From Poseidonocella sedimentorum (GTDB lineage Bacteria; Pseudomonadota; Alphaproteobacteria; Rhodobacterales; Rhodobacteraceae), in contig NZ_FOYI01000001.1 of assembly GCF_900116005.1 (NCBI RefSeq), positions 1 through 64,000 on the forward strand: a stretch of 64,000 bases of DNA, in the 5' to 3' direction. Shown here piece after piece: positions 1 through 64,000 of the stretch. The translations under genes and the position numbers were made by a program. The notes beneath the pieces were generated by a model that did no database searches, was not told where the DNA came from, and was given only the letters and a program-made list of their open reading frames with translations. Numbering within the stretch: the first letter of the stretch is position 1; every line of letters starts with the position of its first letter.

Positions 1-276
1 GATCAAAACGGTCTTCTCTTCGACCTGTTCTGCGGCCAAACCAACCATCATTTGCGCGAAGATGCCCTTGTCGCTCCAGCGCTTCCAACGATTGTAGAGC
101 GTCTTGTGAGGGCCATATTCCTTCGGAGCATCCCGCCAACGCAACCCATTGCGGTTGATGAAGATAATCCCGCTCAGAACACGACGATCATCGACGCGTG
201 GCTTGCCGTGGGACTTCGGGAAGTAAGGCTCCAGGCGCGCCATCTGCGCGTCGCTCAACCAGAAAAGATCAGACAT
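1..276 (-). CDS. IS5-family transposase, N-terminal part
   Basis: 92 codons run from ATG 276 off the window edge. The protein starts MSDLFWLSDAQMARLEPYFP and contains the conserved run GLRWRDAP followed by KTLYNRWKRW. This is the N-terminal DUF4096-type DNA-binding region of IS5/IS427-group transposases. In that group the DDE domain usually lies in a second frame reached by frameshifting, and that part is not visible here. The gene is truncated only by the window edge as far as can be seen. Confidence 0.9.
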   Translation of the reverse strand, partial: MSDLFWLSDAQMARLEPYFPKSHGKPRVDDRRVLSGIIFINRNGLRWRDAPKEYGPHKTLYNRWKRWSDKGIFAQMMVGLAAEQVEEKTVLI

Positions 277-339
277 GTCACCGCTCTGTTTTCGGACGGT
301 GAATCATGACGCCTCAATGAAATCAATGGGTCCTGACCC
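1..339 (-). mobile_element. IS5-family insertion sequence, partial (one end)
   Basis: This is the 5' end of an IS read on the minus strand and cut off by the window start. The outer end near 321-339 reads GGGTCAGGACCCATTGATTT on the minus strand, and the transposase ATG lies about 60 nt inside. The element interrupts a serine recombinase gene whose reading frame resumes at once on the other side. The exact boundary and the target duplication cannot be fixed because the other end is outside the window. Confidence 0.75.
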
Positions 340-341
340 TA

Positions 342-1070
342 GAGGAAGGTGCGCGCGGACCTGCGCGCGCTGACTTCAGCGAAGACTTCCCCTTGCGCGG
401 GTTTGTCACCTGTAGCGAGTGCGGCAATCACATGACCGGCGCTTGGTCGAAGGGCAAATACAAGCATTACGCCTATTACCGCTGCATGACGCGCGGCTGC
501 TCTCAGAAGAGCAAGTCGGTTGCACGCGCTAAGCTGGAAGGCGGCTTCGAGGATATCCTCAAGCGCCTACAGCCAAGCAATCGGCTGCTCGATCTGGCTA
601 TCGCGATGTTCAAAGATGCCTGGAACAGCCGTTTGGAGCTGGCCCAGGCTGAACGCGACGAGTGGCAGCGTCAGGCCGAGGCTGCTGACAAGAGCTTGTT
701 GGAACTCATCGACCGCATGGTCGAGACCAAGAACGCCACAGTCATCAAGGCCATAGAATCCAAGATCGAAAAGCTCGAACGGGAGAAGATGTTGCTCGTT
801 GAGAAGGCCTCTGAACCGCTGCCAAATGCGGGCAAATTTGAAGAGTGTATTGAACTCTCCTTGCGATTTCTCTCAAGGCCTTGGGATATATACAAAAATG
901 GGAGCTATGCGGTCCGTCAGACGGTGCTCAGACTGGCATTCTCTGATCCGCTGACCTACACGCCAGAAGGTGTGTATGGAACTCCAAAAACGACCTTACC
1001 TTTCAAGGTGTTAGGAGGGTTATCCGGAAAAAAGTGTGAGATGGTGCTGCTGGAGAGAATTGAACTCTAG
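342..1070 (+). pseudogene. large serine recombinase, C-terminal part, disrupted by the IS
   Basis: An open frame continues from the IS boundary to the stop at 1068-1070. It contains DFPLRGFVTCSECG, the start of the zinc beta-ribbon of large serine recombinases (cysteines CSEC and a later C-x4-C), then a coiled-coil segment rich in E, K and R, then a C-terminal tail. The N-terminal catalytic resolvase domain is missing, so the gene is broken. TTG 393 could serve as a start but lies inside the conserved motif, so no native start is proposed. The last ten codons are made of DNA identical to the 3' end of tRNA-Thr. This suggests that this recombinase also served an element targeting that tRNA. 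Confidence 0.8.
1041..1068. repeat. attL: 28-bp direct repeat of the tRNA-Thr 3' end
   Basis: These bases are identical over 28 nt to 13184-13211, and the flanking base on each side differs. The core includes GGAGAGAATTGAACTCT, the T-arm of tRNA-Thr in reverse. The copy lies inside the last codons of the upstream serine recombinase. Confidence 0.88.
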
Positions 1071-1126
1071 TTACATCTGTCTTTATCGTTGATTTTAAAG
1101 CATAAAAATTAGAGCAGGGCAACCGC

Positions 1127-1148
1127 TGTGTAGGAGTGATGTGTAGGC
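1127..1148 (+). promoter_or_regulatory. putative integrase arm-type sites, left end
   Basis: TGTGTAGGA (1127-1135) and TGTGTAGGC (1140-1148) are tandem with a 13-bp period, about 59 bp inside the left repeat. The same 9-mer occurs twice with the same period at the right end (13106-13127). Paired repeats at both ends at a near-equal distance from the core fit integrase arm-type binding sites. This is inferred from pattern only. Confidence 0.6.
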
Positions 1149-1286
1149 CTCAGCTTTGGTTTAATCCGGGAAGTGGACCAGCGGTTGGTAGTTTGAGCGA
1201 TCCCCTTGTACACTCGAATAAGCAAAAATCGATCTACGCCCCTGCGCACTTGACTGTTGCTAGTTAAGGGAAACAAGCGACTCAGC

Positions 1287-1316
1287 GGACCCCGGCAGAG
1301 TTTCCACCGGGGGTCC
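1287..1316 (-). terminator. stem-loop downstream of the RNase HI gene
   Basis: GGACCCCGG and CCGGGGGTCC pair around an 11-nt loop, beginning 23 nt after the minus-strand stop of the RNase HI gene. There is no clear T run after the stem, so it may be a Rho-dependent or processing structure rather than a classic intrinsic terminator. Confidence 0.4.
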
Positions 1317-1338
1317 TGTCATTGTTGTTCTATAGGAT

Positions 1339-1872
1339 TTAGAGTTTCTTTTCGGCCCGACGCGCAGCGGCGTATGCCAGACGGTCAGCTCGTTCGTTGT
1401 TCTCAGAGCCGTTGTGCCCTCTAACCCACTTCCACGTAATATGACGCCCTGATGCAGCTTGTTCCAGCCGCTGCCAGAGGTCGCGGTTTTCGACGGCCTT
1501 GCCGCCGCTTCGCTTCCAGTCGTTGGCTTTCCATGTTGCCAGCCAGCCGTTCATGGAGTTGGGAATTAGATTTGCGTCAGTGAAAACCGTGATCGGCTCA
1601 TCAGTGACCCGGCCGAGATTTTCCAAGGCCACACACACGGCGATGAGTTCCATTCGGTTGTTCGTCGTTCTTAAGGCGTAGCCGCTTCCTTCTCGGGACT
1701 TGATGACCTTACCCGTTGATGCTTTGCGGAGAGTCACAGAACCCCAGCCGCCATGGCCGGGGTTTCCAATGCAGGAGCCGTCAGTGAAAATTTCAATGTG
1801 GGTCTTGCCCACTTCGACTTGGGGATGGCGTGCACGATCTGGATTCTGCACAGCGTTCGTCTTTGTACTCAT
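1339..1872 (-). CDS. rnhA: ribonuclease HI
   Basis: This 177-aa protein degrades the RNA strand of RNA-DNA hybrids. The active-site acidic residues are visible: D31 in FTDGSC, E75 in NNRMEL, D99 in FTDAN, and the C-terminal Asp in NERAD. The basic handle region (WKANDWKRSGGKAV) is present, so it is a complete type 1 enzyme with an N-terminal extension of about 23 residues. It lies on the island and is likely a second copy beside a chromosomal one. Its role there may be linked to element replication, which is an inference. The start ATG 1872 is the first in frame. Confidence 0.9.
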   Translation of the reverse strand: MSTKTNAVQNPDRARHPQVEVGKTHIEIFTDGSCIGNPGHGGWGSVTLRKASTGKVIKSREGSGYALRTTNNRMELIAVCVALENLGRVTDEPITVFTDANLIPNSMNGWLATWKANDWKRSGGKAVENRDLWQRLEQAASGRHITWKWVRGHNGSENNERADRLAYAAARRAEKKL

Positions 1873-2081
1873 GGTTAACTTTCTTGATAGTCACTGACGA
1901 TGCGTATTGGCCCGTGCGACGTGTCGTCGACGGTTCCTCGTCAGATTGGTTGTGGTTGGTTTCTGTTCGGGTAGTCGGGTTCGGGTAGCCCGCCTGGCGA
2001 CTTGGGTGCGTGGTCCTGCCGGAGTATCGGACCCTTGAAACACGCAGAATGCGCGTTCCTATGAAATGCGTGTTTACTGAG

Positions 2082-2930
2082 TCAGAAGTCGCTGTCGTCT
2101 GTGGCAGTATCGGGTTCTTTAAGGTTGCTCCCGAGTGAGCCGTTTTTGTTGTCGTCCAACTCATCGGCGAAATAGAGCCACTCAGCCATCGACCGCAGTT
2201 TGATTGCCCCGACTGCAAACTGGATCGCCTCGGCGGCAATTTCCTCGTTCTGCCAAGGCATCTTCCCGAGGGCCTCGCGAATTCTCGTTGCGATCTTCTC
2301 TATCTGTGCTCGTCGCACTGCATCGGAGATATCGGGACGGTCTTCGCGTTCTAGCAAGTCATCCTGACGATCTCGCCACCATTGCCCGGTCGCTTCATTT
2401 TCCGCTGCGACCATCATTTTCCATCTCTGTCGCATGTTGTCTACGGAACGGGGTCCGACGCCGGAGGCTCCGGCAATCTCCCTAACCTTGAGACGTTCGC
2501 CGGGAAGTCTAACCAATCTCCAAGCGGCGTCCATTCTCTCGCTTTTGGACAGCGGTAATCGTTCACGTGAATTCGCCTTAACGGCAGCCAACATGGCCAC
2601 CGACCTGTCCCCTTGTAGTATGGCTGCGGGCACGCTCTCTCGGGGCTTCGCGGTGGCGTAGGCAGCAAGTCGGTGATGGCCGTCGAGAAGGACGATGCGA
2701 TCTGTCGTCTGGCCGGTAACATCAACCTCCTGCCAGACAAGAACGGGGTCGAGTTCTCCCAGATTGCGGAGCGTTTGGGTCAGTCCGCGAACGTGACCCT
2801 TATCGGTGGCGATTTGCCGAAATAGGAACTCCGGGTCGCTGGTGATCTCTCTGGGCTGGAGCATCCGTAAAGTGGTGCGGGTCTGGCTCATATCGGGCTG
2901 GGCACCGCTGGGCGTGGTTGAGTTCTGCAT
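2082..2930 (-). CDS. ParB/Srx-domain protein
   Basis: The protein is 282 aa from ATG 2930. It contains a ParB N-terminal-like nuclease/CTPase fold with the signature VLLDGHHRLAAYA, followed by a helix-turn-helix-like stretch (VREIAGASGVGPRSVDNMRQ) and an acidic C-terminus. In the element it could act in partition, regulation or nicking; there is no ParA beside it. An upstream in-frame start at 3005 exists, but it would require translating through a terminator-like hairpin. ATG 2930 has AGAAGAGAAA just before it and is preferred. It is transcribed in the same direction as the resolvase upstream and the RNase HI downstream. Confidence 0.72.
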   Translation of the reverse strand: MQNSTTPSGAQPDMSQTRTTLRMLQPREITSDPEFLFRQIATDKGHVRGLTQTLRNLGELDPVLVWQEVDVTGQTTDRIVLLDGHHRLAAYATAKPRESVPAAILQGDRSVAMLAAVKANSRERLPLSKSERMDAAWRLVRLPGERLKVREIAGASGVGPRSVDNMRQRWKMMVAAENEATGQWWRDRQDDLLEREDRPDISDAVRRAQIEKIATRIREALGKMPWQNEEIAAEAIQFAVGAIKLRSMAEWLYFADELDDNKNGSLGSNLKEPDTATDDSDF

Positions 2931-2951
2931 GTCGTTTCTCTTCTGTATTAA

Positions 2952-2990
2952 AAATCGCAAAGCCCCCGGCGGGCAGGGCGAGGGCCTTTC
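2952..2990 (-). terminator. hairpin with U-run just upstream of the ParB-like start (possible attenuator)
   Basis: On the minus strand an imperfect GC-rich stem made from AAAGGCCC and GGGGGCTTT is followed by GCGATTTTTAA. It ends about 22 nt before ATG 2930. It could terminate the resolvase transcript or attenuate readthrough into the ParB-like gene. Confidence 0.5.
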
Positions 2991-3151
2991 ATTGGTTGAA
3001 GTCATTTGTTGGTTGGCGGCGGCAGTCTTCGCCTTCGTCGAGTGAAGAAAATCATCGAGGTGCCGGGAGGTTCGCCGTGTACGTGGGTCGTTCCCCTTGC
3101 CGGTTCGAGCTCTATTCTTCTAGTATGTGCGAAAATGGGCCTATGACCTGT

Positions 3152-3787
3152 TTACATTCCCCAGCGGAAGAGCTTCGCTTCGGCTTCGTTTAGGTCATGG
3201 CGGATGCGAAGGACCGTCTGACGGCTAAGTCCTGACGCGCGCGCGACTTCGGACGTTCCCGCGCCAGTACCAGTCATATCCCGCACTAGGTTCAACTGTT
3301 GTCGGTCGTAGGACGGCTTGCGGCCCCGGTAAGCCTCGGGTTTTTTGGCTTTAGCGTGCTCGATGCCTGCCCGTTGAGCCTCCTTAGTCGCTTCGGCTTG
3401 GGCCTGCGCTGTGGCAGCCATGAAGGCAATGAGCGCATCCCGGACGGCCTGTTGGGTGGGGTCGGTCGTTGTTCCGTCAAAGGTCATCGAGTTGATCACT
3501 GTTTTAATGGTGACCCCTGTTCGGATGAAGTGCCGGATAGTGTCTGTCACGTCCTGATAGTTACGCCCCAACCGGTCTACCCAGCGAACTACGAGAGTGT
3601 CCCCTTGGCGGAGCTTGTCGTAAAGGCGACGGCCTTCTGGCCGTTCTGCCAGCACGGTCGAGAGGCCAGACTGCCCACGGTCCGACACAACTTCGTCAAT
3701 CGGAATGCCTGCTTTGCGAGCTTGATCGACCTGGTGGTCGAGTGTCTGATCAGCGGTGGAAACGCGGGCATAGAAAATCGTGGTCAT
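3152..3787 (-). CDS. small serine recombinase (resolvase/invertase family)
   Basis: 211 aa, complete. The N-terminal catalytic domain opens TIFYARVSTADQ with R8 and nucleophile S10. The later VRWVDRLGRN supplies the conserved active-site arginines. The C-terminal domain has the helix-turn-helix GTSEVARASGLSRQTVLRIR. It resembles Tn3-type resolvases and DNA invertases that act on short sites near their own gene. Its length is slightly above the usual 180-200 aa. The region 3788-4012 upstream contains short direct repeats that could be its operator or crossover site. Confidence 0.88.
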   Translation of the reverse strand: MTTIFYARVSTADQTLDHQVDQARKAGIPIDEVVSDRGQSGLSTVLAERPEGRRLYDKLRQGDTLVVRWVDRLGRNYQDVTDTIRHFIRTGVTIKTVINSMTFDGTTTDPTQQAVRDALIAFMAATAQAQAEATKEAQRAGIEHAKAKKPEAYRGRKPSYDRQQLNLVRDMTGTGAGTSEVARASGLSRQTVLRIRHDLNEAEAKLFRWGM

Positions 3788-3853
3788 AGAATTCCTCTTG
3801 GGGCGTACCTATGGGTGGTGACCGTATATTTAGATGTCCGAAAGCATAAAGCA

Positions 3854-3912
3854 ACCCTTGCGTACACCAAGCGGGCGGTCCCTTGAGGTGTATTTTGAGG
3901 TATACCCTTGCG
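3854..3912. repeat. short direct repeats upstream of the resolvase gene
   Basis: ACCCTTGCG occurs at 3854-3862 and 3904-3912. Between them TTGAGGTGTA (3883-3892) and TTGAGGTATA (3895-3904) are tandem with a 12-bp period. They lie in the divergent promoter region between the resolvase and the 80-aa gene, and could be resolvase binding sites or operators. Confidence 0.4.
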
Positions 3913-4012
3913 AGCAACGGCTTTCTGTTCACGTTCTCCTGCCCCTAATCGAACTTGAACCGCCTTCGTCTCCACACCAAGTTCAACTCATTCACATCGA
4001 GGGAGAAGAGCA

Positions 4013-4255
4013 TTGAAGCGGAAGAAAATGAGGAAGGACGGAACCGAGGTAGAGTTCGTTTTAAAGAACTTTGAAAAGATGGGGCCAATTCGTGCAGAGA
4101 TCGCCGTTGCAGACTTGGATGATCTCCGCAAGCTGCACAAGGCGGGCAAACTGAAGTCGGTGCGGATGGAAGGGCCACCAAACAAAGGCCGCAAGCAGAA
4201 CCAAGTCAACCTAGTTCCATGGCAAGAGATCGAAGACTTCAATTGGGACCCATAG
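4013..4255 (+). CDS. hypothetical small basic protein
   Basis: 80 aa from TTG 4013, with GAGGGAGAAG placed correctly upstream; an ATG at 4028 is the alternative. It is lysine- and arginine-rich, with VPWQEIEDFNWDP at the C-terminus. I recognise no family. It is divergent from the resolvase and is the first plus-strand gene before the defence operon, with a 470-bp gap between. Its coding potential is supported by the ribosome site and its complete frame only. Confidence 0.5.
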   Translation: MKRKKMRKDGTEVEFVLKNFEKMGPIRAEIAVADLDDLRKLHKAGKLKSVRMEGPPNKGRKQNQVNLVPWQEIEDFNWDP

Positions 4256-4726
4256 TTCCGCATCGGGGGGCAACAAACCGTTTCGTTGAAAAAGCAGGAT
4301 TTGCCCCGCCGGGGGGGAATGCGCAAACCGTCTTATCTATCTTGGGCGCTCAGATTTTTTCGGTGAAACAAAACGGCCTCCATAAAATAGCCAAGGGCGT
4401 ATTGGCAATGATCTCAAGAGCTTGTTGGCGAAGATGAGATGCTCGCGCTACGGCTGCACCCAAGGGCGAGACCCAAATCAATTCGGGCGTGAGGAACGAG
4501 CATGGTCGATGGAGACGTGGAGAAGAGGCTTTGGTCAGCAGCAGACCAGCTACCGGATGCTGAAGTGCCTCCGTAACTTGATTTGTCAGAGGAGGCGCGC
4601 AAACGTTTGACTCTGGGATTGGCAAGAAGATCTGCTGGCATTAATGACATACAACTACCAGTGCTGTTTCTTGTGTGTCAGAAGAATCGCAAGTAGGCTC
4701 ACCATCGATCCAGTAGGAGCAATAAG
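4256..4726. other. 471-bp stretch without an intact gene
   Basis: This stretch is AT-richer than the chromosome. It holds one possible gene relic (4502-4693, listed separately) and must contain the promoter for the methylase operon. I see no strong terminator or RNA gene in it. Confidence 0.5.
4502..4693 (+). pseudogene. possible relic of a type I methylase (HsdM-like) gene
   Basis: ATG 4502 opens MVDGDVEKRLWSAADQLPD, which resembles the first residues of HsdM subunits (EKRLW-AADQLRANS). An in-frame TAA follows at 4574. The frame then continues for about 39 residues (starting LDLSEEARKRLTLGLARRSA) to a stop at 4691-4693. The second half matches nothing I know. It could be a decayed modification gene or a chance open frame. 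Confidence 0.25.
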
Positions 4727-5971
4727 GTGCCTCGTCCAAAGTCCAGCAACCCACGAACGCGCGTCACAAACATCAGACTTACTGAAGAAGAGCGTTCAGA
4801 GTTCATGAAGGCGGCATCTGCTTGCGGCTTCGATAGCATAAGTGAGTATGTCCGCCACCTGCATTTTCGCAATCAAAGCTCACCGCCTCCAGGGACAAAC
4901 AATGACTTTAAGAAAAAATTCCCAGCCAAAACTGTAAGAAAGTTCTATGAAGCTGAGTATGGGAAAATTCTTTGGGGTGACTCACGAGCTTACGCATTGA
5001 ACATTGCCGAACCTGCCAGCGTAGACTTAATAGTAACCAGTCCACCATTTGGACTTGTTAGAAAAAAAAGCTACGGAAATGAGGACGCCGATAAGTATTG
5101 CGATTGGTTTCGGCCCTTTGCCGAAGGTTTTCACCGGATACTCAAGGATAGTGGCAGTCTTGTAGTAGACATCGGTGGAGCATGGGTCCCGGGCCAGCCA
5201 ACTCGAAGCCTATATCACTTCAAGCTTCTCGTCATGTTAGTCGAGGAATTTGGTTTTCACCTTTGTCAGGAACATTACTGGTGGAATCCTTCCAAACTAC
5301 CCACGCCTGCAGAATGGGTTAATATTCGTCGAGTTCGCGTCAAAGACGCTGTCAACAGCATTTGGTGGCTCTCGAAAACGCCATTTCCCAAAGCAAACAA
5401 TAAGCGCATCCTTCAACCTTACAGCAAGTCCATGGAAAGCCTGCTAAAAAATGGATACAAGGCGAAGCTCCGACCATCAGGACATGATATCTCGACGAAG
5501 TTCAACCGTGACAACGGTGGGTCAGTTCCGCCAAACTTACTTGCGGTTGCGAACACGGAATCCAACGGGAGTTATCAAGCTCATTGTAGAAACGAAAATA
5601 TTCCAATTCACCCCGCAAGATTCCCAAGCCAACTCCCTGAGTATTTTATCCGCTTTCTCACAAATCCTGGTGATCTGGTGGTGGACCCGTTTGGCGGCTC
5701 ATGCGTAACTGGAGTAGTTGCAGAAAACCTTAAAAGGCGCTGGGTTTGTGTAGAGATGTCTGAAGAGTATCTTTTGGGTGCAAAGGGTCGCTTTGTGCCA
5801 CAACTTCAACCGCTTCTAAGGGACAGTAAAATGTCTTATCAGATTCCGGCACCCTGCTCGCAAACTGTGGATGAGAACGAAATAAAGCTGTTTGAAGACG
5901 GAGGCAGGAAGCGGCCCACAAAACGCTCAAAGGAAAAGATAGACTCCGCGTCGCAAGAAAATGATGCGTGA
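4727..5971 (+). CDS. PvuII-like N4-cytosine DNA methyltransferase with N-terminal ribbon-helix-helix domain
   Basis: 414 aa. Residues 11-48 form a MobC/RHH-like segment (RVTNIRLTEEERSEF, then SISEYVRHL). The rest is a beta-class methylase: catalytic motif IV TSPPF at 104-108 and the SAM-binding motif VDPFGGSCVTG near 319-329 at the C-terminal end. The TSPPF signature and the flanking text (WWNPSKLPTPAEWVN, RPSGHDISTKFNRDNGGS, HPARFP) closely follow M.PvuII as I remember it, so methylation of a CAGCTG-like site is a reasonable guess. The start is GTG 4727 with TAGGAG upstream. It is the first gene of the operon, and the RHH domain may let it regulate its own promoter. Confidence 0.85.
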   Translation: MPRPKSSNPRTRVTNIRLTEEERSEFMKAASACGFDSISEYVRHLHFRNQSSPPPGTNNDFKKKFPAKTVRKFYEAEYGKILWGDSRAYALNIAEPASVDLIVTSPPFGLVRKKSYGNEDADKYCDWFRPFAEGFHRILKDSGSLVVDIGGAWVPGQPTRSLYHFKLLVMLVEEFGFHLCQEHYWWNPSKLPTPAEWVNIRRVRVKDAVNSIWWLSKTPFPKANNKRILQPYSKSMESLLKNGYKAKLRPSGHDISTKFNRDNGGSVPPNLLAVANTESNGSYQAHCRNENIPIHPARFPSQLPEYFIRFLTNPGDLVVDPFGGSCVTGVVAENLKRRWVCVEMSEEYLLGAKGRFVPQLQPLLRDSKMSYQIPAPCSQTVDENEIKLFEDGGRKRPTKRSKEKIDSASQENDA

Positions 5972-6018
5972 TTGCTTAGATTTTGGCGAGTTCCTGTCGG
6001 GGATAGGCCGTTTCAAAA

Positions 6019-6567
6019 ATGAATAGATCTGCCCAAAAACTGACTCCCTTTGAACTACACAGCGCCTTTCTCGAGCCGCTTGTAGATCTTGTGGTCACGC
6101 ACTCTGACTGCAACAAAAAACCGTTGCTTATCGACGGCATGTTACCGCTTCCGAAGCGTCTCAGAGTCTACCTTTTCAATGTAACAAGCCCACCGGGTGG
6201 TCGAACGGTCGGTGAACATAAGGTTCAGCTAATTGTCCCAGGGCAAAGCCGGGGGCAACGAGGCAACTTTGACCGTAGCGAGAACCGTCTAGTCCTTCTT
6301 GGCGGCTTCTGCCCAGAAGAGAAGGTCTTTGTTCTGTGGGACGCTGACCTTTATTATGATTTCTCTTGGTCACGGAACGTGCAGGCAAATGCTGAAACTG
6401 TGTTTCGTGCGGCTGCAGGTAGAATAGTAGAGCAGGAGCGGGTCTTGCGGCCCAGCACCGGCAGAACAGTGCGAGAGACACTTATAGCTTGCCCAACTCC
6501 GCGTCTCTTGGAGGCCATTGAAAAGAGGGTTCAAATTCGCCGACGTAGGCTCATTGGAGAAGAGTAG
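6019..6567 (+). CDS. methylase-associated protein, possible restriction nuclease
   Basis: 182 aa. The core reads RVYLFNVTSPPGGRTVGEHK, then an aromatic/acidic stretch (VFVLWDADLYYDFSWSRN) and a basic C-terminus. I recall similar proteins beside methylases, annotated as methylase-associated or with McrB-N-like domains. The EHK preceded by G could be the E-x-K half of a PD-(D/E)xK site, but this is unproven. It lies 47 nt after the methylase and just before the helicase. A tiny frame (5961-6026) bridges the methylase stop and this start and may couple translation. Confidence 0.6.
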   Translation: MNRSAQKLTPFELHSAFLEPLVDLVVTHSDCNKKPLLIDGMLPLPKRLRVYLFNVTSPPGGRTVGEHKVQLIVPGQSRGQRGNFDRSENRLVLLGGFCPEEKVFVLWDADLYYDFSWSRNVQANAETVFRAAAGRIVEQERVLRPSTGRTVRETLIACPTPRLLEAIEKRVQIRRRRLIGEE

Positions 6568-6568
6568 C

Positions 6569-8713
6569 GTGAATTTGAGCAGCTATAACTTCGGCAGATC
6601 ATACCACAAGCCAGCCGACGATCTTGCTCAGGATTTCTACCTGCCTGCCCTAGAAGCGTCGGTTTCGTATGATCGTGCCGTTGGGTTCTTTTCGAGCACA
6701 ATCTTCATAATCGCTTGGAGCAGCCTTAAGGCTTTCGCGAAGAACGGCGGCAAGATGCGGCTTATTTGCTCCCCTATTCTATCCGAAGGTGACCATGAGG
6801 CACTGCGAGAGGGTTATTCAAGGAAACTTGAAGAAAGCACCAGCCAATCTTTGTGCCAGTCTTTTCAAGATCTACTGGATAACGACACCTTTCATAAACC
6901 CGCCGTCGTTTTGGCGTCGCTGGTCGCCGAAGGAATAATTGACTGTAAGATCGCTTGGATAGGAAAAGATCTGTCAGGCCGACCTAGGCGGCTTTTTCAC
7001 GACAAGCTCGGGATACTGACCGATAAAGTGGGGAACAAAATTGCTTTCAAGGGGTCAATGAATGAAACCTGGCCTGCTCTTTCTCAAGACGGCAACCTCG
7101 AATCTGTAGACGTCTTTGCTTCTTGGCGCGACGAGGGAGAGCAAGCGAGAGTGTCGGATGAAGCAAACTACTTTGATCAACTCTGGGACAATGCCTATCC
7201 CGGAGTAGAAGTGCATCCTTTTCCAGAAACAGCTAGAAACAAGATCATCTCGTCTGCAGAGGCAGGACACTGGCCCGAGCTTGTGGATGAAATTTGCCTT
7301 GAACTAGAAGAGGCTGCTCGTTGGTCACCAGACGCATCTCGGATGGGTGGCAGGAAGCCGCGCCCGCATCAAATTCAAGCCCTAGATGAATGGGAGCGAC
7401 AAGGTAGGCGCGGTGTGTTCAAGCATGCGACAGGCTCAGGCAAAACCTTCACCGCCCTTTGTGCCATTGGTGACGCGCTTAGTCGCAACGAGGTGCCATT
7501 AATTCTAGTTCCCGGAGAGCTATTGTTGGATCAATGGCTCGAGGAGATCAAAGGAACTTTCGAAGGCTCCAATCTGGCGATAATGGTTTGCGGTGGAGGG
7601 CACAATAAGTGGAGAAAGAACAATAACTTAAGAAGATGGACTAGGTCCAACCACACTACGCCGAGGGCAGTCCTTTCCACCATTCAGACCGCTTCTGGTA
7701 GCGAATTTCTTTCCCAGATTTCTCAGGGAGAGCACATTTTCCTAGTAGCCGATGAAGTCCACAGGCTAGGCGCAACAAAGGCTCAGAACATTCTCACAAC
7801 CGTCGTTGGGCCGAGATTAGGGCTCAGCGCAACACCAGAACGGGCTGGGGACCCGACTGGGACGAAAGCAATTTTTGACTACTTTGGACCAATTGTGCCC
7901 CCAGTCTTTGGTCTAAAGGAGGCAATAGCCGCTAAAGCCTTAACCCCCTACTTCTACAACGTTCATACGGTCCGCCTTACATCCGATGAAGGGGATCAAT
8001 GGAGAAGCTATTCAAAGAGAATTCAACGTGTTTATGCGCGGATTCTATCGGGCGGTGATGAGGAGGGGGTCAACCTTTCTCGACAACTGCAAAATCTCCT
8101 CATTCAGCGAGCGCGAATCGTAAAATCCGCAGAAGGTAAGACGGAACTTGCAGCGCAAGTCCTGAAAGAGAATTTCTCAGATGGACAGCGTTGGATTGTT
8201 TATTGCGACGACCAGTCTCAAATGCATGAAGTGACATCTTCTGCGAAATCCGGCGGACTAAAGAGTGTTTTTGAATATCACTCGGAGATGGAAGGAGACA
8301 AACAAGAGACGCTGAAGTTCTTCTCCGAGAGGGGCGGGATAGTGGTTTCCATTCGCTGCTTAGATGAGGGCGTGGATATACCTTCTGTGACGCATGCACT
8401 CATTCTTGCTTCCTCTAAGAACCCGCGCGAGTTCGTCCAGCGGCGGGGACGCGTTCTCCGTCGGCACGCGCAGAAAAACTTCGCACATCTTCATGATGTC
8501 TTAGTCTTGCCCGAAACGGACGACGAGGACCAACCAGAGGTCTCTTTTCTCAAGGGAGAGCTTGCACGAGCAATCGAATTTGGCTCGAATGCTCAAAATC
8601 CTGCCGCAGTGTTCGACTTGAAGCGTATTGCTGCTCAAGCAGGTGTTGCTTGGGAGGACCTAACAACGGTTGGGTTTGAAGATGATGAGGAGGAGGCAGA
8701 GGCCTCCGAATGA
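6569..8713 (+). CDS. PLD-like / superfamily 2 helicase fusion
   Basis: 714 aa from GTG 6569, two nt after the previous stop, with GGAGAAGAG upstream. An earlier TTG (6518) would overlap the preceding gene and is less likely. The first about 220 residues resemble a phospholipase-D-type nuclease domain (RAVGFFSS, FHDKLGIL with an H-x-K pair, FKGSMNETW). A full SF2 helicase follows: motif I ATGSGKT (about 287-293), DEVH (395-398), SATP (420-423), motif VI QRRGRVLRR (about 624-632). This architecture is typical of restriction and phage-defence helicases. It likely translocates on DNA and delivers the nuclease. Confidence 0.85.
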   Translation: MNLSSYNFGRSYHKPADDLAQDFYLPALEASVSYDRAVGFFSSTIFIIAWSSLKAFAKNGGKMRLICSPILSEGDHEALREGYSRKLEESTSQSLCQSFQDLLDNDTFHKPAVVLASLVAEGIIDCKIAWIGKDLSGRPRRLFHDKLGILTDKVGNKIAFKGSMNETWPALSQDGNLESVDVFASWRDEGEQARVSDEANYFDQLWDNAYPGVEVHPFPETARNKIISSAEAGHWPELVDEICLELEEAARWSPDASRMGGRKPRPHQIQALDEWERQGRRGVFKHATGSGKTFTALCAIGDALSRNEVPLILVPGELLLDQWLEEIKGTFEGSNLAIMVCGGGHNKWRKNNNLRRWTRSNHTTPRAVLSTIQTASGSEFLSQISQGEHIFLVADEVHRLGATKAQNILTTVVGPRLGLSATPERAGDPTGTKAIFDYFGPIVPPVFGLKEAIAAKALTPYFYNVHTVRLTSDEGDQWRSYSKRIQRVYARILSGGDEEGVNLSRQLQNLLIQRARIVKSAEGKTELAAQVLKENFSDGQRWIVYCDDQSQMHEVTSSAKSGGLKSVFEYHSEMEGDKQETLKFFSERGGIVVSIRCLDEGVDIPSVTHALILASSKNPREFVQRRGRVLRRHAQKNFAHLHDVLVLPETDDEDQPEVSFLKGELARAIEFGSNAQNPAAVFDLKRIAAQAGVAWEDLTTVGFEDDEEEAEASE

Positions 8714-8737
8714 ACGAGATAGATAAAGAGGCGAAAC

Positions 8738-8932
8738 GTGACCCAGTCTTCTAGCCATCGAAATGAAGCAACCCTGACAGACACGGTCGAACGCATCAGG
8801 TCCGAGAAGTATCCTAATCTAGACCGGACGCTGGTTTTGGAATTCCTCAGTTTACATGCCCATGACCTACCAGACAGCCTTCCTGCGAAAATCGATGAGC
8901 TTGTTGCTGCTTACGCTAAAGGGGTCAATTGA
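8738..8932 (+). CDS. 64-aa operon protein, function unknown
   Basis: It starts at GTG 8738, with AAAGAGG in front. It is predicted helical and acidic (TDTVERIRSEKYPNLDRTLV, then LVAAYAKGVN). The stop TGA at 8930-8932 shares one base with the ATG of the ATPase, so the two are translationally coupled. It could be a small subunit or partner of the SMC-like ATPase. I recognise no family. Confidence 0.65.
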   Translation: MTQSSSHRNEATLTDTVERIRSEKYPNLDRTLVLEFLSLHAHDLPDSLPAKIDELVAAYAKGVN

Positions 8933-10884
8933 TGCTTGCTATTGAGTCCCTTACTCTCAAGAACTTCGGTGCCTTCAAGGGCGAGCAGCGGATCAATTTT
9001 CCGAAGGCACCCGGAATTCTCGTCTTTTACGGCGAAAATATGCGAGGAAAAACTACTCTACTCAACGCAATCCGCTTTGCATTGTTTGGAAAAGTTGTAG
9101 GACGAGGGCGACGCCCCGTTCCATTTCATGCTTTGGTCAATCTAGAAGCGCGAGCCGCAGGCGAAAATGAGTTTGAAGTGCAACTTGAGCTTAGATACGC
9201 AGGGACACATTATCGACTTACTCGAACTGGCGTGCCTAAGGCCATGGCTTTAGACGAGCAGGACGAGGTTGAATACACAGCGCAATACTACTTAGAAAGG
9301 GGAGGCCACATATTGCCTCCCGAAGAAGCCAGGCGGGAACTAGGGAAGATCTTGCCCGAGCAGATTTCGCGGTTCTTCCTGTTTGATGGCGAACTGCTGC
9401 AAGAATACGAAGACCTACTTCATCAAGATACTGATACCGGGGAAAAAATCAGCCAAGCGATTGAGCGAATTCTCGGCTTGCCAATACTTACAGGTTCTCG
9501 TCAGAGCGCCAAAGAGGCTCTTGAGCGAGCTGAACGTGCCGTGGCGAAGGCTGCCCAGAACGACAAACAGACAGCTGAATTTGGTTCGGAATTAGTGCGT
9601 TTGAATGAGGAAAAAGCAGAATACAACTCGGATATACTTCGTCAAAAGGAGGATCTCGAGGAACTTAAAGCGCAACAACTGGAAGTTGAAGAGGGGATGC
9701 GCCGTAATGCGCGAATGGACTCTCTGATGAAAGATCGTGATAGGATCAAAGGGGAAATTGCCCGATTGGAGGATCAAAAAAGGGAAGCGATTGAAGATTT
9801 GCAGAAGGCTATGGCTACGGGGTGGTCTTCTCTTATCCATGAACGGTTGGCCACACTCGCCGACCAGCTTCGATCTCGTGAAACTGATTTCCAGGCAGTT
9901 GTTACCCGTTCAAAAGTCCTTAACGATCTTGCTAGTGGAGCTTCTGATAACTGCCCAACATGCATGCAGGAAATTGGCCCCAAGGCGTTGGAAGCGCTTA
10001 AGAAACAACTGGTTGGACATGACGCCGAAACTGGTGACATATCCGAGGAGCTTTCCAACGTGCGTCAACGTCTTCATGCAATCAACAAACAATTGAAAGT
10101 GTCGAGCCCGCAGATCTTGGAATTGCTTTGGCAAAAGTATGACGGCTTGGAAGATCAACTCTATGAACAGTCTATAGAACTTGATGATGTCGTATCTAAG
10201 ATTACAAGCGATGCGGAGTCCGAAATTCGAGATTTGATAAGAAAGTATGAATCTACAGTTGGAGAGATTACCGCACTCAAGGGCGGAATAGAGGCAACTC
10301 AGGACAAGCTGGCTGAGAACGAAAGCTATAGACAAAAACTTCAATTAAAACTCGAGAAGATCTCTGGTGGCGGTATAACCGATGAACAACGCCGACGGGA
10401 TATTTCGCGCGATTTATATGATCTTTTCTGTGAGTCTGTTGATACTTACAGAAATGAATTGCGACAGTGCGTAGAAGACGATGCCAGCGAGTTCTTTAGA
10501 CAAATGACCACGGAGCCAGACTATGCTGGCCTGCGTATCAACGACACCTACGGCTTAACCATCATGCACAAAGATGGAAGTCCTATCCCGGTTCGTTCAG
10601 CCGGGGCTGAGCATGTAGTTGCTATGTCCTTGGTCGCAGCACTTCAAAACAACGCACCTCTAAGAGGTCCAATTTTCATCGACTCGCCATTTGGACGCTT
10701 GGACGCTGGTCACCGGCAAAATGTGCTGAAAACACTTCCAGAAATGGCGGACCAAGTTGTGTTATTGGTTTACGAAGGCGAGATGCCTCCCGAAAATGCA
10801 CGTGAGACACTAAAGCAAAGATTGATTGCGGAGTGGAAACTCGTGCGAAAGTCAGCCCGCCATACTGTTCTTGAGAGCCAATAG
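8932..10884 (+). CDS. SMC/Rad50-like ATPase (DndD-like) with CxxC hook
   Basis: 650 aa from ATG 8932 (TGATG overlap). The N-terminal Walker A is GENMRGKTT (about 34-42). Two long coiled-coil arms flank a CPTC motif at 341-344, a Rad50-style zinc hook. The C-terminal half has a signature-like region (RSAGAEHVVAMSLVAAL) and Walker B IFIDSPFGRLDAG. The size and layout match DndD of phosphorothioation systems, but no dndA-C are nearby, and similar ATPases occur in other defence operons. It probably dimerises through the hook and senses or clamps DNA for the helicase/nuclease. Confidence 0.85.
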   Translation: MLAIESLTLKNFGAFKGEQRINFPKAPGILVFYGENMRGKTTLLNAIRFALFGKVVGRGRRPVPFHALVNLEARAAGENEFEVQLELRYAGTHYRLTRTGVPKAMALDEQDEVEYTAQYYLERGGHILPPEEARRELGKILPEQISRFFLFDGELLQEYEDLLHQDTDTGEKISQAIERILGLPILTGSRQSAKEALERAERAVAKAAQNDKQTAEFGSELVRLNEEKAEYNSDILRQKEDLEELKAQQLEVEEGMRRNARMDSLMKDRDRIKGEIARLEDQKREAIEDLQKAMATGWSSLIHERLATLADQLRSRETDFQAVVTRSKVLNDLASGASDNCPTCMQEIGPKALEALKKQLVGHDAETGDISEELSNVRQRLHAINKQLKVSSPQILELLWQKYDGLEDQLYEQSIELDDVVSKITSDAESEIRDLIRKYESTVGEITALKGGIEATQDKLAENESYRQKLQLKLEKISGGGITDEQRRRDISRDLYDLFCESVDTYRNELRQCVEDDASEFFRQMTTEPDYAGLRINDTYGLTIMHKDGSPIPVRSAGAEHVVAMSLVAALQNNAPLRGPIFIDSPFGRLDAGHRQNVLKTLPEMADQVVLLVYEGEMPPENARETLKQRLIAEWKLVRKSARHTVLESQ

Positions 10885-10894
10885 GTAAGTCGTC

Positions 10895-11269
10895 ATGCAA
10901 GAGCCAAAAGCAGACAAGAAGACTATCGGAGTAGCCCCTTCCAATGAGACCATTCTGAACGCATTGGCAGAATCAGGGCATTTTCAAACGGACGCAGACG
11001 CTGCCAAGTTTGCAATGGCATATGCAGTTGACTGTGAAGTCGGTCGCGGCGTGGCCGAAGGTTCAAACACCAAGTGGAATGTTGGGACTTTTGATGACTC
11101 AGATCGCACGATTCGCGCCTTCGTTGAAGCCATGTATCCAGATGAGCAAAACCCGTATCGACAGGTCGAATACTTGATCAACGAAGGACTTAATCTCCTG
11201 AAGCAAAAGTATGCGGATGGCGCCGTGCCAGATGTTGCCGAATTGATTTACTCCAAATCTGGAGACTAG
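10895..11269 (+). CDS. 124-aa operon protein, function unknown
   Basis: It starts at ATG 10895, 10 nt after the ATPase stop, and is the last gene of the operon. It is acidic and helical, with FAMAYAVDCEVGRG, TKWNVGTFDDSDRTIRAFVE and a C-terminal EYLINEGLNLLKQKY segment. I recognise no named family; its position at the end of a defence operon suggests a small subunit. It is about the size of DndE, but I see no clear similarity to that protein. Confidence 0.75.
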   Translation: MQEPKADKKTIGVAPSNETILNALAESGHFQTDADAAKFAMAYAVDCEVGRGVAEGSNTKWNVGTFDDSDRTIRAFVEAMYPDEQNPYRQVEYLINEGLNLLKQKYADGAVPDVAELIYSKSGD

Positions 11270-11575
11270 CTTGCAAGGTTCTTGGGCTCTGCGTCCGCTG
11301 CCGTGTCAGAGACCCGTATTGATGGCCCATTTCTGGAACTCGATCAGACTAGCTTCGCGCCCGCCATATACACTTTCGGCGATGACCTGACTAGCGTGCC
11401 TAAGGAAGCCTTGACGGACCTCTGGAGGTGCCCCGCCTCCCGCAGCTTGTCGTTAACACGATGTCGGAGTCCATGGACTGAAAGTCCTTAGCTCCTTTGT
11501 GAGTTTCGTTCAGTTGCGCAGGGAAAAACAGGGCGAGCCTTTTGTGCTCTGTCGCTTGGTTGCCTTCCGAACATC
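11270..11575. other. 306-bp stretch between the operon and the integrase
   Basis: The region separates the convergent 124-aa gene and integrase gene. Short open frames are present but none has a convincing ribosome site or recognisable sequence. No strong terminator is seen. Confidence 0.4.
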
Positions 11576-13093
11576 TCAAGGCACTTGAATGCGCGGAAGC
11601 TTGCAAATTTCGCGGTATAACGTTTCGACCGGATATTCACCGTAGTCTTCCCCAGCGGTGCGACCGGCATGGCCTTGGATGGCTCCGAGGTATTCTGGGG
11701 CGATATCCGAATTACGGCCTACTGTCTTAAACCTGTGTCGCCACGCATGGTTTGGCTGGATGCGCTCATCGGTGATTCCGGCGCTATCCCTCACCCAGAC
11801 GGCGATCTTGTCTCTCGCGTTGCCTGAGCGTTTTGCTGCCTCTGCCGGGGTTGATGATGGCCCAGAGTGGAACAGATATCCGCTCTTCGCGTCACTGATG
11901 AAGTCCAGAAGGCCAATCTTTTGTAAGTGAGGATGGACCGGAACGTTCCTATACATACCCGCCTTTACGCTTCCGGCTTCCGGCGTGATTGTAAATTGCG
12001 GAATGCCGTCTACAACGGTCAGGTCTTCCTTACGCAGTTGCGTTATTTCGCCCGCTCTCGCTCCTGTGTAGGCGCATATCCAAGGCACCCAACGGCATGC
12101 CAGCTTGTTATGATGCGCCATGTTCGATGGCTGCTCGAACACTTTGTTTGCGGCGGACAAGACGCGCTTTGCCTCTGCTTCGGTGAAGCCAGACGACCGT
12201 GATTTGACCTTCGGGGGAATTTTTACGCTGACGCTTTGCGCAGGGTCACTCTCTATCAGGAATTTAGAACGGGCCAGCCGGAACACGGTTTTGACCGCAG
12301 CCAGGTATTTTCCGCTGACCGTCTTGGGGGTGAGGCCCTGTTCGTGCCGCAGATGATCTGTCCATTCGGAGATTTCTCGCGGGGCGATGCGATCTACATC
12401 TTCATGCCCCAGGTAGTCTTTCAGGGCTTCCAGCTTCTGTCGGAAGTCCTTGACCGTGTTTTCGGATTTTCCGTTGGCAAGGTGATCTTTCTTCCACCTG
12501 TCGAACAGGTCTGAAAGTGTTGGCCCGGAAGATAGTTCTGAGGGATTCTTCTCGGGGGACCATTCTGGGAACCGATTGGCGTAGGGGTCACGTGAGAAGT
12601 CGCCCTGAGACCGCTTGTGCTGTTGTTCCGTCGCTTGTTCCCATGCGCGCTGGACTGCTTTCAGCAGGCGTGTTCGGCTCGACGGGTCCGTTGCAATACC
12701 TTCTTCGATAAGAAGTTCGTCGACCGTCGGGCCATACCATTGCTCGAGCGCCTCGTCGTTGTCGGCCGCCTGCGCATTCAAGCGGCTGACCTGCTCCCAG
12801 ACTGTAGGTTCACCGGGTTCAATGTCCAAGCTCGCCATGAGGCGCTGATAGACTTGACCTGCCAAGCCAACGATCTGCTTCAAGGGGAGCGGCTCAGGCA
12901 TCGCTCGTAGCGCGGCCCAGCGCTTTTGTATCGCCGCATACTCGACGGCAAACCGCTCTTTCGCTTCGGCAGGTTCGCGCGTCCTAAGCGATTTTGACAC
13001 CTCAGCACGACCGAATATCCCCACAAGGTCTGCGGGAACTCGCACGCGGATGTAGTAAATTCCGCTCTTCGGGTCTTTCACGGGACGGGGCAT
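11576..13093 (-). CDS. tyrosine integrase of the island
   Basis: 505 aa from ATG 13093 (sequence MPRPVKDPKSGIYYIRVRVP). It has the DUF6538-type N-terminus common in alphaproteobacterial integrases, a core-binding domain (TLSDLFDRWKKDHL), and a catalytic domain with R in YTGARAGEI (R346), HAWRHR (H449, R452), GH at 474-475 and the nucleophile among Y484/Y487 in EDYGEYP. All five active-site elements are present, so it is probably active. It reads away from tRNA-Thr, and its start is about 90 bp from the core site. Two repeats of the arm-type 9-mer lie immediately upstream of the start and could also control expression. Confidence 0.93.
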   Translation of the reverse strand: MPRPVKDPKSGIYYIRVRVPADLVGIFGRAEVSKSLRTREPAEAKERFAVEYAAIQKRWAALRAMPEPLPLKQIVGLAGQVYQRLMASLDIEPGEPTVWEQVSRLNAQAADNDEALEQWYGPTVDELLIEEGIATDPSSRTRLLKAVQRAWEQATEQQHKRSQGDFSRDPYANRFPEWSPEKNPSELSSGPTLSDLFDRWKKDHLANGKSENTVKDFRQKLEALKDYLGHEDVDRIAPREISEWTDHLRHEQGLTPKTVSGKYLAAVKTVFRLARSKFLIESDPAQSVSVKIPPKVKSRSSGFTEAEAKRVLSAANKVFEQPSNMAHHNKLACRWVPWICAYTGARAGEITQLRKEDLTVVDGIPQFTITPEAGSVKAGMYRNVPVHPHLQKIGLLDFISDAKSGYLFHSGPSSTPAEAAKRSGNARDKIAVWVRDSAGITDERIQPNHAWRHRFKTVGRNSDIAPEYLGAIQGHAGRTAGEDYGEYPVETLYREICKLPRIQVP

Positions 13094-13105
13094 GATTAAG
13101 GTCAC

Positions 13106-13127
13106 TGTGTAGGACTCCTGTGTAGGA
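13106..13127 (+). promoter_or_regulatory. putative integrase arm-type sites, right end
   Basis: TGTGTAGGA occurs at 13106-13114 and 13119-13127, with the same 13-bp period as the pair at 1127-1148, about 57 bp inside the right core repeat. The second copy is embedded in the palindrome GACTCCTGTGTAGGAGTC. They lie between the integrase ATG and attR. Confidence 0.6.
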
Positions 13128-13184
13128 GTCGATACATGGAATTCGCTGATTTCGCGCAAGTATCTGTGCTTTTTTGGGAAATCA

Positions 13185-13259
<75 letters not shown>

Positions 13260-13344
13260 GCCGTGGGCGGGTCTTTAAGAGCAAACGCAGCAGGGTGCAA
13301 GGGCAATCTGGACGGGGTCTGGCGGCTGGGTTAGAGAGAAGAAG

Positions 13345-13515
13345 ATGAGTGAAAAATCCGACAACAAACAGGGGACCGGGCCGGGTGCGAGCCGCGAGGA
13401 CAGGCTCAAGGCGGCGCTCAAGGCGAATCTGGCGCGGCGCAAGGCGCAGGCGCGCGGGCGCGCCGTGGCGGATCAGGACCCGGCGGAGAAAGATCCGCGC
13501 GAGGATAGAGGGTAG
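13345..13515 (+). CDS. small charged conserved protein upstream of murA
   Basis: 56 aa starting MSEKSDNKQGTG with AGAGAGAAG just before the ATG. It is mostly alternating charges (DRLKAALKANLARRKAQAR) and ends in an acidic tail. The stop lies six nt before murA, so the two are probably cotranscribed. I know similar small proteins at this position in Rhodobacterales but not their function. The composition suggests a disordered or nucleic-acid-contacting protein. Confidence 0.7.
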   Translation: MSEKSDNKQGTGPGASREDRLKAALKANLARRKAQARGRAVADQDPAEKDPREDRG

Positions 13516-13521
13516 CAGGGT

Positions 13522-14790
13522 ATGGATTCGATTCTGGTGACAGGCAATGGCGCGCTTTCGGGGCAAATCCCGATTGCGGGGGCCAAGAATACCTGTCTCA
13601 AGCTTATGTGCGCGGCGCTTCTCACCGAGGAGCCGTTGACGCTGACCAATGTGCCGCGTCTGTCGGATGTGAAGACGCTCTCGGAGCTGCTCGAAAGCCT
13701 TGGCTGCGAGGTGGCACTGGTTCAGGGTGGGCAGGCGATGATGCTGAGCGCCGCCAAGATCGACAACCTCACGGCGCATTACGATATCGTGCGCAAGCTG
13801 CGCGCCTCCTTCAACGTGCTCGGGCCGATGATCGGGCGGTTTGGTGAGGCTGTTGTTTCGCTTCCTGGGGGCTGCGCGATCGGGGCGCGCAAGGTGGATC
13901 TTCACCTCAGCGCGCTCGAGGCGCTCGGAGCCGAGATCGAGCTTAAGGAAGGCTATGTTCACGCCCACGCCCGCAATGGGCTGAAGGGGACGGAGATCGA
14001 GTTTCCCTTCGTCTCGGTCGGGGCCACGGAGAACGCGCTCTGCGCGGCGGTGCTCGCCAAGGGGACGACGGTTCTGAAGAACGTGGCGCAGGAGCCCGAT
14101 GCGGTGGCTCTGGCGCATTGTCTGATGGCGATGGGCGCCGATATCGAAGGCGCGGGCACGTCCCAGATGGTGATCCGCGGCGTTGATCGGCTGCACGGCA
14201 CGACCCACCGCGTCATCGCCGACCGGATCGAACTCGGGACCTACATGATCGCGCCAGCGATCGCGGGCGGGTCTGTCGAGCTTCTGGGCGGCGAGCGGTA
14301 TCTGGTGGCGGCGCTGGCCGACAAGATGGAAGAGGCCGGGATCGAGATCGCCGAAACGGCGACCGGCCTCAGCGTCACGCGCGGTAATGGGCCGGTCCGG
14401 GCGGTCGATGTGACCACCGCGCCGTTCCCGGGCTTTCCCACTGACCTGCAGGCGCAGATGATGGCGATGATGTGCACCGCCGAGGGCACGGCCGTGCTCG
14501 AAGAAACCATCTTCGAGAACCGGTTCATGCATGCGCCCGAGCTCATTCGGATGGGTGCGAAAATCGACGTGCACGGCGGCGTGGCCAAGGTCACCGGGGT
14601 GGACCGGCTCAAGGGTGCGCCGGTGATGGCCACCGATCTGCGCGCCTCTGTCTCGCTTATTCTGGCCGGTCTCGCGGCCGAGGGGGAAACCTTGGTCAGC
14701 CGGGTCTATCACCTCGACCGCGGCTATGAGCAGGTCGTGCGCAAATTCTCCGGCGTGGGCGCCAAGATCGAACGGATACACGACGCATGA
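13522..14790 (+). CDS. murA: UDP-N-acetylglucosamine 1-carboxyvinyltransferase
   Basis: 422 aa. It transfers enolpyruvate from PEP to UDP-GlcNAc, the first committed cytoplasmic step of peptidoglycan synthesis. K22/N23 ([10 protein letters not shown]) and the catalytic Cys118 in [12 protein letters not shown] are visible, so it should be fosfomycin-sensitive. Length and the two-domain inside-out barrel pattern are normal. It overlaps the next gene by ATGA. Confidence 0.97.
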
Positions 14791-15257
14791 GCAACGATGC
14801 CCGTTTCGAAGACGGCGGTGAGACGCCGATCAACCTCGGCGCGCTCGACGTGTCGGATCTCGAGATCCTGTCCAGTCTCGTGCAGGACGCCGTCTTCCCG
14901 ATTACCGAAATGCGCTGGCTCGTCCGCGAGCGGCAGCTGGCCTTTCTGATCAACCGGTTCCGCTGGGAGGATCCGCGCGGCGCGCGGGCCGCGCCGGAGC
15001 GGGTGCGATCGGTGCTGGTGATTTCCGAAGTCGAGCGGGTGTCGAGCCAGGGGGTCGACCGCAACGATCACGACACGATCCTGTCGCTGCTCTCCCTGAG
15101 CTTCGAAGCGGGTGAGGACGGGACCGGCGCGGTGCTGCTGACGCTGGCGGGCGATGGAGCGATCCGGGCGGAGGTCGAGGCGCTTGACGTGCGGCTGCGC
15201 GACGTGACTCGGCCCTACAGCGCGCCTTCGGGGAAGGCGCCGCACCACGAGGTGTGA
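14787..15257 (+). CDS. DUF2948 family protein
   Basis: 156 aa. It contains [22 protein letters not shown] and [10 protein letters not shown], the conserved core of DUF2948, a family of unknown function restricted largely to alphaproteobacteria and usually next to murA. It starts in an ATGA overlap with murA, so the two are translationally coupled. There is no signal peptide or membrane segment; it is predicted to be cytoplasmic. Confidence 0.88.
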
Positions 15258-15263
15258 GCCCGG

Positions 15264-15300
15264 TTGACGGCTGAAGTGACGCTGAATAGGGTCACTTCAG
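15264..15300 (+). promoter_or_regulatory. promoter-like region with a perfect 10-bp inverted repeat
   Basis: TTGACG (15264-15269) resembles a -35. CTGAAGTGAC (15271-15280) and GTCACTTCAG (15291-15300) form a perfect inverted repeat with a 10-nt spacer over the expected -10 position, 27 nt before the next ATG. It could be a repressor operator or a leader hairpin/terminator for the murA operon. Confidence 0.45.
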
Positions 15301-15326
15301 TTATTGACCTCAAAGGACTTGGCCTC

Positions 15327-15761
15327 ATGAAATTCCTTTACGCCCTCGGGCTGGCGCTCGCGCTGGCCGCTTCCCCTGCCACCGCTCAGGATGCCGAAAT
15401 CCCGGTCGGGAAGACTTGGGAGGGCGTGGGCGTGAGCTGGACGGGCGGCGGGCGGTTCTTTGTCCGGTGGACGGTCATGGAACAAGGCGGCAAGCTCAAG
15501 GTCTGCGGCGCCGCGACCGGGACGGGGACGGGGCGCTACGGCATGAAGTTCAACCGCGAACTCTTGCGGGTCAGCGAGGTTCAGCGGGACGGCAAGGCGA
15601 TCCTGCGCGATTTGCGCTTCATCAACCTGGTGTCGTCCAAAAATCTGATCAACGATCTCGCCGGCGTGCCCGCGACATGCAAAGTGACGAGCGCCGCCCC
15701 CAACGGGTCGAGCAACTATGCGATCATTTCCAAGACGAGCAAAATCCGGGTTCAGAAATAG
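15327..15761 (+). CDS. secreted hypothetical protein
   Basis: 144 aa from ATG 15327. An N-terminal signal peptide (MKFLYALGLALALAASPATA) with an AxA cleavage site is clear. The mature part begins QDAEIPVGKTWEG and has two cysteines that could form a disulphide. I recognise no named domain. The upstream inverted repeat suggests regulated expression. Confidence 0.75.
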   Translation: MKFLYALGLALALAASPATAQDAEIPVGKTWEGVGVSWTGGGRFFVRWTVMEQGGKLKVCGAATGTGTGRYGMKFNRELLRVSEVQRDGKAILRDLRFINLVSSKNLINDLAGVPATCKVTSAAPNGSSNYAIISKTSKIRVQK

Positions 15762-15872
15762 GCGGGACCGGGGCGAAGGGCAGGGGGCCTCAAGCCGCGT
15801 TCAATAGGGGGGCTTGAGCCCTGACCGCAAGCCGCGATATGTCGCCGGTGTACACAACCCGCCGGAAGCCCC

Positions 15873-17174
15873 ATGCCCCAGATCCTCGACAGTACCGCCC
15901 CGGACTTCGAAACCGCCTTTTCGGCCCTCCTGAGCGCCAAGCGCGAGGACAGCCCGGATGTGGATGCCGCGGTGGCGGAGATCATCGCCGATGTGCGCGC
16001 GCGGGGCGATGCGGCGCTCATCGAGCTCACCGCGCGGTTTGACCGGCTGAGCCTGACGCCCGAGACGCTGGCCTTCACGCCGGGCGAGATTGACGCGCTT
16101 TGCGCCGAGGTGCCCCCCGAAGAGCGCGATGCTCTGGAGATCGCGGCCGAACGCATCCGCGCCTACCACTTGCGCCAGATGCCGAGCGATGAAAGCTGGA
16201 CCGATGCGGCCGGCGCGACGCTCGGCTGGCGGTGGGGGCCGGTGGATGCGGCGGGGCTCTACGTGCCCGGCGGCCTTGCGTCCTACCCGTCCTCGGTGCT
16301 GATGAACGCGCTCCCGGCCAAGGTCGCGGGCGTCGGCCGTCTCGCCATCGCCGTGCCGACGCCGGACGGGTTGGCCAACCCGCTCGTCCTGCTCGCGGCC
16401 CGGCTTGCCGGGGTGGACGAGATCTACCGCATCGGCGGCGCGCAAGCCATCGCCGCGCTCGCCTACGGCACCAAAACCATCGCGCCCGTTGACAAGATCA
16501 CCGGGCCGGGCAACGCTTTCGTCGCGGCCGCCAAGCGCCGGGTGTTCGGCAAGGTGGGCATCGACATGATCGCGGGGCCTTCAGAGATCCTCGTGATCGC
16601 GGACGCGGCAAACGATCCGGAATTCATCGCGCTGGACCTGCTGTCGCAGGCCGAACACGATGAGAGCGCCCAGTCGATCCTGATCACCACCGATGCCGCC
16701 TTCGGCGCAGCCGTCGTGGCCGAGGTGGAGGCCCAGCTGAAGGTGCTCGATCGCCGCGCCATCGCGGGCAAGAGCTGGGCGGATTTCGGCGCGGTCATCA
16801 CCGTCCCCGACCTCGAGACCGCCGCCGCGCTCTCCAACCGGATCGCGCCCGAACACCTCGAGCTTTGCGTCGCTGATCCCGACGCGCTGGCCGATCAGAT
16901 CACCCACGCAGGCGCGATCTTCCTTGGCCAGTACACGCCCGAAGCCATCGGCGATTACGTCGGCGGGCCCAACCACGTGCTGCCCACGGCCCGCTCCGCG
17001 CGTTTCTCCTCGGGCCTGTCGGTCATGGATTTTCTCAAGCGAACGACGCTGGCCCGGATGACCCCGGACGCGCTCCGCGCCATAGGCCCCGCCGCCGAGA
17101 CCCTCGCCGCCGCCGAGGGGCTTCAGGCGCACGGCCTGTCCGTGACCGCCCGGCTGCGCAAGCTAAACCGTTAG
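15873..17174 (+). CDS. hisD: histidinol dehydrogenase
   Basis: 433 aa. It catalyses the last two steps of histidine synthesis, histidinol to histidine with two NAD, using zinc. Visible are the family core ITGPGNAFVAAAKR, the segment DLLSQAEHDESAQS with the zinc-binding Gln/His region, and the C-terminal GGPNHVLPTARSARFSSGLS. Length is normal. The UPF0262 and phosphatase genes follow in the same direction, the usual hisD neighbourhood in this order. Confidence 0.97.
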   Translation: MPQILDSTAPDFETAFSALLSAKREDSPDVDAAVAEIIADVRARGDAALIELTARFDRLSLTPETLAFTPGEIDALCAEVPPEERDALEIAAERIRAYHLRQMPSDESWTDAAGATLGWRWGPVDAAGLYVPGGLASYPSSVLMNALPAKVAGVGRLAIAVPTPDGLANPLVLLAARLAGVDEIYRIGGAQAIAALAYGTKTIAPVDKITGPGNAFVAAAKRRVFGKVGIDMIAGPSEILVIADAANDPEFIALDLLSQAEHDESAQSILITTDAAFGAAVVAEVEAQLKVLDRRAIAGKSWADFGAVITVPDLETAAALSNRIAPEHLELCVADPDALADQITHAGAIFLGQYTPEAIGDYVGGPNHVLPTARSARFSSGLSVMDFLKRTTLARMTPDALRAIGPAAETLAAAEGLQAHGLSVTARLRKLNR

Positions 17175-17238
17175 GTGCAATTGCCCCGGACCGGCCCATC
17201 CGCTACTCAGAATGCAAATCATTCCCCTCCGGTGCCGC

Positions 17239-17718
17239 ATGACCCGCCTGACAGACATCACGCTCGATGACGCAAATCTCCCGCCGCCCACGCCGGAGAT
17301 CGAGCAGGAGCGCCGCGTTGCGATTTTCGATCTGCTCGAAGAGAACAGCTTTTCCCTGCCCCCGCGCGAGGGAGGCGATGTCGCACCCGGGCCGTTTCAC
17401 CTCGATCTGGCAATCCGCGACAAGCGCCTTGTCTTCGCGGTCCGCAGCACGGCGGCCGAGCCGCAGGCCGAGTTCCACCTCTCGCTCACCCCTTTCCGCC
17501 AGGTGGTGAAGGATTACATCCAGATCTGCGAGAGCTATTTCGACGCGGTCAAACGCCTGCCCCCATCCCAGATCGAGACCATCGACATGGCCCGCCGCGG
17601 CATCCACGACGAGGGCGCACGCATCCTCAAGGAACGGCTCGACGGCAAGGCCGAGGTGGATGACGCCACCGCCCGCCGCCTCTTCACCCTCATCTGCGTG
17701 CTGCATTTCGGGGGCTAG
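17239..17718 (+). CDS. UPF0262 family protein
   Basis: 159 aa from ATG 17239, which gives the family's usual start (MTRLTDITLDDANLPPPTPE). The conserved stretches EQERRVAIFDLLEENSF and KDYIQICESYFDAVK are present. The family is alphaproteobacterial and uncharacterised. It lies between hisD and a phosphatase in a likely operon. Confidence 0.9.
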   Translation: MTRLTDITLDDANLPPPTPEIEQERRVAIFDLLEENSFSLPPREGGDVAPGPFHLDLAIRDKRLVFAVRSTAAEPQAEFHLSLTPFRQVVKDYIQICESYFDAVKRLPPSQIETIDMARRGIHDEGARILKERLDGKAEVDDATARRLFTLICVLHFGG

Positions 17719-17722
17719 CCGC

Positions 17723-18184
17723 ATGGGGCAGCATGATTTGAAATCGGTGCTTTTCTGCTGCGATCACAACGTGCTACGCTCGTCCATGGCCGAAGGTATC
17801 CTGAAAAAGCGCGCCGGCCGCACAATCTCCGCGCTCTCAGTTGGCGTCGAGAACGACCTCCAAATCGACGGGCTCGCCTTTGCGGTCTGCGCCGAGAACA
17901 GTGTCGAGTTGATCCGCGACGGCACGCGCTGCTTTGATGAGCGCGCCAAAGGGGGCGAAGAGCTGGACAGCTTCGATCTCGCCGTCCCCCTCTCCCCGGC
18001 ACGCCAGCGCCGCGCACTCGCCCTCACCCGGGGCTGCCCGCTTCCGGTGGAATACCGGTCGACCCTCGATCCGACCCCCATCGGCCAAAGCCGCCACGAC
18101 AAGCCCTCCGCCAGCCGTCAGGCCCGCAACCAGTTCGCCGACCGGCAACAAGACCGCTTCGGCGCCAAAAGGACCTCCGCATGA
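17723..18184 (+). CDS. low-molecular-weight protein-tyrosine-phosphatase-like protein
   Basis: 153 aa. The P-loop is CCDHNVLRSSMAEGI, an alphaproteobacterial variant of C-x5-R-S, and the C-terminal acid loop is STLDPTPIG, where the usual motif is D-P. Catalytic Cys and Arg are present. It could be a phosphatase or an arsenate-reductase-like enzyme; this subgroup, always after UPF0262 in my memory, is uncharacterised. The stop overlaps the next start (ATGA). Confidence 0.8.
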   Translation: MGQHDLKSVLFCCDHNVLRSSMAEGILKKRAGRTISALSVGVENDLQIDGLAFAVCAENSVELIRDGTRCFDERAKGGEELDSFDLAVPLSPARQRRALALTRGCPLPVEYRSTLDPTPIGQSRHDKPSASRQARNQFADRQQDRFGAKRTSA

Positions 18185-18567
18185 TCCTCCAGACCTATTT
18201 CGACGCCTTCAACCGGGGCGACACCGACGCGATGCTCGACTGCCTCGCCGAGGACGTCGCCCACCACGTCAACGAGGGCCAGATCCGCCACGGCAAAGCC
18301 GCTTTCCGCGACTTCTGCGCCCACATGTCCCGATGCTACCGCGAAGAGCTCACCGACCTCACGCTGTTCCTCAACGAGGATGCAACCCGCGGCGCCGCCG
18401 AATTCATCGTCAACGGAACCTACCTCGCCACCGACGCCGGCCTGCCCGAAGCGCGCGGCCAGAGCTACCGCCTCCCCGCCGGGTCCTTCTTTTCGCTCGA
18501 AGGCGGCAAGATCACCCGCGTCGTGACCTACTACAACCTGGCCGACTGGATCCGGCAGGTCTCCTGA
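18181..18567 (+). CDS. SnoaL-like / NTF2-fold protein
   Basis: 128 aa. It begins ILQTYFDAFNRGDTDAMLDCL and contains EDVAHHVNEG and GSFFSLEGGKITRVVTYYN, the pattern of SnoaL-like ketosteroid-isomerase-fold enzymes. The substrate is unknown. It overlaps both neighbours by a base or more, so it belongs to the same transcript as the phosphatase and the acetyltransferase. Confidence 0.8.
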   Translation: MILQTYFDAFNRGDTDAMLDCLAEDVAHHVNEGQIRHGKAAFRDFCAHMSRCYREELTDLTLFLNEDATRGAAEFIVNGTYLATDAGLPEARGQSYRLPAGSFFSLEGGKITRVVTYYNLADWIRQVS

Positions 18568-19148
18568 TGGAGATCCGCGCCCTCACCGGCCCGGCCCTCG
18601 ACGCTGCGCTGGACGACGTCGCCCGCCTGCGCCTCGCGGTCTTCCGCGACTGGCCCTACCTCTACGATGGCGATCCGGACTACGAGCGCGCCTACCTCGC
18701 CGCCTACCGGGACAGCCCCCGCGCCATAGTCGTCGGCGCCTTTGACGGGCCCGCGCTCGTCGGCGCCGCCACCGGCACCCCGATGCAGGACCACGCCGAG
18801 GAGTTTGCCACGGCCCTCGCCGATCACCACGTCCCGCTCGATCAAACCTTTTACTGCGCCGAAAGCGTGCTCCTGCCCGCCTATCGCGGCCAAGGCATCG
18901 GCCACGCCTTCTTCGACGCCCGCGAAGCCCACGCCCGCGCACACGGCTTCACCCATGCCGCCTTCTGCGCTGTGATCCGCCCGGATTCCCACCCCGCGCG
19001 CCCCGCGCCCCACCGGACGCTCGATCCCTTCTGGCGCAAACGCGGCTACGCCCCGCTCCCCGGCGCCATCGCAACTTTCCACTGGAAAGACCTCGGCCAA
19101 ACCGAAGAGACCGCCCACGCGCTCCAATTCTGGCGCCGCGCCCTCTAG
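18567..19148 (+). CDS. GNAT-family N-acetyltransferase
   Basis: 193 aa from ATG 18567, sharing one base with the previous stop (TGATG). The acetyl-CoA-binding motif A appears as ESVLLPAYRGQGIGHAFFDA. Substrate unknown. It is the last gene of the hisD-side operon; a GC-rich stem-loop region follows before the convergent nlpD. Confidence 0.85.
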   Translation: MEIRALTGPALDAALDDVARLRLAVFRDWPYLYDGDPDYERAYLAAYRDSPRAIVVGAFDGPALVGAATGTPMQDHAEEFATALADHHVPLDQTFYCAESVLLPAYRGQGIGHAFFDAREAHARAHGFTHAAFCAVIRPDSHPARPAPHRTLDPFWRKRGYAPLPGAIATFHWKDLGQTEETAHALQFWRRAL

Positions 19149-19215
19149 CTTCTTCTCTTCGGGAAATACTCCGGGGGAGGCCGCCAAAGGCGGACGGGGG
19201 CAGCGCCCCCTCCGG

Positions 19216-20379
19216 TCAGTTCAGATACGGCACCGGGTCAACACTCTCGAACCCCTGTCGGACTTCGAAATGCACAAAGGACGGCTCGCCCGACCGCACC
19301 GTGGCAATCTGCTCGCCGCGCCGGACCGTATCGCCCTTCTCCACGCTGAGGTCGCCCACATTGGCATAGACCGTCAGCAACCCGTCGTCGTGGCGCAGCA
19401 CCACGATCGGCACGTTCTCGGTGTTGCGCGTGATCGCCGCCACGCTGCCCGCTTCGGCGGCCTTTACCGCGGTCCCGGCGGGGGCCGCGATGTCGATGCC
19501 GTCGTTGCGGCCCTTGGCGTATTCGCGAATGATGCTGCCGTTGACCGGGTAGCCGAGGCGCCCGTCGCTTGCCACGGGCGCGGGGGTCGGCGCCGGGGTG
19601 GCCGGCGCGGCCGCAACCGGTGTTGTGTCGTCCGCGGGCAGGGGGGTCGAGGCGCTCGGCGGGGTCGGGGTGGGCGACCCCGCTCCGGGGCCGGTCACTG
19701 CGCCGGCGGCGGCCGTGCGCTCCGGCGGGGTCTGGCCCGCCACCGGAATGAGCAGGTACTGCCCTTCCTTGATCGTGTAATTCGCATCCAGCCCGTTCCA
19801 CTCTGCCAGCGCCCGCACCGACACGCCGTAAAGCCGCGAAACGGTGAAGGCCGTCTCCCCGCGCACCACCTTGTGGCGCAGCGGCTCTGGGGCTTCGGCG
19901 GCCGGGGCGGCGGGCAGGGGCGTGGTCTGGACCTCGGCCTCATCGATCGCGCGCCCCGCGATCACCGTGACATCCTCCGACGCCTCGGGCACGCGCCCCT
20001 TGAGCACGATCACCTCGCCGTCGCGCAACGTGTCTCCGGTCTGGATGCCGTTGTGCTGCGCCAGCTCCTGCGCATCGACGCCGACCCGCGCGGCCAGCGT
20101 GGCCAGGGTATCGCCTCCCCGCGCCACCGCGACCTGATAGTTGGGATAGGAAATCACGCCGCGCGCATCCGGCTCGGGCCGCGTGCCAACGGCCGTCTGC
20201 ACGGCGGCGCTGGTGTCCAGGGTCGTGCCGAACGTGTCGCGGATGTCCAGATCGACCGGCTCCGAACACCCCGCCAGCAGCGCCAGCACCGGCACGGCCC
20301 ACCGCGCGCCTGAACGCCCTGCAAAGGGCGACGCCATCTTCCGCACATCGACCGCCTTGGTCACTACCGCCTCGACCAT
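19216..20379 (-). CDS. nlpD: NlpD-like lipoprotein with two LysM domains and a degenerate M23 domain
   Basis: 387 aa from ATG 20379, which has GAGGGAAG upstream. The lipobox LLAGC marks a lipoprotein. Two LysM repeats follow (VARGGDTLATLAARVGV and VRGETAFTVSRLYGV), then a proline/alanine/threonine linker and a C-terminal LytM/M23 domain. The usual zinc ligands are altered: NDGIDI replaces HxGxD, and only one His remains in FVHFEVR. It is thus likely an amidase activator, as E. coli NlpD/EnvC, not an enzyme. The order surE-pcm-nlpD supports the name. Confidence 0.88.
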   Translation of the reverse strand: MVEAVVTKAVDVRKMASPFAGRSGARWAVPVLALLAGCSEPVDLDIRDTFGTTLDTSAAVQTAVGTRPEPDARGVISYPNYQVAVARGGDTLATLAARVGVDAQELAQHNGIQTGDTLRDGEVIVLKGRVPEASEDVTVIAGRAIDEAEVQTTPLPAAPAAEAPEPLRHKVVRGETAFTVSRLYGVSVRALAEWNGLDANYTIKEGQYLLIPVAGQTPPERTAAAGAVTGPGAGSPTPTPPSASTPLPADDTTPVAAAPATPAPTPAPVASDGRLGYPVNGSIIREYAKGRNDGIDIAAPAGTAVKAAEAGSVAAITRNTENVPIVVLRHDDGLLTVYANVGDLSVEKGDTVRRGEQIATVRSGEPSFVHFEVRQGFESVDPVPYLN

Positions 20380-20433
20380 CCTGCTTCCCTCAAATCCGCC
20401 CCTGTTGCCCGGGGGTTGCCGCATTTCGGCCGG

Positions 20434-21078
20434 TCAGTCTTGTCCCAGCCCTTCCAGCAGGGGCACGAAACGCACCTGCCGGAGCTCGTCGTAGTCATAG
20501 CTTGTCTCGCCGGTCCGCGTGACCCGGATCAGCGTCTGCACCGTGTCGGACTGGCCCACCGGCAGGATCATGATACCGCCAATCTTGAGCTGGGCCAAGA
20601 GCGGGCCCGGCGGGTCTTCGGCCGCCGCGGTCACGAGGATGCGATCAAATGGCGCCTGTTCGGGCAAACCGTGCGAGCCGTCGGCGGTCATGGTGATGAT
20701 GGTCGACAGGCCCAGCTCGGTGAAAATCGCCTGCGCCGATTGCGCCAGCCGCCGGTGCCGGTCAACGGTATAGACCCGCCGCGCCAGCTGGCTCAGGATC
20801 GCCGCCTGGTAGCCCGACCCGGTTCCCACCTCCAGAACCTTGTCGCGGGGCGAGATCTTGAGCGCCTGGGTCATGAGCCCCACGACCGACGGCTGGCTGA
20901 TGGTCTGCCCGCAAGCGATGGGCAGGGGCATGTCCTCATAGGCCCTTTCGGCAAAAACCCCGCGCACAAAGGCGCCGCGGTCGATCCGCTCCATCGCCTT
21001 GAGCACCGCCTCATCCGTCACCCCGCGCGAGCGCAGGGCAAAGAGGAACTGCATCTTCTGTTCCGCCTCGGCGCTCAT
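20434..21078 (-). CDS. pcm: protein-L-isoaspartate O-methyltransferase
   Basis: 214 aa from ATG 21078. It repairs isoaspartyl residues using SAM. Visible are the substrate loop [17 protein letters not shown] and the SAM-binding motif [15 protein letters not shown], followed by RVYTVDRH. It lies 13 nt after the surE stop and is transcribed with it. Longer in-frame starts would run into surE and are rejected. Confidence 0.95.
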
Positions 21079-21091
21079 CGTGACCGGCCCC

Positions 21092-21877
21092 TCATTCGAG
21101 TCCCCGGAGCGCATCGAGCATGTCATGCGCGGTGAGGTCCGCGCGCATTGGCGTGACGGAAATGTAGCCCTCAAGATTGACCGAGGCGTCGGTGTCCGGC
21201 CCCGAGCACTCCTGCTGCGAGCCGCCCACGATCCACAGGAAACGCCGGGTGGCGGGAGACAGCGTCGCCGTCACGCCAAAGCGCCCATGGCCGCGATACC
21301 CCTGTGCCACGACGCGCAGCCCCTTGACATCGGCCGCCGCGACGGGCGGAAAATTCACGTTGTAAAACAGCCGGTAATCGCTCCCGCCCGTCCACAGATC
21401 CTGCGCCAGAAGCCGCCGGACCGTTTCGGCCCCGTGCTTGCGCGCGGTCTCGAACGGGTCTTCGAGACCTTGCAGGTCCGGGCCGTAATACTGGCTCAGC
21501 GCGATTGCGCGGCAGCCCTGAAGCGCCCCCTCCATCGCGCCCCCAAGCGTGCCGGAATAGAGCGCGTTTTCCGCCGAGTTGTTGCCCCGGTTGACCCCCG
21601 AGAGCACCAGATCCGGCGCCACGTCGTCAAAGACATCGTGGATCCCCGCGAGCACGCAATCGGCCGGGCTGCCCTCGGCGGCAAAAACGCGCGGCGCGAT
21701 CTCGGTGATCATCGTGGGCTTGGTGTAGCTGATGCAATGGGCCACGCCCGATTGCTCGAAGGCCGGCGCCACGGTCCAGACCTCGCCCCCGGGCCCCGCG
21801 ATCTCGTGTGCAATCGCGTCGAGGACCTGTAGGCCCGGCGCGTTGATGCCGTCGTCGTTGGTGATGAGGATGCGCAT
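21092..21877 (-). CDS. surE: 5'/3'-nucleotidase SurE
   Basis: 261 aa from ATG 21877 ([16 protein letters not shown]). The metal-binding D8-D9 and the [20 protein letters not shown] motif (Ser and Asn ligands) are intact. It is a metal-dependent nucleoside monophosphate phosphatase of stationary-phase survival. An upstream ATG at 21916 would add 13 non-conserved residues. It heads the minus-strand surE-pcm-nlpD cluster. Confidence 0.95.
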
Positions 21878-22068
21878 GGCGTCGCTCGAAGCTCCGGGGC
21901 TTGGGGTTTGGCTCATCTCGATTGCTCTGTTCCATAGGCGAGCGGCCGGTGGCGGGCAAGCCGGGCCCGGCGCGCGCGGGCAATATCGGGCCGCTTGGCC
22001 GGTATCTGTTGCCCAATGGCACTGATCCGGGCTCTAACGGGCGCGACCACAGCGCGAAAGGGGCGACG

Positions 22069-22458
22069 ATGAGCGGGATGGTACTGGATGCGGTCGGTGT
22101 GACCGCGCGCGATATGGGCGCGAGCGTGGCGTTCTATGAGCGTTTGGGCTTTTCCTTTGCGCCCTGGACGGCGCAGGACAAGCACGTTGAGGCCCAGCTC
22201 GGCGGCGCGGGCCCGCGGCTGATGATCGATGCGGCGGATCTGGCCGAAGGGCTCATCGGCGCCGCGCCCCGGCCCGCCAACCACGCGCAGTTCGCCTTGC
22301 TTTGCGCCGCGCCGTCCGAGGTGGATGCCCGCGTGGCCGCGCTCGCGGAGGCCGGGCACCGGGTCGAAGCCGCGCCGTTCGATGCGCCCTGGGGCCAGCG
22401 CTACGCCACCGTGGCCGACCCGGAGGGCTATCTCATCGATCTCTTCGCCGCGCTGTAA
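22069..22458 (+). CDS. VOC-family (glyoxalase/bleomycin-resistance fold) protein
   Basis: 129 aa from ATG 22069, preceded by AAAGGGGCGACG. Paired beta-alpha-beta modules are recognisable: DAVGVTARDMGASVAFYERLGF and VADPEGYLIDLFAAL. The terminal acidic metal ligand region is present in the second module. Substrate cannot be inferred. It stands alone between the divergent surE cluster and the convergent SDR gene. Confidence 0.85.
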   Translation: MSGMVLDAVGVTARDMGASVAFYERLGFSFAPWTAQDKHVEAQLGGAGPRLMIDAADLAEGLIGAAPRPANHAQFALLCAAPSEVDARVAALAEAGHRVEAAPFDAPWGQRYATVADPEGYLIDLFAAL

Positions 22459-22465
22459 TCGAGCC

Positions 22466-23119
22466 TCAGAGCCCCAATTCGGCCAGTATCCGCGCCGCCT
22501 CATCGCGCGGATCGGCCAGCGCGTCACGGTTCTCGCCGGGGTGAAACCGCGCCCGCGTCGCCGTAGGCATCGGCTTGGGCGCGAGGATGTCGACGCGCGG
22601 GCCCGTGCGCCGGCTCTCCGACTGCCAGCTGCGCGCGAGCGCCATCTGCGCCGCCTTGGTCGCGCCGTAATTGCCGAAAAAGCTCTCTCCGGCGCGCGGA
22701 TCGTCAAAGAACACCGCCCGCCCCTCGGCCCCCAGGAGCGGCGCGAGATAGACGATCAGGCGCTGCGTCGCATCGGCATTGACCGCCTGCGAGCGTTGCC
22801 AGTCCTTCTCGTCGAGATGCTGCGCCGGGGCGAGGGGAGCGGCATGGATCGCAGCGTGGGCCCAGAGATCCACCTTGCCCCAGCGGTCATGGATTCCGCG
22901 GCAGAGCGTCGCCATGGCCGCCGCATCGGCGATATCCATCGGCGCGAGCGTGGCGCTGCCGCCCTTGGCCTTGATCCGGTCGTCGAGCTCTTCGAGCGCG
23001 CCCGTCGTGCGCCCCACGGCAACGATGTGAAACCGCGGTGCGAGCGCCTCCGCCAGAGCCGCCCCGAGTCCGCGCGATGCCCCGGTGATGAGGGCGATAT
23101 CCTGTGTGTGGTCCGTCAT
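22466..23119 (-). CDS. short-chain dehydrogenase/reductase family protein
   Basis: 217 aa. It has the cofactor motif ITGASRGLG and a catalytic Y-x3-K in FGNYGATKAAQMA. The usual N-A-G is replaced by HAAIHAAP. It is an NAD(P)-dependent oxidoreductase of unknown substrate. Confidence 0.85.
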   Translation of the reverse strand: MTDHTQDIALITGASRGLGAALAEALAPRFHIVAVGRTTGALEELDDRIKAKGGSATLAPMDIADAAAMATLCRGIHDRWGKVDLWAHAAIHAAPLAPAQHLDEKDWQRSQAVNADATQRLIVYLAPLLGAEGRAVFFDDPRAGESFFGNYGATKAAQMALARSWQSESRRTGPRVDILAPKPMPTATRARFHPGENRDALADPRDEAARILAELGL

Positions 23120-23249
23120 GGGCTAGCCATTCTCAAATTGCGCGCCATTCTTCAAGGGGTCGCCTGAGGCGAGAGGCGACGCGCGCGCTTGACAATTTCC
23201 CGAACCCGGCGGAAGAGTCGCGCAGATTTGGTCAGGGAGACAGCGCATC

Positions 23250-23825
23250 ATGGCACGGCAACAGGTACTCGGCAAAGCGGCAATCGGCTCGGAGGCGCTC
23301 ATGTGGAAGGCCGCGCTCGTGCTCGGCGGCTCGCTCCTCGTGGCCATCGCGGCCCAGATCACCGTCCCCTTCTTTCCCGTCCCGATGACGCTCCAGATGC
23401 TCGCCGTCCTCGTCGTCGGCGCGGCGCTCGGCTTCCGGCTCGGCTCGCTGGCGCTTCTGGCCTACGTCGCCGAGGGGCTCATGGGCCTGCCGGTCTTCTC
23501 CAAGGGCGGCGCGGGGCTGGCCCACCTCTTCGGCCCCTCGGGCGGCTACATCACCGGCTTCGTCCTCGCCGCCGCCGTGGCGGGCTGGGTCGCCGATCGC
23601 GGCTGGTCGCAGCGCCTGCTGACGCTCATCCCCGGCCTCGCGCTGGCCAGCATCGTGCTCTATATCCCCGGCCTGCTCCAGCTCAAGGTCCTCTCCGGCG
23701 CCGACTGGGGCCAGGTCTGGGCATGGGGCGCGGGCCCATTCCTTCTGGGCGACAGCGTCAAGATCGTGCTCGCGGCGCTGATCGTGACCGGTGGCTGGTC
23801 CGCCCTGCGCGCCCGCAAACGCTGA
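23250..23825 (+). CDS. bioY: biotin transporter BioY
   Basis: 191 aa, an integral membrane S component of the ECF-type biotin transporter. It has about six hydrophobic segments, and the conserved TVPFFPVPMTLQMLAVL and GGYITGFVLAAAVAGW are characteristic. No bioM or bioN is adjacent; BioY can act alone or with distant partners. TTGACA at 23189-23194 may be the -35 of its promoter. A strong terminator follows the gene. Confidence 0.95.
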   Translation: MARQQVLGKAAIGSEALMWKAALVLGGSLLVAIAAQITVPFFPVPMTLQMLAVLVVGAALGFRLGSLALLAYVAEGLMGLPVFSKGGAGLAHLFGPSGGYITGFVLAAAVAGWVADRGWSQRLLTLIPGLALASIVLYIPGLLQLKVLSGADWGQVWAWGAGPFLLGDSVKIVLAALIVTGGWSALRARKR

Positions 23826-23857
23826 CGCCCCGACCACCGGGCTTCGACATTTTGCAA

Positions 23858-23893
23858 CGCTCCGCTCCGGACAACGGGGCGGGGCGTTTTTTT
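23858..23893 (+). terminator. intrinsic terminator of bioY
   Basis: A 12-bp stem (CGCTCCGCTCCG with CGGGGCGGGGCG, using two G-U pairs) encloses a GACAA loop and is followed by seven T. Confidence 0.85.
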
Positions 23894-24677
23894 ATGGCGC
23901 CTCGCCGCGCTCCGCCATCAAACTGTAGAGATGCCAGCTCGCATGGCCGAGCAGCGGCAGGGTGAAAAACAACCCCAGGAACGCCGGGATCATCGCCACC
24001 AGGGTGAGCACCGCGATCAGCAGCGCCCAGCCCAGCATCACCCCGGGCGCGCGGCGCACCACGCCCACGCTGGCGATCATGGCCGTCACGAAATCGACCT
24101 CGCGATCGAGGAGCAACGGCAACCCGATCACCGTGATCGCATAGACCAGAAGCGAAAACCCCGCCCCGACGAGCGAACCCACCCCGAGCATCATCAGCCC
24201 CTCGGGCGTGCGATACACCTCAAGGCTCGTGGAGACGTCGATCATGCTCGAATGGCCGAGGAACAGCGCGAAGATCATGTGGGCAAGGAAAAACCAGAAG
24301 AGAAACAGGATCAGGATGATAGCGCAGAGCGAGGGCAACTGCCGCCGCCCCTGTCGCAGCACCACCCCGAGCACCGGGCCGATCCCAAGCGGCTGGCCCC
24401 GTTCGAGCCGCCGCGACACTTCATAAAGCCCCACCGCGGCAAAGGGTCCCAGAAGCGGAAAGCCGACCGCGGCAAAGACAAGCCAATAGCTCTGGCCCGT
24501 CACCACAGTGACCGCCGCCATCACCAGCCCGATCCCGACATAGACCGCGGCGAAAAACAGCCCCCAAAGCGGCGCGCGGCGCAGATCGGATACTCCCCGC
24601 CGCAAGGCCTCTGCGATCATTTCCCGCGACACCGGCGCAAAGACCGGCACCCCCGGCAACTCCACCATATGGCTCAT
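23892..24677 (-). CDS. DUF2189 family integral membrane protein
   Basis: 261 aa with about six hydrophobic helices. The N-terminal [18 protein letters not shown] and the central [17 protein letters not shown] fit DUF2189, an uncharacterised membrane family in alphaproteobacteria. It converges on bioY, and its stop lies in the T-run of the bioY terminator. Confidence 0.85.
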
Positions 24678-24862
24678 TCCTCGCCCCCCTCATCCGCTCG
24701 GTCGCGCCGAGCCTAGCCGCTCGAACACGCCCGCAAAAGCGCCAAGGCCGGGACGCAGGCAGGCCCGCCATCACGACGCACCAATCCGAGCCGTTCCGCC
24801 GCAGGCGAAACGGGCGAGAGGAATGTCGTGCGCCGAAGGCGCTCCGCTTGACAGGAAAGGGC

Positions 24863-25987
24863 CTACTCGCCCTGCGCGTCCGCCCGGCTCTTGCCGGCCA
24901 CATCGAGCGCCAGTGTCGCCGCCATGAACGGATCGAGATCCCCGTCGAGCACGCCCTTGGTGTCCGAGGTCTCGTGGTTGGTCCGCAAGTCCTTCACCAT
25001 CTGGTAGGGCTGCAACACGTAGGAGCGGATCTGGTTGCCCCAGCCCGCATCGCCCTTGGCCTCGTGGGCCGCGTTGATCTCGGCATTCCGCCGGTCGAGC
25101 TCAAGCTGATAGAGCCGCGACTTCAGCGCCTTCATCGCGATATCGCGGTTCTGGTGCTGGGATTTCTCGGAGGAGGTCACCACGATCCCCGTCGGGTTGT
25201 GCGTGATCCGCACCGCTGAGTCGGTGGTGTTGACGTGTTGCCCGCCCGCGCCGGAGGACCGGTAGGTATCGATGCGGATATCGGCCGGGTTCACCTCGAT
25301 CTCGATGTTGTCGTCGACAACCGGATATACCCAGACCGAGGAAAAGGACGTGTGCCGCTTGGCCGCGCTGTCATAGGGCGAGATCCGCACCAGCCGGTGC
25401 ACGCCGGATTCCGACTTGAGCCAGCCATAGGCGTTGTGCCCCGAAATCTTGTAGGTGGCCGATTTGATCCCGGCCTCTTCGCCCGCGCTCTCGGATTGAA
25501 GTTCGACCTTGTAGCCCTTCTTCTCCGCCCAGCGCACATACATCCGCGCCAGCATCGCCGCCCAGTCGCAGCTCTCGGTCCCGCCCGCGCCGGAGTTGAT
25601 TTCAAGGAAGGTGTCGTTGGCATCGGCCTCGCCGTCGAGAAGCGCCTCGAGCTCCTTCTCCGCCGCGCGCGCCTTCAGCGTCTTGAGCGCCGCCTCCGCC
25701 TCGGAGACGACCTCAGCGTCCTCTTCCATCTCGCCCAGCTCGATCAGCTCGATATTGTCCGACATCTCCTGCCGGATGCTCGCGTGGGTCTGCATCGCAT
25801 CGAGCAGTGACTGGCGCTCGCGCATGAGCTTCTGCGCGGCCTCCGGGTCATCCCAGAGCGTCGGGTCTTCCACGCGGGCGTTGAATTCCTCAAGCCGGTG
25901 CGGCGCGGTCTCGATATCCATCCGCTGGGCCAGAAGCTCCAACGACTTTTCAATCTCGGCCACGATGTTCTGGGTCTCTGAGCGCAT
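24863..25987 (-). CDS. prfB: peptide chain release factor 2
   Basis: 374 aa. It recognises UGA/UAA stops and triggers peptide release. The GGQ motif is at 248-250 ([10 protein letters not shown]), and the stop-reading region is [13 protein letters not shown], the SPY form common in alphaproteobacteria in place of SPF. It is a single uninterrupted frame, so there is no programmed +1 frameshift as in E. coli. Confidence 0.97.
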
Positions 25988-26181
25988 GTCCGTCCTGCTG
26001 ATGGCGTTTCAGAGCGGTGTGATATCAAGGCGCGCGGGGCGGAACAAGGTGCTGCGGTGCGCGGGGCGGGCGCTCAAATTTTGGGCGCCGCTGCCCGCTG
26101 CGCGCCCGAGGCCCCCCGCGCTGCCGCTCTCCGGCGTTGACAGGTGCGCTTTCGCTCGGGCTGAAATGGTGGTGCAGGGCG

Positions 26182-26280
26182 CTTAGGGTTCCGTCGCCGC
26201 ATGGCGAGACTGGTCCGAGAAGCGTCACCCGCCCGGCAAATTCCGGGTGGGCACACGGCGGGCCAAAATCCCGGGAGACT
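26182..26280 (+). promoter_or_regulatory. guanidine-I (ykkC) riboswitch
   Basis: The conserved ykkC blocks occur in order: TAGGGTTCCG, then ACTGGTCCGAGA, then ACACGGCGGG and AAAATCCCGGGAGA after a CCCGGCAAATTCCGGG stem. These are the residues that build the guanidine pocket. A second hairpin (GTTCCGCC 26317-26324 with GGCGGAAC 26352-26359) lies between the aptamer and the ATG at 26385 and may be the expression platform; no T run follows it. Confidence 0.93.
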
Positions 26281-26384
26281 ATACTGCGCAGGTTTCGTCC
26301 GCGCCCAGATCTCCTTGTTCCGCCAGCGGGCCGCAGACCATCGGATCCTTGGGCGGAACGCAACGACCGACACGGGGGACAGAC

Positions 26385-27467
26385 ATGTTTCGCACCACAT
26401 CTTCGCCGGCCCGGGCCCTGAAGGCATCCGCGCTCGCATTCACCATCGCTGCTGCCGCCATGAGCCCGGCCACCGCGCAGGAAAAGACCGAGTTCAAGCT
26501 GGCCTGGTCGATCTACGTCGGCTGGATGCCCTGGGGCTATCTCGACGAAAGCGGCATCATGGACAAATGGGCCGAGAAATACGGCATCACTGTCGATATC
26601 GTCCAGATCAACGACTACGTGGAATCGATCAACCAATACACCGCAGGCGCCTTCGACGGCGTCTCGGCCACCAACATGGACACGCTCTCGATCCCCTCGG
26701 GCGGCGGGGTGGACACCACCGCGCTGATCGTGGGCGACTATTCCAACGGCAATGACGCGGTGATCCTCAAGGGCGAGGGCGGGCTCGCCGATCTGGCCGG
26801 CAAGCCGGTCAACCTCGTGGAGCTTTCGGTCTCGCATTACCTTCTGGCGCGCGGGCTCGACAGCGTGGGGCTCTCCGAGCGCGATCTGGACGGGGTGATC
26901 AACACCTCCGACGCCGACATGATCGCCGCCTACGCCACCTCGGACGTCGAGGCCGTGGTGACGTGGAACCCGCTGGTGTCGGAAATCCTCGGCGCCAACC
27001 CGGATGCCAACAACGTCTTCGACAGCTCGATGATTCCCGGCGAGATCCTCGACCTCATGGTGGTCAACACCGAAACGCTCGCCGCCAACCCCGATTTCGG
27101 CAAGGCCGTTGCGGGCGCGTGGTACGAGGTCATGGGCCTGATGGCGGCGGGCGATGAGGTCGCGCTGACGGCAATGGCCGAGGCCTCGGGCACCGATCTC
27201 GACGGCTACACATCCCAGCTCGCCGCGACCGAGATGTTCTATGATCCCGCCGATGCGGTGGCGCAGGCGGCCTCGGAGGACCTGCCCGCGACGATGACCG
27301 AGGTGGCCGAGTTCCTCTATGACAAGGGCATCCTCGGGGAGGGCGCGCCAAGCGCCGATTTCGTCGGCGTGGAATATCCCGACGGCTCGGTCACGGGCGA
27401 CGAAAACAACGTCAGGTTCCGCTTCGACACCACCTACATGCAGATGGCCGCCGACGGCGCGCTCTGA
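26385..27467 (+). CDS. ABC transporter substrate-binding protein, probably for guanidine
   Basis: 360 aa with a signal peptide ending SPATAQ. It is a NitT/TauT-type periplasmic protein (KLAWSIYVGWMPWGYLDESG, DYVESINQYTAGAFDG), of the subgroup named putative urea transport in urea/guanidine-carboxylase regions. It directly follows a guanidine-I riboswitch, so guanidine or guanylated compounds are the expected ligand. It is the first gene of the operon. Confidence 0.88.
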   Translation: MFRTTSSPARALKASALAFTIAAAAMSPATAQEKTEFKLAWSIYVGWMPWGYLDESGIMDKWAEKYGITVDIVQINDYVESINQYTAGAFDGVSATNMDTLSIPSGGGVDTTALIVGDYSNGNDAVILKGEGGLADLAGKPVNLVELSVSHYLLARGLDSVGLSERDLDGVINTSDADMIAAYATSDVEAVVTWNPLVSEILGANPDANNVFDSSMIPGEILDLMVVNTETLAANPDFGKAVAGAWYEVMGLMAAGDEVALTAMAEASGTDLDGYTSQLAATEMFYDPADAVAQAASEDLPATMTEVAEFLYDKGILGEGAPSADFVGVEYPDGSVTGDENNVRFRFDTTYMQMAADGAL

Positions 27468-27535
27468 GGCGTGACAGCTTTCGGGGCGCGGGCGGATCGT
27501 CGCGCGCCCCGGGGCGCAGAGGGAAGGGGGCAGAG

Positions 27536-28348
27536 ATGCGATTGATCAACCGCAAACCGGGGCGCACGCTCGGGGCCGCGCTGGCCGCGCTGCCCTTCGT
27601 GCTGGTGCTCATCGGCTATTCGATCGGCTCGGAAATCCGCCTTTCCGCCAATCCGGCCGACAAGCTCCTGCCCGCGCTGTCGACCATCGGCGAGACCGCC
27701 CAGCGACTCTTTACCCAAGGCGATCGGCGCACCGGCGAGATCCTTCTTTGGAAGGACACCGTCGCCTCGCTCACCCGTCTGCTCGGCGGGGTCGGGATCG
27801 CGGCGGGCCTGTCGCTGGTGATCGGCATGGCGATCGGCCTTCTGCCCTACGCCCGCCGCTCGCTCTCGGGCTTCGTCGCGGTGCTCTCGATGGTGCCGCC
27901 GCTGGCGCTTCTGCCGATCCTCTTCATCGTTTTCGGGCTCGGCGAGGTCTCCAAGATCGTGCTGATCGTGATCGGGATCACGCCCTTCATGACCCGCGAT
28001 CTTGCCCAACGCGTGCTCGACATCCCGCGCGAACAGATCGTCAAGGCCCAGACGCTCGGCGCCTCCTCGCTCGTCATCGCGCTCCGCGTGGCCCTGCCGC
28101 AGATCCTGCCGCGGCTCATCGCCAACATCCGCCTCTCGCTCGGCTCGGCCTGGCTCTTTCTCATCGCCGCCGAGGCGGTCGCCTCCGATGTCGGGCTCGG
28201 CTACCGCATCTTCCTCGTGCGGCGCTACCTCGCGATGGATGTGATCTTGACCTACGTCATCTGGATCACGCTGCTGGCCTTCGTGATCGACTGGCTCTTG
28301 CGCCAGCTCTCGCGGCGGGCCTTCCCCTGGATGGAGGCGGGGCTATGA
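27536..28348 (+). CDS. ABC transporter permease of the guanidine operon
   Basis: 270 aa with about six membrane helices and a BPD-transport-1 domain. The EAA-like loop (REQIVKAQTLGASSLVIALRVALP) that docks the ATPase is clear. ATGA overlap with the next gene. It belongs to the NitT/TauT permease group. Confidence 0.92.
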   Translation: MRLINRKPGRTLGAALAALPFVLVLIGYSIGSEIRLSANPADKLLPALSTIGETAQRLFTQGDRRTGEILLWKDTVASLTRLLGGVGIAAGLSLVIGMAIGLLPYARRSLSGFVAVLSMVPPLALLPILFIVFGLGEVSKIVLIVIGITPFMTRDLAQRVLDIPREQIVKAQTLGASSLVIALRVALPQILPRLIANIRLSLGSAWLFLIAAEAVASDVGLGYRIFLVRRYLAMDVILTYVIWITLLAFVIDWLLRQLSRRAFPWMEAGL

Positions 28349-29112
28349 GTTTTGTTTCCGTCACCGATGTCTGGCAATCCTACGGCGGGCGGCCGATCCT
28401 CGAGCGCGTCAACGTCGAGGTGGAGGAGGGCGCCTTCATCTCCATCGTCGGCGCCTCGGGCTGCGGCAAGTCGACCTTCCTGCGGATGCTGCTCGCCGAA
28501 GAGCTGCCCAGCCGCGGCGCGATCCGCATCGACGGCGGCGCCCCGGCGGTGGAGCCCAACCCCGAGCGCGGCGTGGTCTTCCAGCGCTATTCCGTCTTCC
28601 CGCATCTCACCGTGCGCGAGAACCTTCTGGCGGGCGAGGGATTCCGGACAGCCCTCGGCCGGCTCGGCGGCGGCGCCCGTCGCGAGGCGCTCGCGCGGGC
28701 CGAGGAGACGCTTGCGCGGATCGGGCTGAACCACGTTGCCGATCAGTACCCGGCGAGCCTCTCGGGCGGGATGCAGCAGCGCCTCGCCATCGGTCAGGCC
28801 CTCGCCGCCAAGCCCCGCGTCCTGCTGCTCGACGAGCCCTTCGGCGCGCTCGACCCCGGCACCCGCCTCCAGATGCACGGCTTTCTCACCGAGCTGCGCG
28901 CCGAGACGCGGATGACGGTCTTCATGGTCTCCCACGATCTTGAAGAGGCCTTCAAGCTGGGCGATCGGGTCCTCGTTTTCGACAAGCCCCGCTGGGACCC
29001 GGACGATCCGGGCCTTTATGGCGCGACCATCACCTATGATTTCGATGCCTCCGACGGCGGCATGCCGTTCCAACGCATCCTCGACCGATACCCCTCGCTC
29101 GGCCCCGGCTGA
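28345..29112 (+). CDS. ABC transporter ATP-binding protein of the guanidine operon
   Basis: 255 aa. Walker A GASGCGKST, signature LSGGMQQRL, Walker B VLLLDEPFGALD and the H-loop VSHD are all present. The Walker-proximal region matches nitrate/taurine-type ATPases. A C-terminal extension after the H-loop ends DRYPSLGPG. Coupled to the permease by ATGA. Confidence 0.93.
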   Translation: MSFVSVTDVWQSYGGRPILERVNVEVEEGAFISIVGASGCGKSTFLRMLLAEELPSRGAIRIDGGAPAVEPNPERGVVFQRYSVFPHLTVRENLLAGEGFRTALGRLGGGARREALARAEETLARIGLNHVADQYPASLSGGMQQRLAIGQALAAKPRVLLLDEPFGALDPGTRLQMHGFLTELRAETRMTVFMVSHDLEEAFKLGDRVLVFDKPRWDPDDPGLYGATITYDFDASDGGMPFQRILDRYPSLGPG

Positions 29113-29211
29113 GCGAGCCGCCAGCGCGCGCCCCCGGGCCCCGCGCGCACCGGCATCACCAAGGCCCGGAAGCCCGCCCCGCAAGGGGACACGATCAATC
29201 AGGAGACAGGC

Positions 29212-30465
29212 ATGTTTTCCGAAGCCGTAAAACGACGCTCCCACCATCCCGCCGATGCCCGCGCCGCCCACGAGGCGCGCACGCGCCGCGCCCACCATCC
29301 GGACCTGACAAAGCTCGCGGGCTGGCGGGCGCTCCAGAAGGAGGGCGAGCTGCCCGAAGGCCGCTGGGACGAGGAGCGCCGCTGGGCGCTGCGCATGGGG
29401 CTCACCGGCGCCGAGAGCATCGACGACAAGTCGATCCCGACCTTCGCGCGCGGCGAGCTGCCCCATTACGCGGGCATCAACACCTTCCTCAAGGCGCCCT
29501 ATGCCGAGGATGTGCTGGAGGTCGCCAACTACGACGCGACCGTGCTCGGCATCCCCTTCGACGGCGGCACCACCTACCGCCCCGGCACGCGCTTCGGGCC
29601 GCAAGGCGTGCGCAAGATCTCGGCGCTCTACACGCCCTACAACTACGAGATCGGCGTCGATCTGCGCGAACAGATGACGCTCTGCGACGCGGGCGATGTC
29701 TTCACCATCCCCGCCAATCTCGAAAAGAGCTTCGATCAGATCAGCCGCGCCGTCTCCCATGTCTTCTCCTCGGGCTCGCTCCCGATCATGATCGGCGGCG
29801 ATCACTCGATCGGCTTTCCTTGCGTGCGCGGCATCGCCGAATGCACCTCCAAGAAGATCGGCATCGTCCATTTCGACCGCCACGCCGACATCCAGGAAAA
29901 AGACCTCGACGAGCGGATGCACACGACGCCCTGGTTCCACGCCACCAACATGCCCAACGTGTCGCCCAAGAACCTCGTGCAAGTCGGCATCGGCGGCTGG
30001 CAGGTCCCGCGCGAGGCGGTCAAGGTCGCGCGCGAGCGCCAGACCAACATCATCACCATGGGCGACATGGAGAAGATGGGCATCGACAAGACCGCCGAGA
30101 TGGCGCTGGAGATGGCCTGGGACGGGGTCGACATGGTCTACATGTCCTTCGATATCGACAGCATCGACTGCGGGTTTGTCCCCGGCACAGGCTGGCCCGA
30201 GCCGGGCGGGTTCCTGCCGCGCGAGGCGCTGGCGCTGGCCTCCAAGGTCGCGGCGCAGGGGATCTGCGGGATGGAGCTGGTCGAAGTGTCGCCGCCCTAC
30301 GACACCTCCGACATCACTGCGCTGATGGGCACGCGGGTGATCGTTGACGTGCTCGGCGCGATGGTGTCCAACGGGACATTGGGCAAGCACAAGGCTCATA
30401 TCGACAAGCCGGTGACGATCCCGCACGGCGACTTCGAAGGAAAGCGGTGGTCCAATGCCACATGA
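29212..30465 (+). CDS. gdmH: ureohydrolase, probable Ni-dependent guanidine hydrolase
   Basis: 417 aa, longer than common agmatinases through an N-terminal extension of about 90 residues, as in the cyanobacterial guanidine hydrolase. The metal ligands are visible: GGDHS (H198), FDRHAD (D222, H224, D226) and SFDIDSID (D314, D316). ATG 29212 has AGGAGACAG before it. In this family the arginase fold hydrolyses guanidine to urea and ammonia with nickel. The riboswitch and transporter upstream point to guanidine, not agmatine. Agmatinase or guanidinobutyrase remains possible. Confidence 0.85.
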   Translation: MFSEAVKRRSHHPADARAAHEARTRRAHHPDLTKLAGWRALQKEGELPEGRWDEERRWALRMGLTGAESIDDKSIPTFARGELPHYAGINTFLKAPYAEDVLEVANYDATVLGIPFDGGTTYRPGTRFGPQGVRKISALYTPYNYEIGVDLREQMTLCDAGDVFTIPANLEKSFDQISRAVSHVFSSGSLPIMIGGDHSIGFPCVRGIAECTSKKIGIVHFDRHADIQEKDLDERMHTTPWFHATNMPNVSPKNLVQVGIGGWQVPREAVKVARERQTNIITMGDMEKMGIDKTAEMALEMAWDGVDMVYMSFDIDSIDCGFVPGTGWPEPGGFLPREALALASKVAAQGICGMELVEVSPPYDTSDITALMGTRVIVDVLGAMVSNGTLGKHKAHIDKPVTIPHGDFEGKRWSNAT

Positions 30466-30919
30466 TCACGGGCCCTCGGGGCATCATCATCACGGGCATG
30501 ACCATCCCCCGCATCACGGCCCCGGCCACAACCACGCCGACGGCGATCATCTGCATTCGCACATGCACCACGCCGACGAGGCCGCCGACCTGCAGGTGCT
30601 CGCCACCCAGTTCATCGACGGCTTCGTGCAGGCGCGGGACAAGACGAGCTACCTCAAGCTCGCCGGCGTGCCTTTCGAGCGGCCCGGCGCGGGCGGCGCA
30701 ACCGCGCTGAAGCTCGTCGACGTGGAGCTCAAGACCGACTGGCAGGTGGGCACCGCGTCCCCCTCCTTCGGCTCGCGCGAGCTCAGTTATCTGCCGTTCC
30801 CCGGCGAAATGGTCCGGGAACGCACCAACATGTCGCTTGTCTATGTGTCGATGGAGGAAAAATCGACGCTCGACATCCGCGACTTTCTCTCTCAACGCAA
30901 GAAGGACCTCGACACATGA
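30455..30919 (+). CDS. histidine-rich accessory protein of the guanidine operon
   Basis: 154 aa. The first about 45 residues hold many His with Asp and Gly (HDHGPSGHHHHGHDHPPHHG), a typical metal store. The folded rest reads FIDGFVQARDKTSYLKLAGVPF and GTASPSFGSRELSYLPFPGEM; I recognise no family. It overlaps the hydrolase by 11 nt, so it is coupled to it. Likely it supplies or stores nickel for the hydrolase, taking the place of the HypA/HypB-like GhaA/GhaB, none of which is seen here. Confidence 0.75.
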   Translation: MPHDHGPSGHHHHGHDHPPHHGPGHNHADGDHLHSHMHHADEAADLQVLATQFIDGFVQARDKTSYLKLAGVPFERPGAGGATALKLVDVELKTDWQVGTASPSFGSRELSYLPFPGEMVRERTNMSLVYVSMEEKSTLDIRDFLSQRKKDLDT

Positions 30920-31077
30920 CACGCATCCTCGCCGCCACCCTCATCCCGGCTCTCGCCGCTGCGCCCGCCCTTGCCCACAGCGGCCCGCACCTGCACCCCC
31001 ACGGCATCGACGCCGCCTGGATCGTGGCCGCCGTGGCCCTCGCTGCGCTCGCCGCCGTGGTCTGGTTCCGCCGCTGA
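30916..31077 (+). CDS. small exported His-containing membrane protein
   Basis: 53 aa: a signal-like N-terminus ending AAPALAHSG, then HPHG and one hydrophobic helix (AAWIVAAVALAALAAVVW) with FRR at the end. Starts in an ATGA overlap with the preceding gene. It may take part in metal handling at the membrane, by context only. Confidence 0.65.
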   Translation: MTRILAATLIPALAAAPALAHSGPHLHPHGIDAAWIVAAVALAALAAVVWFRR

Positions 31078-31157
31078 GCTCCGCCGCGCCGCTCCGGCGG
31101 CGCGGGTCTGCTCCGCCGATATTTCAAAAAGATTTGTCCGGGCCGCGTATCGCGGCC

Positions 31158-31742
31158 TCAGCGCCGCCGCCGCCCGGCCAGCACGAGCGCCCCGAGCCCC
31201 GCCCCGAGGGCCGCGCCCGCACCGGGCAGGGGCACGACCGAGACCTCCGGGGCCTCATAGCGCAACCGCACCGTCAGGAAATCCCCCGGCGCGCTCTGGT
31301 TGACCGACGGCGACAGGACGAGCCGCACCACCAGCGCCCCGTCGGTCAGCATCCCCTCGAGCGCGGTCTGCGTGATTGTGACATCCCGGATGAACCGGTC
31401 CGCCCCCGGGGTGATCTGTCCCAGACCGTACCCGTCGGCCGAGACCGAAAGATACTCCCCGCTGGAATCGAAATCACCCTCTCCCTTGATCGAGAGCGTC
31501 CCGTCCGAGATCGTGGGGGCGAGCCCGGTAAAGGTGTAGGTGAACGGATTCTCCGCCGCGCGGATCGGCTGCGCCGCGTGTGCAATGCGCAAGCTGCGCT
31601 CCACGGTCGCTGCCATCGCGGGGGCGCTGACGATGGTCAGCAGCGCAGCGGGCAGGGCGGAGGCAGCCGCGAGCCGCGACATCGCGGCCAGACCCCGTGC
31701 GCACCGGCGCCGCGACCGGGCGGCGAAGAGAGAAACTGTCAT
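31158..31742 (-). CDS. VPLPA-CTERM sorting domain protein
   Basis: 194 aa from ATG 31742. It has a signal peptide (ALLTIVSAPAMA), a beta-rich middle, and the C-terminal sorting tripartite tail VPLPGAGAAL, hydrophobic helix, RRRR. Proteins with this Rhodobacterales tail are exported and processed by an exosortase-like system. Function unknown; possibly a surface or matrix protein. Confidence 0.88.
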   Translation of the reverse strand: MTVSLFAARSRRRCARGLAAMSRLAAASALPAALLTIVSAPAMAATVERSLRIAHAAQPIRAAENPFTYTFTGLAPTISDGTLSIKGEGDFDSSGEYLSVSADGYGLGQITPGADRFIRDVTITQTALEGMLTDGALVVRLVLSPSVNQSAPGDFLTVRLRYEAPEVSVVPLPGAGAALGAGLGALVLAGRRRR

Positions 31743-32093
31743 GCTTGGTCCTTGGTTAAATCGAAAATCCGGGTGGCGCAAACAGGGTGCGGACGATGTA
31801 ACCAAACTGCATCGAGACTGTCCCGCCCGGAGGCTCCGGTCAATCCCTGAAACGCGTCAACACATTGAAATATTGAGACTCCTTGGCGGCGCGCCAGACA
31901 CAGGCGCGCAACTCGCCCCGGACGGGATGCGATCAACGCCCGCCCGGAGATCAATCTGGCCGAGGTTTTCCGAAGCGTGAGGGGGAGGAGCTGAATTGGC
32001 GCAGTGCCCGCCCGCGCGCCATCCGAGACGGACGGGTCCTGAGAGACGCAGAATGGATCTCCGCAATCTCTGAGCGCAATCGGTTTGGTGCAG
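31743..32093. other. 351-bp gene-free stretch
   Basis: It lies between the start of the VPLPA-CTERM gene and tRNA-Lys, and holds the promoter of the former. No convincing coding sequence or RNA is seen. Confidence 0.5.
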
Positions 32094-32169
32094 TGGTGAG
32101 CCGTGCAGGATTCGAACCTGCGACCCACTGATTAAAAGTCAGTTGCTCTACCAACTGAGCTAACGGCCC
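32094..32169 (-). tRNA. tRNA-Lys (anticodon TTT)
   Basis: 76 nt with CCA encoded. On the minus strand it begins GGGCCGTTAGCTCAGTTGG. The anticodon arm ACTGA CTTTTAA TCAGT gives anticodon TTT. T-arm GGTTCGAATCC. Complete. Confidence 0.96.
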
Positions 32170-32275
32170 ACTGGAGGCGCTAATTAGAAACGGTTGGCGA
32201 TGGGGTCAAGCAGAAAACGCGGAAAATTCGCGATGTGCTGGAATAAGATTGGATGACCCTCTATATGCCGCCGAC

Positions 32276-33112
32276 ATGGCACCTCAAGACACACAAAACC
32301 ACAGCTTCATGAAGATGCACGGGCTCGGCAACGACTTTGTCGTGTTCGATCGGCGCATGCAGGGCGGGCTGCCCGATGTGGCGCTGGTGCGGGCGATTGC
32401 CGACCGTCATACCGGCGTGGGATTCGACCAGCTTGCGGTCATCCTCGAGGGCGGTGCGGGGGCGGATGCGGAGCTGGTGTTCTTCAATTCCGACGGTTCG
32501 CTGTCGAATGCCTGCGGCAACGCCACGCGCTGCATTGCGCGGCATCTGATGGAGGAGACGGGGCGCTCCGATCTTGTCCTGCGGACGGGGCATGGCGATC
32601 TTGCGGCGCGCGACGCGGGCGGCGGGCTGACGGCGGTCAATATGGGTGCGCCGCAGCTTGAGTGGCAGGATATTCCCCTTGCCGAAGAGGTGGATACCCT
32701 TGATCTTCCGATCGAGGGCGGGCCAACGGCCACGGGCATGGGCAACCCCCATTGCACCTTTTTCGTCGAAGATGCCGACACGGTCGTGCTGGAGCAGTTC
32801 GGGCCGCGCTACGAGCATCACCCGCTCTACCCCGAGCGCACGAATGTGCAGGTCGCCAGCGTCATCGGGCCGGACCATCTGCGGATGCGCGTTTGGGAGC
32901 GCGGTGTCGGGATCACGCTCGCCTCCGGCTCGTCGTCCTGCGCGACGGCGGTGGCGGCGGCGCGGCGCGGGCTGACGGGGCGCAAGGTGCGGATCGATCT
33001 CGACGGCGGCAGGCTGGAGATCGACTGGCGCGAGGACGGGGTCTGGATGACGGGCCCGACGCGGCATGTTTTCACTGGGGAGTTCACCCCGGAATTTCTG
33101 GACGCGCTATGA
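32276..33112 (+). CDS. dapF: diaminopimelate epimerase
   Basis: 278 aa from ATG 32276; ATG 32309 ([14 protein letters not shown]) is the alternative. It interconverts LL- and meso-diaminopimelate for lysine and peptidoglycan. The two catalytic cysteines are in NACGNATRC and [10 protein letters not shown]. The second motif is SSSC instead of the more usual GTGAC. It overlaps mtaB by ATGA. Confidence 0.95.
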
Positions 33113-34365
33113 CCGCCACACCCAAATTCACCACGCTCGGCTGCCGGCTCAACGCCTATGAGACCGAAGCGATGAAGGCGCTTTCGGCCGAGGCGGGCCT
33201 TGGGGATGCGGTCGTTGTCAACACCTGCGCGGTCACCGCGGAGGCCGTGCGCAAGGCGCGCCAGGAGATCCGCCGGCTGCGGCGGGAGAATCCGACCGCG
33301 CGGCTCATCGTGACCGGTTGCGCGGCCCAGACCGAACCCGAGACCTTTGCCGCGATGGAGGAAGTCGATGCGATCATCGGCAATTCCGAGAAGATGGCGC
33401 CGGAGACCTGGCAAGGGCTGGCCGCCGATTTCATCGGAGATACCGAGCGCGTTCAGGTCGATGACATAATGGCGGTCAAGGAAACCGCGGGCCACCTGAT
33501 CGACGGGTTCGGCACGCGCGCACGCGCCTACGTTCAGGTCCAGAATGGCTGTGATCACCGCTGCACTTTCTGCATCATTCCCTATGGCCGGGGCAATTCG
33601 CGCTCGGTGCCCGCCGGGGTGGTGGTGGACCAGATCAAGCGGCTGGTGCAGCGCGGTTACAATGAGGTGGTGCTCACGGGCGTGGACCTGACGAGCTGGG
33701 GCGCGGACCTGCCGATGGCGCCGAAGCTCGGCGATCTGGTGCTGCGCATCCTCAAGCTGGTGCCGGATCTGCCGCGCCTGCGGATCTCGTCGATCGATTC
33801 CATCGAGGTGGACCAGGCGCTGATGCAGGCGATCGCCACCGAGCCACGGCTGATGCCGCATCTGCACCTGTCGTTGCAGCACGGGGATGACCTGATCCTC
33901 AAGCGGATGAAACGGCGTCATCTGCGCGATGATGCGATCCGGTTCACCGAGGAGGCGCGGCGGCTGCGCCCGGAGATGACCTTCGGCGCCGATATCATTG
34001 CGGGATTTCCCACCGAGACGGAGGCGCATTTCGAGAACTCGCTCAAGCTGGTGGACGACTGCGGGCTCACGTGGCTGCATGTCTTTCCCTATTCGCCGCG
34101 CAAGGGCACCCCGGCGGCGCGGATGCCGCAGGTTGACGGGCGCGCGATCAAGGCGCGGGCGGCGCGGTTGCGCAGCGCAGGCGAGGCCCGCGTGGCGCGG
34201 CACCTTGCGGGCGAGCAGGGCAAGCGCAAGAGCATTTTGATGGAATCCCAGACGCTTGGGCGCACGGAGCAATTCGCTGAAGTCGAATTCACCGACCCCC
34301 AGACCGAAGGCGCGCTGATCGAGGCGAGAATCGCCGGGATTACGGGGTCGCGCCTGCGCGCCTGA
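33109..34365 (+). CDS. mtaB: tRNA t6A37 methylthiotransferase
   Basis: 418 aa. It converts t6A to ms2t6A at position 37 of ANN-decoding tRNAs using two Fe-S clusters. The N-terminal cluster ligands are C12 (LGCRLNAYE), C40 (NTCAVT) and C71 (GCAAQTE). The radical-SAM cluster is CDHRCTFC (C147, C151, C154). A TRAM-like C-terminus is short. Coupled to dapF, the common alphaproteobacterial order. Confidence 0.95.
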
Positions 34366-34439
34366 ACAAAACTGTGACTGGACAAGCCGGAGGCGGCGGC
34401 GTTTGCTCGGCGGCGAACCTCGCCCGAAGGAGATCGGCC

Positions 34440-35048
34440 TTGAAGCTCTACCACACCCCGACGTCGCCCTATGTCCGCAAGGTCATGGTCACCCTGATCG
34501 AAACCGGCCAGCGCGATGATGTCACGCTCGTGCCCGCTGGGGGCACGCCGCTTGCGCCGGCGGAAGGGTATTCGGCCAAGAACCCTCTGACCAAGGTGCC
34601 CGCGCTGGAGCGCGAGGATGGCCCGACCCTCTATGACAGCCGGGTGATCTGCCGGTTCTTCGATCATCGCGCGGGGGCGGGGCTCTATCCGGAGCCGCCG
34701 CGTTTGTGGGAGACGATGACGCTGGAGGCCTCGGCGGACGGGATGATCGATGCCGGGGTGGTCATGGTCTATGAGGATCGGCTGCGGCCCGAGCAGCACC
34801 AGTACGCGCCCATCGTCGAGGCCCACTGGGCCAAGGTGCGCCAGGTGCTCGACACGGTGGAGAGCCGCTGGATGGCGCATCTGGCGGGGCCGCTCGACGC
34901 GGGCCAGATCGCCATGGGCTGCGCGCTCGGCTTTCTCGATCTGCGCCTCGGGGACCGCGGCTGGCGCGATGGCGCGCCGAACCTCGCGGCATGGTACGAG
35001 AGCTTCTCCGCGCGCGACAGCATGGTCCAAACCGCGCCCCCGAGCTGA
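34440..35048 (+). CDS. glutathione S-transferase family protein
   Basis: 202 aa from TTG 34440 with GAAGGAG seven nt upstream. The start is chosen because it gives the family N-terminus MKLYHTPTSPYVRKVMV. The thioredoxin-like domain ends with VPALEREDGPTLYDSRVICRF (the cis-Pro and the glutathione-binding Asp-Ser), and an all-helical C-terminal domain follows. Substrate unknown. Confidence 0.88.
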   Translation: MKLYHTPTSPYVRKVMVTLIETGQRDDVTLVPAGGTPLAPAEGYSAKNPLTKVPALEREDGPTLYDSRVICRFFDHRAGAGLYPEPPRLWETMTLEASADGMIDAGVVMVYEDRLRPEQHQYAPIVEAHWAKVRQVLDTVESRWMAHLAGPLDAGQIAMGCALGFLDLRLGDRGWRDGAPNLAAWYESFSARDSMVQTAPPS

Positions 35049-35152
35049 GGGGCAGACCGGCGATGTGCGGGTTCTGTGCGCAAACGCACATAGCCCGACC
35101 CTTTTCAGATGGCGGCGAAAGGTCTACCTAGTCGCCAGAAAAGGAGATCACG

Positions 35153-36082
35153 ATGCCGTCGATCGTTTCCGTGCGCGGAGTGCGCAAGTCCTATGACACC
35201 GGGTTCGAAGCGCTCAAGGGCGTCGATCTCGAGATCGAGGATGGCGAGATCCTCGCGCTCCTCGGCCCCAATGGCGCAGGAAAAACCACCCTGATTTCAA
35301 CGATCTGCGGCATCTCGCAGCAGACCGAAGGCACGATCACGGTCGGTGGGCACGACACGCTCAAGGACTTTCGCGCCGCCCGCTCGCTGATCGGGCTCGT
35401 GCCGCAGGAGATCGCGCTGGAGCCCTTCGAGCGGGTGGAAAACGCGGTGCGCCTGACGCGCGGGCTCTTCGGCAAACGTCGGGACGATGCGGTCATCGAG
35501 AAGATTTTGCGGCAGTTGTCGCTCTGGGACAAGCGCGACAGCAAGATCAACGAGCTCTCGGGCGGCATGAAGCGGCGGGTGCTGATCGCCAAGGCGCTCT
35601 CGCATGAGCCTCGGGTGCTGTTTCTCGACGAGCCGACCGCCGGGGTCGATGTCGAGCTGCGCCAGGACATGTGGAACGTCGTGCGGCAACTGCGCGCGGA
35701 CGGGGTGACGATCATCCTGACGACCCATTACATCGAAGAGGCCGAGGCGATCGCGGATCGCGTCGGCGTCATCTCCGCGGGGCGGATCCTTCTGGTCGAA
35801 GACAAGGACGCGCTGATGCGGCGCATGGGCCAAAAGGTGCTTCGGATCGAGCTCGACAGCCCGCTCGGCGCGGTGCCCGAGGCGCTGGCCGACTACGATC
35901 TCCAGATCGAGGACGAGGGCCGCACCCTGCTTTATACCTATCACACCGCCGCGCCGCGCTCCGGCATCGGGCGGCTGATCACCGGGCTCACGCAGGCGGG
36001 GGTTGCGCTCGCCGATGTCTCGACCGCGCAGAGCAGTCTCGAGGACATTTTCGTCGATCTCGTGAAGGAGAATGCCGCATGA
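35153..36082 (+). CDS. ABC-2 transporter ATP-binding protein
   Basis: 309 aa. Walker [12 protein letters not shown], signature LSGGMKRRV, Walker [13 protein letters not shown] and H-loop TTHY are intact. It closely resembles YadG/CcmA-type exporters. It partners with the permease that starts in the ATGA overlap. Substrate not inferable. Confidence 0.93.
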
Positions 36083-36840
36083 GCCTGCGCGCCGTAAACG
36101 CCATCTATACCTATGAAATGCGGCGGTTCTTCCGGACCATGGCCCAGAGTTTCATATCGCCGGTGATCTCCACCTCGCTGTATTTCGTCGTCTTCGGCGG
36201 CGCCATCGGCAGCCGCATCGACCAGGTCGAGGGGGTCAGCTATGGCGCCTTCATCGTGCCCGGTCTGGTCATGCTCACGGTCATGACCCAGGCGCTGAGC
36301 AACGCCTCCTTCGGGATCTATTTCCCCAAGTTCATGGGCACGATGTACGAGCTTCTCTCCGCGCCGATCTCCTTTCTCGAAATCGTGGCGGGATATGTCG
36401 GGGCGGCGGCGACCAAGGCGCTCTTCATCGGCGTGGTGATCATGGTCACGGCGTCCTTCTTCGTGGAGATGCAGATCGCGCACCCGCTGGCGATGGTGGC
36501 CTTCCTGCTGCTGACCTGCCTGAGCTTCGCGCTCTTCGGGTTCATCATCGGCATCTGGGCGGACAATTTCGAACAGCTCCAGCTGATCCCGCTCCTCGTC
36601 GTCACGCCGCTGGTCTTCCTCGGGGGCTCGTTCTACTCGATCTCGATGCTGCCGCCCTTCTGGCAGACGGTCACGCTCTTCAACCCGGTGGTCTATCTCA
36701 TCAGCGGCTTCCGCTGGTCCTTCTACGGGCAGGCGGATGTGCCCATCGCGGTGAGCCTGCTGGCGATCGCGGGGTTCACGGCGCTGTGCCTTCTGGTGAT
36801 CTGGTGGATTTTCCGCACCGGCTGGCGCATCCGGCAGTAG
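36079..36840 (+). CDS. ABC-2 transporter permease
   Basis: 253 aa with six hydrophobic segments and the ABC-2 membrane signature ([17 protein letters not shown], and [20 protein letters not shown]). YadH-like. It forms the export complex with the preceding ATPase. Confidence 0.92.
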
Positions 36841-36957
36841 CCCGGCGCGCCTTGCCGTTGCGGCGGGAAGGACACGACGCCCGGTTATTTGCCCCGCCGG
36901 CCTCGGCGTTTGGCCTCACACCTTGTTTCGCACCGGGGCGCAATCTACATCGGGGTC

Positions 36958-37755
36958 ATGAAACGGTGGATCCCATTTGTGAAAAACAACCCGCTTGTGG
37001 CCGTGGTCCGGCTGCAAGGGGTGATCGCCAGCGGGCCGCGCGCCACGCTCAGTGATGCGGCGCTGGCGCCCATGATCGAAAAGGCGTTCCGGCGGGGCAA
37101 GCCCGCGGCGGTGGCGTTGGTGATCAATTCGCCCGGCGGCAGCCCGGTTCAATCCTCGCTCATCGCCGCGCGTATCCGCCGACTGTCCGAGGAGCGTGGC
37201 GTTCCGGTGCATGCCTTCGTGGAGGATGCAGCGGCCTCGGGCGGCTATTGGCTCGCGAGTGCGGCCGACAAGATCTGGGTCGATCCGAGCTCCATCGTGG
37301 GCTCCATCGGCGTCATCTCCTCAGGCTTCGGCGCCCATGTTTTCCTCGCCCGGCAGGGGATCGAACGGCGGGTCCACACCGCCGGGCGCTCCAAGAGTTT
37401 CCTCGATCCCTTCAAGCCCGAAAATGAAGAGGACGTGGCCCGGCTGAGCCGGCTGCTCGACCAGCTCCACGAGACCTTCATCGCCCATGTGCGCGACCGG
37501 CGCGGGGATGTGCTCAAACAGGACGAAGCGATCTTCACCGGCGAATTCTGGGCCGGGCAGAAGGCGGTCGATCTGGGGCTCGCCGACGGGATGGGGCACC
37601 TGGTGCCCAAGATGAAGGAGCTTTTCGGCGACAAGACCCGCTTTGCCCGCTACGGCATCCGCCGTCCGCTGCTCGCGCGGCTCGGGGCAAACGTGGTCGA
37701 AGACGGGTTGGCACAGATCGAGGAACGCGCGGCCTTCGCGCGGTTGGGGCTCTAG
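36958..37755 (+). CDS. S49 family signal-peptide-peptidase-like protease (SppA/SohB type)
   Basis: 265 aa from ATG 36958. The nucleophile serine is in DAAASGGYWLAS, with SIVGSIGVIS after it, and the general-base Lys is in GRSKSFLDPF. It is a single-domain (short SppA/SohB) type without an obvious N-terminal membrane anchor. It probably cleaves signal peptides left in the membrane. Confidence 0.9.
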   Translation: MKRWIPFVKNNPLVAVVRLQGVIASGPRATLSDAALAPMIEKAFRRGKPAAVALVINSPGGSPVQSSLIAARIRRLSEERGVPVHAFVEDAAASGGYWLASAADKIWVDPSSIVGSIGVISSGFGAHVFLARQGIERRVHTAGRSKSFLDPFKPENEEDVARLSRLLDQLHETFIAHVRDRRGDVLKQDEAIFTGEFWAGQKAVDLGLADGMGHLVPKMKELFGDKTRFARYGIRRPLLARLGANVVEDGLAQIEERAAFARLGL

Positions 37756-37759
37756 TCCC

Positions 37760-37930
37760 TTGATCATCAAGATCGTCTCACTCTTTCTCATCGGCATGGC
37801 GGTGCTCGCCATGTTCGGCCGACTGCGCTTCCCCGGACAGCGGATGCTCAAGGCCAGGCGCTGCGGCGCCTGCGGAAAATTGCGTATCGGCAAGGGGCCC
37901 TGCTCCTGCGGCGCGAAAGACAAGGGATAA
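37760..37930 (+). CDS. small membrane protein with zinc-ribbon tail
   Basis: 56 aa from TTG 37760, starting four nt after the peptidase stop. One N-terminal membrane helix (IVSLFLIGMAVLAMF) is followed by CGACGKLRIGKGPCSCG, four cysteines that can bind zinc. Conserved at this position in my memory of related genomes; function unknown. Four nt separate it from the antiporter gene. Confidence 0.7.
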   Translation: MIIKIVSLFLIGMAVLAMFGRLRFPGQRMLKARRCGACGKLRIGKGPCSCGAKDKG

Positions 37931-37934
37931 CCGA

Positions 37935-38870
37935 ATGGAATGGGTTTACGCCGGGCTTGGGCTGGTGATCCTGCTGCTGGCGGGCGATGCGTTGGTGCGC
38001 GGCGCGGTCAACCTCTCGCTGCGACTTGGGGTGCCGGCGTTGATCGTGAGCCTCACGGTGGTGGCCTTCGGGACCTCCGCGCCGGAGCTTTTGATCGCAA
38101 TTCAGGCCATCCTCGATGATGCGCCGGGGATCGCGCTCGGCAACGTGGTCGGCTCCAACATCGCCAATGTTCTGCTGGTTCTCGGGATCCCCGCGCTGCT
38201 CACGGTGATGCACACCAGCGAGTGCAACACCCGCAGCAATTTCATCTACATGATCGTCGGCACCCTGCTCTTCATGGGCTTCGCCGCGACCGGGACGCTG
38301 CTCTGGTGGCATGGTCTTGTCATGCTCGCGGCCCTTGGGTTCGTGCTGTGGCGCGCTGCGCTGAGCGCGCGCAACCACGCCCCCGAAGAGGTGGACGAGG
38401 ATCTCGAAGGGCTCGACCCGGACATGTCCATGGCGGCGGTGATCTTCTTTCTGGTGATCGGCCTCATCGGCTTGCCGCTCGGCGCCAGCCTGCTGGTCGA
38501 TAGCTCGATCGTCATCGCCCGCCGCTTTCATGTCCCCGATGAGATCATCGGGCTGACGCTCGTCGCCGTGGGCACATCCTTGCCCGAACTCGCCACGACC
38601 GTGATGGCCGCGCTGCGCAAACAGGCGGATGTTGCAATCGGCAACGTCATCGGTTCGAACATGTTCAATCTGCTGGCGATCATCGGCGTCGCTACGTTCG
38701 TGGGCCCGATCCCGGTGCATCACGAGTTCTTCGATTTCGACATCTGGGTAATGCTCGCCTCGTCGCTTCTGCTGATCCCGTTCGTGTTCATGGGGCGCAA
38801 TATCGGCCGGCTCTGGGGCTGCATCTTCGTGCTGCTCTACGGCGCCTACATCGCGCGTCTGCTGATGTGA
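37935..38870 (+). CDS. CaCA-family calcium/sodium antiporter
   Basis: 311 aa, about ten membrane helices. The two inverted alpha-repeats each carry the ion-binding signature: AFGTSAPELLIA followed by GNVVGSNIANVL, and AVGTSLPELATT followed by GNVIGSNMFNLL. YrbG-like. Confidence 0.93.
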   Translation: MEWVYAGLGLVILLLAGDALVRGAVNLSLRLGVPALIVSLTVVAFGTSAPELLIAIQAILDDAPGIALGNVVGSNIANVLLVLGIPALLTVMHTSECNTRSNFIYMIVGTLLFMGFAATGTLLWWHGLVMLAALGFVLWRAALSARNHAPEEVDEDLEGLDPDMSMAAVIFFLVIGLIGLPLGASLLVDSSIVIARRFHVPDEIIGLTLVAVGTSLPELATTVMAALRKQADVAIGNVIGSNMFNLLAIIGVATFVGPIPVHHEFFDFDIWVMLASSLLLIPFVFMGRNIGRLWGCIFVLLYGAYIARLLM

Positions 38871-38880
38871 GGAGAGGGCG

Positions 38881-39660
38881 ATGAGCGCAGCATTGGTAAC
38901 GGGCGCGGGGCGGCGGCTTGGCCGGGCGATGGCGCTGGCTCTGGCCGATGCGGGCCATGACGTGGCGGTGCATTTCGCGTCCTCCGGCGATGCCGCCGAG
39001 GAGACCGCCGGCGAGATCCGCGCCAAGGGGCGCAAAGCCGTCACGCTTCAGGCCGATCTGCTGGACGAAGCGCAGGTCAGCCCGCTGGTGGGCAAGGCGG
39101 CGGACGCGCTCGGCGGGCCGCTGACCTGCCTTGTGAACAATGCCTCGGTCTTCGAATATGACAACATCGAGACCGCGACGCGCGAGAGCTGGGACCGGCA
39201 TCTGGAATCCAACCTGCGCGCGCCATTCGTGCTGACACAGGCTTTCGCGGGCCAGGTGCCCGATCCGCTGGCGGATGCGCACGGCGAGCCGCTGGCAAGG
39301 GGGCTCGTGGTCAACATGCTCGACCAGCGCGTCCGCAAGCTCACGCCGGAGTTCATGAGCTACACCATCGCCAAGATGGGGCTCTGGGCGTTCACCCAGA
39401 CCGCGGCGCAGGCACTGGCGCCGCGTGTGCGCGTCAACGCGATCGGTCCGGGCCCGACCCTGCGCGGGGCGCGACAATCGGAAGAGCATTTCGCCAAACA
39501 GCGCGAGAACACCGTGCTCAACCGCGGCTCCAACCCCGAGGATATCACCGCTGCTTTGCTGTATTTTCTCGGCGCGCCCGGGGTGACGGGGCAGCTGATC
39601 TGCACCGATGGCGGCCAGCATCTGGGCTGGCAGACGCCAGACATCCGGGGGGTCGAATAG
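38881..39660 (+). CDS. SDR family oxidoreductase, pteridine-reductase-like
   Basis: 259 aa. The cofactor loop TGAGRRLGRAMA has the R typical of NADPH-dependent pteridine reductases and FolM. NNAS and Y-x3-K (SYTIAK) complete the active site. It may reduce dihydrobiopterin or dihydrofolate, by family resemblance only. Confidence 0.83.
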   Translation: MSAALVTGAGRRLGRAMALALADAGHDVAVHFASSGDAAEETAGEIRAKGRKAVTLQADLLDEAQVSPLVGKAADALGGPLTCLVNNASVFEYDNIETATRESWDRHLESNLRAPFVLTQAFAGQVPDPLADAHGEPLARGLVVNMLDQRVRKLTPEFMSYTIAKMGLWAFTQTAAQALAPRVRVNAIGPGPTLRGARQSEEHFAKQRENTVLNRGSNPEDITAALLYFLGAPGVTGQLICTDGGQHLGWQTPDIRGVE

Positions 39661-39949
39661 GCCGGCCCGGGGAATGTTGTCCACCCGATAAACACTCCTT
39701 ACCAGAACGTTACAAAACCTTAATAAAATCAGGGTTTTGCAGCATGTGTCCGAAGATTTTACATCGAAAACAAGCCACTATGGATGTGCTTAAAAACTGT
39801 GCAGTTAACGGAAATGTGCCGAATAGCTAGGGAAATCACCTTCGCCGGAAACTTGCCCTCAGGGTTATCCACAGAAACCGTGGACATGTTTTCTCTTGTC
39901 TCCGGCGCGTTAAGGTTGCAGCGCCGTGGGGAATCGCGAGGCTGTCGGA
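39661..39949. other. AT-rich intergenic region with a DnaA-box match
   Basis: About 290 bp, clearly more AT-rich than its neighbours, before uvrC. It holds a perfect DnaA box TTATCCACA at 39865-39873, a weaker match TTGTCCACC at 39677-39685, and the stem AAAACCT/AGGGTTTT near 39713-39737. Likely the uvrC promoter region. Confidence 0.5.
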
Positions 39950-41854
39950 ATGGCGAGTGAAGAGGGAATGGGCTCGGTGCCTGAGCAAGGATCGGAACAG
40001 CGGGCCGCGCCGGCCACGGGCCACGAGGTGATCGCGGGGTATCTGAAGTCTCTCGACGGCTCTCCGGGCGTCTACCGGATGCTCGATGCCCAGGCGCGCG
40101 TGCTCTATGTCGGCAAGGCGCGCAACCTGCGCGCGCGGGTCTCCAGTTATGCGCGCCCCACCGGCCACAGCGCGCGCATCGCGCGGATGATCGGCCAGAC
40201 CGCCTCGATGATGTTCCTCACGACGCGCACAGAGACCGAGGCGCTGCTGCTCGAACAGAACCTGATCAAGCAGCTGAAGCCGCGCTTCAACGTGCTCCTG
40301 CGCGATGACAAAAGCTTTCCGAACATCCTCGTGACCACCTCGCACCCCTATCCGATGATCAAGAAACATCGCGGGGCCAAGCGCGAGAAAGGCGCATACT
40401 ACGGGCCCTTCGCCAGCGCCGGCGCGGTCAATCGTTCGCTCAACCAGCTGCAAAAGGCGTTCCTGCTGCGAAACTGTTCCGATTCGATGTTCGAAAGCCG
40501 CACGCGCCCCTGTCTGCTCCATCAGATCAAACGCTGCAGCGCGCCCTGTGTCGGCAAGATCAGCGAGGCGGACTATGCCGATGCGGTACGGGATGCGGAG
40601 CGGTTCCTCGCAGGCAAATCGACGGCGATTCAGGAAAAGCTCGCCGAAGAGATGACGGCGGCCTCCGAGGCGATGGAGTTTGAGCGCGCGGCCGCCCTGC
40701 GCGATCGGATCCGCGCGATGACCCAGGTCCAGACGACGCAAGGCATCAATCCGCGCGGCATCTCGGAGGCTGACGTGATCGCGCTGCATCTTGAGAACGG
40801 GCAGGCCTGCGTTCAGGTGTTCTTTATCCGCGCGAACCAGAACTGGGGCAACCGCGATTTCTATCCGCGCACGGGCGAGGGCGGCGAGGCGGCAGAGGTG
40901 CTCGAGGCCTTCCTGGGTCAGTTCTATGACAGCAAGGAGCCGCCACGCCAGATACTCCTGTCGCATCCCATTGATAACATGGACCTTATGGAAGACGCGC
41001 TGGCCCAGAAACGGGGCCGCAAGGTCGAGATCCTGATCCCCCAGCGGGGCGAGAAGGCCGAGATCATGGCGGGAGCTGCGCGCAATGCCCGCGAGAGCCT
41101 CGCGCGGAAGATGTCCGAAAGCGCCACCCAGGCGAAGCTGCTGACCGGGCTCGCCGAGGCCTTCGGGCTCGAGTCAGCGCCGGAGCGTGTGGAGGTCTAT
41201 GACAACTCGCATATTCAGGGCGCGCATGCGGTCGGCGCGATGATCGTGGCGGGGCCGGAGGGCTTCCTCAAGAGCCAGTATCGCAAGTTCAACATCAAGG
41301 GCGAGGAGCTCACCCCGGGGGACGATTTCGGGATGATGAAGGAGGTGCTCGGGCGGCGATTCAAACGGCTCCTGAAGGAGGATCCGGACCGGGAGAAGGG
41401 GCTCTGGCCCGACCTTCTGCTGATCGATGGCGGCGCGGGACAGGTCTCGGCGGTGGCGGAGATCATGGCCGAGCACGGGGTCGAGGAAATACCGATGGTC
41501 GGCGTGGCCAAGGGGGTGGACCGGGACGCGGGGAAAGAGGAGTTTCACCGCCCCGGCGCGCGGCCTTTCGCGCTGCGCCACAACGATCCGGTGCTCTACT
41601 TCATCCAGCGATTGCGCGACGAGGCGCACCGCTTTGCCATCGGCACGCACCGCGCCAAACGGGCCAAGGCGGTCAGTGCGACACCGCTGGACGATATCCC
41701 CGGCGTGGGCGCGGCGCGCAAACGCGCGCTCCTGTCGCATTTCGGCTCGGCCAAAGCGGTGAGCCGGGCGGGGCTTGCCGATCTCAAGGCGGTCGAAGGG
41801 GTCTCGGAAGGGCTCGCGCAGAAGGTCTACGACTTTTTCCACGACCGCGGCTGA
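39950..41854 (+). CDS. uvrC: UvrABC system protein C
   Basis: 634 aa from ATG 39950 with GAGG upstream. It makes both incisions in nucleotide excision repair. The GIY-YIG domain reads SPGVYRMLDAQARVLYVGKA. The four-Cys cluster region is present (NCSDSMFESRTRPCLLHQIKRCSAPC). Then come the UVR motif, the RNase-H-like C-terminal nuclease (VYDNSHIQGAHAVGAM with the catalytic Asp, LLIDGGAGQ) and two helix-hairpin-helix motifs. Confidence 0.96.
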   Translation: MASEEGMGSVPEQGSEQRAAPATGHEVIAGYLKSLDGSPGVYRMLDAQARVLYVGKARNLRARVSSYARPTGHSARIARMIGQTASMMFLTTRTETEALLLEQNLIKQLKPRFNVLLRDDKSFPNILVTTSHPYPMIKKHRGAKREKGAYYGPFASAGAVNRSLNQLQKAFLLRNCSDSMFESRTRPCLLHQIKRCSAPCVGKISEADYADAVRDAERFLAGKSTAIQEKLAEEMTAASEAMEFERAAALRDRIRAMTQVQTTQGINPRGISEADVIALHLENGQACVQVFFIRANQNWGNRDFYPRTGEGGEAAEVLEAFLGQFYDSKEPPRQILLSHPIDNMDLMEDALAQKRGRKVEILIPQRGEKAEIMAGAARNARESLARKMSESATQAKLLTGLAEAFGLESAPERVEVYDNSHIQGAHAVGAMIVAGPEGFLKSQYRKFNIKGEELTPGDDFGMMKEVLGRRFKRLLKEDPDREKGLWPDLLLIDGGAGQVSAVAEIMAEHGVEEIPMVGVAKGVDRDAGKEEFHRPGARPFALRHNDPVLYFIQRLRDEAHRFAIGTHRAKRAKAVSATPLDDIPGVGAARKRALLSHFGSAKAVSRAGLADLKAVEGVSEGLAQKVYDFFHDRG

Positions 41855-41886
41855 GCGTGTGACCCCGGCAGACAGCGCCGCGGAGG

Positions 41887-42156
41887 CTACTTCAACTGGC
41901 TGTCCTTGGAGCCGCGCCGGTTGATCCCGCCGCGGCGGTCGGGGCGCGCATCGCGCTCGGACTGGCAATCAATGCAGAGCTTGACGCCGGGGATCGCGGC
42001 TCGGCGCGGTTCTGGGATCGGCTCTTCGCACTCGGCGCAGTGCGTCAAGCTCTCGCCCGAGGGACCACGCCGCGATTGCAGCCGCCGCAGTTCATCTTGC
42101 AGGGACGCATCAATTTGATCGTTCACCGCCTCATCGCGGGTCCAGCCACCAGCCAT
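41887..42156 (-). CDS. DksA/TraR-family zinc-finger protein
   Basis: 89 aa from ATG 42156 with AAGGAGG upstream. The C4 finger is CAECEEPIPEPRRAAIPGVK then CIDC. It lacks the long coiled-coil of true DksA, so it is a short TraR/YbiI-like protein that may bind RNA polymerase. It stands between uvrC and the urease cluster. Confidence 0.88.
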   Translation of the reverse strand: MAGGWTRDEAVNDQIDASLQDELRRLQSRRGPSGESLTHCAECEEPIPEPRRAAIPGVKLCIDCQSERDARPDRRGGINRRGSKDSQLK

Positions 42157-42229
42157 GTTCAATCCTCCTTCTTAGAAGATTGGGGTTCCTGCGCCCTTTG
42201 ACAAGGGCACAGCCCGCGGGGCGGTGGCG

Positions 42230-42280
42230 CGGAAAATGATCGATCATTTTCCGTCTCGTTTTCTGATCGATCAGAAAACG
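42230..42280. repeat. two adjacent perfect 24-bp palindromes centred on GATCGATC
   Basis: Palindrome 1 (42230-42253) is CGGAAAATGATC followed by its exact complement. Palindrome 2 (42257-42280) is CGTTTTCTGATC followed by its exact complement. The second covers the ureG stop codon. Both can form long hairpins on either strand and may end urease transcription. Confidence 0.75.
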
Positions 42281-42912
42281 GCGGCCGTGGGTGCGGGCAG
42301 TTCTAGTCCTCCGATCTGATGCAGGAGGGAGAGGATCGTAGGGGTGCCGGTTCCGTGACGCAGGGCGGCGAAGACGAAGGGGCGGCCGTCGCGCATGCGG
42401 GTGGCGTCCCGGTCCATCACTTCGAGCGAAGCGCCCACGTGGGGGGCGAGGTCGGTCTTGTTGATCACGAGGATGTCGGAGCGGGTGATGGCAGGTCCGC
42501 CCTTGCGGGGGATCTCCTCGCCTGCGGCCACGTCGATGACGTAGATCGTCAGGTCCGCGAGTTCAGGGCTGAAGGTGGCCGAGAGATTGTCGCCGCCGCT
42601 CTCGATCAGCACTGCGTCGAGGTCCGGGTGGCGCCGTTCCATTTCGGCCACCGCCGCGAGGTTGATCGAGGCGTCTTCGCGGATCGCCGTGTGTGGGCAG
42701 CCGCCGGTTTCCACGCCGATCACCCGGCTCTTGGGCAGGATCTGCATCCGCATCAGGGCCTCGGCGTCTTCCTGGGTGTAGATGTCGTTGGTGATGACCC
42801 CGATCGAGAGGACTGGGTGCAGCGCGCGGGCGAGCTCGGCGGTCAGTGTGGTCTTGCCGGCGCCGACGGGGCCGCCGATACCGATCCGCAGGGGGCCGTT
42901 CATTTGTGTCAT
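42271..42912 (-). CDS. ureG: urease accessory GTPase UreG
   Basis: 213 aa from ATG 42912 in an ATGA overlap with ureF. It is a SIMIBI GTPase that drives nickel delivery to urease with UreE/F/D. P-loop [10 protein letters not shown], the metal motif in [13 protein letters not shown] (CPH), [15 protein letters not shown] and the base-recognition NKTD are complete. Confidence 0.97.
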
Positions 42913-43571
42913 GTGCGAAAGAGCCTCGTGGCTTGGGTTTCGTGGCGCATGGCGGCGATATCGGCCAGCCACGTGGTGCTGGAGAGGGCGTCGTCCTGTG
43001 CGCATTCGGCGGCGTCGGCCTGGGTTTCGATCAGCGGCACTAGGGCGGTGAGCACGCGTTGCCCGTCAGTCTGGCCGAGCGGCACCAGACGAAGTGCGGC
43101 GGAGGTGAGGTTGGCGGCGAAGGCCTGGAGCGCCATGCGCAGGGTCAGCCGCAGCGGCAAGCCTTCGCGTGCGGCGGCGGTGCCGAGGGCGACGGGGTAG
43201 GGCTGCGCCGCCTTCGGGTGGTCCCAGACGGCGGCGGTCGTCCGGGCGAAGGCCTCACCCTGCTGATCGGCTTCGAAACGGCGTTCGGCGGAGGCGGCGA
43301 AGGCGCGGGCGCGCTCGGAGATGTCGTGCCGCGCGGCGTCGTTTTCTGCGCGGTAGGCGCCCGCGAGGAAGATCGCGTCGGACCATGCGCTGCCGTGGGT
43401 GAGGAGGTCTTCGAGCCAGGCTTGGAGATCATCGGCGGAGGCGATGGCCCCGTCGGCGATGGCGCGTTCCAGCCCATGCGAATAGGCGAAGGCCCCGACC
43501 GGGAAAGCGGGGGAGAGCCATTGCGCGAGGAGCAGCGCCGCGCGCTCTGGGGGCATCGGGGCCGGGCTCAT
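42909..43571 (-). CDS. ureF: urease accessory protein UreF
   Basis: 220 aa, all-helical. [18 protein letters not shown] at the start and the Gly-rich middle are typical. It bridges UreD and UreG in the maturation complex. Coupled to ureE by overlap at the start. Confidence 0.94.
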
Positions 43572-44077
43572 TCGGGGGCCGCCTCGGTGTCGTGGCCGTG
43601 GGCGTGGCCGTGATCATGCGTGTGGCCGTGATCATGTCCGTGGGTGCGGCCGTGGCCATAGGCGCCGCCCTCGGGCGTGAAGGGGGCGGTGATCTCGGTC
43701 ACCTCGGCGCCGATGCGCTCAAGCATGTCGCGGATCACGTGGTCGCGGCGGATCAGAAGGCGGGCGGGCTCGATCTGGCACGGGGTGTGGCGGTTGCCGA
43801 TGTGCCAGGCGATGCGCGGCAGGTCGGCGCCGGTCACCGCAAGAAGCGGCTCGGGCCGGGCGAGGATGGCGATCTCGCCGCCGCCTTCGAGCAGGAGAAC
43901 GCCGCCGTGGTCGAGGGAGGTGGTCTTGGGAAGATCCACGAGCAGGCGCCGCCCGTCGTCGAGCGGCAGCACGCGGCGGCGCAAAAAGCGCCCTTCGTAG
44001 TCGAGCGCCACCGTTCCTTGCGGGGCCGTGTCGTGGGGGTGGCCGTGATAGCCGCGGGCAATCAGGTCTTGGGTCAT
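43568..44077 (-). CDS. ureE: urease nickel metallochaperone UreE
   Basis: 169 aa from ATG 44077. The UreE N-domain (LDYEGRFLRRRVLPLDDGRRL) and the metal-binding C-domain (AWHIGNRHTPCQIE) are followed by a tail of alternating His with Gly, Asp and Thr that can store several nickel ions. Confidence 0.94.
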   Translation of the reverse strand: MTQDLIARGYHGHPHDTAPQGTVALDYEGRFLRRRVLPLDDGRRLLVDLPKTTSLDHGGVLLLEGGGEIAILARPEPLLAVTGADLPRIAWHIGNRHTPCQIEPARLLIRRDHVIRDMLERIGAEVTEITAPFTPEGGAYGHGRTHGHDHGHTHDHGHAHGHDTEAAPE

Positions 44078-44219
44078 CTCTGCCCCTCGCTTTGATGCGT
44101 CGGGGACAAGGGGGAACCCCTGCGGCGCCCGAGCGGCGCGGCGATCTCGCCGCACGCGCTCATAGGGCGGACCTTCGCCTCAGCCGGGCCCGGACAGGCC
44201 GGGCGCGGGGATGGCGGGG

Positions 44220-44447
44220 TCAGATGTAGTAGGAGGTGCCGAGCACGCGATGCGGGATCTCCTCGCGGGTCATGCCGAGCTTGGCCAACTCGCTGTCGGT
44301 CATCGCTTCGAGCGCCTGAACTTCGCGGACGTTGCGGTTGGCTTCGCCGATCAGGACGAGAAAATTGCCCACCGCGGCGGCGCAGCGTTGGACGCCCATC
44401 ACGAGCGACGTGACCGGAGACGTGGATTTTTGTGCGATAGTCGCCAT
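44220..44447 (-). CDS. DUF1127 domain protein
   Basis: 75 aa from ATG 44447. The C-terminal domain VQALEAMTDSELAKLGMTREEIPHRV is a DUF1127 motif. Small proteins of this family bind RNA or regulate metabolism in some alphaproteobacteria. Placed inside the urease cluster. Confidence 0.85.
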   Translation of the reverse strand: MATIAQKSTSPVTSLVMGVQRCAAAVGNFLVLIGEANRNVREVQALEAMTDSELAKLGMTREEIPHRVLGTSYYI

Positions 44448-44648
44448 TGGAAACCTCTGGGTAATGGTCAGGGTCCCCTCCCTGTCGCCCAGTGTAGGCC
44501 GGGATTGCGGGCGGGACCATGCGCGTTCGCGCAACCCCGGGTTTCGCCAGACGCAAGGCGGCACCGGGAGCGATGCGATTTGGCGCGGTGAAGGGGTATG
44601 GCCTGCCCGGGCGCAGCGCCAACAGGCGCGTGCGCGACGGGCAGGGAC

Positions 44649-44861
44649 TCAGAAGGCCAGACGGTGCTCGACGAAGACCCGCTGGGCAATGCCGTTGCGC
44701 TTGAGGCCGCGCGCGGCGAGCTGGGTGTCGGACAGTTTGCGAAGGTCTTCCACCTGCCGGAACTGCTCTCCGGCGACGCTTTGGCGCGCCAGGCCGCGCA
44801 TCACGCCGTCGAACGCACGGGTGAGGCTGCTGAGCAGGGAGGTGGTGAGGAACGGTTTCAT
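44649..44861 (-). CDS. DUF1127 domain protein, second copy
   Basis: 70 aa. FRQVEDLRKLSDTQLAARGLKRNGIAQRV is a DUF1127 core; it is only distantly similar to the copy at 44220-44447. The gap of 236 bp to ureC and 201 bp between the two copies suggest separate promoters. Confidence 0.82.
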   Translation of the reverse strand: MKPFLTTSLLSSLTRAFDGVMRGLARQSVAGEQFRQVEDLRKLSDTQLAARGLKRNGIAQRVFVEHRLAF

Positions 44862-45097
44862 GAGTTTTCTCGAACTTGAGGTTACGTTTCACTGTGGTTT
44901 TGGTGGCGCAACAGGCGCCTGCGGGAGTGAGATAGGGGCGCGGGGCCCCGTCTACCACTGCCAGCGCGGCAACCCCGCCATGCGCGGGCCGCAAGGCTGC
45001 GGCGTGGCGGCTGGCGCCTCTGGAAGGGATATGCGGCGCGCGCGGTGGTGAAAACGCGGTCGTGGTCACGGAAACGATCCCTCCTGTCGGGGGCAGC

Positions 45098-46846
<1,749 letters not shown>

Positions 46847-46857
46847 GGAGGGTCTCC

Positions 46858-47088
46858 TTATTCGCCGAATTCTTTGTGAAGTATGTCAAGAAGTTGTGCG
46901 GCACTTTCCGCATCAAACTGGATGGACTGACTTACTTTGCCTGGAAACTCTCGGTCGGCTCGACCGTAGGTATCAATTTGAAGGAGCTTTTGCCCGTCTT
47001 TCTCGAAGATCGCATAGGTACATACGACTTCGGAATGAAGGTTTGGACGTTCGAAACTACGTTCTTCAAGTTTTTTGATCAATGCCAT
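46858..47088 (-). CDS. small hypothetical protein in the urease cluster
   Basis: 76 aa: [20 protein letters not shown], then [20 protein letters not shown] and [21 protein letters not shown] family of similar small proteins occurs as orphans in alphaproteobacteria, sometimes mislabelled as methionyl-tRNA formyltransferase; the function is unknown. Its DNA is AT-richer than the flanking urease genes, which suggests a recent insertion between ureC and ureB. Confidence 0.72.
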
Positions 47089-47117
47089 CGCTATCTCGCT
47101 CCAATTGAATTTGAACC

Positions 47118-47201
47118 ACCCGGCGGCACGCCGGGTAGCGCCCGACCCGCCCCCACCGGGGCGGGCGCTTCTCGCCCACCCCGACGGGTCGGGCGCTGCC
47201 C
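47118..47201. repeat. GC-rich nested hairpins
   Basis: ACCCGGCG-GCA-CGCCGGGT (47118-47136) is a perfect 8-bp hairpin. Overlapping it, GGGTAGCGCCCGACCCG (47133-47149) pairs with CGGGTCGGGCGCTGCCC (47185-47201), 16 of 17 bp plus one wobble. It lies in the 229-bp gap between two small genes of the urease cluster and may be a processing site, terminator or insertion scar. Confidence 0.6.
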
Positions 47202-47317
47202 TTTGATCTGAAGTCGGACGGGTGGAAAGCCGGTGTTGTCGTGACCAATCAGTTTTGTGGTCTGACGACCGGCAAGCGACGGATCGCCCCCAGTCTTCAT
47301 GTCCACCGAATGACTTC

Positions 47318-47647
47318 TCACGCTGGCCCCCGTTTCGCCAGTCGGCGGTAGTTGGAGCGGGTGCGGGCGCGGATCGGGCGGACGGCGGCTTTGGCGACCT
47401 TCTCGGGCGGCTGGCCGGAGAGGATCGCGCGGGTCGCGGCATGGGCCGCGGCGGAGTAGCCTTCCTGTTTCTCGACCACCATCCGGCGGTACTCCGATCG
47501 CGGGATCGACCACATCATCGCCATGCCGGCCATGCGCATGCCCATGACCATCTGGGCCTCGGCGAGCATGAGCCAGTATTGCTGGGCGGCGGAGGCCCAG
47601 GCCAGCGGCTGGGCGCTGGAGGGCAGGGTGGGTTTGCAGATGTTCAT
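47318..47647 (-). CDS. conserved hypothetical protein between ureB and the small insert
   Basis: 109 aa. A hydrophobic, Met- and Ala-rich N-terminal half (QQYWLMLAEAQMVMGMRMAG) and a basic C-terminus (RPIRARTRSNYRRLAKR). I recall a gene of this type between ureB and ureC in Rhodobacterales, of unknown function. Confidence 0.68.
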   Translation of the reverse strand: MNICKPTLPSSAQPLAWASAAQQYWLMLAEAQMVMGMRMAGMAMMWSIPRSEYRRMVVEKQEGYSAAAHAATRAILSGQPPEKVAKAAVRPIRARTRSNYRRLAKRGPA

Positions 47648-47664
47648 CGAGCGTGTGCCTCGTG

Positions 47665-47970
47665 TCAGAGATCGCCCATTACGGACGTGTTGAAGCCGAA
47701 GACGCGCCGTGCGCCGCCGTAGGGGATGAGTTGCACCTCGCGGGTCTGGCCCGGCTCGAAGCGCACGGCCGTGCCCGCGGCGATGTCGAGCCGTTGGCCA
47801 TGGGCGGCTTTGCGGTCGAAATCGAGCGCGGGGTTGGTCTCGGCGAAGTGATAGTGGCTGCCGACCTGCACCGGGCGGTCGCCGGTGTTGGCGACGGTGA
47901 GCGTGATCGCCGGGCGCCCGGCGTTGAGCTCAAGGGTGCCTTCGGCGGGCAGCAGCTCTCCGGGGATCAT
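47665..47970 (-). CDS. ureB: urease subunit beta
   Basis: 101 aa. [19 protein letters not shown] and [17 protein letters not shown] are signature segments. Structural subunit of the UreABC heterotrimer. Confidence 0.97.
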
Positions 47971-48027
47971 GCGGCTGGTCCTGTCATCGGGGGGGTGCGG
48001 GTCATGGGGCTCTCCTGCGGGGTTGGA

Positions 48028-48330
48028 TCAGCGGATCGGGTCGTGTACGGTCACGAGCTTGGTGCCATCGGGGAAGGTCGCCTCGACCTGCACCTCGTGG
48101 ATCATCTCGGGGACGCCGTCCATGCATTGCGCGCGGGTGACGACCTCGGCCCCCGCTTCCATCATGTCGGCCACCGAGCGCCCGTCGCGCGCGCCTTCGA
48201 CCACCGCATCGGTGATGAGCGCGATGGCTTCGGGGTGGTTGAGTTTCACGCCGCGCGCCAGCCGTTTACGGGCGACCTCGGCGGCCATCGCGATCAGCAG
48301 CTTGTCTTTTTCTCTCGGGGTCAGTTGCAT
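48028..48330 (-). CDS. ureA: urease subunit gamma
   Basis: 100 aa. [20 protein letters not shown] and [20 protein letters not shown] are typical. Complete. Confidence 0.98.
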
Positions 48331-48393
48331 TCAGGTCATCCAGCTCAGGTATCGTGTTGTCTCGAACGTGCGGGGCGGGGGCTGTGTTCCAGC

Positions 48394-49272
48394 TCAGGTC
48401 ATCCAACTTCGGGGGATCGGGCCGTCCGCCAGCCGCGCAAGGAGCGGCAGGAGCAACCGGCGCAGGGCCGCGCCATCGGGCGCGAGCAGGCGCAGGGCGA
48501 GCGTGTCCGGGGCGATGCAGCTGGCCCCGGCGGTGCGGGGCAGGCCCGCGCGCAAGACGGGCAGCAGCGCCTCGGCGCCGGGGGCGGTATAGACCAGCGC
48601 GGCCATGGCCCGGGCGCCGCCGCCGGTGGCGGGCCGATCCAGCAGCGCCTCGGCATCGCCATCGATCCGCGCGGCATCGAGATAGAGCGGCTGCCCATCG
48701 CGCAGGATCTCCACCCGGTCATGCAAGCGCAGGTCCGTTACCCGCTCGCCCATGGCGCGGCGGCCAAAGAGCAGGGACTCGACCATGAGGAACCGCGCGT
48801 CGCCCGCGAGGTCCGCCGACAGGGCGCGCGAGAGCCCCGCACGGTTGAACAGGATCGTCTCCTGCGGCAGCCAGTTGAGCGTGGCGCCCGGCGCGGCGCT
48901 GAGCGTGGTCCGCAGCGTGCCGGTCTCGCCCGGCTGGGCCGCATAGATCCGCTCGGCGGCCTGGGTGGTGATCGAGAGCCGCGCGCCGGGACCGGCATGG
49001 GCGGTGATGGCGAGGCGGTCGCCGCCGGTGATGCCGCCCGCGGAATTGATCAGCACCGCCTCCAGCCCGCGCGCGGGGTCGGGATGGCGGGGGAACAGCG
49101 CCTTGAGGCAGCCTTGCGGGCGGAGCCCGTCGAGCACGCTGCGCGCGCCGTGCCGCTTGGCCGAAAGCCGGATCGAGCCCACCGCGCGCGGCTGGGCGGG
49201 GACGCGCGGCGCGGCTGCGGGTCGAGACCCCGCCGCCGGTTTCGCCAGATCGCCCGTCACATCGAGCCCCAT
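48394..49272 (-). CDS. ureD: urease accessory protein UreD/UreH
   Basis: 292 aa. VLINSAGGITGGDRLAI and AERIYAAQPGE are family motifs. It docks on apo-urease and accepts UreF/UreG. First gene of the minus-strand urease cluster. About 35 extra N-terminal residues are rich in Ala and Pro. Confidence 0.93.
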   Translation of the reverse strand: MGLDVTGDLAKPAAGSRPAAAPRVPAQPRAVGSIRLSAKRHGARSVLDGLRPQGCLKALFPRHPDPARGLEAVLINSAGGITGGDRLAITAHAGPGARLSITTQAAERIYAAQPGETGTLRTTLSAAPGATLNWLPQETILFNRAGLSRALSADLAGDARFLMVESLLFGRRAMGERVTDLRLHDRVEILRDGQPLYLDAARIDGDAEALLDRPATGGGARAMAALVYTAPGAEALLPVLRAGLPRTAGASCIAPDTLALRLLAPDGAALRRLLLPLLARLADGPIPRSWMT

Positions 49273-49422
49273 GCCTCATCGTCCCCCGGGGCCACCGGGC
49301 CCGTTGGCGGCATCTGACTATTATCCGCAGGGCTGCGCAAGAGTTCCTCCGCTGCCTCGGGCGGGCTCTGCGCAAATATTGTGCGCTGTGCTTGCGAATT
49401 AGGCGCGCGATCGCCGCGCGGC

Positions 49423-50340
49423 TCAGGAGGCCCCGCCGAGGTGGCGCTCGCCGCGGGCGCGGGCCAGCGCGATCTGCCTCTGCCGCTCGCGGAACCGGGC
49501 CTTGTCCTCGGCGCTCGTCTCGTTGACGCAGTGGTGGCAGGAGACGCCGTCTTCGAACTCGGGCCGCGCGCGGTCGTCGGGCAGGATCGGCCGGCGGCAG
49601 GCGTGGCAGAGCTCGTGCGGCCCCTCGCGCAGCCCGTGGCCCACCGAGACGCGCCCGTCGAAGACGAAGCAGTCCCCCTCCCAAGTGCTGTCACCCTCGG
49701 GCACCTCTTCGAGGTATTTCAGGATCCCGCCCTTGAGGTGAAACACATCCTCGACGCCCTGGCCAAGCAGGTAGTTCGTCGATTTCTCGCAGCGGATGCC
49801 CCCGGTGCAGAACATCGCGATGCGCTTGTTGTGGAAGCGGTGCTTGTTGGCCTCCCACCAGGCGGGGAAATCGCGGAAGCTCTCGGTTTGCGGGTCGATC
49901 GCGCCTTCGAACGTGCCGATGGCGACCTCGTAGTCGTTGCGCGTGTCGATCACGGCCACGTCGGGGCTGCGGATGAGCGCGTTCCAGTCCTTGGGCGCGA
50001 CGTAGTGGCCGACCGCGGCGCGCGGGTCCACGTCGGGCTGGCCCATCGTCACGATCTCTTTCTTGAGCCGGACCTTGAGCCGGGCGAAGGGCTGGGCCTC
50101 CGCCGTCGAGAGCTTCCACTCCAGATCGGCAAAGCCGGGCAGGGCGCGGATATGGGCCAGCAGCCGGTCGATGCCGGCAGCAGACCCCGCGACCGTGCCG
50201 TTGATGCCCTCGCGCGCGAGCAGGAGCGTGCCGGTGATGCCCTCAGCCTCGCAGAGCGACAGCAGGCCGGGCCGCAGGGCGGCCGGATCCGCGACGGGGG
50301 CGAAATGATAGAGGGCGGCGACGGTGAACATGGCGCGCAT
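49423..50340 (-). CDS. trhO: tRNA uridine(34) hydroxylase, rhodanese family
   Basis: 305 aa from ATG 50340; ATG 50331 is possible. It hydroxylates U34 in some tRNAs with oxygen (YceA/TrhO). N-terminal ferredoxin-like domain, then a rhodanese domain with the active-site Cys in [12 protein letters not shown], and a C-terminal domain with CHACRRP and CHHC cysteine pairs that may bind zinc. Confidence 0.93.
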
Positions 50341-50451
50341 ATAGGAGAGGGGCGGGGGCCAGGCAATCCCCACCGGGGCGCGGCGGGTCATGACGGTTGA
50401 CCCAAGGCGGGCAATGCCGCAGGTCTGGGGCCGAGACAAGGAGACCCGGCC

Positions 50452-51063
50452 ATGACAGCTTCCGACCACGCCCTTCTGATTATCGACGTGCAGAATGATT
50501 TCTGCCCCGGCGGCGCGCTGGCCGTGGCGGGGGGCGATGAGATCGTGCCGGGGATCAACGCGCTGATGGGGGAGTTTGGCTGCGTGGTGCTCACGCAGGA
50601 CTGGCACCCGGCGGGGCATTCGTCTTTTGCGAGCGCGCACTCCGGCAAGGCCCCGTTCGAGACCTACGAGGCCCCTTACGGCACGCAGGTGCTCTGGCCC
50701 GATCATTGCATTCAGGGCAGCGAGGGCGCGGCGTTTCACCCCGGGCTGGATCTGGCGCCGGCGCAATGCATCGTGCGCAAGGGGTTCAACCCCGGGATCG
50801 ACAGCTATTCGGCGTTTTTCGAGAATGACCACAAGACGCCAACGGGGCTCGAAGGATACCTGCGCAGACGCGATATCGCCAAGCTCACCCTCGTCGGGCT
50901 CGCCACGGATTTCTGCGTCGCCTATTCGGCCATCGATGCGGCCAAACTCGGCTTTGCCGTCGACGTGCGCGCGGACCTCTGCCGAGCGATTGACCTCGAT
51001 GGCTCGCTCGCGGCGGCGACAGCCCAGATGCGCGACGCGGGCGTGGCGCTGGGCGGGGCCTAG
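50452..51063 (+). CDS. pncA: nicotinamidase
   Basis: 203 aa. The triad D12 ([10 protein letters not shown]), K110 (VRKGFN) and C155 (ATDFCVAYS), and the metal site D50-W-H52 with H56 and H85, are visible. It converts nicotinamide to nicotinate, which PncB uses. It is on the same strand as pncB, 620 nt upstream of it, with a Hint pseudogene between. Confidence 0.95.
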
Positions 51064-51600
51064 CGCTCAGCGGCGCTGAGCATCTCTGCCTGCCGCAACC
51101 CTGTCAGCAGCTTCAGCGCGGGCCGGGCGGGCAGGGCATCGAGCCCTTCCCGCCCGGACGCGGCCCTTCGGTCCGGGTGGCCCGTGGCGGGCGCGTCCAC
51201 GGGATCGGCGGGCGTTTGTTCTGGCGCAGGTCGGGAAGAGCGCGTGCAGGCCGGGGCGGGCTCCGGCCTCTGCATGCCGCTGGGGAAGACGATCGTGGCG
51301 GTCGAAGATGAGGTGGACGTCGTCCAACTGGCGCTTGCCCTCCATCACGCGGATGCCGCGCCGGCCGGTGAGGCCCTAGGTGGGCACAAGCACCGAGCGC
51401 CCGCATTCCGCCTGCATAAGAAGGCGGAGTCGCGACGAGATGACCAGCGCGCGGCGCAGGATGTGGCGGGTCGGCTGGGGCCCGATGTCTGCGGTCTCGA
51501 CGGTATCGCCGATGGCGAAGCGGTCCACCGGGATCGGGCCGCGCCCACCAACATGTTCCGTCAGGGTGATGGTGCGGCATACGGTCAATCCCCGGCACGA
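51064..51600 (-). pseudogene. Hint-domain protein, degenerate
   Basis: On the minus strand the frame reads GPIPVDRFAIGDTVETADIG followed by PQPTRHILRRALV, the Hint_2 pattern known in Rhodobacterales. A TAG at 51376-51378 interrupts it. The same frame then gives MEGKRQLDDVHLIFDRHD, which is the VHLLFDRHE motif of these proteins. After it the frame shifts: the expected C-terminus ([21 protein letters not shown]) is read one frame over. It has at least one stop and one frameshift. The original start is unclear. Confidence 0.6.
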
Positions 51601-51685
51601 GCCGGGCATATGGCGCCGCGAAAACGCCCCCCTTGCCCCCGACCGGTGCGCTTGGCACAAAGGCGCGGCCCGGACGGAGGACCCC

Positions 51686-52978
51686 ATGGTCGACATCGCA
51701 ACCCGCGTCTACAATCACAAATGGAAGATCGATCCGATCGTCCGCTCGCTGATCGACACCGATTTTTACAAGTTGCTGATGTGCCAGTCGGTGTTTCGCA
51801 ACAAAGCTGACACCACGGTGACCTTCTCGCTCATCAACCGATCGCAAGATGTGCCGCTGGCGGAGATGATCGACGAGGGCGAATTGCGCGAGCAGCTCGA
51901 CCATGTGCGCTCGCTCTCGCTCACCCGCGGCGAGAGCACGTGGATGCGCGGCAACACCTTCTACGGCAAGCGCCAGATGTTTCGCTCGGATTTCATGGAA
52001 TGGTTCGAGAACCTGTCGCTGCCCGCCTATCACCTCGAACGCCGGGGCGATCAGTATGAGCTCACCTTCGAGGGCAAATGGCCCGAGGTCATGCTGTGGG
52101 AAATCCCGGCGCTTTCGGTGCTGATGGAACTGCGCTCGCGCGCGGTGCTGAACTCGATGGGGCGGTTCGAGCTGAAGGTCCTTTATGCGCGCGCCATGAC
52201 CAAACTTTGGGAAAAGATCGAACAGATGCGCCCGCTGGAGGGGCTGCGCATCGCCGATTTCGGCACGCGGCGGCGGCACTCCTACCTCTGGCAGGACTGG
52301 TGCGTGCAGGCGATGATCGAGGGTCTGGGCGACAAGTTCGCGGGCACGTCGAACTGCCTCATCGCGATGAAACGGGATCTTGAGGCGGTGGGGACCAATG
52401 CCCATGAGCTGCCCATGGTTTACTCGGCGCTGGCGGGCGATGACGCGGCGCTGGCGCGCGCGCCCTACGATGTGCTGGCCGACTGGCACGAGGAGCATTC
52501 GGGCAACCTGCGCATCATCCTGCCCGACACCTACGGCACCAAAGGCTTCCTCGACCGCGCGCCCGACTGGCTCGCCGGCTGGACCGGGATCCGCATCGAC
52601 AGCGGCGATCCCGCGACGGGGGCGGAGATTGCCATCGACTGGTGGCGCGCCCGCGGCGAGGACCCGCGCGACAAGCTCGTTATTTTTTCAGACGGGCTCG
52701 ACGTGGGCAGGATCGCCGCGCTCCACCAGCAATTCCACGGCCGGGTCAAGACCTCCTTCGGCTGGGGCACACTGCTGACCAACGACTTCCGGGGGCTGAC
52801 CCCCGACAACCGCCTCGCGCCGTTTTCGCTTGTCTGCAAGGCCATCGCCGCCAACGGCCGCCCGACGGTCAAGCTCAGCGACAACCCCAAGAAAGCGATG
52901 GGCCCGGCTGAAGAAGTCGCGCGCTACAAACGGGTGTTTGAGGTGGGTGCGCAGGAGGCGCAGGAGGTGGTGGTCTGA
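51686..52978 (+). CDS. pncB: nicotinate phosphoribosyltransferase
   Basis: 430 aa from ATG 51686. It joins nicotinate and PRPP to give NaMN in NAD salvage. The N-terminal SLIDTDFYKLLMCQ, the catalytic His region GTSNCLIA and the C-terminal IRIDSGDPATGAEIAIDWW with VSFGWGT-like TSFGWGTLLTND are recognisable. Complete. It completes the salvage branch begun by pncA. Confidence 0.95.
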   Translation: MVDIATRVYNHKWKIDPIVRSLIDTDFYKLLMCQSVFRNKADTTVTFSLINRSQDVPLAEMIDEGELREQLDHVRSLSLTRGESTWMRGNTFYGKRQMFRSDFMEWFENLSLPAYHLERRGDQYELTFEGKWPEVMLWEIPALSVLMELRSRAVLNSMGRFELKVLYARAMTKLWEKIEQMRPLEGLRIADFGTRRRHSYLWQDWCVQAMIEGLGDKFAGTSNCLIAMKRDLEAVGTNAHELPMVYSALAGDDAALARAPYDVLADWHEEHSGNLRIILPDTYGTKGFLDRAPDWLAGWTGIRIDSGDPATGAEIAIDWWRARGEDPRDKLVIFSDGLDVGRIAALHQQFHGRVKTSFGWGTLLTNDFRGLTPDNRLAPFSLVCKAIAANGRPTVKLSDNPKKAMGPAEEVARYKRVFEVGAQEAQEVVV

Positions 52979-53116
52979 ACTGGAAATTCGGTAGCCTGCG
53001 CGGTTTTCAATCCCCGGAAATTAACCGGAATTAGCCTCTGGGATATTGGCCGCTTTTCAGAGGTCGACAGGCGGATATACTTCTTCGAATAGATCGATTC
53101 TTTTTTGGAGAGGTTC

Positions 53117-53725
53117 ATGGACACCATATTGGGGATTCTTGGTCTCGCCGTGATCGTTGCCATTGCAATACGCATCGGCCGGGCGGGAGACAGCGGGCAT
53201 TACACAGCGTCGCCAAAGCCTGAAACACCAAAGGACATAGATCGCCAAATCGTAGCACACTCTGCGAAAAGGCAGGGAGCTTTCGACGAGAAAAGCGCAA
53301 CCCACGTCGAACCGGTGAAGGTGTTGAAGGGGCGAGCCTGGATCACTGACGGGGATACGGTCACGATCGACAAAACCCAAATTCGGCTCTTCGGGATCGA
53401 CGCTCCCGAGTTGAACCATCCCTACGGGAAAAAGGCGAAATGGGCGCTGCACAAGCTTTGTAAAGGCCAGACGATCCGGGCGGAAGTGTCGGAGATTGAT
53501 GATTATGGCCGGACGGTGGCGAAATGCTTCCTGCCCGATGGGCGCGATCTTTCCGCTGAAATGGTCAAATTGGGAATGGCATTGGATTGGAAGAAATACT
53601 CCGGCGGCATCTATCGGTCTTTGGAAACGCCCGATGCGCGCAAAAAGCTGTTCCTCGCGAGCGCCCGGCAGAAGGGGCATATGAACGTCTGGAGAAAATT
53701 CGAGGAAAGGGCGGCGTCAAGTTGA
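53117..53725 (+). CDS. Staphylococcal-nuclease-like (SNase) protein with N-terminal membrane helix
   Basis: 202 aa from ATG 53117 with GGAGAGG upstream. One N-terminal hydrophobic segment (ILGILGLAVIVAIAI) anchors it. The SNase fold shows DGDTVTIDKTQIRLFGIDAPE (Asp, Arg) and ALHKLCKGQTIRAEV, DDYGRTVAKCFLPDG. Active-site Arg and Asp look intact, so it could be an exported or membrane-anchored nuclease. The DNA is AT-richer than average for the window, a hint of transfer. Confidence 0.87.
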   Translation: MDTILGILGLAVIVAIAIRIGRAGDSGHYTASPKPETPKDIDRQIVAHSAKRQGAFDEKSATHVEPVKVLKGRAWITDGDTVTIDKTQIRLFGIDAPELNHPYGKKAKWALHKLCKGQTIRAEVSEIDDYGRTVAKCFLPDGRDLSAEMVKLGMALDWKKYSGGIYRSLETPDARKKLFLASARQKGHMNVWRKFEERAASS

Positions 53726-54109
53726 GGATCTGGGGGCGGCTGCTGTACAATCCGCACGTCGTCGATGCGGTCGCGCTGCGCAAAGACGTGAGAAACGCGG
53801 ACTGAATTGGGTTGCGCGTGAACGACACCCCTGATGTCAGGCCGGTGTTGGATCAGCCGCTGATCGCGTACAGCGTGGCCGAGGGGCGCATGACCGCCGC
53901 GGGTTTGGCCGGGTCGGTGTGGTCGTAGCCGCCCAGGTCGGCGACGTCCCGGCACGGTGCGAGTGCCGGGGATTTAGCGCTTCCCTTTTATCACGGTTTC
54001 GTCTAAACGCTCCCATCCGCGCGCGTTTGCGTGCGGACTTCTCCATGGACCCTGCTGGACGACATCCCGGCTGGCGCCCGAACCGAAACCTCTGATCAAG
54101 GAGACCCCG
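53726..54109. other. 384-bp stretch before rpsO
   Basis: No intact gene. A minus-strand frame ending near 53852 (LGGYDHTDPAKPAAVMRPSA) could be the end of a lost gene. The last about 110 nt form the rpsO leader, with AAGGAGACC before the ATG. Confidence 0.45.
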
Positions 54110-54379
54110 ATGTCGATCACTGTTGAAGAAAAAGCCCGCGTGATGAAGGAATTCGCCACCAAAGAAGGCGACACCGGTTCCCCCGAAGTTCAGGTCGCGA
54201 TCCTGACCTCGCGGATCACCACGCTCACCGAGCACTTCAAGATCCACAAGAAGGACAACCACGGCCGCCGTGGCCTTCTCAAGCTCGTGGCTCAACGCCG
54301 CAAGCTGCTCGACTATCTCAAAGGCAAGGAAGAGGCCCGCTATCAGGACCTCATCAAACGCCTCGGCATCCGCCGCTGA
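54110..54379 (+). CDS. rpsO: 30S ribosomal protein S15
   Basis: 89 aa. Binds 16S rRNA and nucleates the platform of the small subunit. Complete, with the family core [17 protein letters not shown] and [19 protein letters not shown]. Followed by a terminator and pnp, the standard order. Confidence 0.98.
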
Positions 54380-54400
54380 GCCGGATCTGACAAGAGTTGC

Positions 54401-54431
54401 AAACGCCCGTTCCCTCAAGAGCGGGCGTTTT
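54401..54431 (+). terminator. intrinsic terminator after rpsO
   Basis: AAACGCCCG pairs with CGGGCGTTT (9 bp) around a 12-nt loop; the T run is short (TTTT). Confidence 0.75.
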
Positions 54432-54638
54432 GCGTATCAGGCCCCGCCCCAGAGCGGCGGGCGCGGGCCGCGAAACCGGTTCCCTTTGACCGTCTGAGAC
54501 GATAGAGGGGCCGTATCCGTGCGCGGCGGGCTGGCCAACCTGCCACGCAACAGCTGGATGAACTGGCCGGAGGGAATACGCCCTCCATTTAAACGGCCTG
54601 GCGAGGATACGCCCCGTAAGGCCTTGATAGGATACGAT

Positions 54639-56786
<2,148 letters not shown>

Positions 56787-56810
56787 TCCTCCCCGCATCC
56801 GGCAGATCGG

Positions 56811-56840
56811 AAAAGGCGCCTTCGGGCGCCTTTTTCTTTT
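56811..56840 (+). terminator. intrinsic terminator of pnp
   Basis: GGCGCC-TTCG-GGCGCC with flanking AAAA and a TTTTTCTTTT tail. Very strong. Confidence 0.9.
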
Positions 56841-57152
56841 GGGGATGGCCGCAGGGCCGCCGGGCAAGCGCCTGCCCGTTCCGGCGGGCTGGCGCTGTGG
56901 CTGGGCTAGCGATGATTCATGGGGTGATGTACTTGGCCCCATAAATCACACCCGCTCAATCGTCGGGAGCGCCACCCCACGGGCAGGCGCTTGCCCGGCT
57001 TGGCGCCAAGTCCGCAAAGCGGACGATGTACGTTGCGGCACAACCCTGATCTTTTTCCAAGTGATCAAAAGGAGCGCCTTCGGCGCACGTCTTTTGTGGG
57101 CGGCGTTGCCGCCGCTGGTGCCACTGGCGCCTGCCGCGCGCGGGCCCGGCGG
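56841..57152. other. 312-bp intergenic region between pnp and yacG
   Basis: It contains the 141-bp palindromic element (56859-56999, listed separately) and a small hairpin GTCCGC-AAA-GCGGAC at 57008-57022. No gene is seen. Confidence 0.6.
56859..56999. repeat. 141-bp element bounded by 21-bp perfect inverted repeats
   Basis: The left arm 56859-56879 (GCCGGGCAAGCG then CCTGCCCGT) and the right arm 56979-56999 are exact reverse complements. Inside the arms, GGGCTGGCGCT and its partner GAGCGCCACCC extend the symmetry imperfectly. There is no coding capacity. It could be a MITE, a REP-like repeat or a large cruciform. Confidence 0.7.
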
Positions 57153-57314
57153 TCAGTTCGGTTTGGGGGTTGGGGTGTCCTCGTCCTCCACCTCGTGGGT
57201 GGGGATCGTGTAGCGGCCGGTCATCCATTTGCCGAGGTCGATATCGGCGCAGCGCTGTGAGCAGAAGGGGCGGAATGCCTTCACCGTCGGCTTGTCGCAG
57301 ATCGGGCAGCTCAT
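57153..57314 (-). CDS. yacG: DNA gyrase inhibitor / zinc-binding protein YacG
   Basis: 53 aa. Four zinc cysteines in CPIC and FCSQRC, then ADIDLGKWMTGRYTIP, the conserved YacG segment. E. coli YacG binds zinc and inhibits gyrase. The start overlaps the stop of the RNase E/G gene. Confidence 0.93.
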   Translation of the reverse strand: MSCPICDKPTVKAFRPFCSQRCADIDLGKWMTGRYTIPTHEVEDEDTPTPKPN

Positions 57315-58336
57315 CTGCGGGTTTCCGACAGCGGGAGGCGTTCACGTTTGCGCTGCAATTCGAGGTGGCCCAGCGGGGTCCAGCCGACGACGATGGTCTC
57401 GACCGAGTCCGATTTCAGCGCGCCGCGCAGCGCGCTTTCCATCTGGCGGCGATCCTTTTTGCCCATCGGGGCGAGGTCCAGCACGATCTGGCCGCCGAGA
57501 CCGCGCAGGCGGAGTTGGCGGGGCAGTTCTTTCGCGGTGGCGAGGTTGGCCTTGAGCCCGGCGGCCGGGGAGGCGTCTGCGCCGGTGTTGACGTCCACGG
57601 CGACGAGGGCGCGGGTCGGCTCGATGAAGAGTTGTCCGCCGCCGGGGAGGGGGGCGGAGGCGAGCCCCAGCAGCTCGATCTCGTCCAGCGCGCCGCTGCG
57701 CTCGAAGCTGCCGGCGTCTGCGTCGATCGTGGCGGGTTCGGTCCATTCGCGCCAGGCGAGCAGGTGAGGCGCATCGCCCTCGATCAGCTTGACGGCGCCG
57801 TCGCCGCCCGCATCGGCGAGCACTTGCTGTGCGAGCCCGGCCATGTCGCGGATATCGCTGGCGATTTCGTCTTCGCTTGCCTCGGCGCAGGAGGAGCGCA
57901 GGATGAGCCCGTAGTCGCGCCCGTCCATCTCTTCATGCGCGATTTCCAGAAGCGCAACACGGCGCTCCTCGTCGCGGATGCGGCGGGAGATGTTGAGGCC
58001 GGGGGCGTCGGGGGTGACGATCGCGTAGCGACTCTTGAAGAGCAGTTTCGAGGTGACGGGGATGGCTTTGCCCGCTTCGGCGTAGCCGGTCACCTGGACC
58101 AGCATCGACTGGCCCGGGGAGAGCCCGCGCACCTGGCGCAGGAAGGCCGAGCCGTCGGGTGTCTTGAAGAACATCCCGCCCTGGCCCTTGACCGGGCGGT
58201 CGGCGATGGCGCGGTAGATCGTGCCCGGGGCCGGGCGATCGCCCGCGACGAGCAGGTCTTCGAGCCGCCCGTCGACCATGAGCGCCGCGGCCTCGACGCC
58301 GTCGAGATGGTCCAATGCGATCACGCGGCCCTTCAT
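57311..58336 (-). CDS. ribonuclease E/G family protein
   Basis: 341 aa, shorter than RNase E or G (no large C-terminal region). It has the catalytic core [23 protein letters not shown] and the later [12 protein letters not shown] with the metal-binding Asp. The S1 domain expected at the N-terminus is weak or absent. It endonucleolytically matures or degrades RNA. Between maf and yacG in an operon. Confidence 0.88.
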
Positions 58337-58911
58337 GCGGCAGCCCTCGGCGGGTAGCCCGCGGCCTGGAGCAATCCGGCGGTTTCGGTGAGCGGCAGGC
58401 CGACAACGGCAGTAAACGATCCGCTGATCCAGGGCACGAAGGCGCCCGCGGGCCCCTGAATGCCGTAGGCACCCGCCTTGCCCTGCCAGTCGCCGGTGGC
58501 AATATAGGCGTCGATCTCATCGCGGGAGAGGCGTTTGAGGCGTACCTGGGTCACGACGTCTTTCTCCCAAAGCTGGGCGCCGCGCCGCACGGCGACGGCG
58601 GTGATGACACGGTGCCGGCGCCCCGAGAGCAGCTCGAGAAAGGCGCGCGCCTCGGCGGCGTCATCCGGCTTGCCGAGGATGCGGCGGCCGACCGCGACGG
58701 TGGTATCGGCGGAGAGCAGAACCTCGCCCTCGCCGACCTCCAGCGCCTGCGCCTTCTCGCGCGCCATGCGGGCGCAATAGGGCCGGGGCAATTCACCCTT
58801 GAGCGGGGTCTCGTCGATGTCGGGCGCGCGGACGGTATCGGGCACGATGCCGATTTGCGCCAGCAAGTCACGCCGGCGCGGGCTGCCCGATCCGAGGATG
58901 AGCCGGGGCAA
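58333..58911 (-). CDS. maf: Maf-family nucleotide pyrophosphatase
   Basis: 192 aa. [23 protein letters not shown] and [17 protein letters not shown] are signature. It hydrolyses dTTP/UTP-like or modified nucleoside triphosphates. Overlaps the RNase E/G start. Confidence 0.95.
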
Positions 58912-58917
58912 ACCGGC

Positions 58918-59136
58918 TTACTTGAAGCGGTAGTTGATCCGACCCTTGGTCAGATCGTAAGGGGTCATCTCGACCTGCACCTTGTCGCCGGCCAGAACGC
59001 GGATGCGGTTCTTGCGCATCTTGCCTGCCGTGTGTGCGATGATCTCATGGCCGTTTTCCAGCTCGACCCGAAACGTCGCATTAGGCACGAGTTCCTTCAC
59101 AACACCGGGAAATTCGAGCGTATCTTCCTTGGCCAT
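58918..59136 (-). CDS. infA: translation initiation factor IF-1
   Basis: 72 aa, full length. [20 protein letters not shown] and the OB-fold ([20 protein letters not shown]). First gene of the infA-maf-rng-yacG operon. Confidence 0.98.
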
Positions 59137-59245
59137 GGTTTCTCCTTTGTAGCACCCGGGGGAATCCGGGCGCGCTATAGATGCGCCCGGCGCGGGCGAT
59201 TTTCAAGGCCAAATATGCGTGTAAGGCGGCCCCCTGGCGCAGATA

Positions 59246-60151
59246 TCACCGCAGGCAAACCGCTTCGGGAGCGCCCTCGCGGCCCGCTTGTTCGGGCCAG
59301 TGCGCGCGGTTGCGCACATCGCCCGTCGCCCGGACCTTGCGGATCGCGGCGAGGTCGATGTCGGCGAAGGTCCAGCCGGGGGCGTTGAGCGCACCCACAC
59401 CCAGAACACCGTTCGCCGGAAAGCCCGTGTCGGGAGGGGCGAAGATGCCGCCTGCGCCCACGTTGACGTCCACCGCCGGGGACCAGGGGGCCGCGCCCAC
59501 GGTCGAGCTCATGACGGCGATGCACTGGTTTTCCAGCGCGCGGGCTTGGGTGCCGAGCCGGACGCGCCAGTAGCCGTGTTCGGTGTCGGTGCAGGAGGGG
59601 ACGAGCAGGATATCGGCCTCGGCGAGTGCGCGGCCGAGCAGCGGGAACTCGCTGTCGTAGCAGATGAGAACGCCGATCCGGCCGAGCGCGGTGTCAAAGA
59701 GCCGGAGCGGCCCGCCGCCGATCACCTCCCAGGGGCTGCGTTCGAAACAGGTCATGATCTGCTTGTCCTGCGCGCCCGAGGGGCCCGAGGGCGCGTAGAG
59801 CCGCGCGCGGTTGGCGGGGCGGGGGCCGAAGGCGGGATCGAAGACCGGAGCGGAGGCGCCGAGGATGTGGACGCCGAAGCGGGCGGCGAGGGCGCTGTGG
59901 AGCGCGTCGACCTTGTCCAACAGGCCGGCCACGGCGCGCAGCGAGCGCTCCAGATCGGCGGCAACCTCGGGGCCAGCCAGTGTGGCAAGCTCCAGCGATC
60001 CGTATTCGGGGAAGACGAGAAGTTGCGCGCCGGCCTCGGCCGCGCCCGCGACCCAGGTTTCCAGCTTGCGCACGTAGCCCTCCCAGCTGTCCAACACGTC
60101 CAGCGGGTAGGCGGCGGCCGCGATGCGGAGGGTCTCGGGGCCGCCGGTCAT
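59246..60151 (-). CDS. carbon-nitrogen hydrolase (nitrilase superfamily)
   Basis: 301 aa from ATG 60151. Catalytic E in LVFPEYG, K in AQDKQIMTCFE and C in GVLICYDSEFP are visible. It hydrolyses an amide or nitrile; the substrate is unknown. The preceding IalB-type gene is in the same direction, 4 nt apart. Confidence 0.9.
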   Translation of the reverse strand: MTGGPETLRIAAAAYPLDVLDSWEGYVRKLETWVAGAAEAGAQLLVFPEYGSLELATLAGPEVAADLERSLRAVAGLLDKVDALHSALAARFGVHILGASAPVFDPAFGPRPANRARLYAPSGPSGAQDKQIMTCFERSPWEVIGGGPLRLFDTALGRIGVLICYDSEFPLLGRALAEADILLVPSCTDTEHGYWRVRLGTQARALENQCIAVMSSTVGAAPWSPAVDVNVGAGGIFAPPDTGFPANGVLGVGALNAPGWTFADIDLAAIRKVRATGDVRNRAHWPEQAGREGAPEAVCLR

Positions 60152-60155
60152 CGGG

Positions 60156-60785
60156 TTACTGCGTCTGCAGGGCGGAGACGTTGTCGTAGCCCGCGGTGAA
60201 CCCCGAGAGCGAGATCGACAGGTCCACGGTCTGGTCCGGCGCGGCAAAAGGCACGATCGACAGCTGCGCCGCGGCGCCGCGTTTGAAGCTTGCAATATCC
60301 GTCGGGGTCAGGCCGATCCGCGCGTAGCAGCCCACCTGGTTGCAGAAGGAGAACGGGTATTGACGCGCCTGGCCGCCATCAACGGAGACCGACGCGCCCG
60401 CCTGCAGCGCGGTTTCCAGCGGGACAACGATGTTCGCGCCGGCCTCGGCGCGCGCGTTGCCCTCCAGCCGGAAGAGGCTGATCTCGGCGACGGAGTTGCC
60501 AGCGCTGTCGCGCAGGAGTTGATAGAGCTGGCAGGGGTCGGTTTCCTGCTCGCTCCGAATGCAGCGCAGTTCCCAGTCGCCATGGGTCTCGGCGGTGTAG
60601 GCCTGGCCCAGTTGCGGCCCGGCGGGGGCGCCCATCGAGAGCCCGGGATCGCCCGCGCCTTCGGTTTGCGCCGGGGTCTCGACCTCGGCGGGTGCAGATG
60701 ATTCGGGGGTGCTGTCCTGGGCGCTGGCCAGTCCGGCGGCGGCAATCAGGGCGAGCGAGGCGAAGAGGGGGCGGGCGTTCAACAT
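60156..60785 (-). CDS. invasion-associated locus B (IalB) family protein
   Basis: 209 aa from ATG 60785, with a signal peptide (LALIAAAGLASAQ). Conserved core GDWELRCIRSEQETDPCQLYQLL and PFSFCNQVGCYARIGLT has the cysteines of IalB-type periplasmic proteins. A pathogenicity role is not implied; the family is widespread in alphaproteobacteria. Confidence 0.9.
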   Translation of the reverse strand: MLNARPLFASLALIAAAGLASAQDSTPESSAPAEVETPAQTEGAGDPGLSMGAPAGPQLGQAYTAETHGDWELRCIRSEQETDPCQLYQLLRDSAGNSVAEISLFRLEGNARAEAGANIVVPLETALQAGASVSVDGGQARQYPFSFCNQVGCYARIGLTPTDIASFKRGAAAQLSIVPFAAPDQTVDLSISLSGFTAGYDNVSALQTQ

Positions 60786-60991
60786 CGGGTTCAACCTTCC
60801 GTTCTGGTCTGTCGGCGCGTGTATCGCGGCTCGATTTGGGCGGGGCTTAGCACGGCGCGCGCGCGATGTCAGGGGCGGCCCCCGCGTTTTCCCCAAGGCC
60901 ATCGGCAAAGAGTTGCGCAGCCTCGTAAGGACCGGGCGCGCGCGCCCTTGCGGCTTCTGCTCTCTGGGGCTAGCGCGCTGGAATGCCACAT

Positions 60992-61022
60992 AAAAAGGGA
61001 CCCGAAATCCCGAGCCCCTTTT
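60992..61022 (-). terminator. intrinsic terminator on the minus strand
   Basis: Minus-strand GGGGCTC/GGGTCCC stem with G-U pairs around GGATTTC, flanked by AAAA and TTTTT. A short stem GACAC-GCAAG-GTGTC lies just before it, so the region up to 61200 may hold a second small transcript. Confidence 0.55.
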
Positions 61023-61200
61023 GGCGACACCTTGCGTGTCTTTGATCTGTCTTTTCCCTGCCGGACTGGCCGACTTAGTGATTGAGTGAAACGCTAAGGT
61101 CTCTGCCGAAATCGGTCAACAGGGAAATTCGGACAAAGCGAGACATTCTCCTTCCGCGTCGACGGTCTTCTCGCGCACGGGCGGCGCGCCTCGCGGAGAT

Positions 61201-61300
61201 GAAAAAAGCCGTACCCGAAGGTACGGCCAGTCTGACAGGGAGAAGTCCGCCTGTTGCGGGAGGACATGTGCAACAGGCGCAGGTTGAGACTAGCGAGCAT
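61201..61300 (-). ncRNA. candidate trans-acting sRNA with anti-Shine-Dalgarno loop
   Basis: Minus strand. TACATT (61314-61309) resembles a -10, placing a start near 61300. Then a perfect 10-bp stem CGCCTGTTGC/GCAACAGGCG (61248-61279) presents the 12-nt loop ACATGTCCTCCC. Then a terminator hairpin GCCGTACC-TTCG-GGTACGGC with TTTTTT. The CCTCC loop plus terminator layout is that of the CcsR/cuckoo-type sRNAs of alphaproteobacteria. No conserved protein frame. Confidence 0.6.
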
Positions 61301-61349
61301 TCGTTAAAAATGTATTCTTCGCCGAAATCACAGGGACGGAGTGCGATAC

Positions 61350-62888
61350 ATGAGTGACGGGGTGTTCATCGGGGGCGGCGGCGAGGGCTATGGCACGCCG
61401 CAGCATCTGACGCTGAAATACGGCAACCGCCACGGGCTTGTCGCGGGCGCGACCGGGACCGGCAAGACCGTCACGCTCCAGATCCTCGCCGAAGGGTTTT
61501 CGGCCGCCGGCGTTCCAGTCTTTCTGTCGGATGTAAAGGGGGACCTCTCGGGCCTCGGGGCCGCGGGCAGCGCGGGGTTCAAGCTTCACGACGCCTTCAT
61601 GGAGCGCGCGCAGACCATCGGGCTCGACCTCAGCTACGAGGCCTTCCCCGTCATCTTCTGGGATCTCTTCGGCGAACAGGGCCACCCGGTGCGGACGACT
61701 GTGGCCGAGATGGGGCCGCTCCTTCTCGCGCGGCTGCTGGAGCTCAGTGAGGCGCAGGAGGGGATCCTGAACATTGCCTTCCGGCTGGCCGACGAACAGG
61801 GGCTGCCGCTGCTGAACCTGCAGGACCTGCAATCGCTGCTGGTCTGGGTGGGGGAGAACCGGGCGGAGCTCTCGCTGCGCTATGGCAACGTCTCCACCCA
61901 GTCGATCGGCGCGATCCAGCGGCGGCTGCTGGTGATCGAAAACCAGGGCGGGGCGGCCTTCTTCGGCGAGCCGGCGCTGCAACTTGCCGACATCATGACC
62001 ACGGACGCGCAAGGACGGGGGCGGATCAACATCCTGGCCGCCGACAAGCTCATGGGCGCGCCGCGGCTCTATGCGACGTTCCTGCTCTGGCTGCTGTCGG
62101 AGCTGTTCGAGGAGCTGCCCGAGGTGGGCGATCCGGACAAGCCCAAGCTCGTCTTCTTCTTTGACGAGGCGCATCTGCTCTTCGAGGACGCGCCCAAGGC
62201 GCTGGTCGACAAGGTCGAGCAGGTCGCGCGGCTCATCCGCTCCAAGGGCGTCGGCGTCTATTTCATCACCCAGAACCCGGCGGACGTGCCCGAGGACATC
62301 CTCGGCCAGCTCGGAAACCGGGTCCAGCACGCGCTGCGCGCCTTCACGGCAAAGGACCGCAAGGAGCTGAAGATGGCGGCCGAGACCTACCGCGACAACC
62401 CGCGCTTCGAGACCGAGCAGGCCATCCGCGAGGTGGGCGTGGGCGAGGCCGTGACCTCGATGCTTCAGAAGAAGGGCGTGCCCGGGGTGGTGGAACGGAC
62501 GCTGATCCGACCGCCCTCATCGAAGCTCGGACCTCTGATCAAGGCCGAACGCGCGGCGCTCATCGCGGCCTCGCCGGTCGCGGGGAAATACGAGACGGCG
62601 CTCGACAGCCATTCGGCCTATGAGATCCTCGCCGCGCGCGCCGAAGAGGCCGCGGCGGAGGCGGCCAAGGCCGAGGAGCAGGAAGAGGAGCTGGGGGCTG
62701 CGATGCGCGAATACAGCGCCGGGCGGCGGTATACCGGCACCAAGGTGTCGCGCTCCAGCTCGCGGGGGAAATCGGCGACCGAAAGCTTTGGCGCCGCGAT
62801 CGGGCAGGTGGTGCTGAAGGAGCTCAAGGGCACGACCGGGAAGCGGATCGTGCGCGGCATCCTCGGCTCGCTCTTCCGCGGGCGGTAA
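61350..62888 (+). CDS. HerA-like ATPase (DUF853/YjgR type)
   Basis: 512 aa from ATG 61350 (GTG 61341 possible). A FtsK/HerA-type P-loop [12 protein letters not shown], Walker [13 protein letters not shown] and the arginine-containing [19 protein letters not shown] are clear. The C-terminal about 90 residues are rich in Ala/Glu and Lys, then a basic tail. Function in DNA transactions is unknown; the closest characterised relatives are E. coli YjgR and archaeal HerA. Confidence 0.9.
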
Positions 62889-63007
62889 TCACGCGGCGCG
62901 CCTGCGGCGCAAGTCTATACAGTCGCGCGCGGAGTGACCTCCGCGCGGGCCCGGCCCTGGCGCAGCGCCCGGCATGACGCGGGGGTTGCGTTGCGGCTTA
63001 TAAAACC

Positions 63008-63023
63008 ATATAACTAGTTACAT
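63008..63023. promoter_or_regulatory. putative ArsR operator
   Basis: The palindrome TAACTAGTTA (63011-63020), extended as ATATAACTAGTTACAT with mismatches, lies 42 nt before the arsR start in an AT-rich patch with TTATAAAA. Confidence 0.5.
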
Positions 63024-63064
63024 AGAATCATTGACCGCGCAGCATTTCGCAAGAAGGGGATCGC

Positions 63065-63388
63065 ATGGCAGAGGTGGATTTTCCGGCCGGGTTCGCGGCC
63101 ATGGGCTCGGAGGCGCGGCTCGATGTGCTGCGGCTGCTCGTTCGGGCCGGGCCCGAAGGGCTGAGCGTCGGGGCGCTTGGCGCGCGCTCCGGTATCGCGC
63201 CCTCCACGCTTGCGCATCATCTCAAGGTGCTCGCAGGCGCGGGGCTGATCGTTCAGGAGAAACAGGGCAGAGCGGTGGTCAGCCGCGCCGATTACGGGCG
63301 GCTCGAGGCGTTGGCCGGCTACATCCTTCACAACTGTTGCGCCGATGTGGAGTGCGGGGCCCCGGCGCGGGAGCATACCCATGTCTGA
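63065..63388 (+). CDS. ArsR-family metalloregulator
   Basis: 107 aa. Winged helix with STLAHHLKVLAGAGLI as recognition helix. C91, C92 and C97 in NCCADVEC at the C-terminus resemble the three-cysteine As(III) site of the Acidithiobacillus ArsR type (Cys95, 96, 102). It probably senses arsenite or a related metalloid and controls the overlapping permease gene. Confidence 0.88.
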   Translation: MAEVDFPAGFAAMGSEARLDVLRLLVRAGPEGLSVGALGARSGIAPSTLAHHLKVLAGAGLIVQEKQGRAVVSRADYGRLEALAGYILHNCCADVECGAPAREHTHV

Positions 63389-64000
63389 TGCAACGATCCC
63401 CGCCCCCCGCTTCGGCGCGTTACGCGCCGCGCTGCTCTCGCCCTGGGCGCTGATCCTCATCGCGCTGGCCCTCGTGGCGCTGCTGGATGCCGGGCGGTTG
63501 GGCGAGGTGACCGGCGCCGCGCTGGAGGCGCTCTGGGGAACCTTGCCTTATATCGTGGGTGCGGTGCTCCTTCTGGCGTATCTGCGGGCCAGCGGCGCGG
63601 AGGTCATGGTTGCCGCGGCATTCAAAGGGCGCGAGACGCGGATGATCGTTTTTGCCGCGCTGCTCGGCGGCCTGGCGCCGTTTTGTTCCTGCGAAGTCAT
63701 CCCCTTCATCGCCGGGCTCCTCGCCCTCGGCGCGCCGCTGTCGGCGGTCATGGCCTTCTGGCTCTCTTCGCCGCTCATCGATCCGCCGACCTTGCTCATC
63801 ACGGCCGCCGCCCTCGGCTGGCCCTTCGCGCTGGCCAAGGCGGCGGCGGCGGTGCTGCTCGGGCTGGGTGGCGGGTTTGCGATGCGGGGGCTTGTCCGGA
63901 GCGGCGCCTTCCCGGATGCGCTGCGCGCAAGCGTACCGAAAGCGAGCTGTTGCGGGGCCAGCAGCTGCGGGCCGGAGGACCCGGCCACCGCGCGCGCACA
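63381..64000 (+). CDS. permease (DUF318/ArsP-like), partial at window end
   Basis: 206 codons from ATG 63381, open at the window end. It overlaps arsR by eight nt. Hydrophobic segments with the CSCEVIPFIAG motif and PLIDPPTLLIT are typical of DUF318 permeases of the ArsP/YraQ group. A cysteine-rich cytosolic stretch (SCCGASSCG) follows. Probably an efflux pump for an arsenical or other thiophilic ion. Confidence 0.85.
   Translation, partial: MSDATIPAPRFGALRAALLSPWALILIALALVALLDAGRLGEVTGAALEALWGTLPYIVGAVLLLAYLRASGAEVMVAAAFKGRETRMIVFAALLGGLAPFCSCEVIPFIAGLLALGAPLSAVMAFWLSSPLIDPPTLLITAAALGWPFALAKAAAAVLLGLGGGFAMRGLVRSGAFPDALRASVPKASCCGASSCGPEDPATARA

Follow-up and report, generated by a model that had tools for sequence, protein, structure and literature searches.

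Among the closest described systems is the gdmH operon of Synechocystis, for which the accessible part of the published account (PMC12186494) already ties an ABC importer labelled as a urea transporter to guanidine and describes GdmH as nickel-dependent, with two nickel-delivery proteins encoded in its operon. The guanidinase of the comammox bacterium N. inopinata is associated with a guanidine-I riboswitch and with no known nickel chaperone, according to the available sections of PMC11410670, in which the lack of such chaperones near the riboswitch is called unexpected and the loading mechanism unclear. As far as these sections describe it, the comammox case indicates that HypA/HypB genes beside gdmH are not required by all guanidinases. 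For the related metformin hydrolase, one group found that co-expressing chaperones made no significant difference in cell extracts, although the chaperone knockout was unable to grow on metformin (PMC11271267, accessible part). Here, we analyzed a 64,000-nucleotide stretch of DNA from Poseidonocella sedimentorum (the window). Its riboswitch, importer, and GdmH are a further member of the system already described as the Synechocystis gdmH operon; the newer part of the locus is HISR, encoded after gdmH.

Riboswitch, importer, and guanidinase of the operon

The following features are discussed:
26172..26279, + strand: guanidine-I (ykkC) riboswitch aptamer (RF00442)
26385..27467, + strand: ABC importer substrate-binding protein, probably for guanidine (TIGR03427)
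27536..28348, + strand: ABC importer permease (PF00528, 76 bits)
28345..29112, + strand: ABC importer ATPase (PF00005, 113 bits)
29212..30465, + strand: GdmH-type guanidinase, a ureohydrolase (PF00491)
29293..29301, + strand: residues 28-30 of GdmH, an HHP motif within its N-terminal extension; segment proposed to serve for docking or metal
30455..30919, + strand: HISR, 154 aa, His-rich at the N-terminus and with a conserved core; proposed to deliver nickel to GdmH
30916..31077, + strand: 53-aa His-bearing ORF, overlapping HISR by 4 bases
42271..49272, - strand: urease cluster ureG, ureF, ureE, ureC, ureB, ureA, ureD, outside the operon

Rfam cmscan matched RF00442 over its full length (model positions 1-107) with 84.7 bits and E 1.1e-13, well over the gathering score of 63, which bears out the claim of the first-pass annotation that the ykkC aptamer blocks are present. 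The interval given there, 26182-31077, begins 10 bases inside the aptamer and ends at the stop of the 53-aa ORF, which together with HISR occupies its final part. This is the single guanidine-I match in the whole 3.56-Mb genome (99.86% complete), and the conserved aptamer blocks were also found in 16 other loci. We assign the RNA at 26172-26279 to the guanidine-I riboswitches, with guanidine as the presumed ligand. The predicted folding of the region 3' of the aptamer, the expression platform, was not better than that of shuffled sequences, and the switching mode is therefore taken from the literature.

The three-part ABC importer and the ureohydrolase of the guanidine-hydrolase type, which had been proposed together with the riboswitch, were all recovered (TIGR03427, PF00528, PF00005, and PF00491). 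The substrate-binding protein reached 521 bits with TIGR03427 (cut-off 333.9), a model named "putative urea ABC transporter substrate-binding protein"; judging only from the operon and the riboswitch, it is reasonable to assume that this "urea" importer carries guanidine. In its sequence, the ureohydrolase groups with the two solved guanidinases (7esr/7oi1, 548 bits, E 9e-164; 9fek, 530 bits, E 4e-158), far above any other ureohydrolase: the next PDB protein reached 180 bits (E 6e-52), and metformin hydrolase about 126-135 bits. Thr105, His222, Trp313, and Glu344 of the N. inopinata guanidinase, named as possibly important for guanidine catalysis in the available sections of PMC11410670, correspond to Thr121, His237, Trp328, and Glu358 of the window GdmH. 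These four specificity residues are identical in all 12 aligned proteins. The window GdmH also carries the His/Asp motifs GGDH, HFDRHxD, and SFDxDxxD, which we take to be its metal ligands, and the enzyme is probably nickel-dependent. The HHP motif stands 52 or 54 residues before RGELP in 48/48 alphaproteobacterial GdmH loci, compared with 3/83 non-alphaproteobacterial loci that have it upstream of RGELP.

The riboswitch, the importer genes, gdmH, HISR, and the 53-aa ORF follow one another on the + strand, and this gene order was found again in other families, in loci with no flanking sequence in common (0/100 between-family pairs on each side), so that it is not due to chance. The urease cluster was recognized by Pfam matches for UreG/cobW, UreF, UreE, urease alpha, and UreD, while ureB (47665-47970) and ureA (48028-48330) were identified by eye; it probably uses the urea released by GdmH. 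We suggest that the operon is induced by guanidine and serves for its uptake and hydrolysis, with a nickel-supply module of its own. Binding of guanidine to the riboswitch would permit transcription, the ABC importer would bring guanidine into the cell, GdmH would convert it to urea and ammonium, and urease, encoded about 11 kb downstream, would free the remaining nitrogen. Taken alone, the guanidine part of this explanation appears highly probable to us.

HISR and the small ORF after gdmH

The HISR gene overlaps the end of gdmH. Among 45 alphaproteobacterial genomes with a strong gdmH, HISR lies directly downstream of it in 44, and in the remaining one the contig stops inside gdmH. The same holds for 7/7 alphaproteobacterial plasmid records, giving 51/52 alphaproteobacterial loci, although genomes and plasmid records may overlap. 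The pairing persists in a genome without an ABC match within the fetched 11 kb (G460). Outside gdmH operons, HISR was detected twice in 385 genomes, both times as a remnant, and not at all in 398 genomes; none was found in 50 gdmH-bearing genomes from other lineages. Guanidinases of Nitrospira and Actinomycetota are not accompanied by HISR, and the same is true of two alphaproteobacterial genes that resemble gdmH only distantly (G064 and G079). HISR of Sinorhizobium fredii NGR234, in which the operon is carried on pNGR234b, was missed by a pattern scan of the loci and was found by the HMM.

The window HISR contains no cysteine, whereas HypA/GhaA has a zinc site of paired Cys; it has no Pfam or NCBIfam match, and its core is without a significant PDB-sequence or fold match. 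The tail varies in length and is strongly His-rich in most members examined, while some members are His-poor, with 1, 3, 4, or 5 His in the first 60 residues; the core is retained where the tail is almost gone (L042, L040, and L041). Known nickel-delivery families were considered as relatives and rejected. HypA/GhaA (PF01155) and the HypB/GhaB or UreG GTPases (PF02492) matched 0/16 members at E <= 1, a profile comparison giving 0.4% probability for HypA/GhaA. UreE_N and UreE_C were absent among the Pfam matches of the 16 members, and the profile comparison with the window UreE yielded a single aligned column and thus no usable match. Weak matches to Zip (E 0.082) and ZrgA (E 0.63) in Pfam and to nickel/cobalt efflux PRK10019 (E 0.056) and UreE (E 0.78) in NCBIfam, in 1/16 members each, as well as to a serine-rich family (E 0.43, 2/16 members), probably come from the His tail. 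In PDB sequence searches, the lowest E was 0.13 with the single protein and 0.1 with the profile. Fold searches with two structures predicted by AlphaFold2 (mean pLDDT 78.4 and 83.1) gave no Foldseek match at E <= 0.001 for the core, and comparison with solved structures produced at best a weak VIA-align Z of 2.7 (rmsd 4.7, 61 aligned; second model, Z 2.5). COMM and tudor domains appeared only as weak rows of the fold search and were not accepted. We recognized no description of a His-rich gene after gdmH among the open-access PMC papers searched; the original GdmH paper, reportedly Funck et al. 2022, or its supplements may mention HISR.

No HypA/HypB-type nickel-delivery genes stand beside the window gdmH. 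HypA has no match anywhere in the genome to which the window belongs, and the HypB model has matches below the cut-off only, the best being the window UreG. Among 16 genomes with HISR, HypA was matched in 5 and HypB exceeded the cut-off in 4; in these four genomes, the first 60 residues of HISR include 3, 4, 6, and 20 His. We do not claim that a His-poor HISR accompanies HypB, since the cases are few and the lowest count (1 His) occurs in a genome without HypB over the cut-off. The first-pass annotation remarked neither on the two small genes with His downstream of gdmH nor on the absence of HypA/HypB.

Inspection by eye of the 53-aa ORF revealed a signal sequence, a His cluster, and one hydrophobic segment. 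A comparable small ORF with the same overlap with HISR was found in 18/48 loci, by a pattern that missed a looser case (L036) and included a poor one of 39 aa (L037). In all five S. fredii plasmids and in G532, a HupE/UreJ nickel permease directly follows HISR, and the 53-aa ORF stands in its place in the window. The small protein is not itself HupE/UreJ: PF04955 had no match, compared with 169 and 153 bits for HupE in L146 and L185. No Pfam model matched it over the cut-off. DUF6732 gave E 0.017-0.21 in 4/10 small proteins scanned, all below the cut-off, and the best row for the window protein, an inovirus capsid model (E 0.008, below the cut-off), was not believed.

Proposed nickel delivery and alternative roles of HISR

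On balance, we lean towards HISR being a lineage-specific nickel-delivery or maturation factor for the guanidinase, each step of its action being postulated. This reading builds on the pairing of HISR with gdmH in Alphaproteobacteria, also between families with unrelated flanks and in G460 with no ABC match in the fetched 11 kb, on the lack of HypA and of HypB over the cut-off in its own genome, on the six permease genes following HISR, and on the constancy of HHP in alphaproteobacterial GdmH. It also draws on the description of GdmH as nickel-dependent with two nickel-delivery proteins (PMC12186494, accessible part). The His-rich tail would bind nickel, and the conserved core would contact GdmH, perhaps at the N-terminal HHP segment, such that the di-metal site is loaded. 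The small protein after HISR, or the HupE/UreJ permease in some genomes, may aid nickel entry. Several findings count against delivery, namely the His-poor members, the presence of HypA/HypB in some HISR genomes, and the guanidinases of Nitrospira, Actinomycetota, G064, and G079 that do without HISR. The same applies to the lack of a chaperone effect in metformin hydrolase extracts (PMC11271267, accessible part). Moreover, the tail could bind a metal other than nickel. Going further, we tentatively propose, with less confidence than in delivery as such, that HISR founds a class of nickel metallochaperones unrelated to HypA, HypB, UreE, and UreG. It would be dedicated to a ureohydrolase and load the alphaproteobacterial guanidinase by docking on its HHP N-terminus, with a minimal His-bearing membrane peptide replacing HupE.

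The retention of the core in members that have almost lost the tail, together with the strict pairing with gdmH, would also suit an accessory subunit or stabilizer of the GdmH hexamer, whose core binds permanently and for which the His tail is secondary. We regard this as rather unlikely, because the tail is strongly His-rich in most members examined, six loci have a nickel permease gene after HISR, and no partner of this kind is present in the solved guanidinases, which are homohexamers (N. inopinata; PMC11410670, available sections). A poly-His tail of variable length and, in some loci, adjoining permease genes would be expected as well if HISR stored or buffered nickel, like Helicobacter Hpn, keeping free nickel low with no direct action on GdmH. 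A store, however, would need neither a conserved core nor an exclusive partner gene, HISR was hardly found outside gdmH operons, and the tail is nearly missing in some members, which makes this role improbable. That HISR serves another metal or step (zinc handling, regulation, or importer assembly) and is no more than a passenger of the operon is very improbable: His-rich tails bind zinc and copper too, and the weak library matches (Zip and ZrgA) are metal proteins, yet HISR follows gdmH almost without exception (in loci that may partly overlap) while the other flanks differ between families, and the two remain together in G460, in which no importer gene was seen.

Comparison with described systems

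With HISR as a nickel-delivery factor, there would be a concrete and testable candidate, in another large lineage, for the nickel source of guanidinases lacking HypA/HypB-like helpers. It would also account for genes annotated as "hypothetical protein" next to others labelled "agmatinase family", and HISR is possibly a useful co-expression partner for obtaining active guanidinase.

Like the operon in the window, that of Synechocystis PCC 6803 (Sll1077/GdmH) combines a guanidine-I riboswitch, an ABC importer, and a GdmH-type enzyme, as far as its accessible description goes. In the place of its two HypA/HypB-type nickel-delivery proteins (GhaA/GhaB), the window has HISR and the 53-aa ORF, and HISR would take over the role of GhaA/GhaB. 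The N. inopinata guanidinase belongs to the same clade as the window GdmH and is also linked to a riboswitch (PMC11410670, available sections), but its locus has an APC permease instead of an ABC importer, and the Nitrospira loci compared lack HISR. The metformin hydrolase operons of Pseudomonas and Aminobacter encode nickel-dependent ureohydrolases with linked nickel helpers and HupE directly downstream (PMC11399263, accessible part); unlike the window operon, they have HypA/HypB helpers and a two-subunit enzyme. HypB and UreE resemble HISR in joining a variable His-rich tail to a conserved domain and in being encoded beside a nickel enzyme, and the window UreE also bears such a tail, whereas the core of HISR is unrelated in sequence to theirs.

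The guanidine operon and its enzyme

As proposed in the first-pass annotation, a guanidine-I riboswitch (84.7 bits, curated cut-off 63) precedes, on the same strand, genes for a three-part importer and a ureohydrolase; the analysis confirmed this arrangement. The riboswitch is the sole guanidine-I match in the whole 3.56-Mb genome (99.86% complete).

Features of the operon and the urease cluster
26172-26279, + strand: guanidine-I riboswitch
26385-27467, + strand: substrate-binding protein, downstream of the riboswitch
27536-28348, + strand: permease
28345-29112, + strand: ATPase
29212-30465, + strand: ureohydrolase (gdmH)
30455-30919, + strand: HISR, 154 amino acids
30916-31077, + strand: 53-amino-acid ORF
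42.3-49.3 kb, strand opposite to the operon: urease cluster
45098-46846, - strand: gene read as ureC

The binding protein scored 521 bits (cut-off 333.9) against the NCBI model named "putative urea ABC transporter substrate-binding protein". Among solved sequences, the ureohydrolase scored 548 bits against 7esr/7oi1 and 530 bits against 9fek, with the next protein reaching 180 bits. According to PMC11410670, 7oi1 is the Synechocystis guanidinase and 9fek that of Nitrospira inopinata. Four residues that PMC11410670 describes as possibly important for guanidine catalysis in the N. inopinata enzyme (Thr105, His222, Trp313, Glu344) correspond to Thr121, His237, Trp328 and Glu358 in the window and are identical in 12/12 aligned proteins. 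The scores and the four retained residues bear out the earlier assignment to the guanidine-hydrolase type. The N-terminal extension of the window GdmH carries two HHP motifs (29242-29250, residues 11-13; 29293-29301, residues 28-30), a pair also found in several other Rhodobacterales.

Given the urease cluster, urea from the guanidinase could be used, and riboswitch, importer, enzyme and urease together represent the known guanidinase pathway. An Rfam 5' ureB small RNA match (46367-46654, + strand; 93.9 bits, cut-off 40) runs antisense to the presumed ureC gene and may merely mirror conserved urease coding sequence.

HISR as the neighbor of gdmH in Alphaproteobacteria

Directly after gdmH, overlapping it by 11 bases, lies HISR, whose product has 17 His within the first 60 residues, followed by a conserved core. 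In Limimaricola variabilis, HISR and the small ORF likewise follow gdmH, and each carries the label "hypothetical protein". A search of 385 alphaproteobacterial genomes matched HISR in 13 and gdmH (E <= 1e-80) also in 13. Eleven of the latter were strong matches (72-100% identity), with HISR directly downstream in 11/11. Among 398 genomes of the phylum, both genes occurred in the same seven, five of them new, with HISR downstream of gdmH in 5/5. The 331 genomes of the order yielded gdmH in 32, of which 29 were new; HISR followed in 28, and in the remaining one the contig ends inside gdmH. Overall, HISR lies downstream in 44/45 genomes with strong gdmH. Eleven plasmid records, which may overlap with the genome sets, contain gdmH; all seven alphaproteobacterial ones (two Rhodobacterales, five Sinorhizobium fredii) carry HISR. 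These seven (L183, L184, L185, L187-L190) are large plasmids bearing the guanidine operon, and the five from S. fredii are conjugative according to PLSDB.

Two genomes, G064 and G079, contain gdmH-like genes (52-57% identity depending on alignment) without HISR. We did not count them as GdmH, since G079 has Thr at the position of the specificity Trp and in G064 the contig ends within the gene, ahead of that position; they remain alphaproteobacterial gdmH-like genes lacking HISR. Both contain an insertion rich in His ahead of the conserved IGIGGW (L047 of G079, ~5253-6422; L046 of G064, ~2546-3310) and are perhaps a sister enzyme with a different substrate. Both HISR-only genomes carry operon remnants. 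G125 (L039, 4604-4861) has a truncated HISR core alone, with gdmH found neither in the fetched 11 kb nor elsewhere in the genome at E <= 1e-80. In G365 (L043, 5019-5933), permease, ATPase and gdmH are gone, so that the riboswitch and the initial portion of the binding-protein gene lead straight into a fragment of HISR.

The first 16 genomes with both genes represent 11 families by the tool's labels. The aptamer exceeded the cut-off in 12/16 loci; the importer-gdmH-HISR genes are accompanied by a weak one (41.1 bits) in L036 and by none detected in L037, which has a UreG-like gene upstream, and L044, while L041 starts at a contig edge and is not assessable. Pairwise comparison of the flanks of 15/16 loci (one at a contig edge omitted; <=1.9 kb upstream, <=2.5 kb downstream of the operon) revealed a common flanking protein in 0/100 between-family pairs on either side; HISR is thus not merely hitch-hiking with gdmH on general synteny. 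In one genome (G460), the riboswitch directly precedes the gdmH-HISR pair, while the fetched 11 kb gave no match to an ABC protein, so HISR goes with the enzyme and not with the importer.

An AlphaFold2 model built with 16 sequences has a disordered tail and, from residue 41 onward, a core of two helices, strands and a last helix predicted with fair confidence (block means 73-97); a second model, of the shortest member, left the element order unchanged. Comparison with solved structures gave no clear match and no relative, which falls short of marking the fold as new. We found no mention of HISR in the literature searched, which included neither the original GdmH paper nor supplements.

In G532 and in 5/5 S. 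fredii plasmids, HISR is directly followed by a gene of the HupE/UreJ nickel permease family (PF04955); Pfam scans of two of these genes gave 169 and 153 bits, and tblastn identified the others. Many Rhodobacterales, including the window, have a short ORF in this place, which by eye combines His residues with a signal sequence and a single hydrophobic segment. Its start overlaps the HISR stop by 4 bases in the window and in 18/48 loci altogether; ten scanned short ORFs gave no Pfam match over the cut-off.

Distribution of HISR and HypA/HypB

Outside Alphaproteobacteria, HISR was found in 0/80 gdmH loci (mostly Nitrospira and Actinomycetota, <=6 kb flank; the best 80 of at least 560), in a run in which the local profile recovered its known members. 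It was also found in 0/50 whole genomes behind 50 of these loci, a search without its own positive control, although the same kind of profile search recovered members in the 398-genome set. Four gdmH plasmids are from Actinomycetota, with HISR in 0/2 examined. On a Rubrobacter indicoceani plasmid (L186, 5941-13119), HISR is absent, and the genes after a gdmH-like gene code for a member of the sodium:solute symporter family, formamidase and urease. Alphaproteobacterial HypA queries had zero matches in the best 80 loci, and HypB queries only weak ones near some of them, probably UreG.

Genes such as that of the Synechocystis guanidinase often share an operon with hypA and hypB, among others (PMC8390497). 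In the window's genome, the HypA model had zero matches and the top HypB match (61 bits, cut-off 121) is UreG of the urease cluster. Across the 16 genomes, HypA was matched in five and HypB over the cut-off in four, always on a contig other than that of gdmH. Weaker HypB matches (61-85 bits) occurred in 16/16 and are probably UreG, the identity being checked for that of the window alone.

A candidate role in nickel delivery

On balance, the best explanation is that HISR is dedicated to the alphaproteobacterial guanidinase as a factor for nickel delivery or maturation, in which role it would stand in for HypA/HypB-type helpers. Against this role speak that certain members almost lack the His tail, that HypA/HypB are also present in certain HISR genomes, that guanidinases elsewhere work without HISR, and that, for the related metformin hydrolase, one study found chaperones dispensable in extracts of overexpressing cells (PMC11271267). 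The main rival reading is that HISR is a subunit of the guanidinase.

All 48 alphaproteobacterial GdmH loci (45 genomes and three plasmids) have an HHP motif at a distance of 52 or 54 residues upstream of the conserved RGELP; in 3/83 others HHP also occurs upstream of it, at 51, 58 and 68 residues. We propose that HISR may dock on this segment, which might equally be a trait of the lineage with no link to HISR.

HISR is the operon part that merits a bench test, for which S. fredii NGR234 offers a tractable host. Overall, the operon is a variant of the known guanidinase system, with HISR as its new part. As with HISR in S. fredii and G532, a HupE gene directly follows the nickel-dependent metformin hydrolase genes (PMC11399263). 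In Synechocystis, the guanidinase needs two accessory nickel-delivery proteins for activity, which are encoded alongside it (PMC12186494); in the window, HISR follows gdmH instead.
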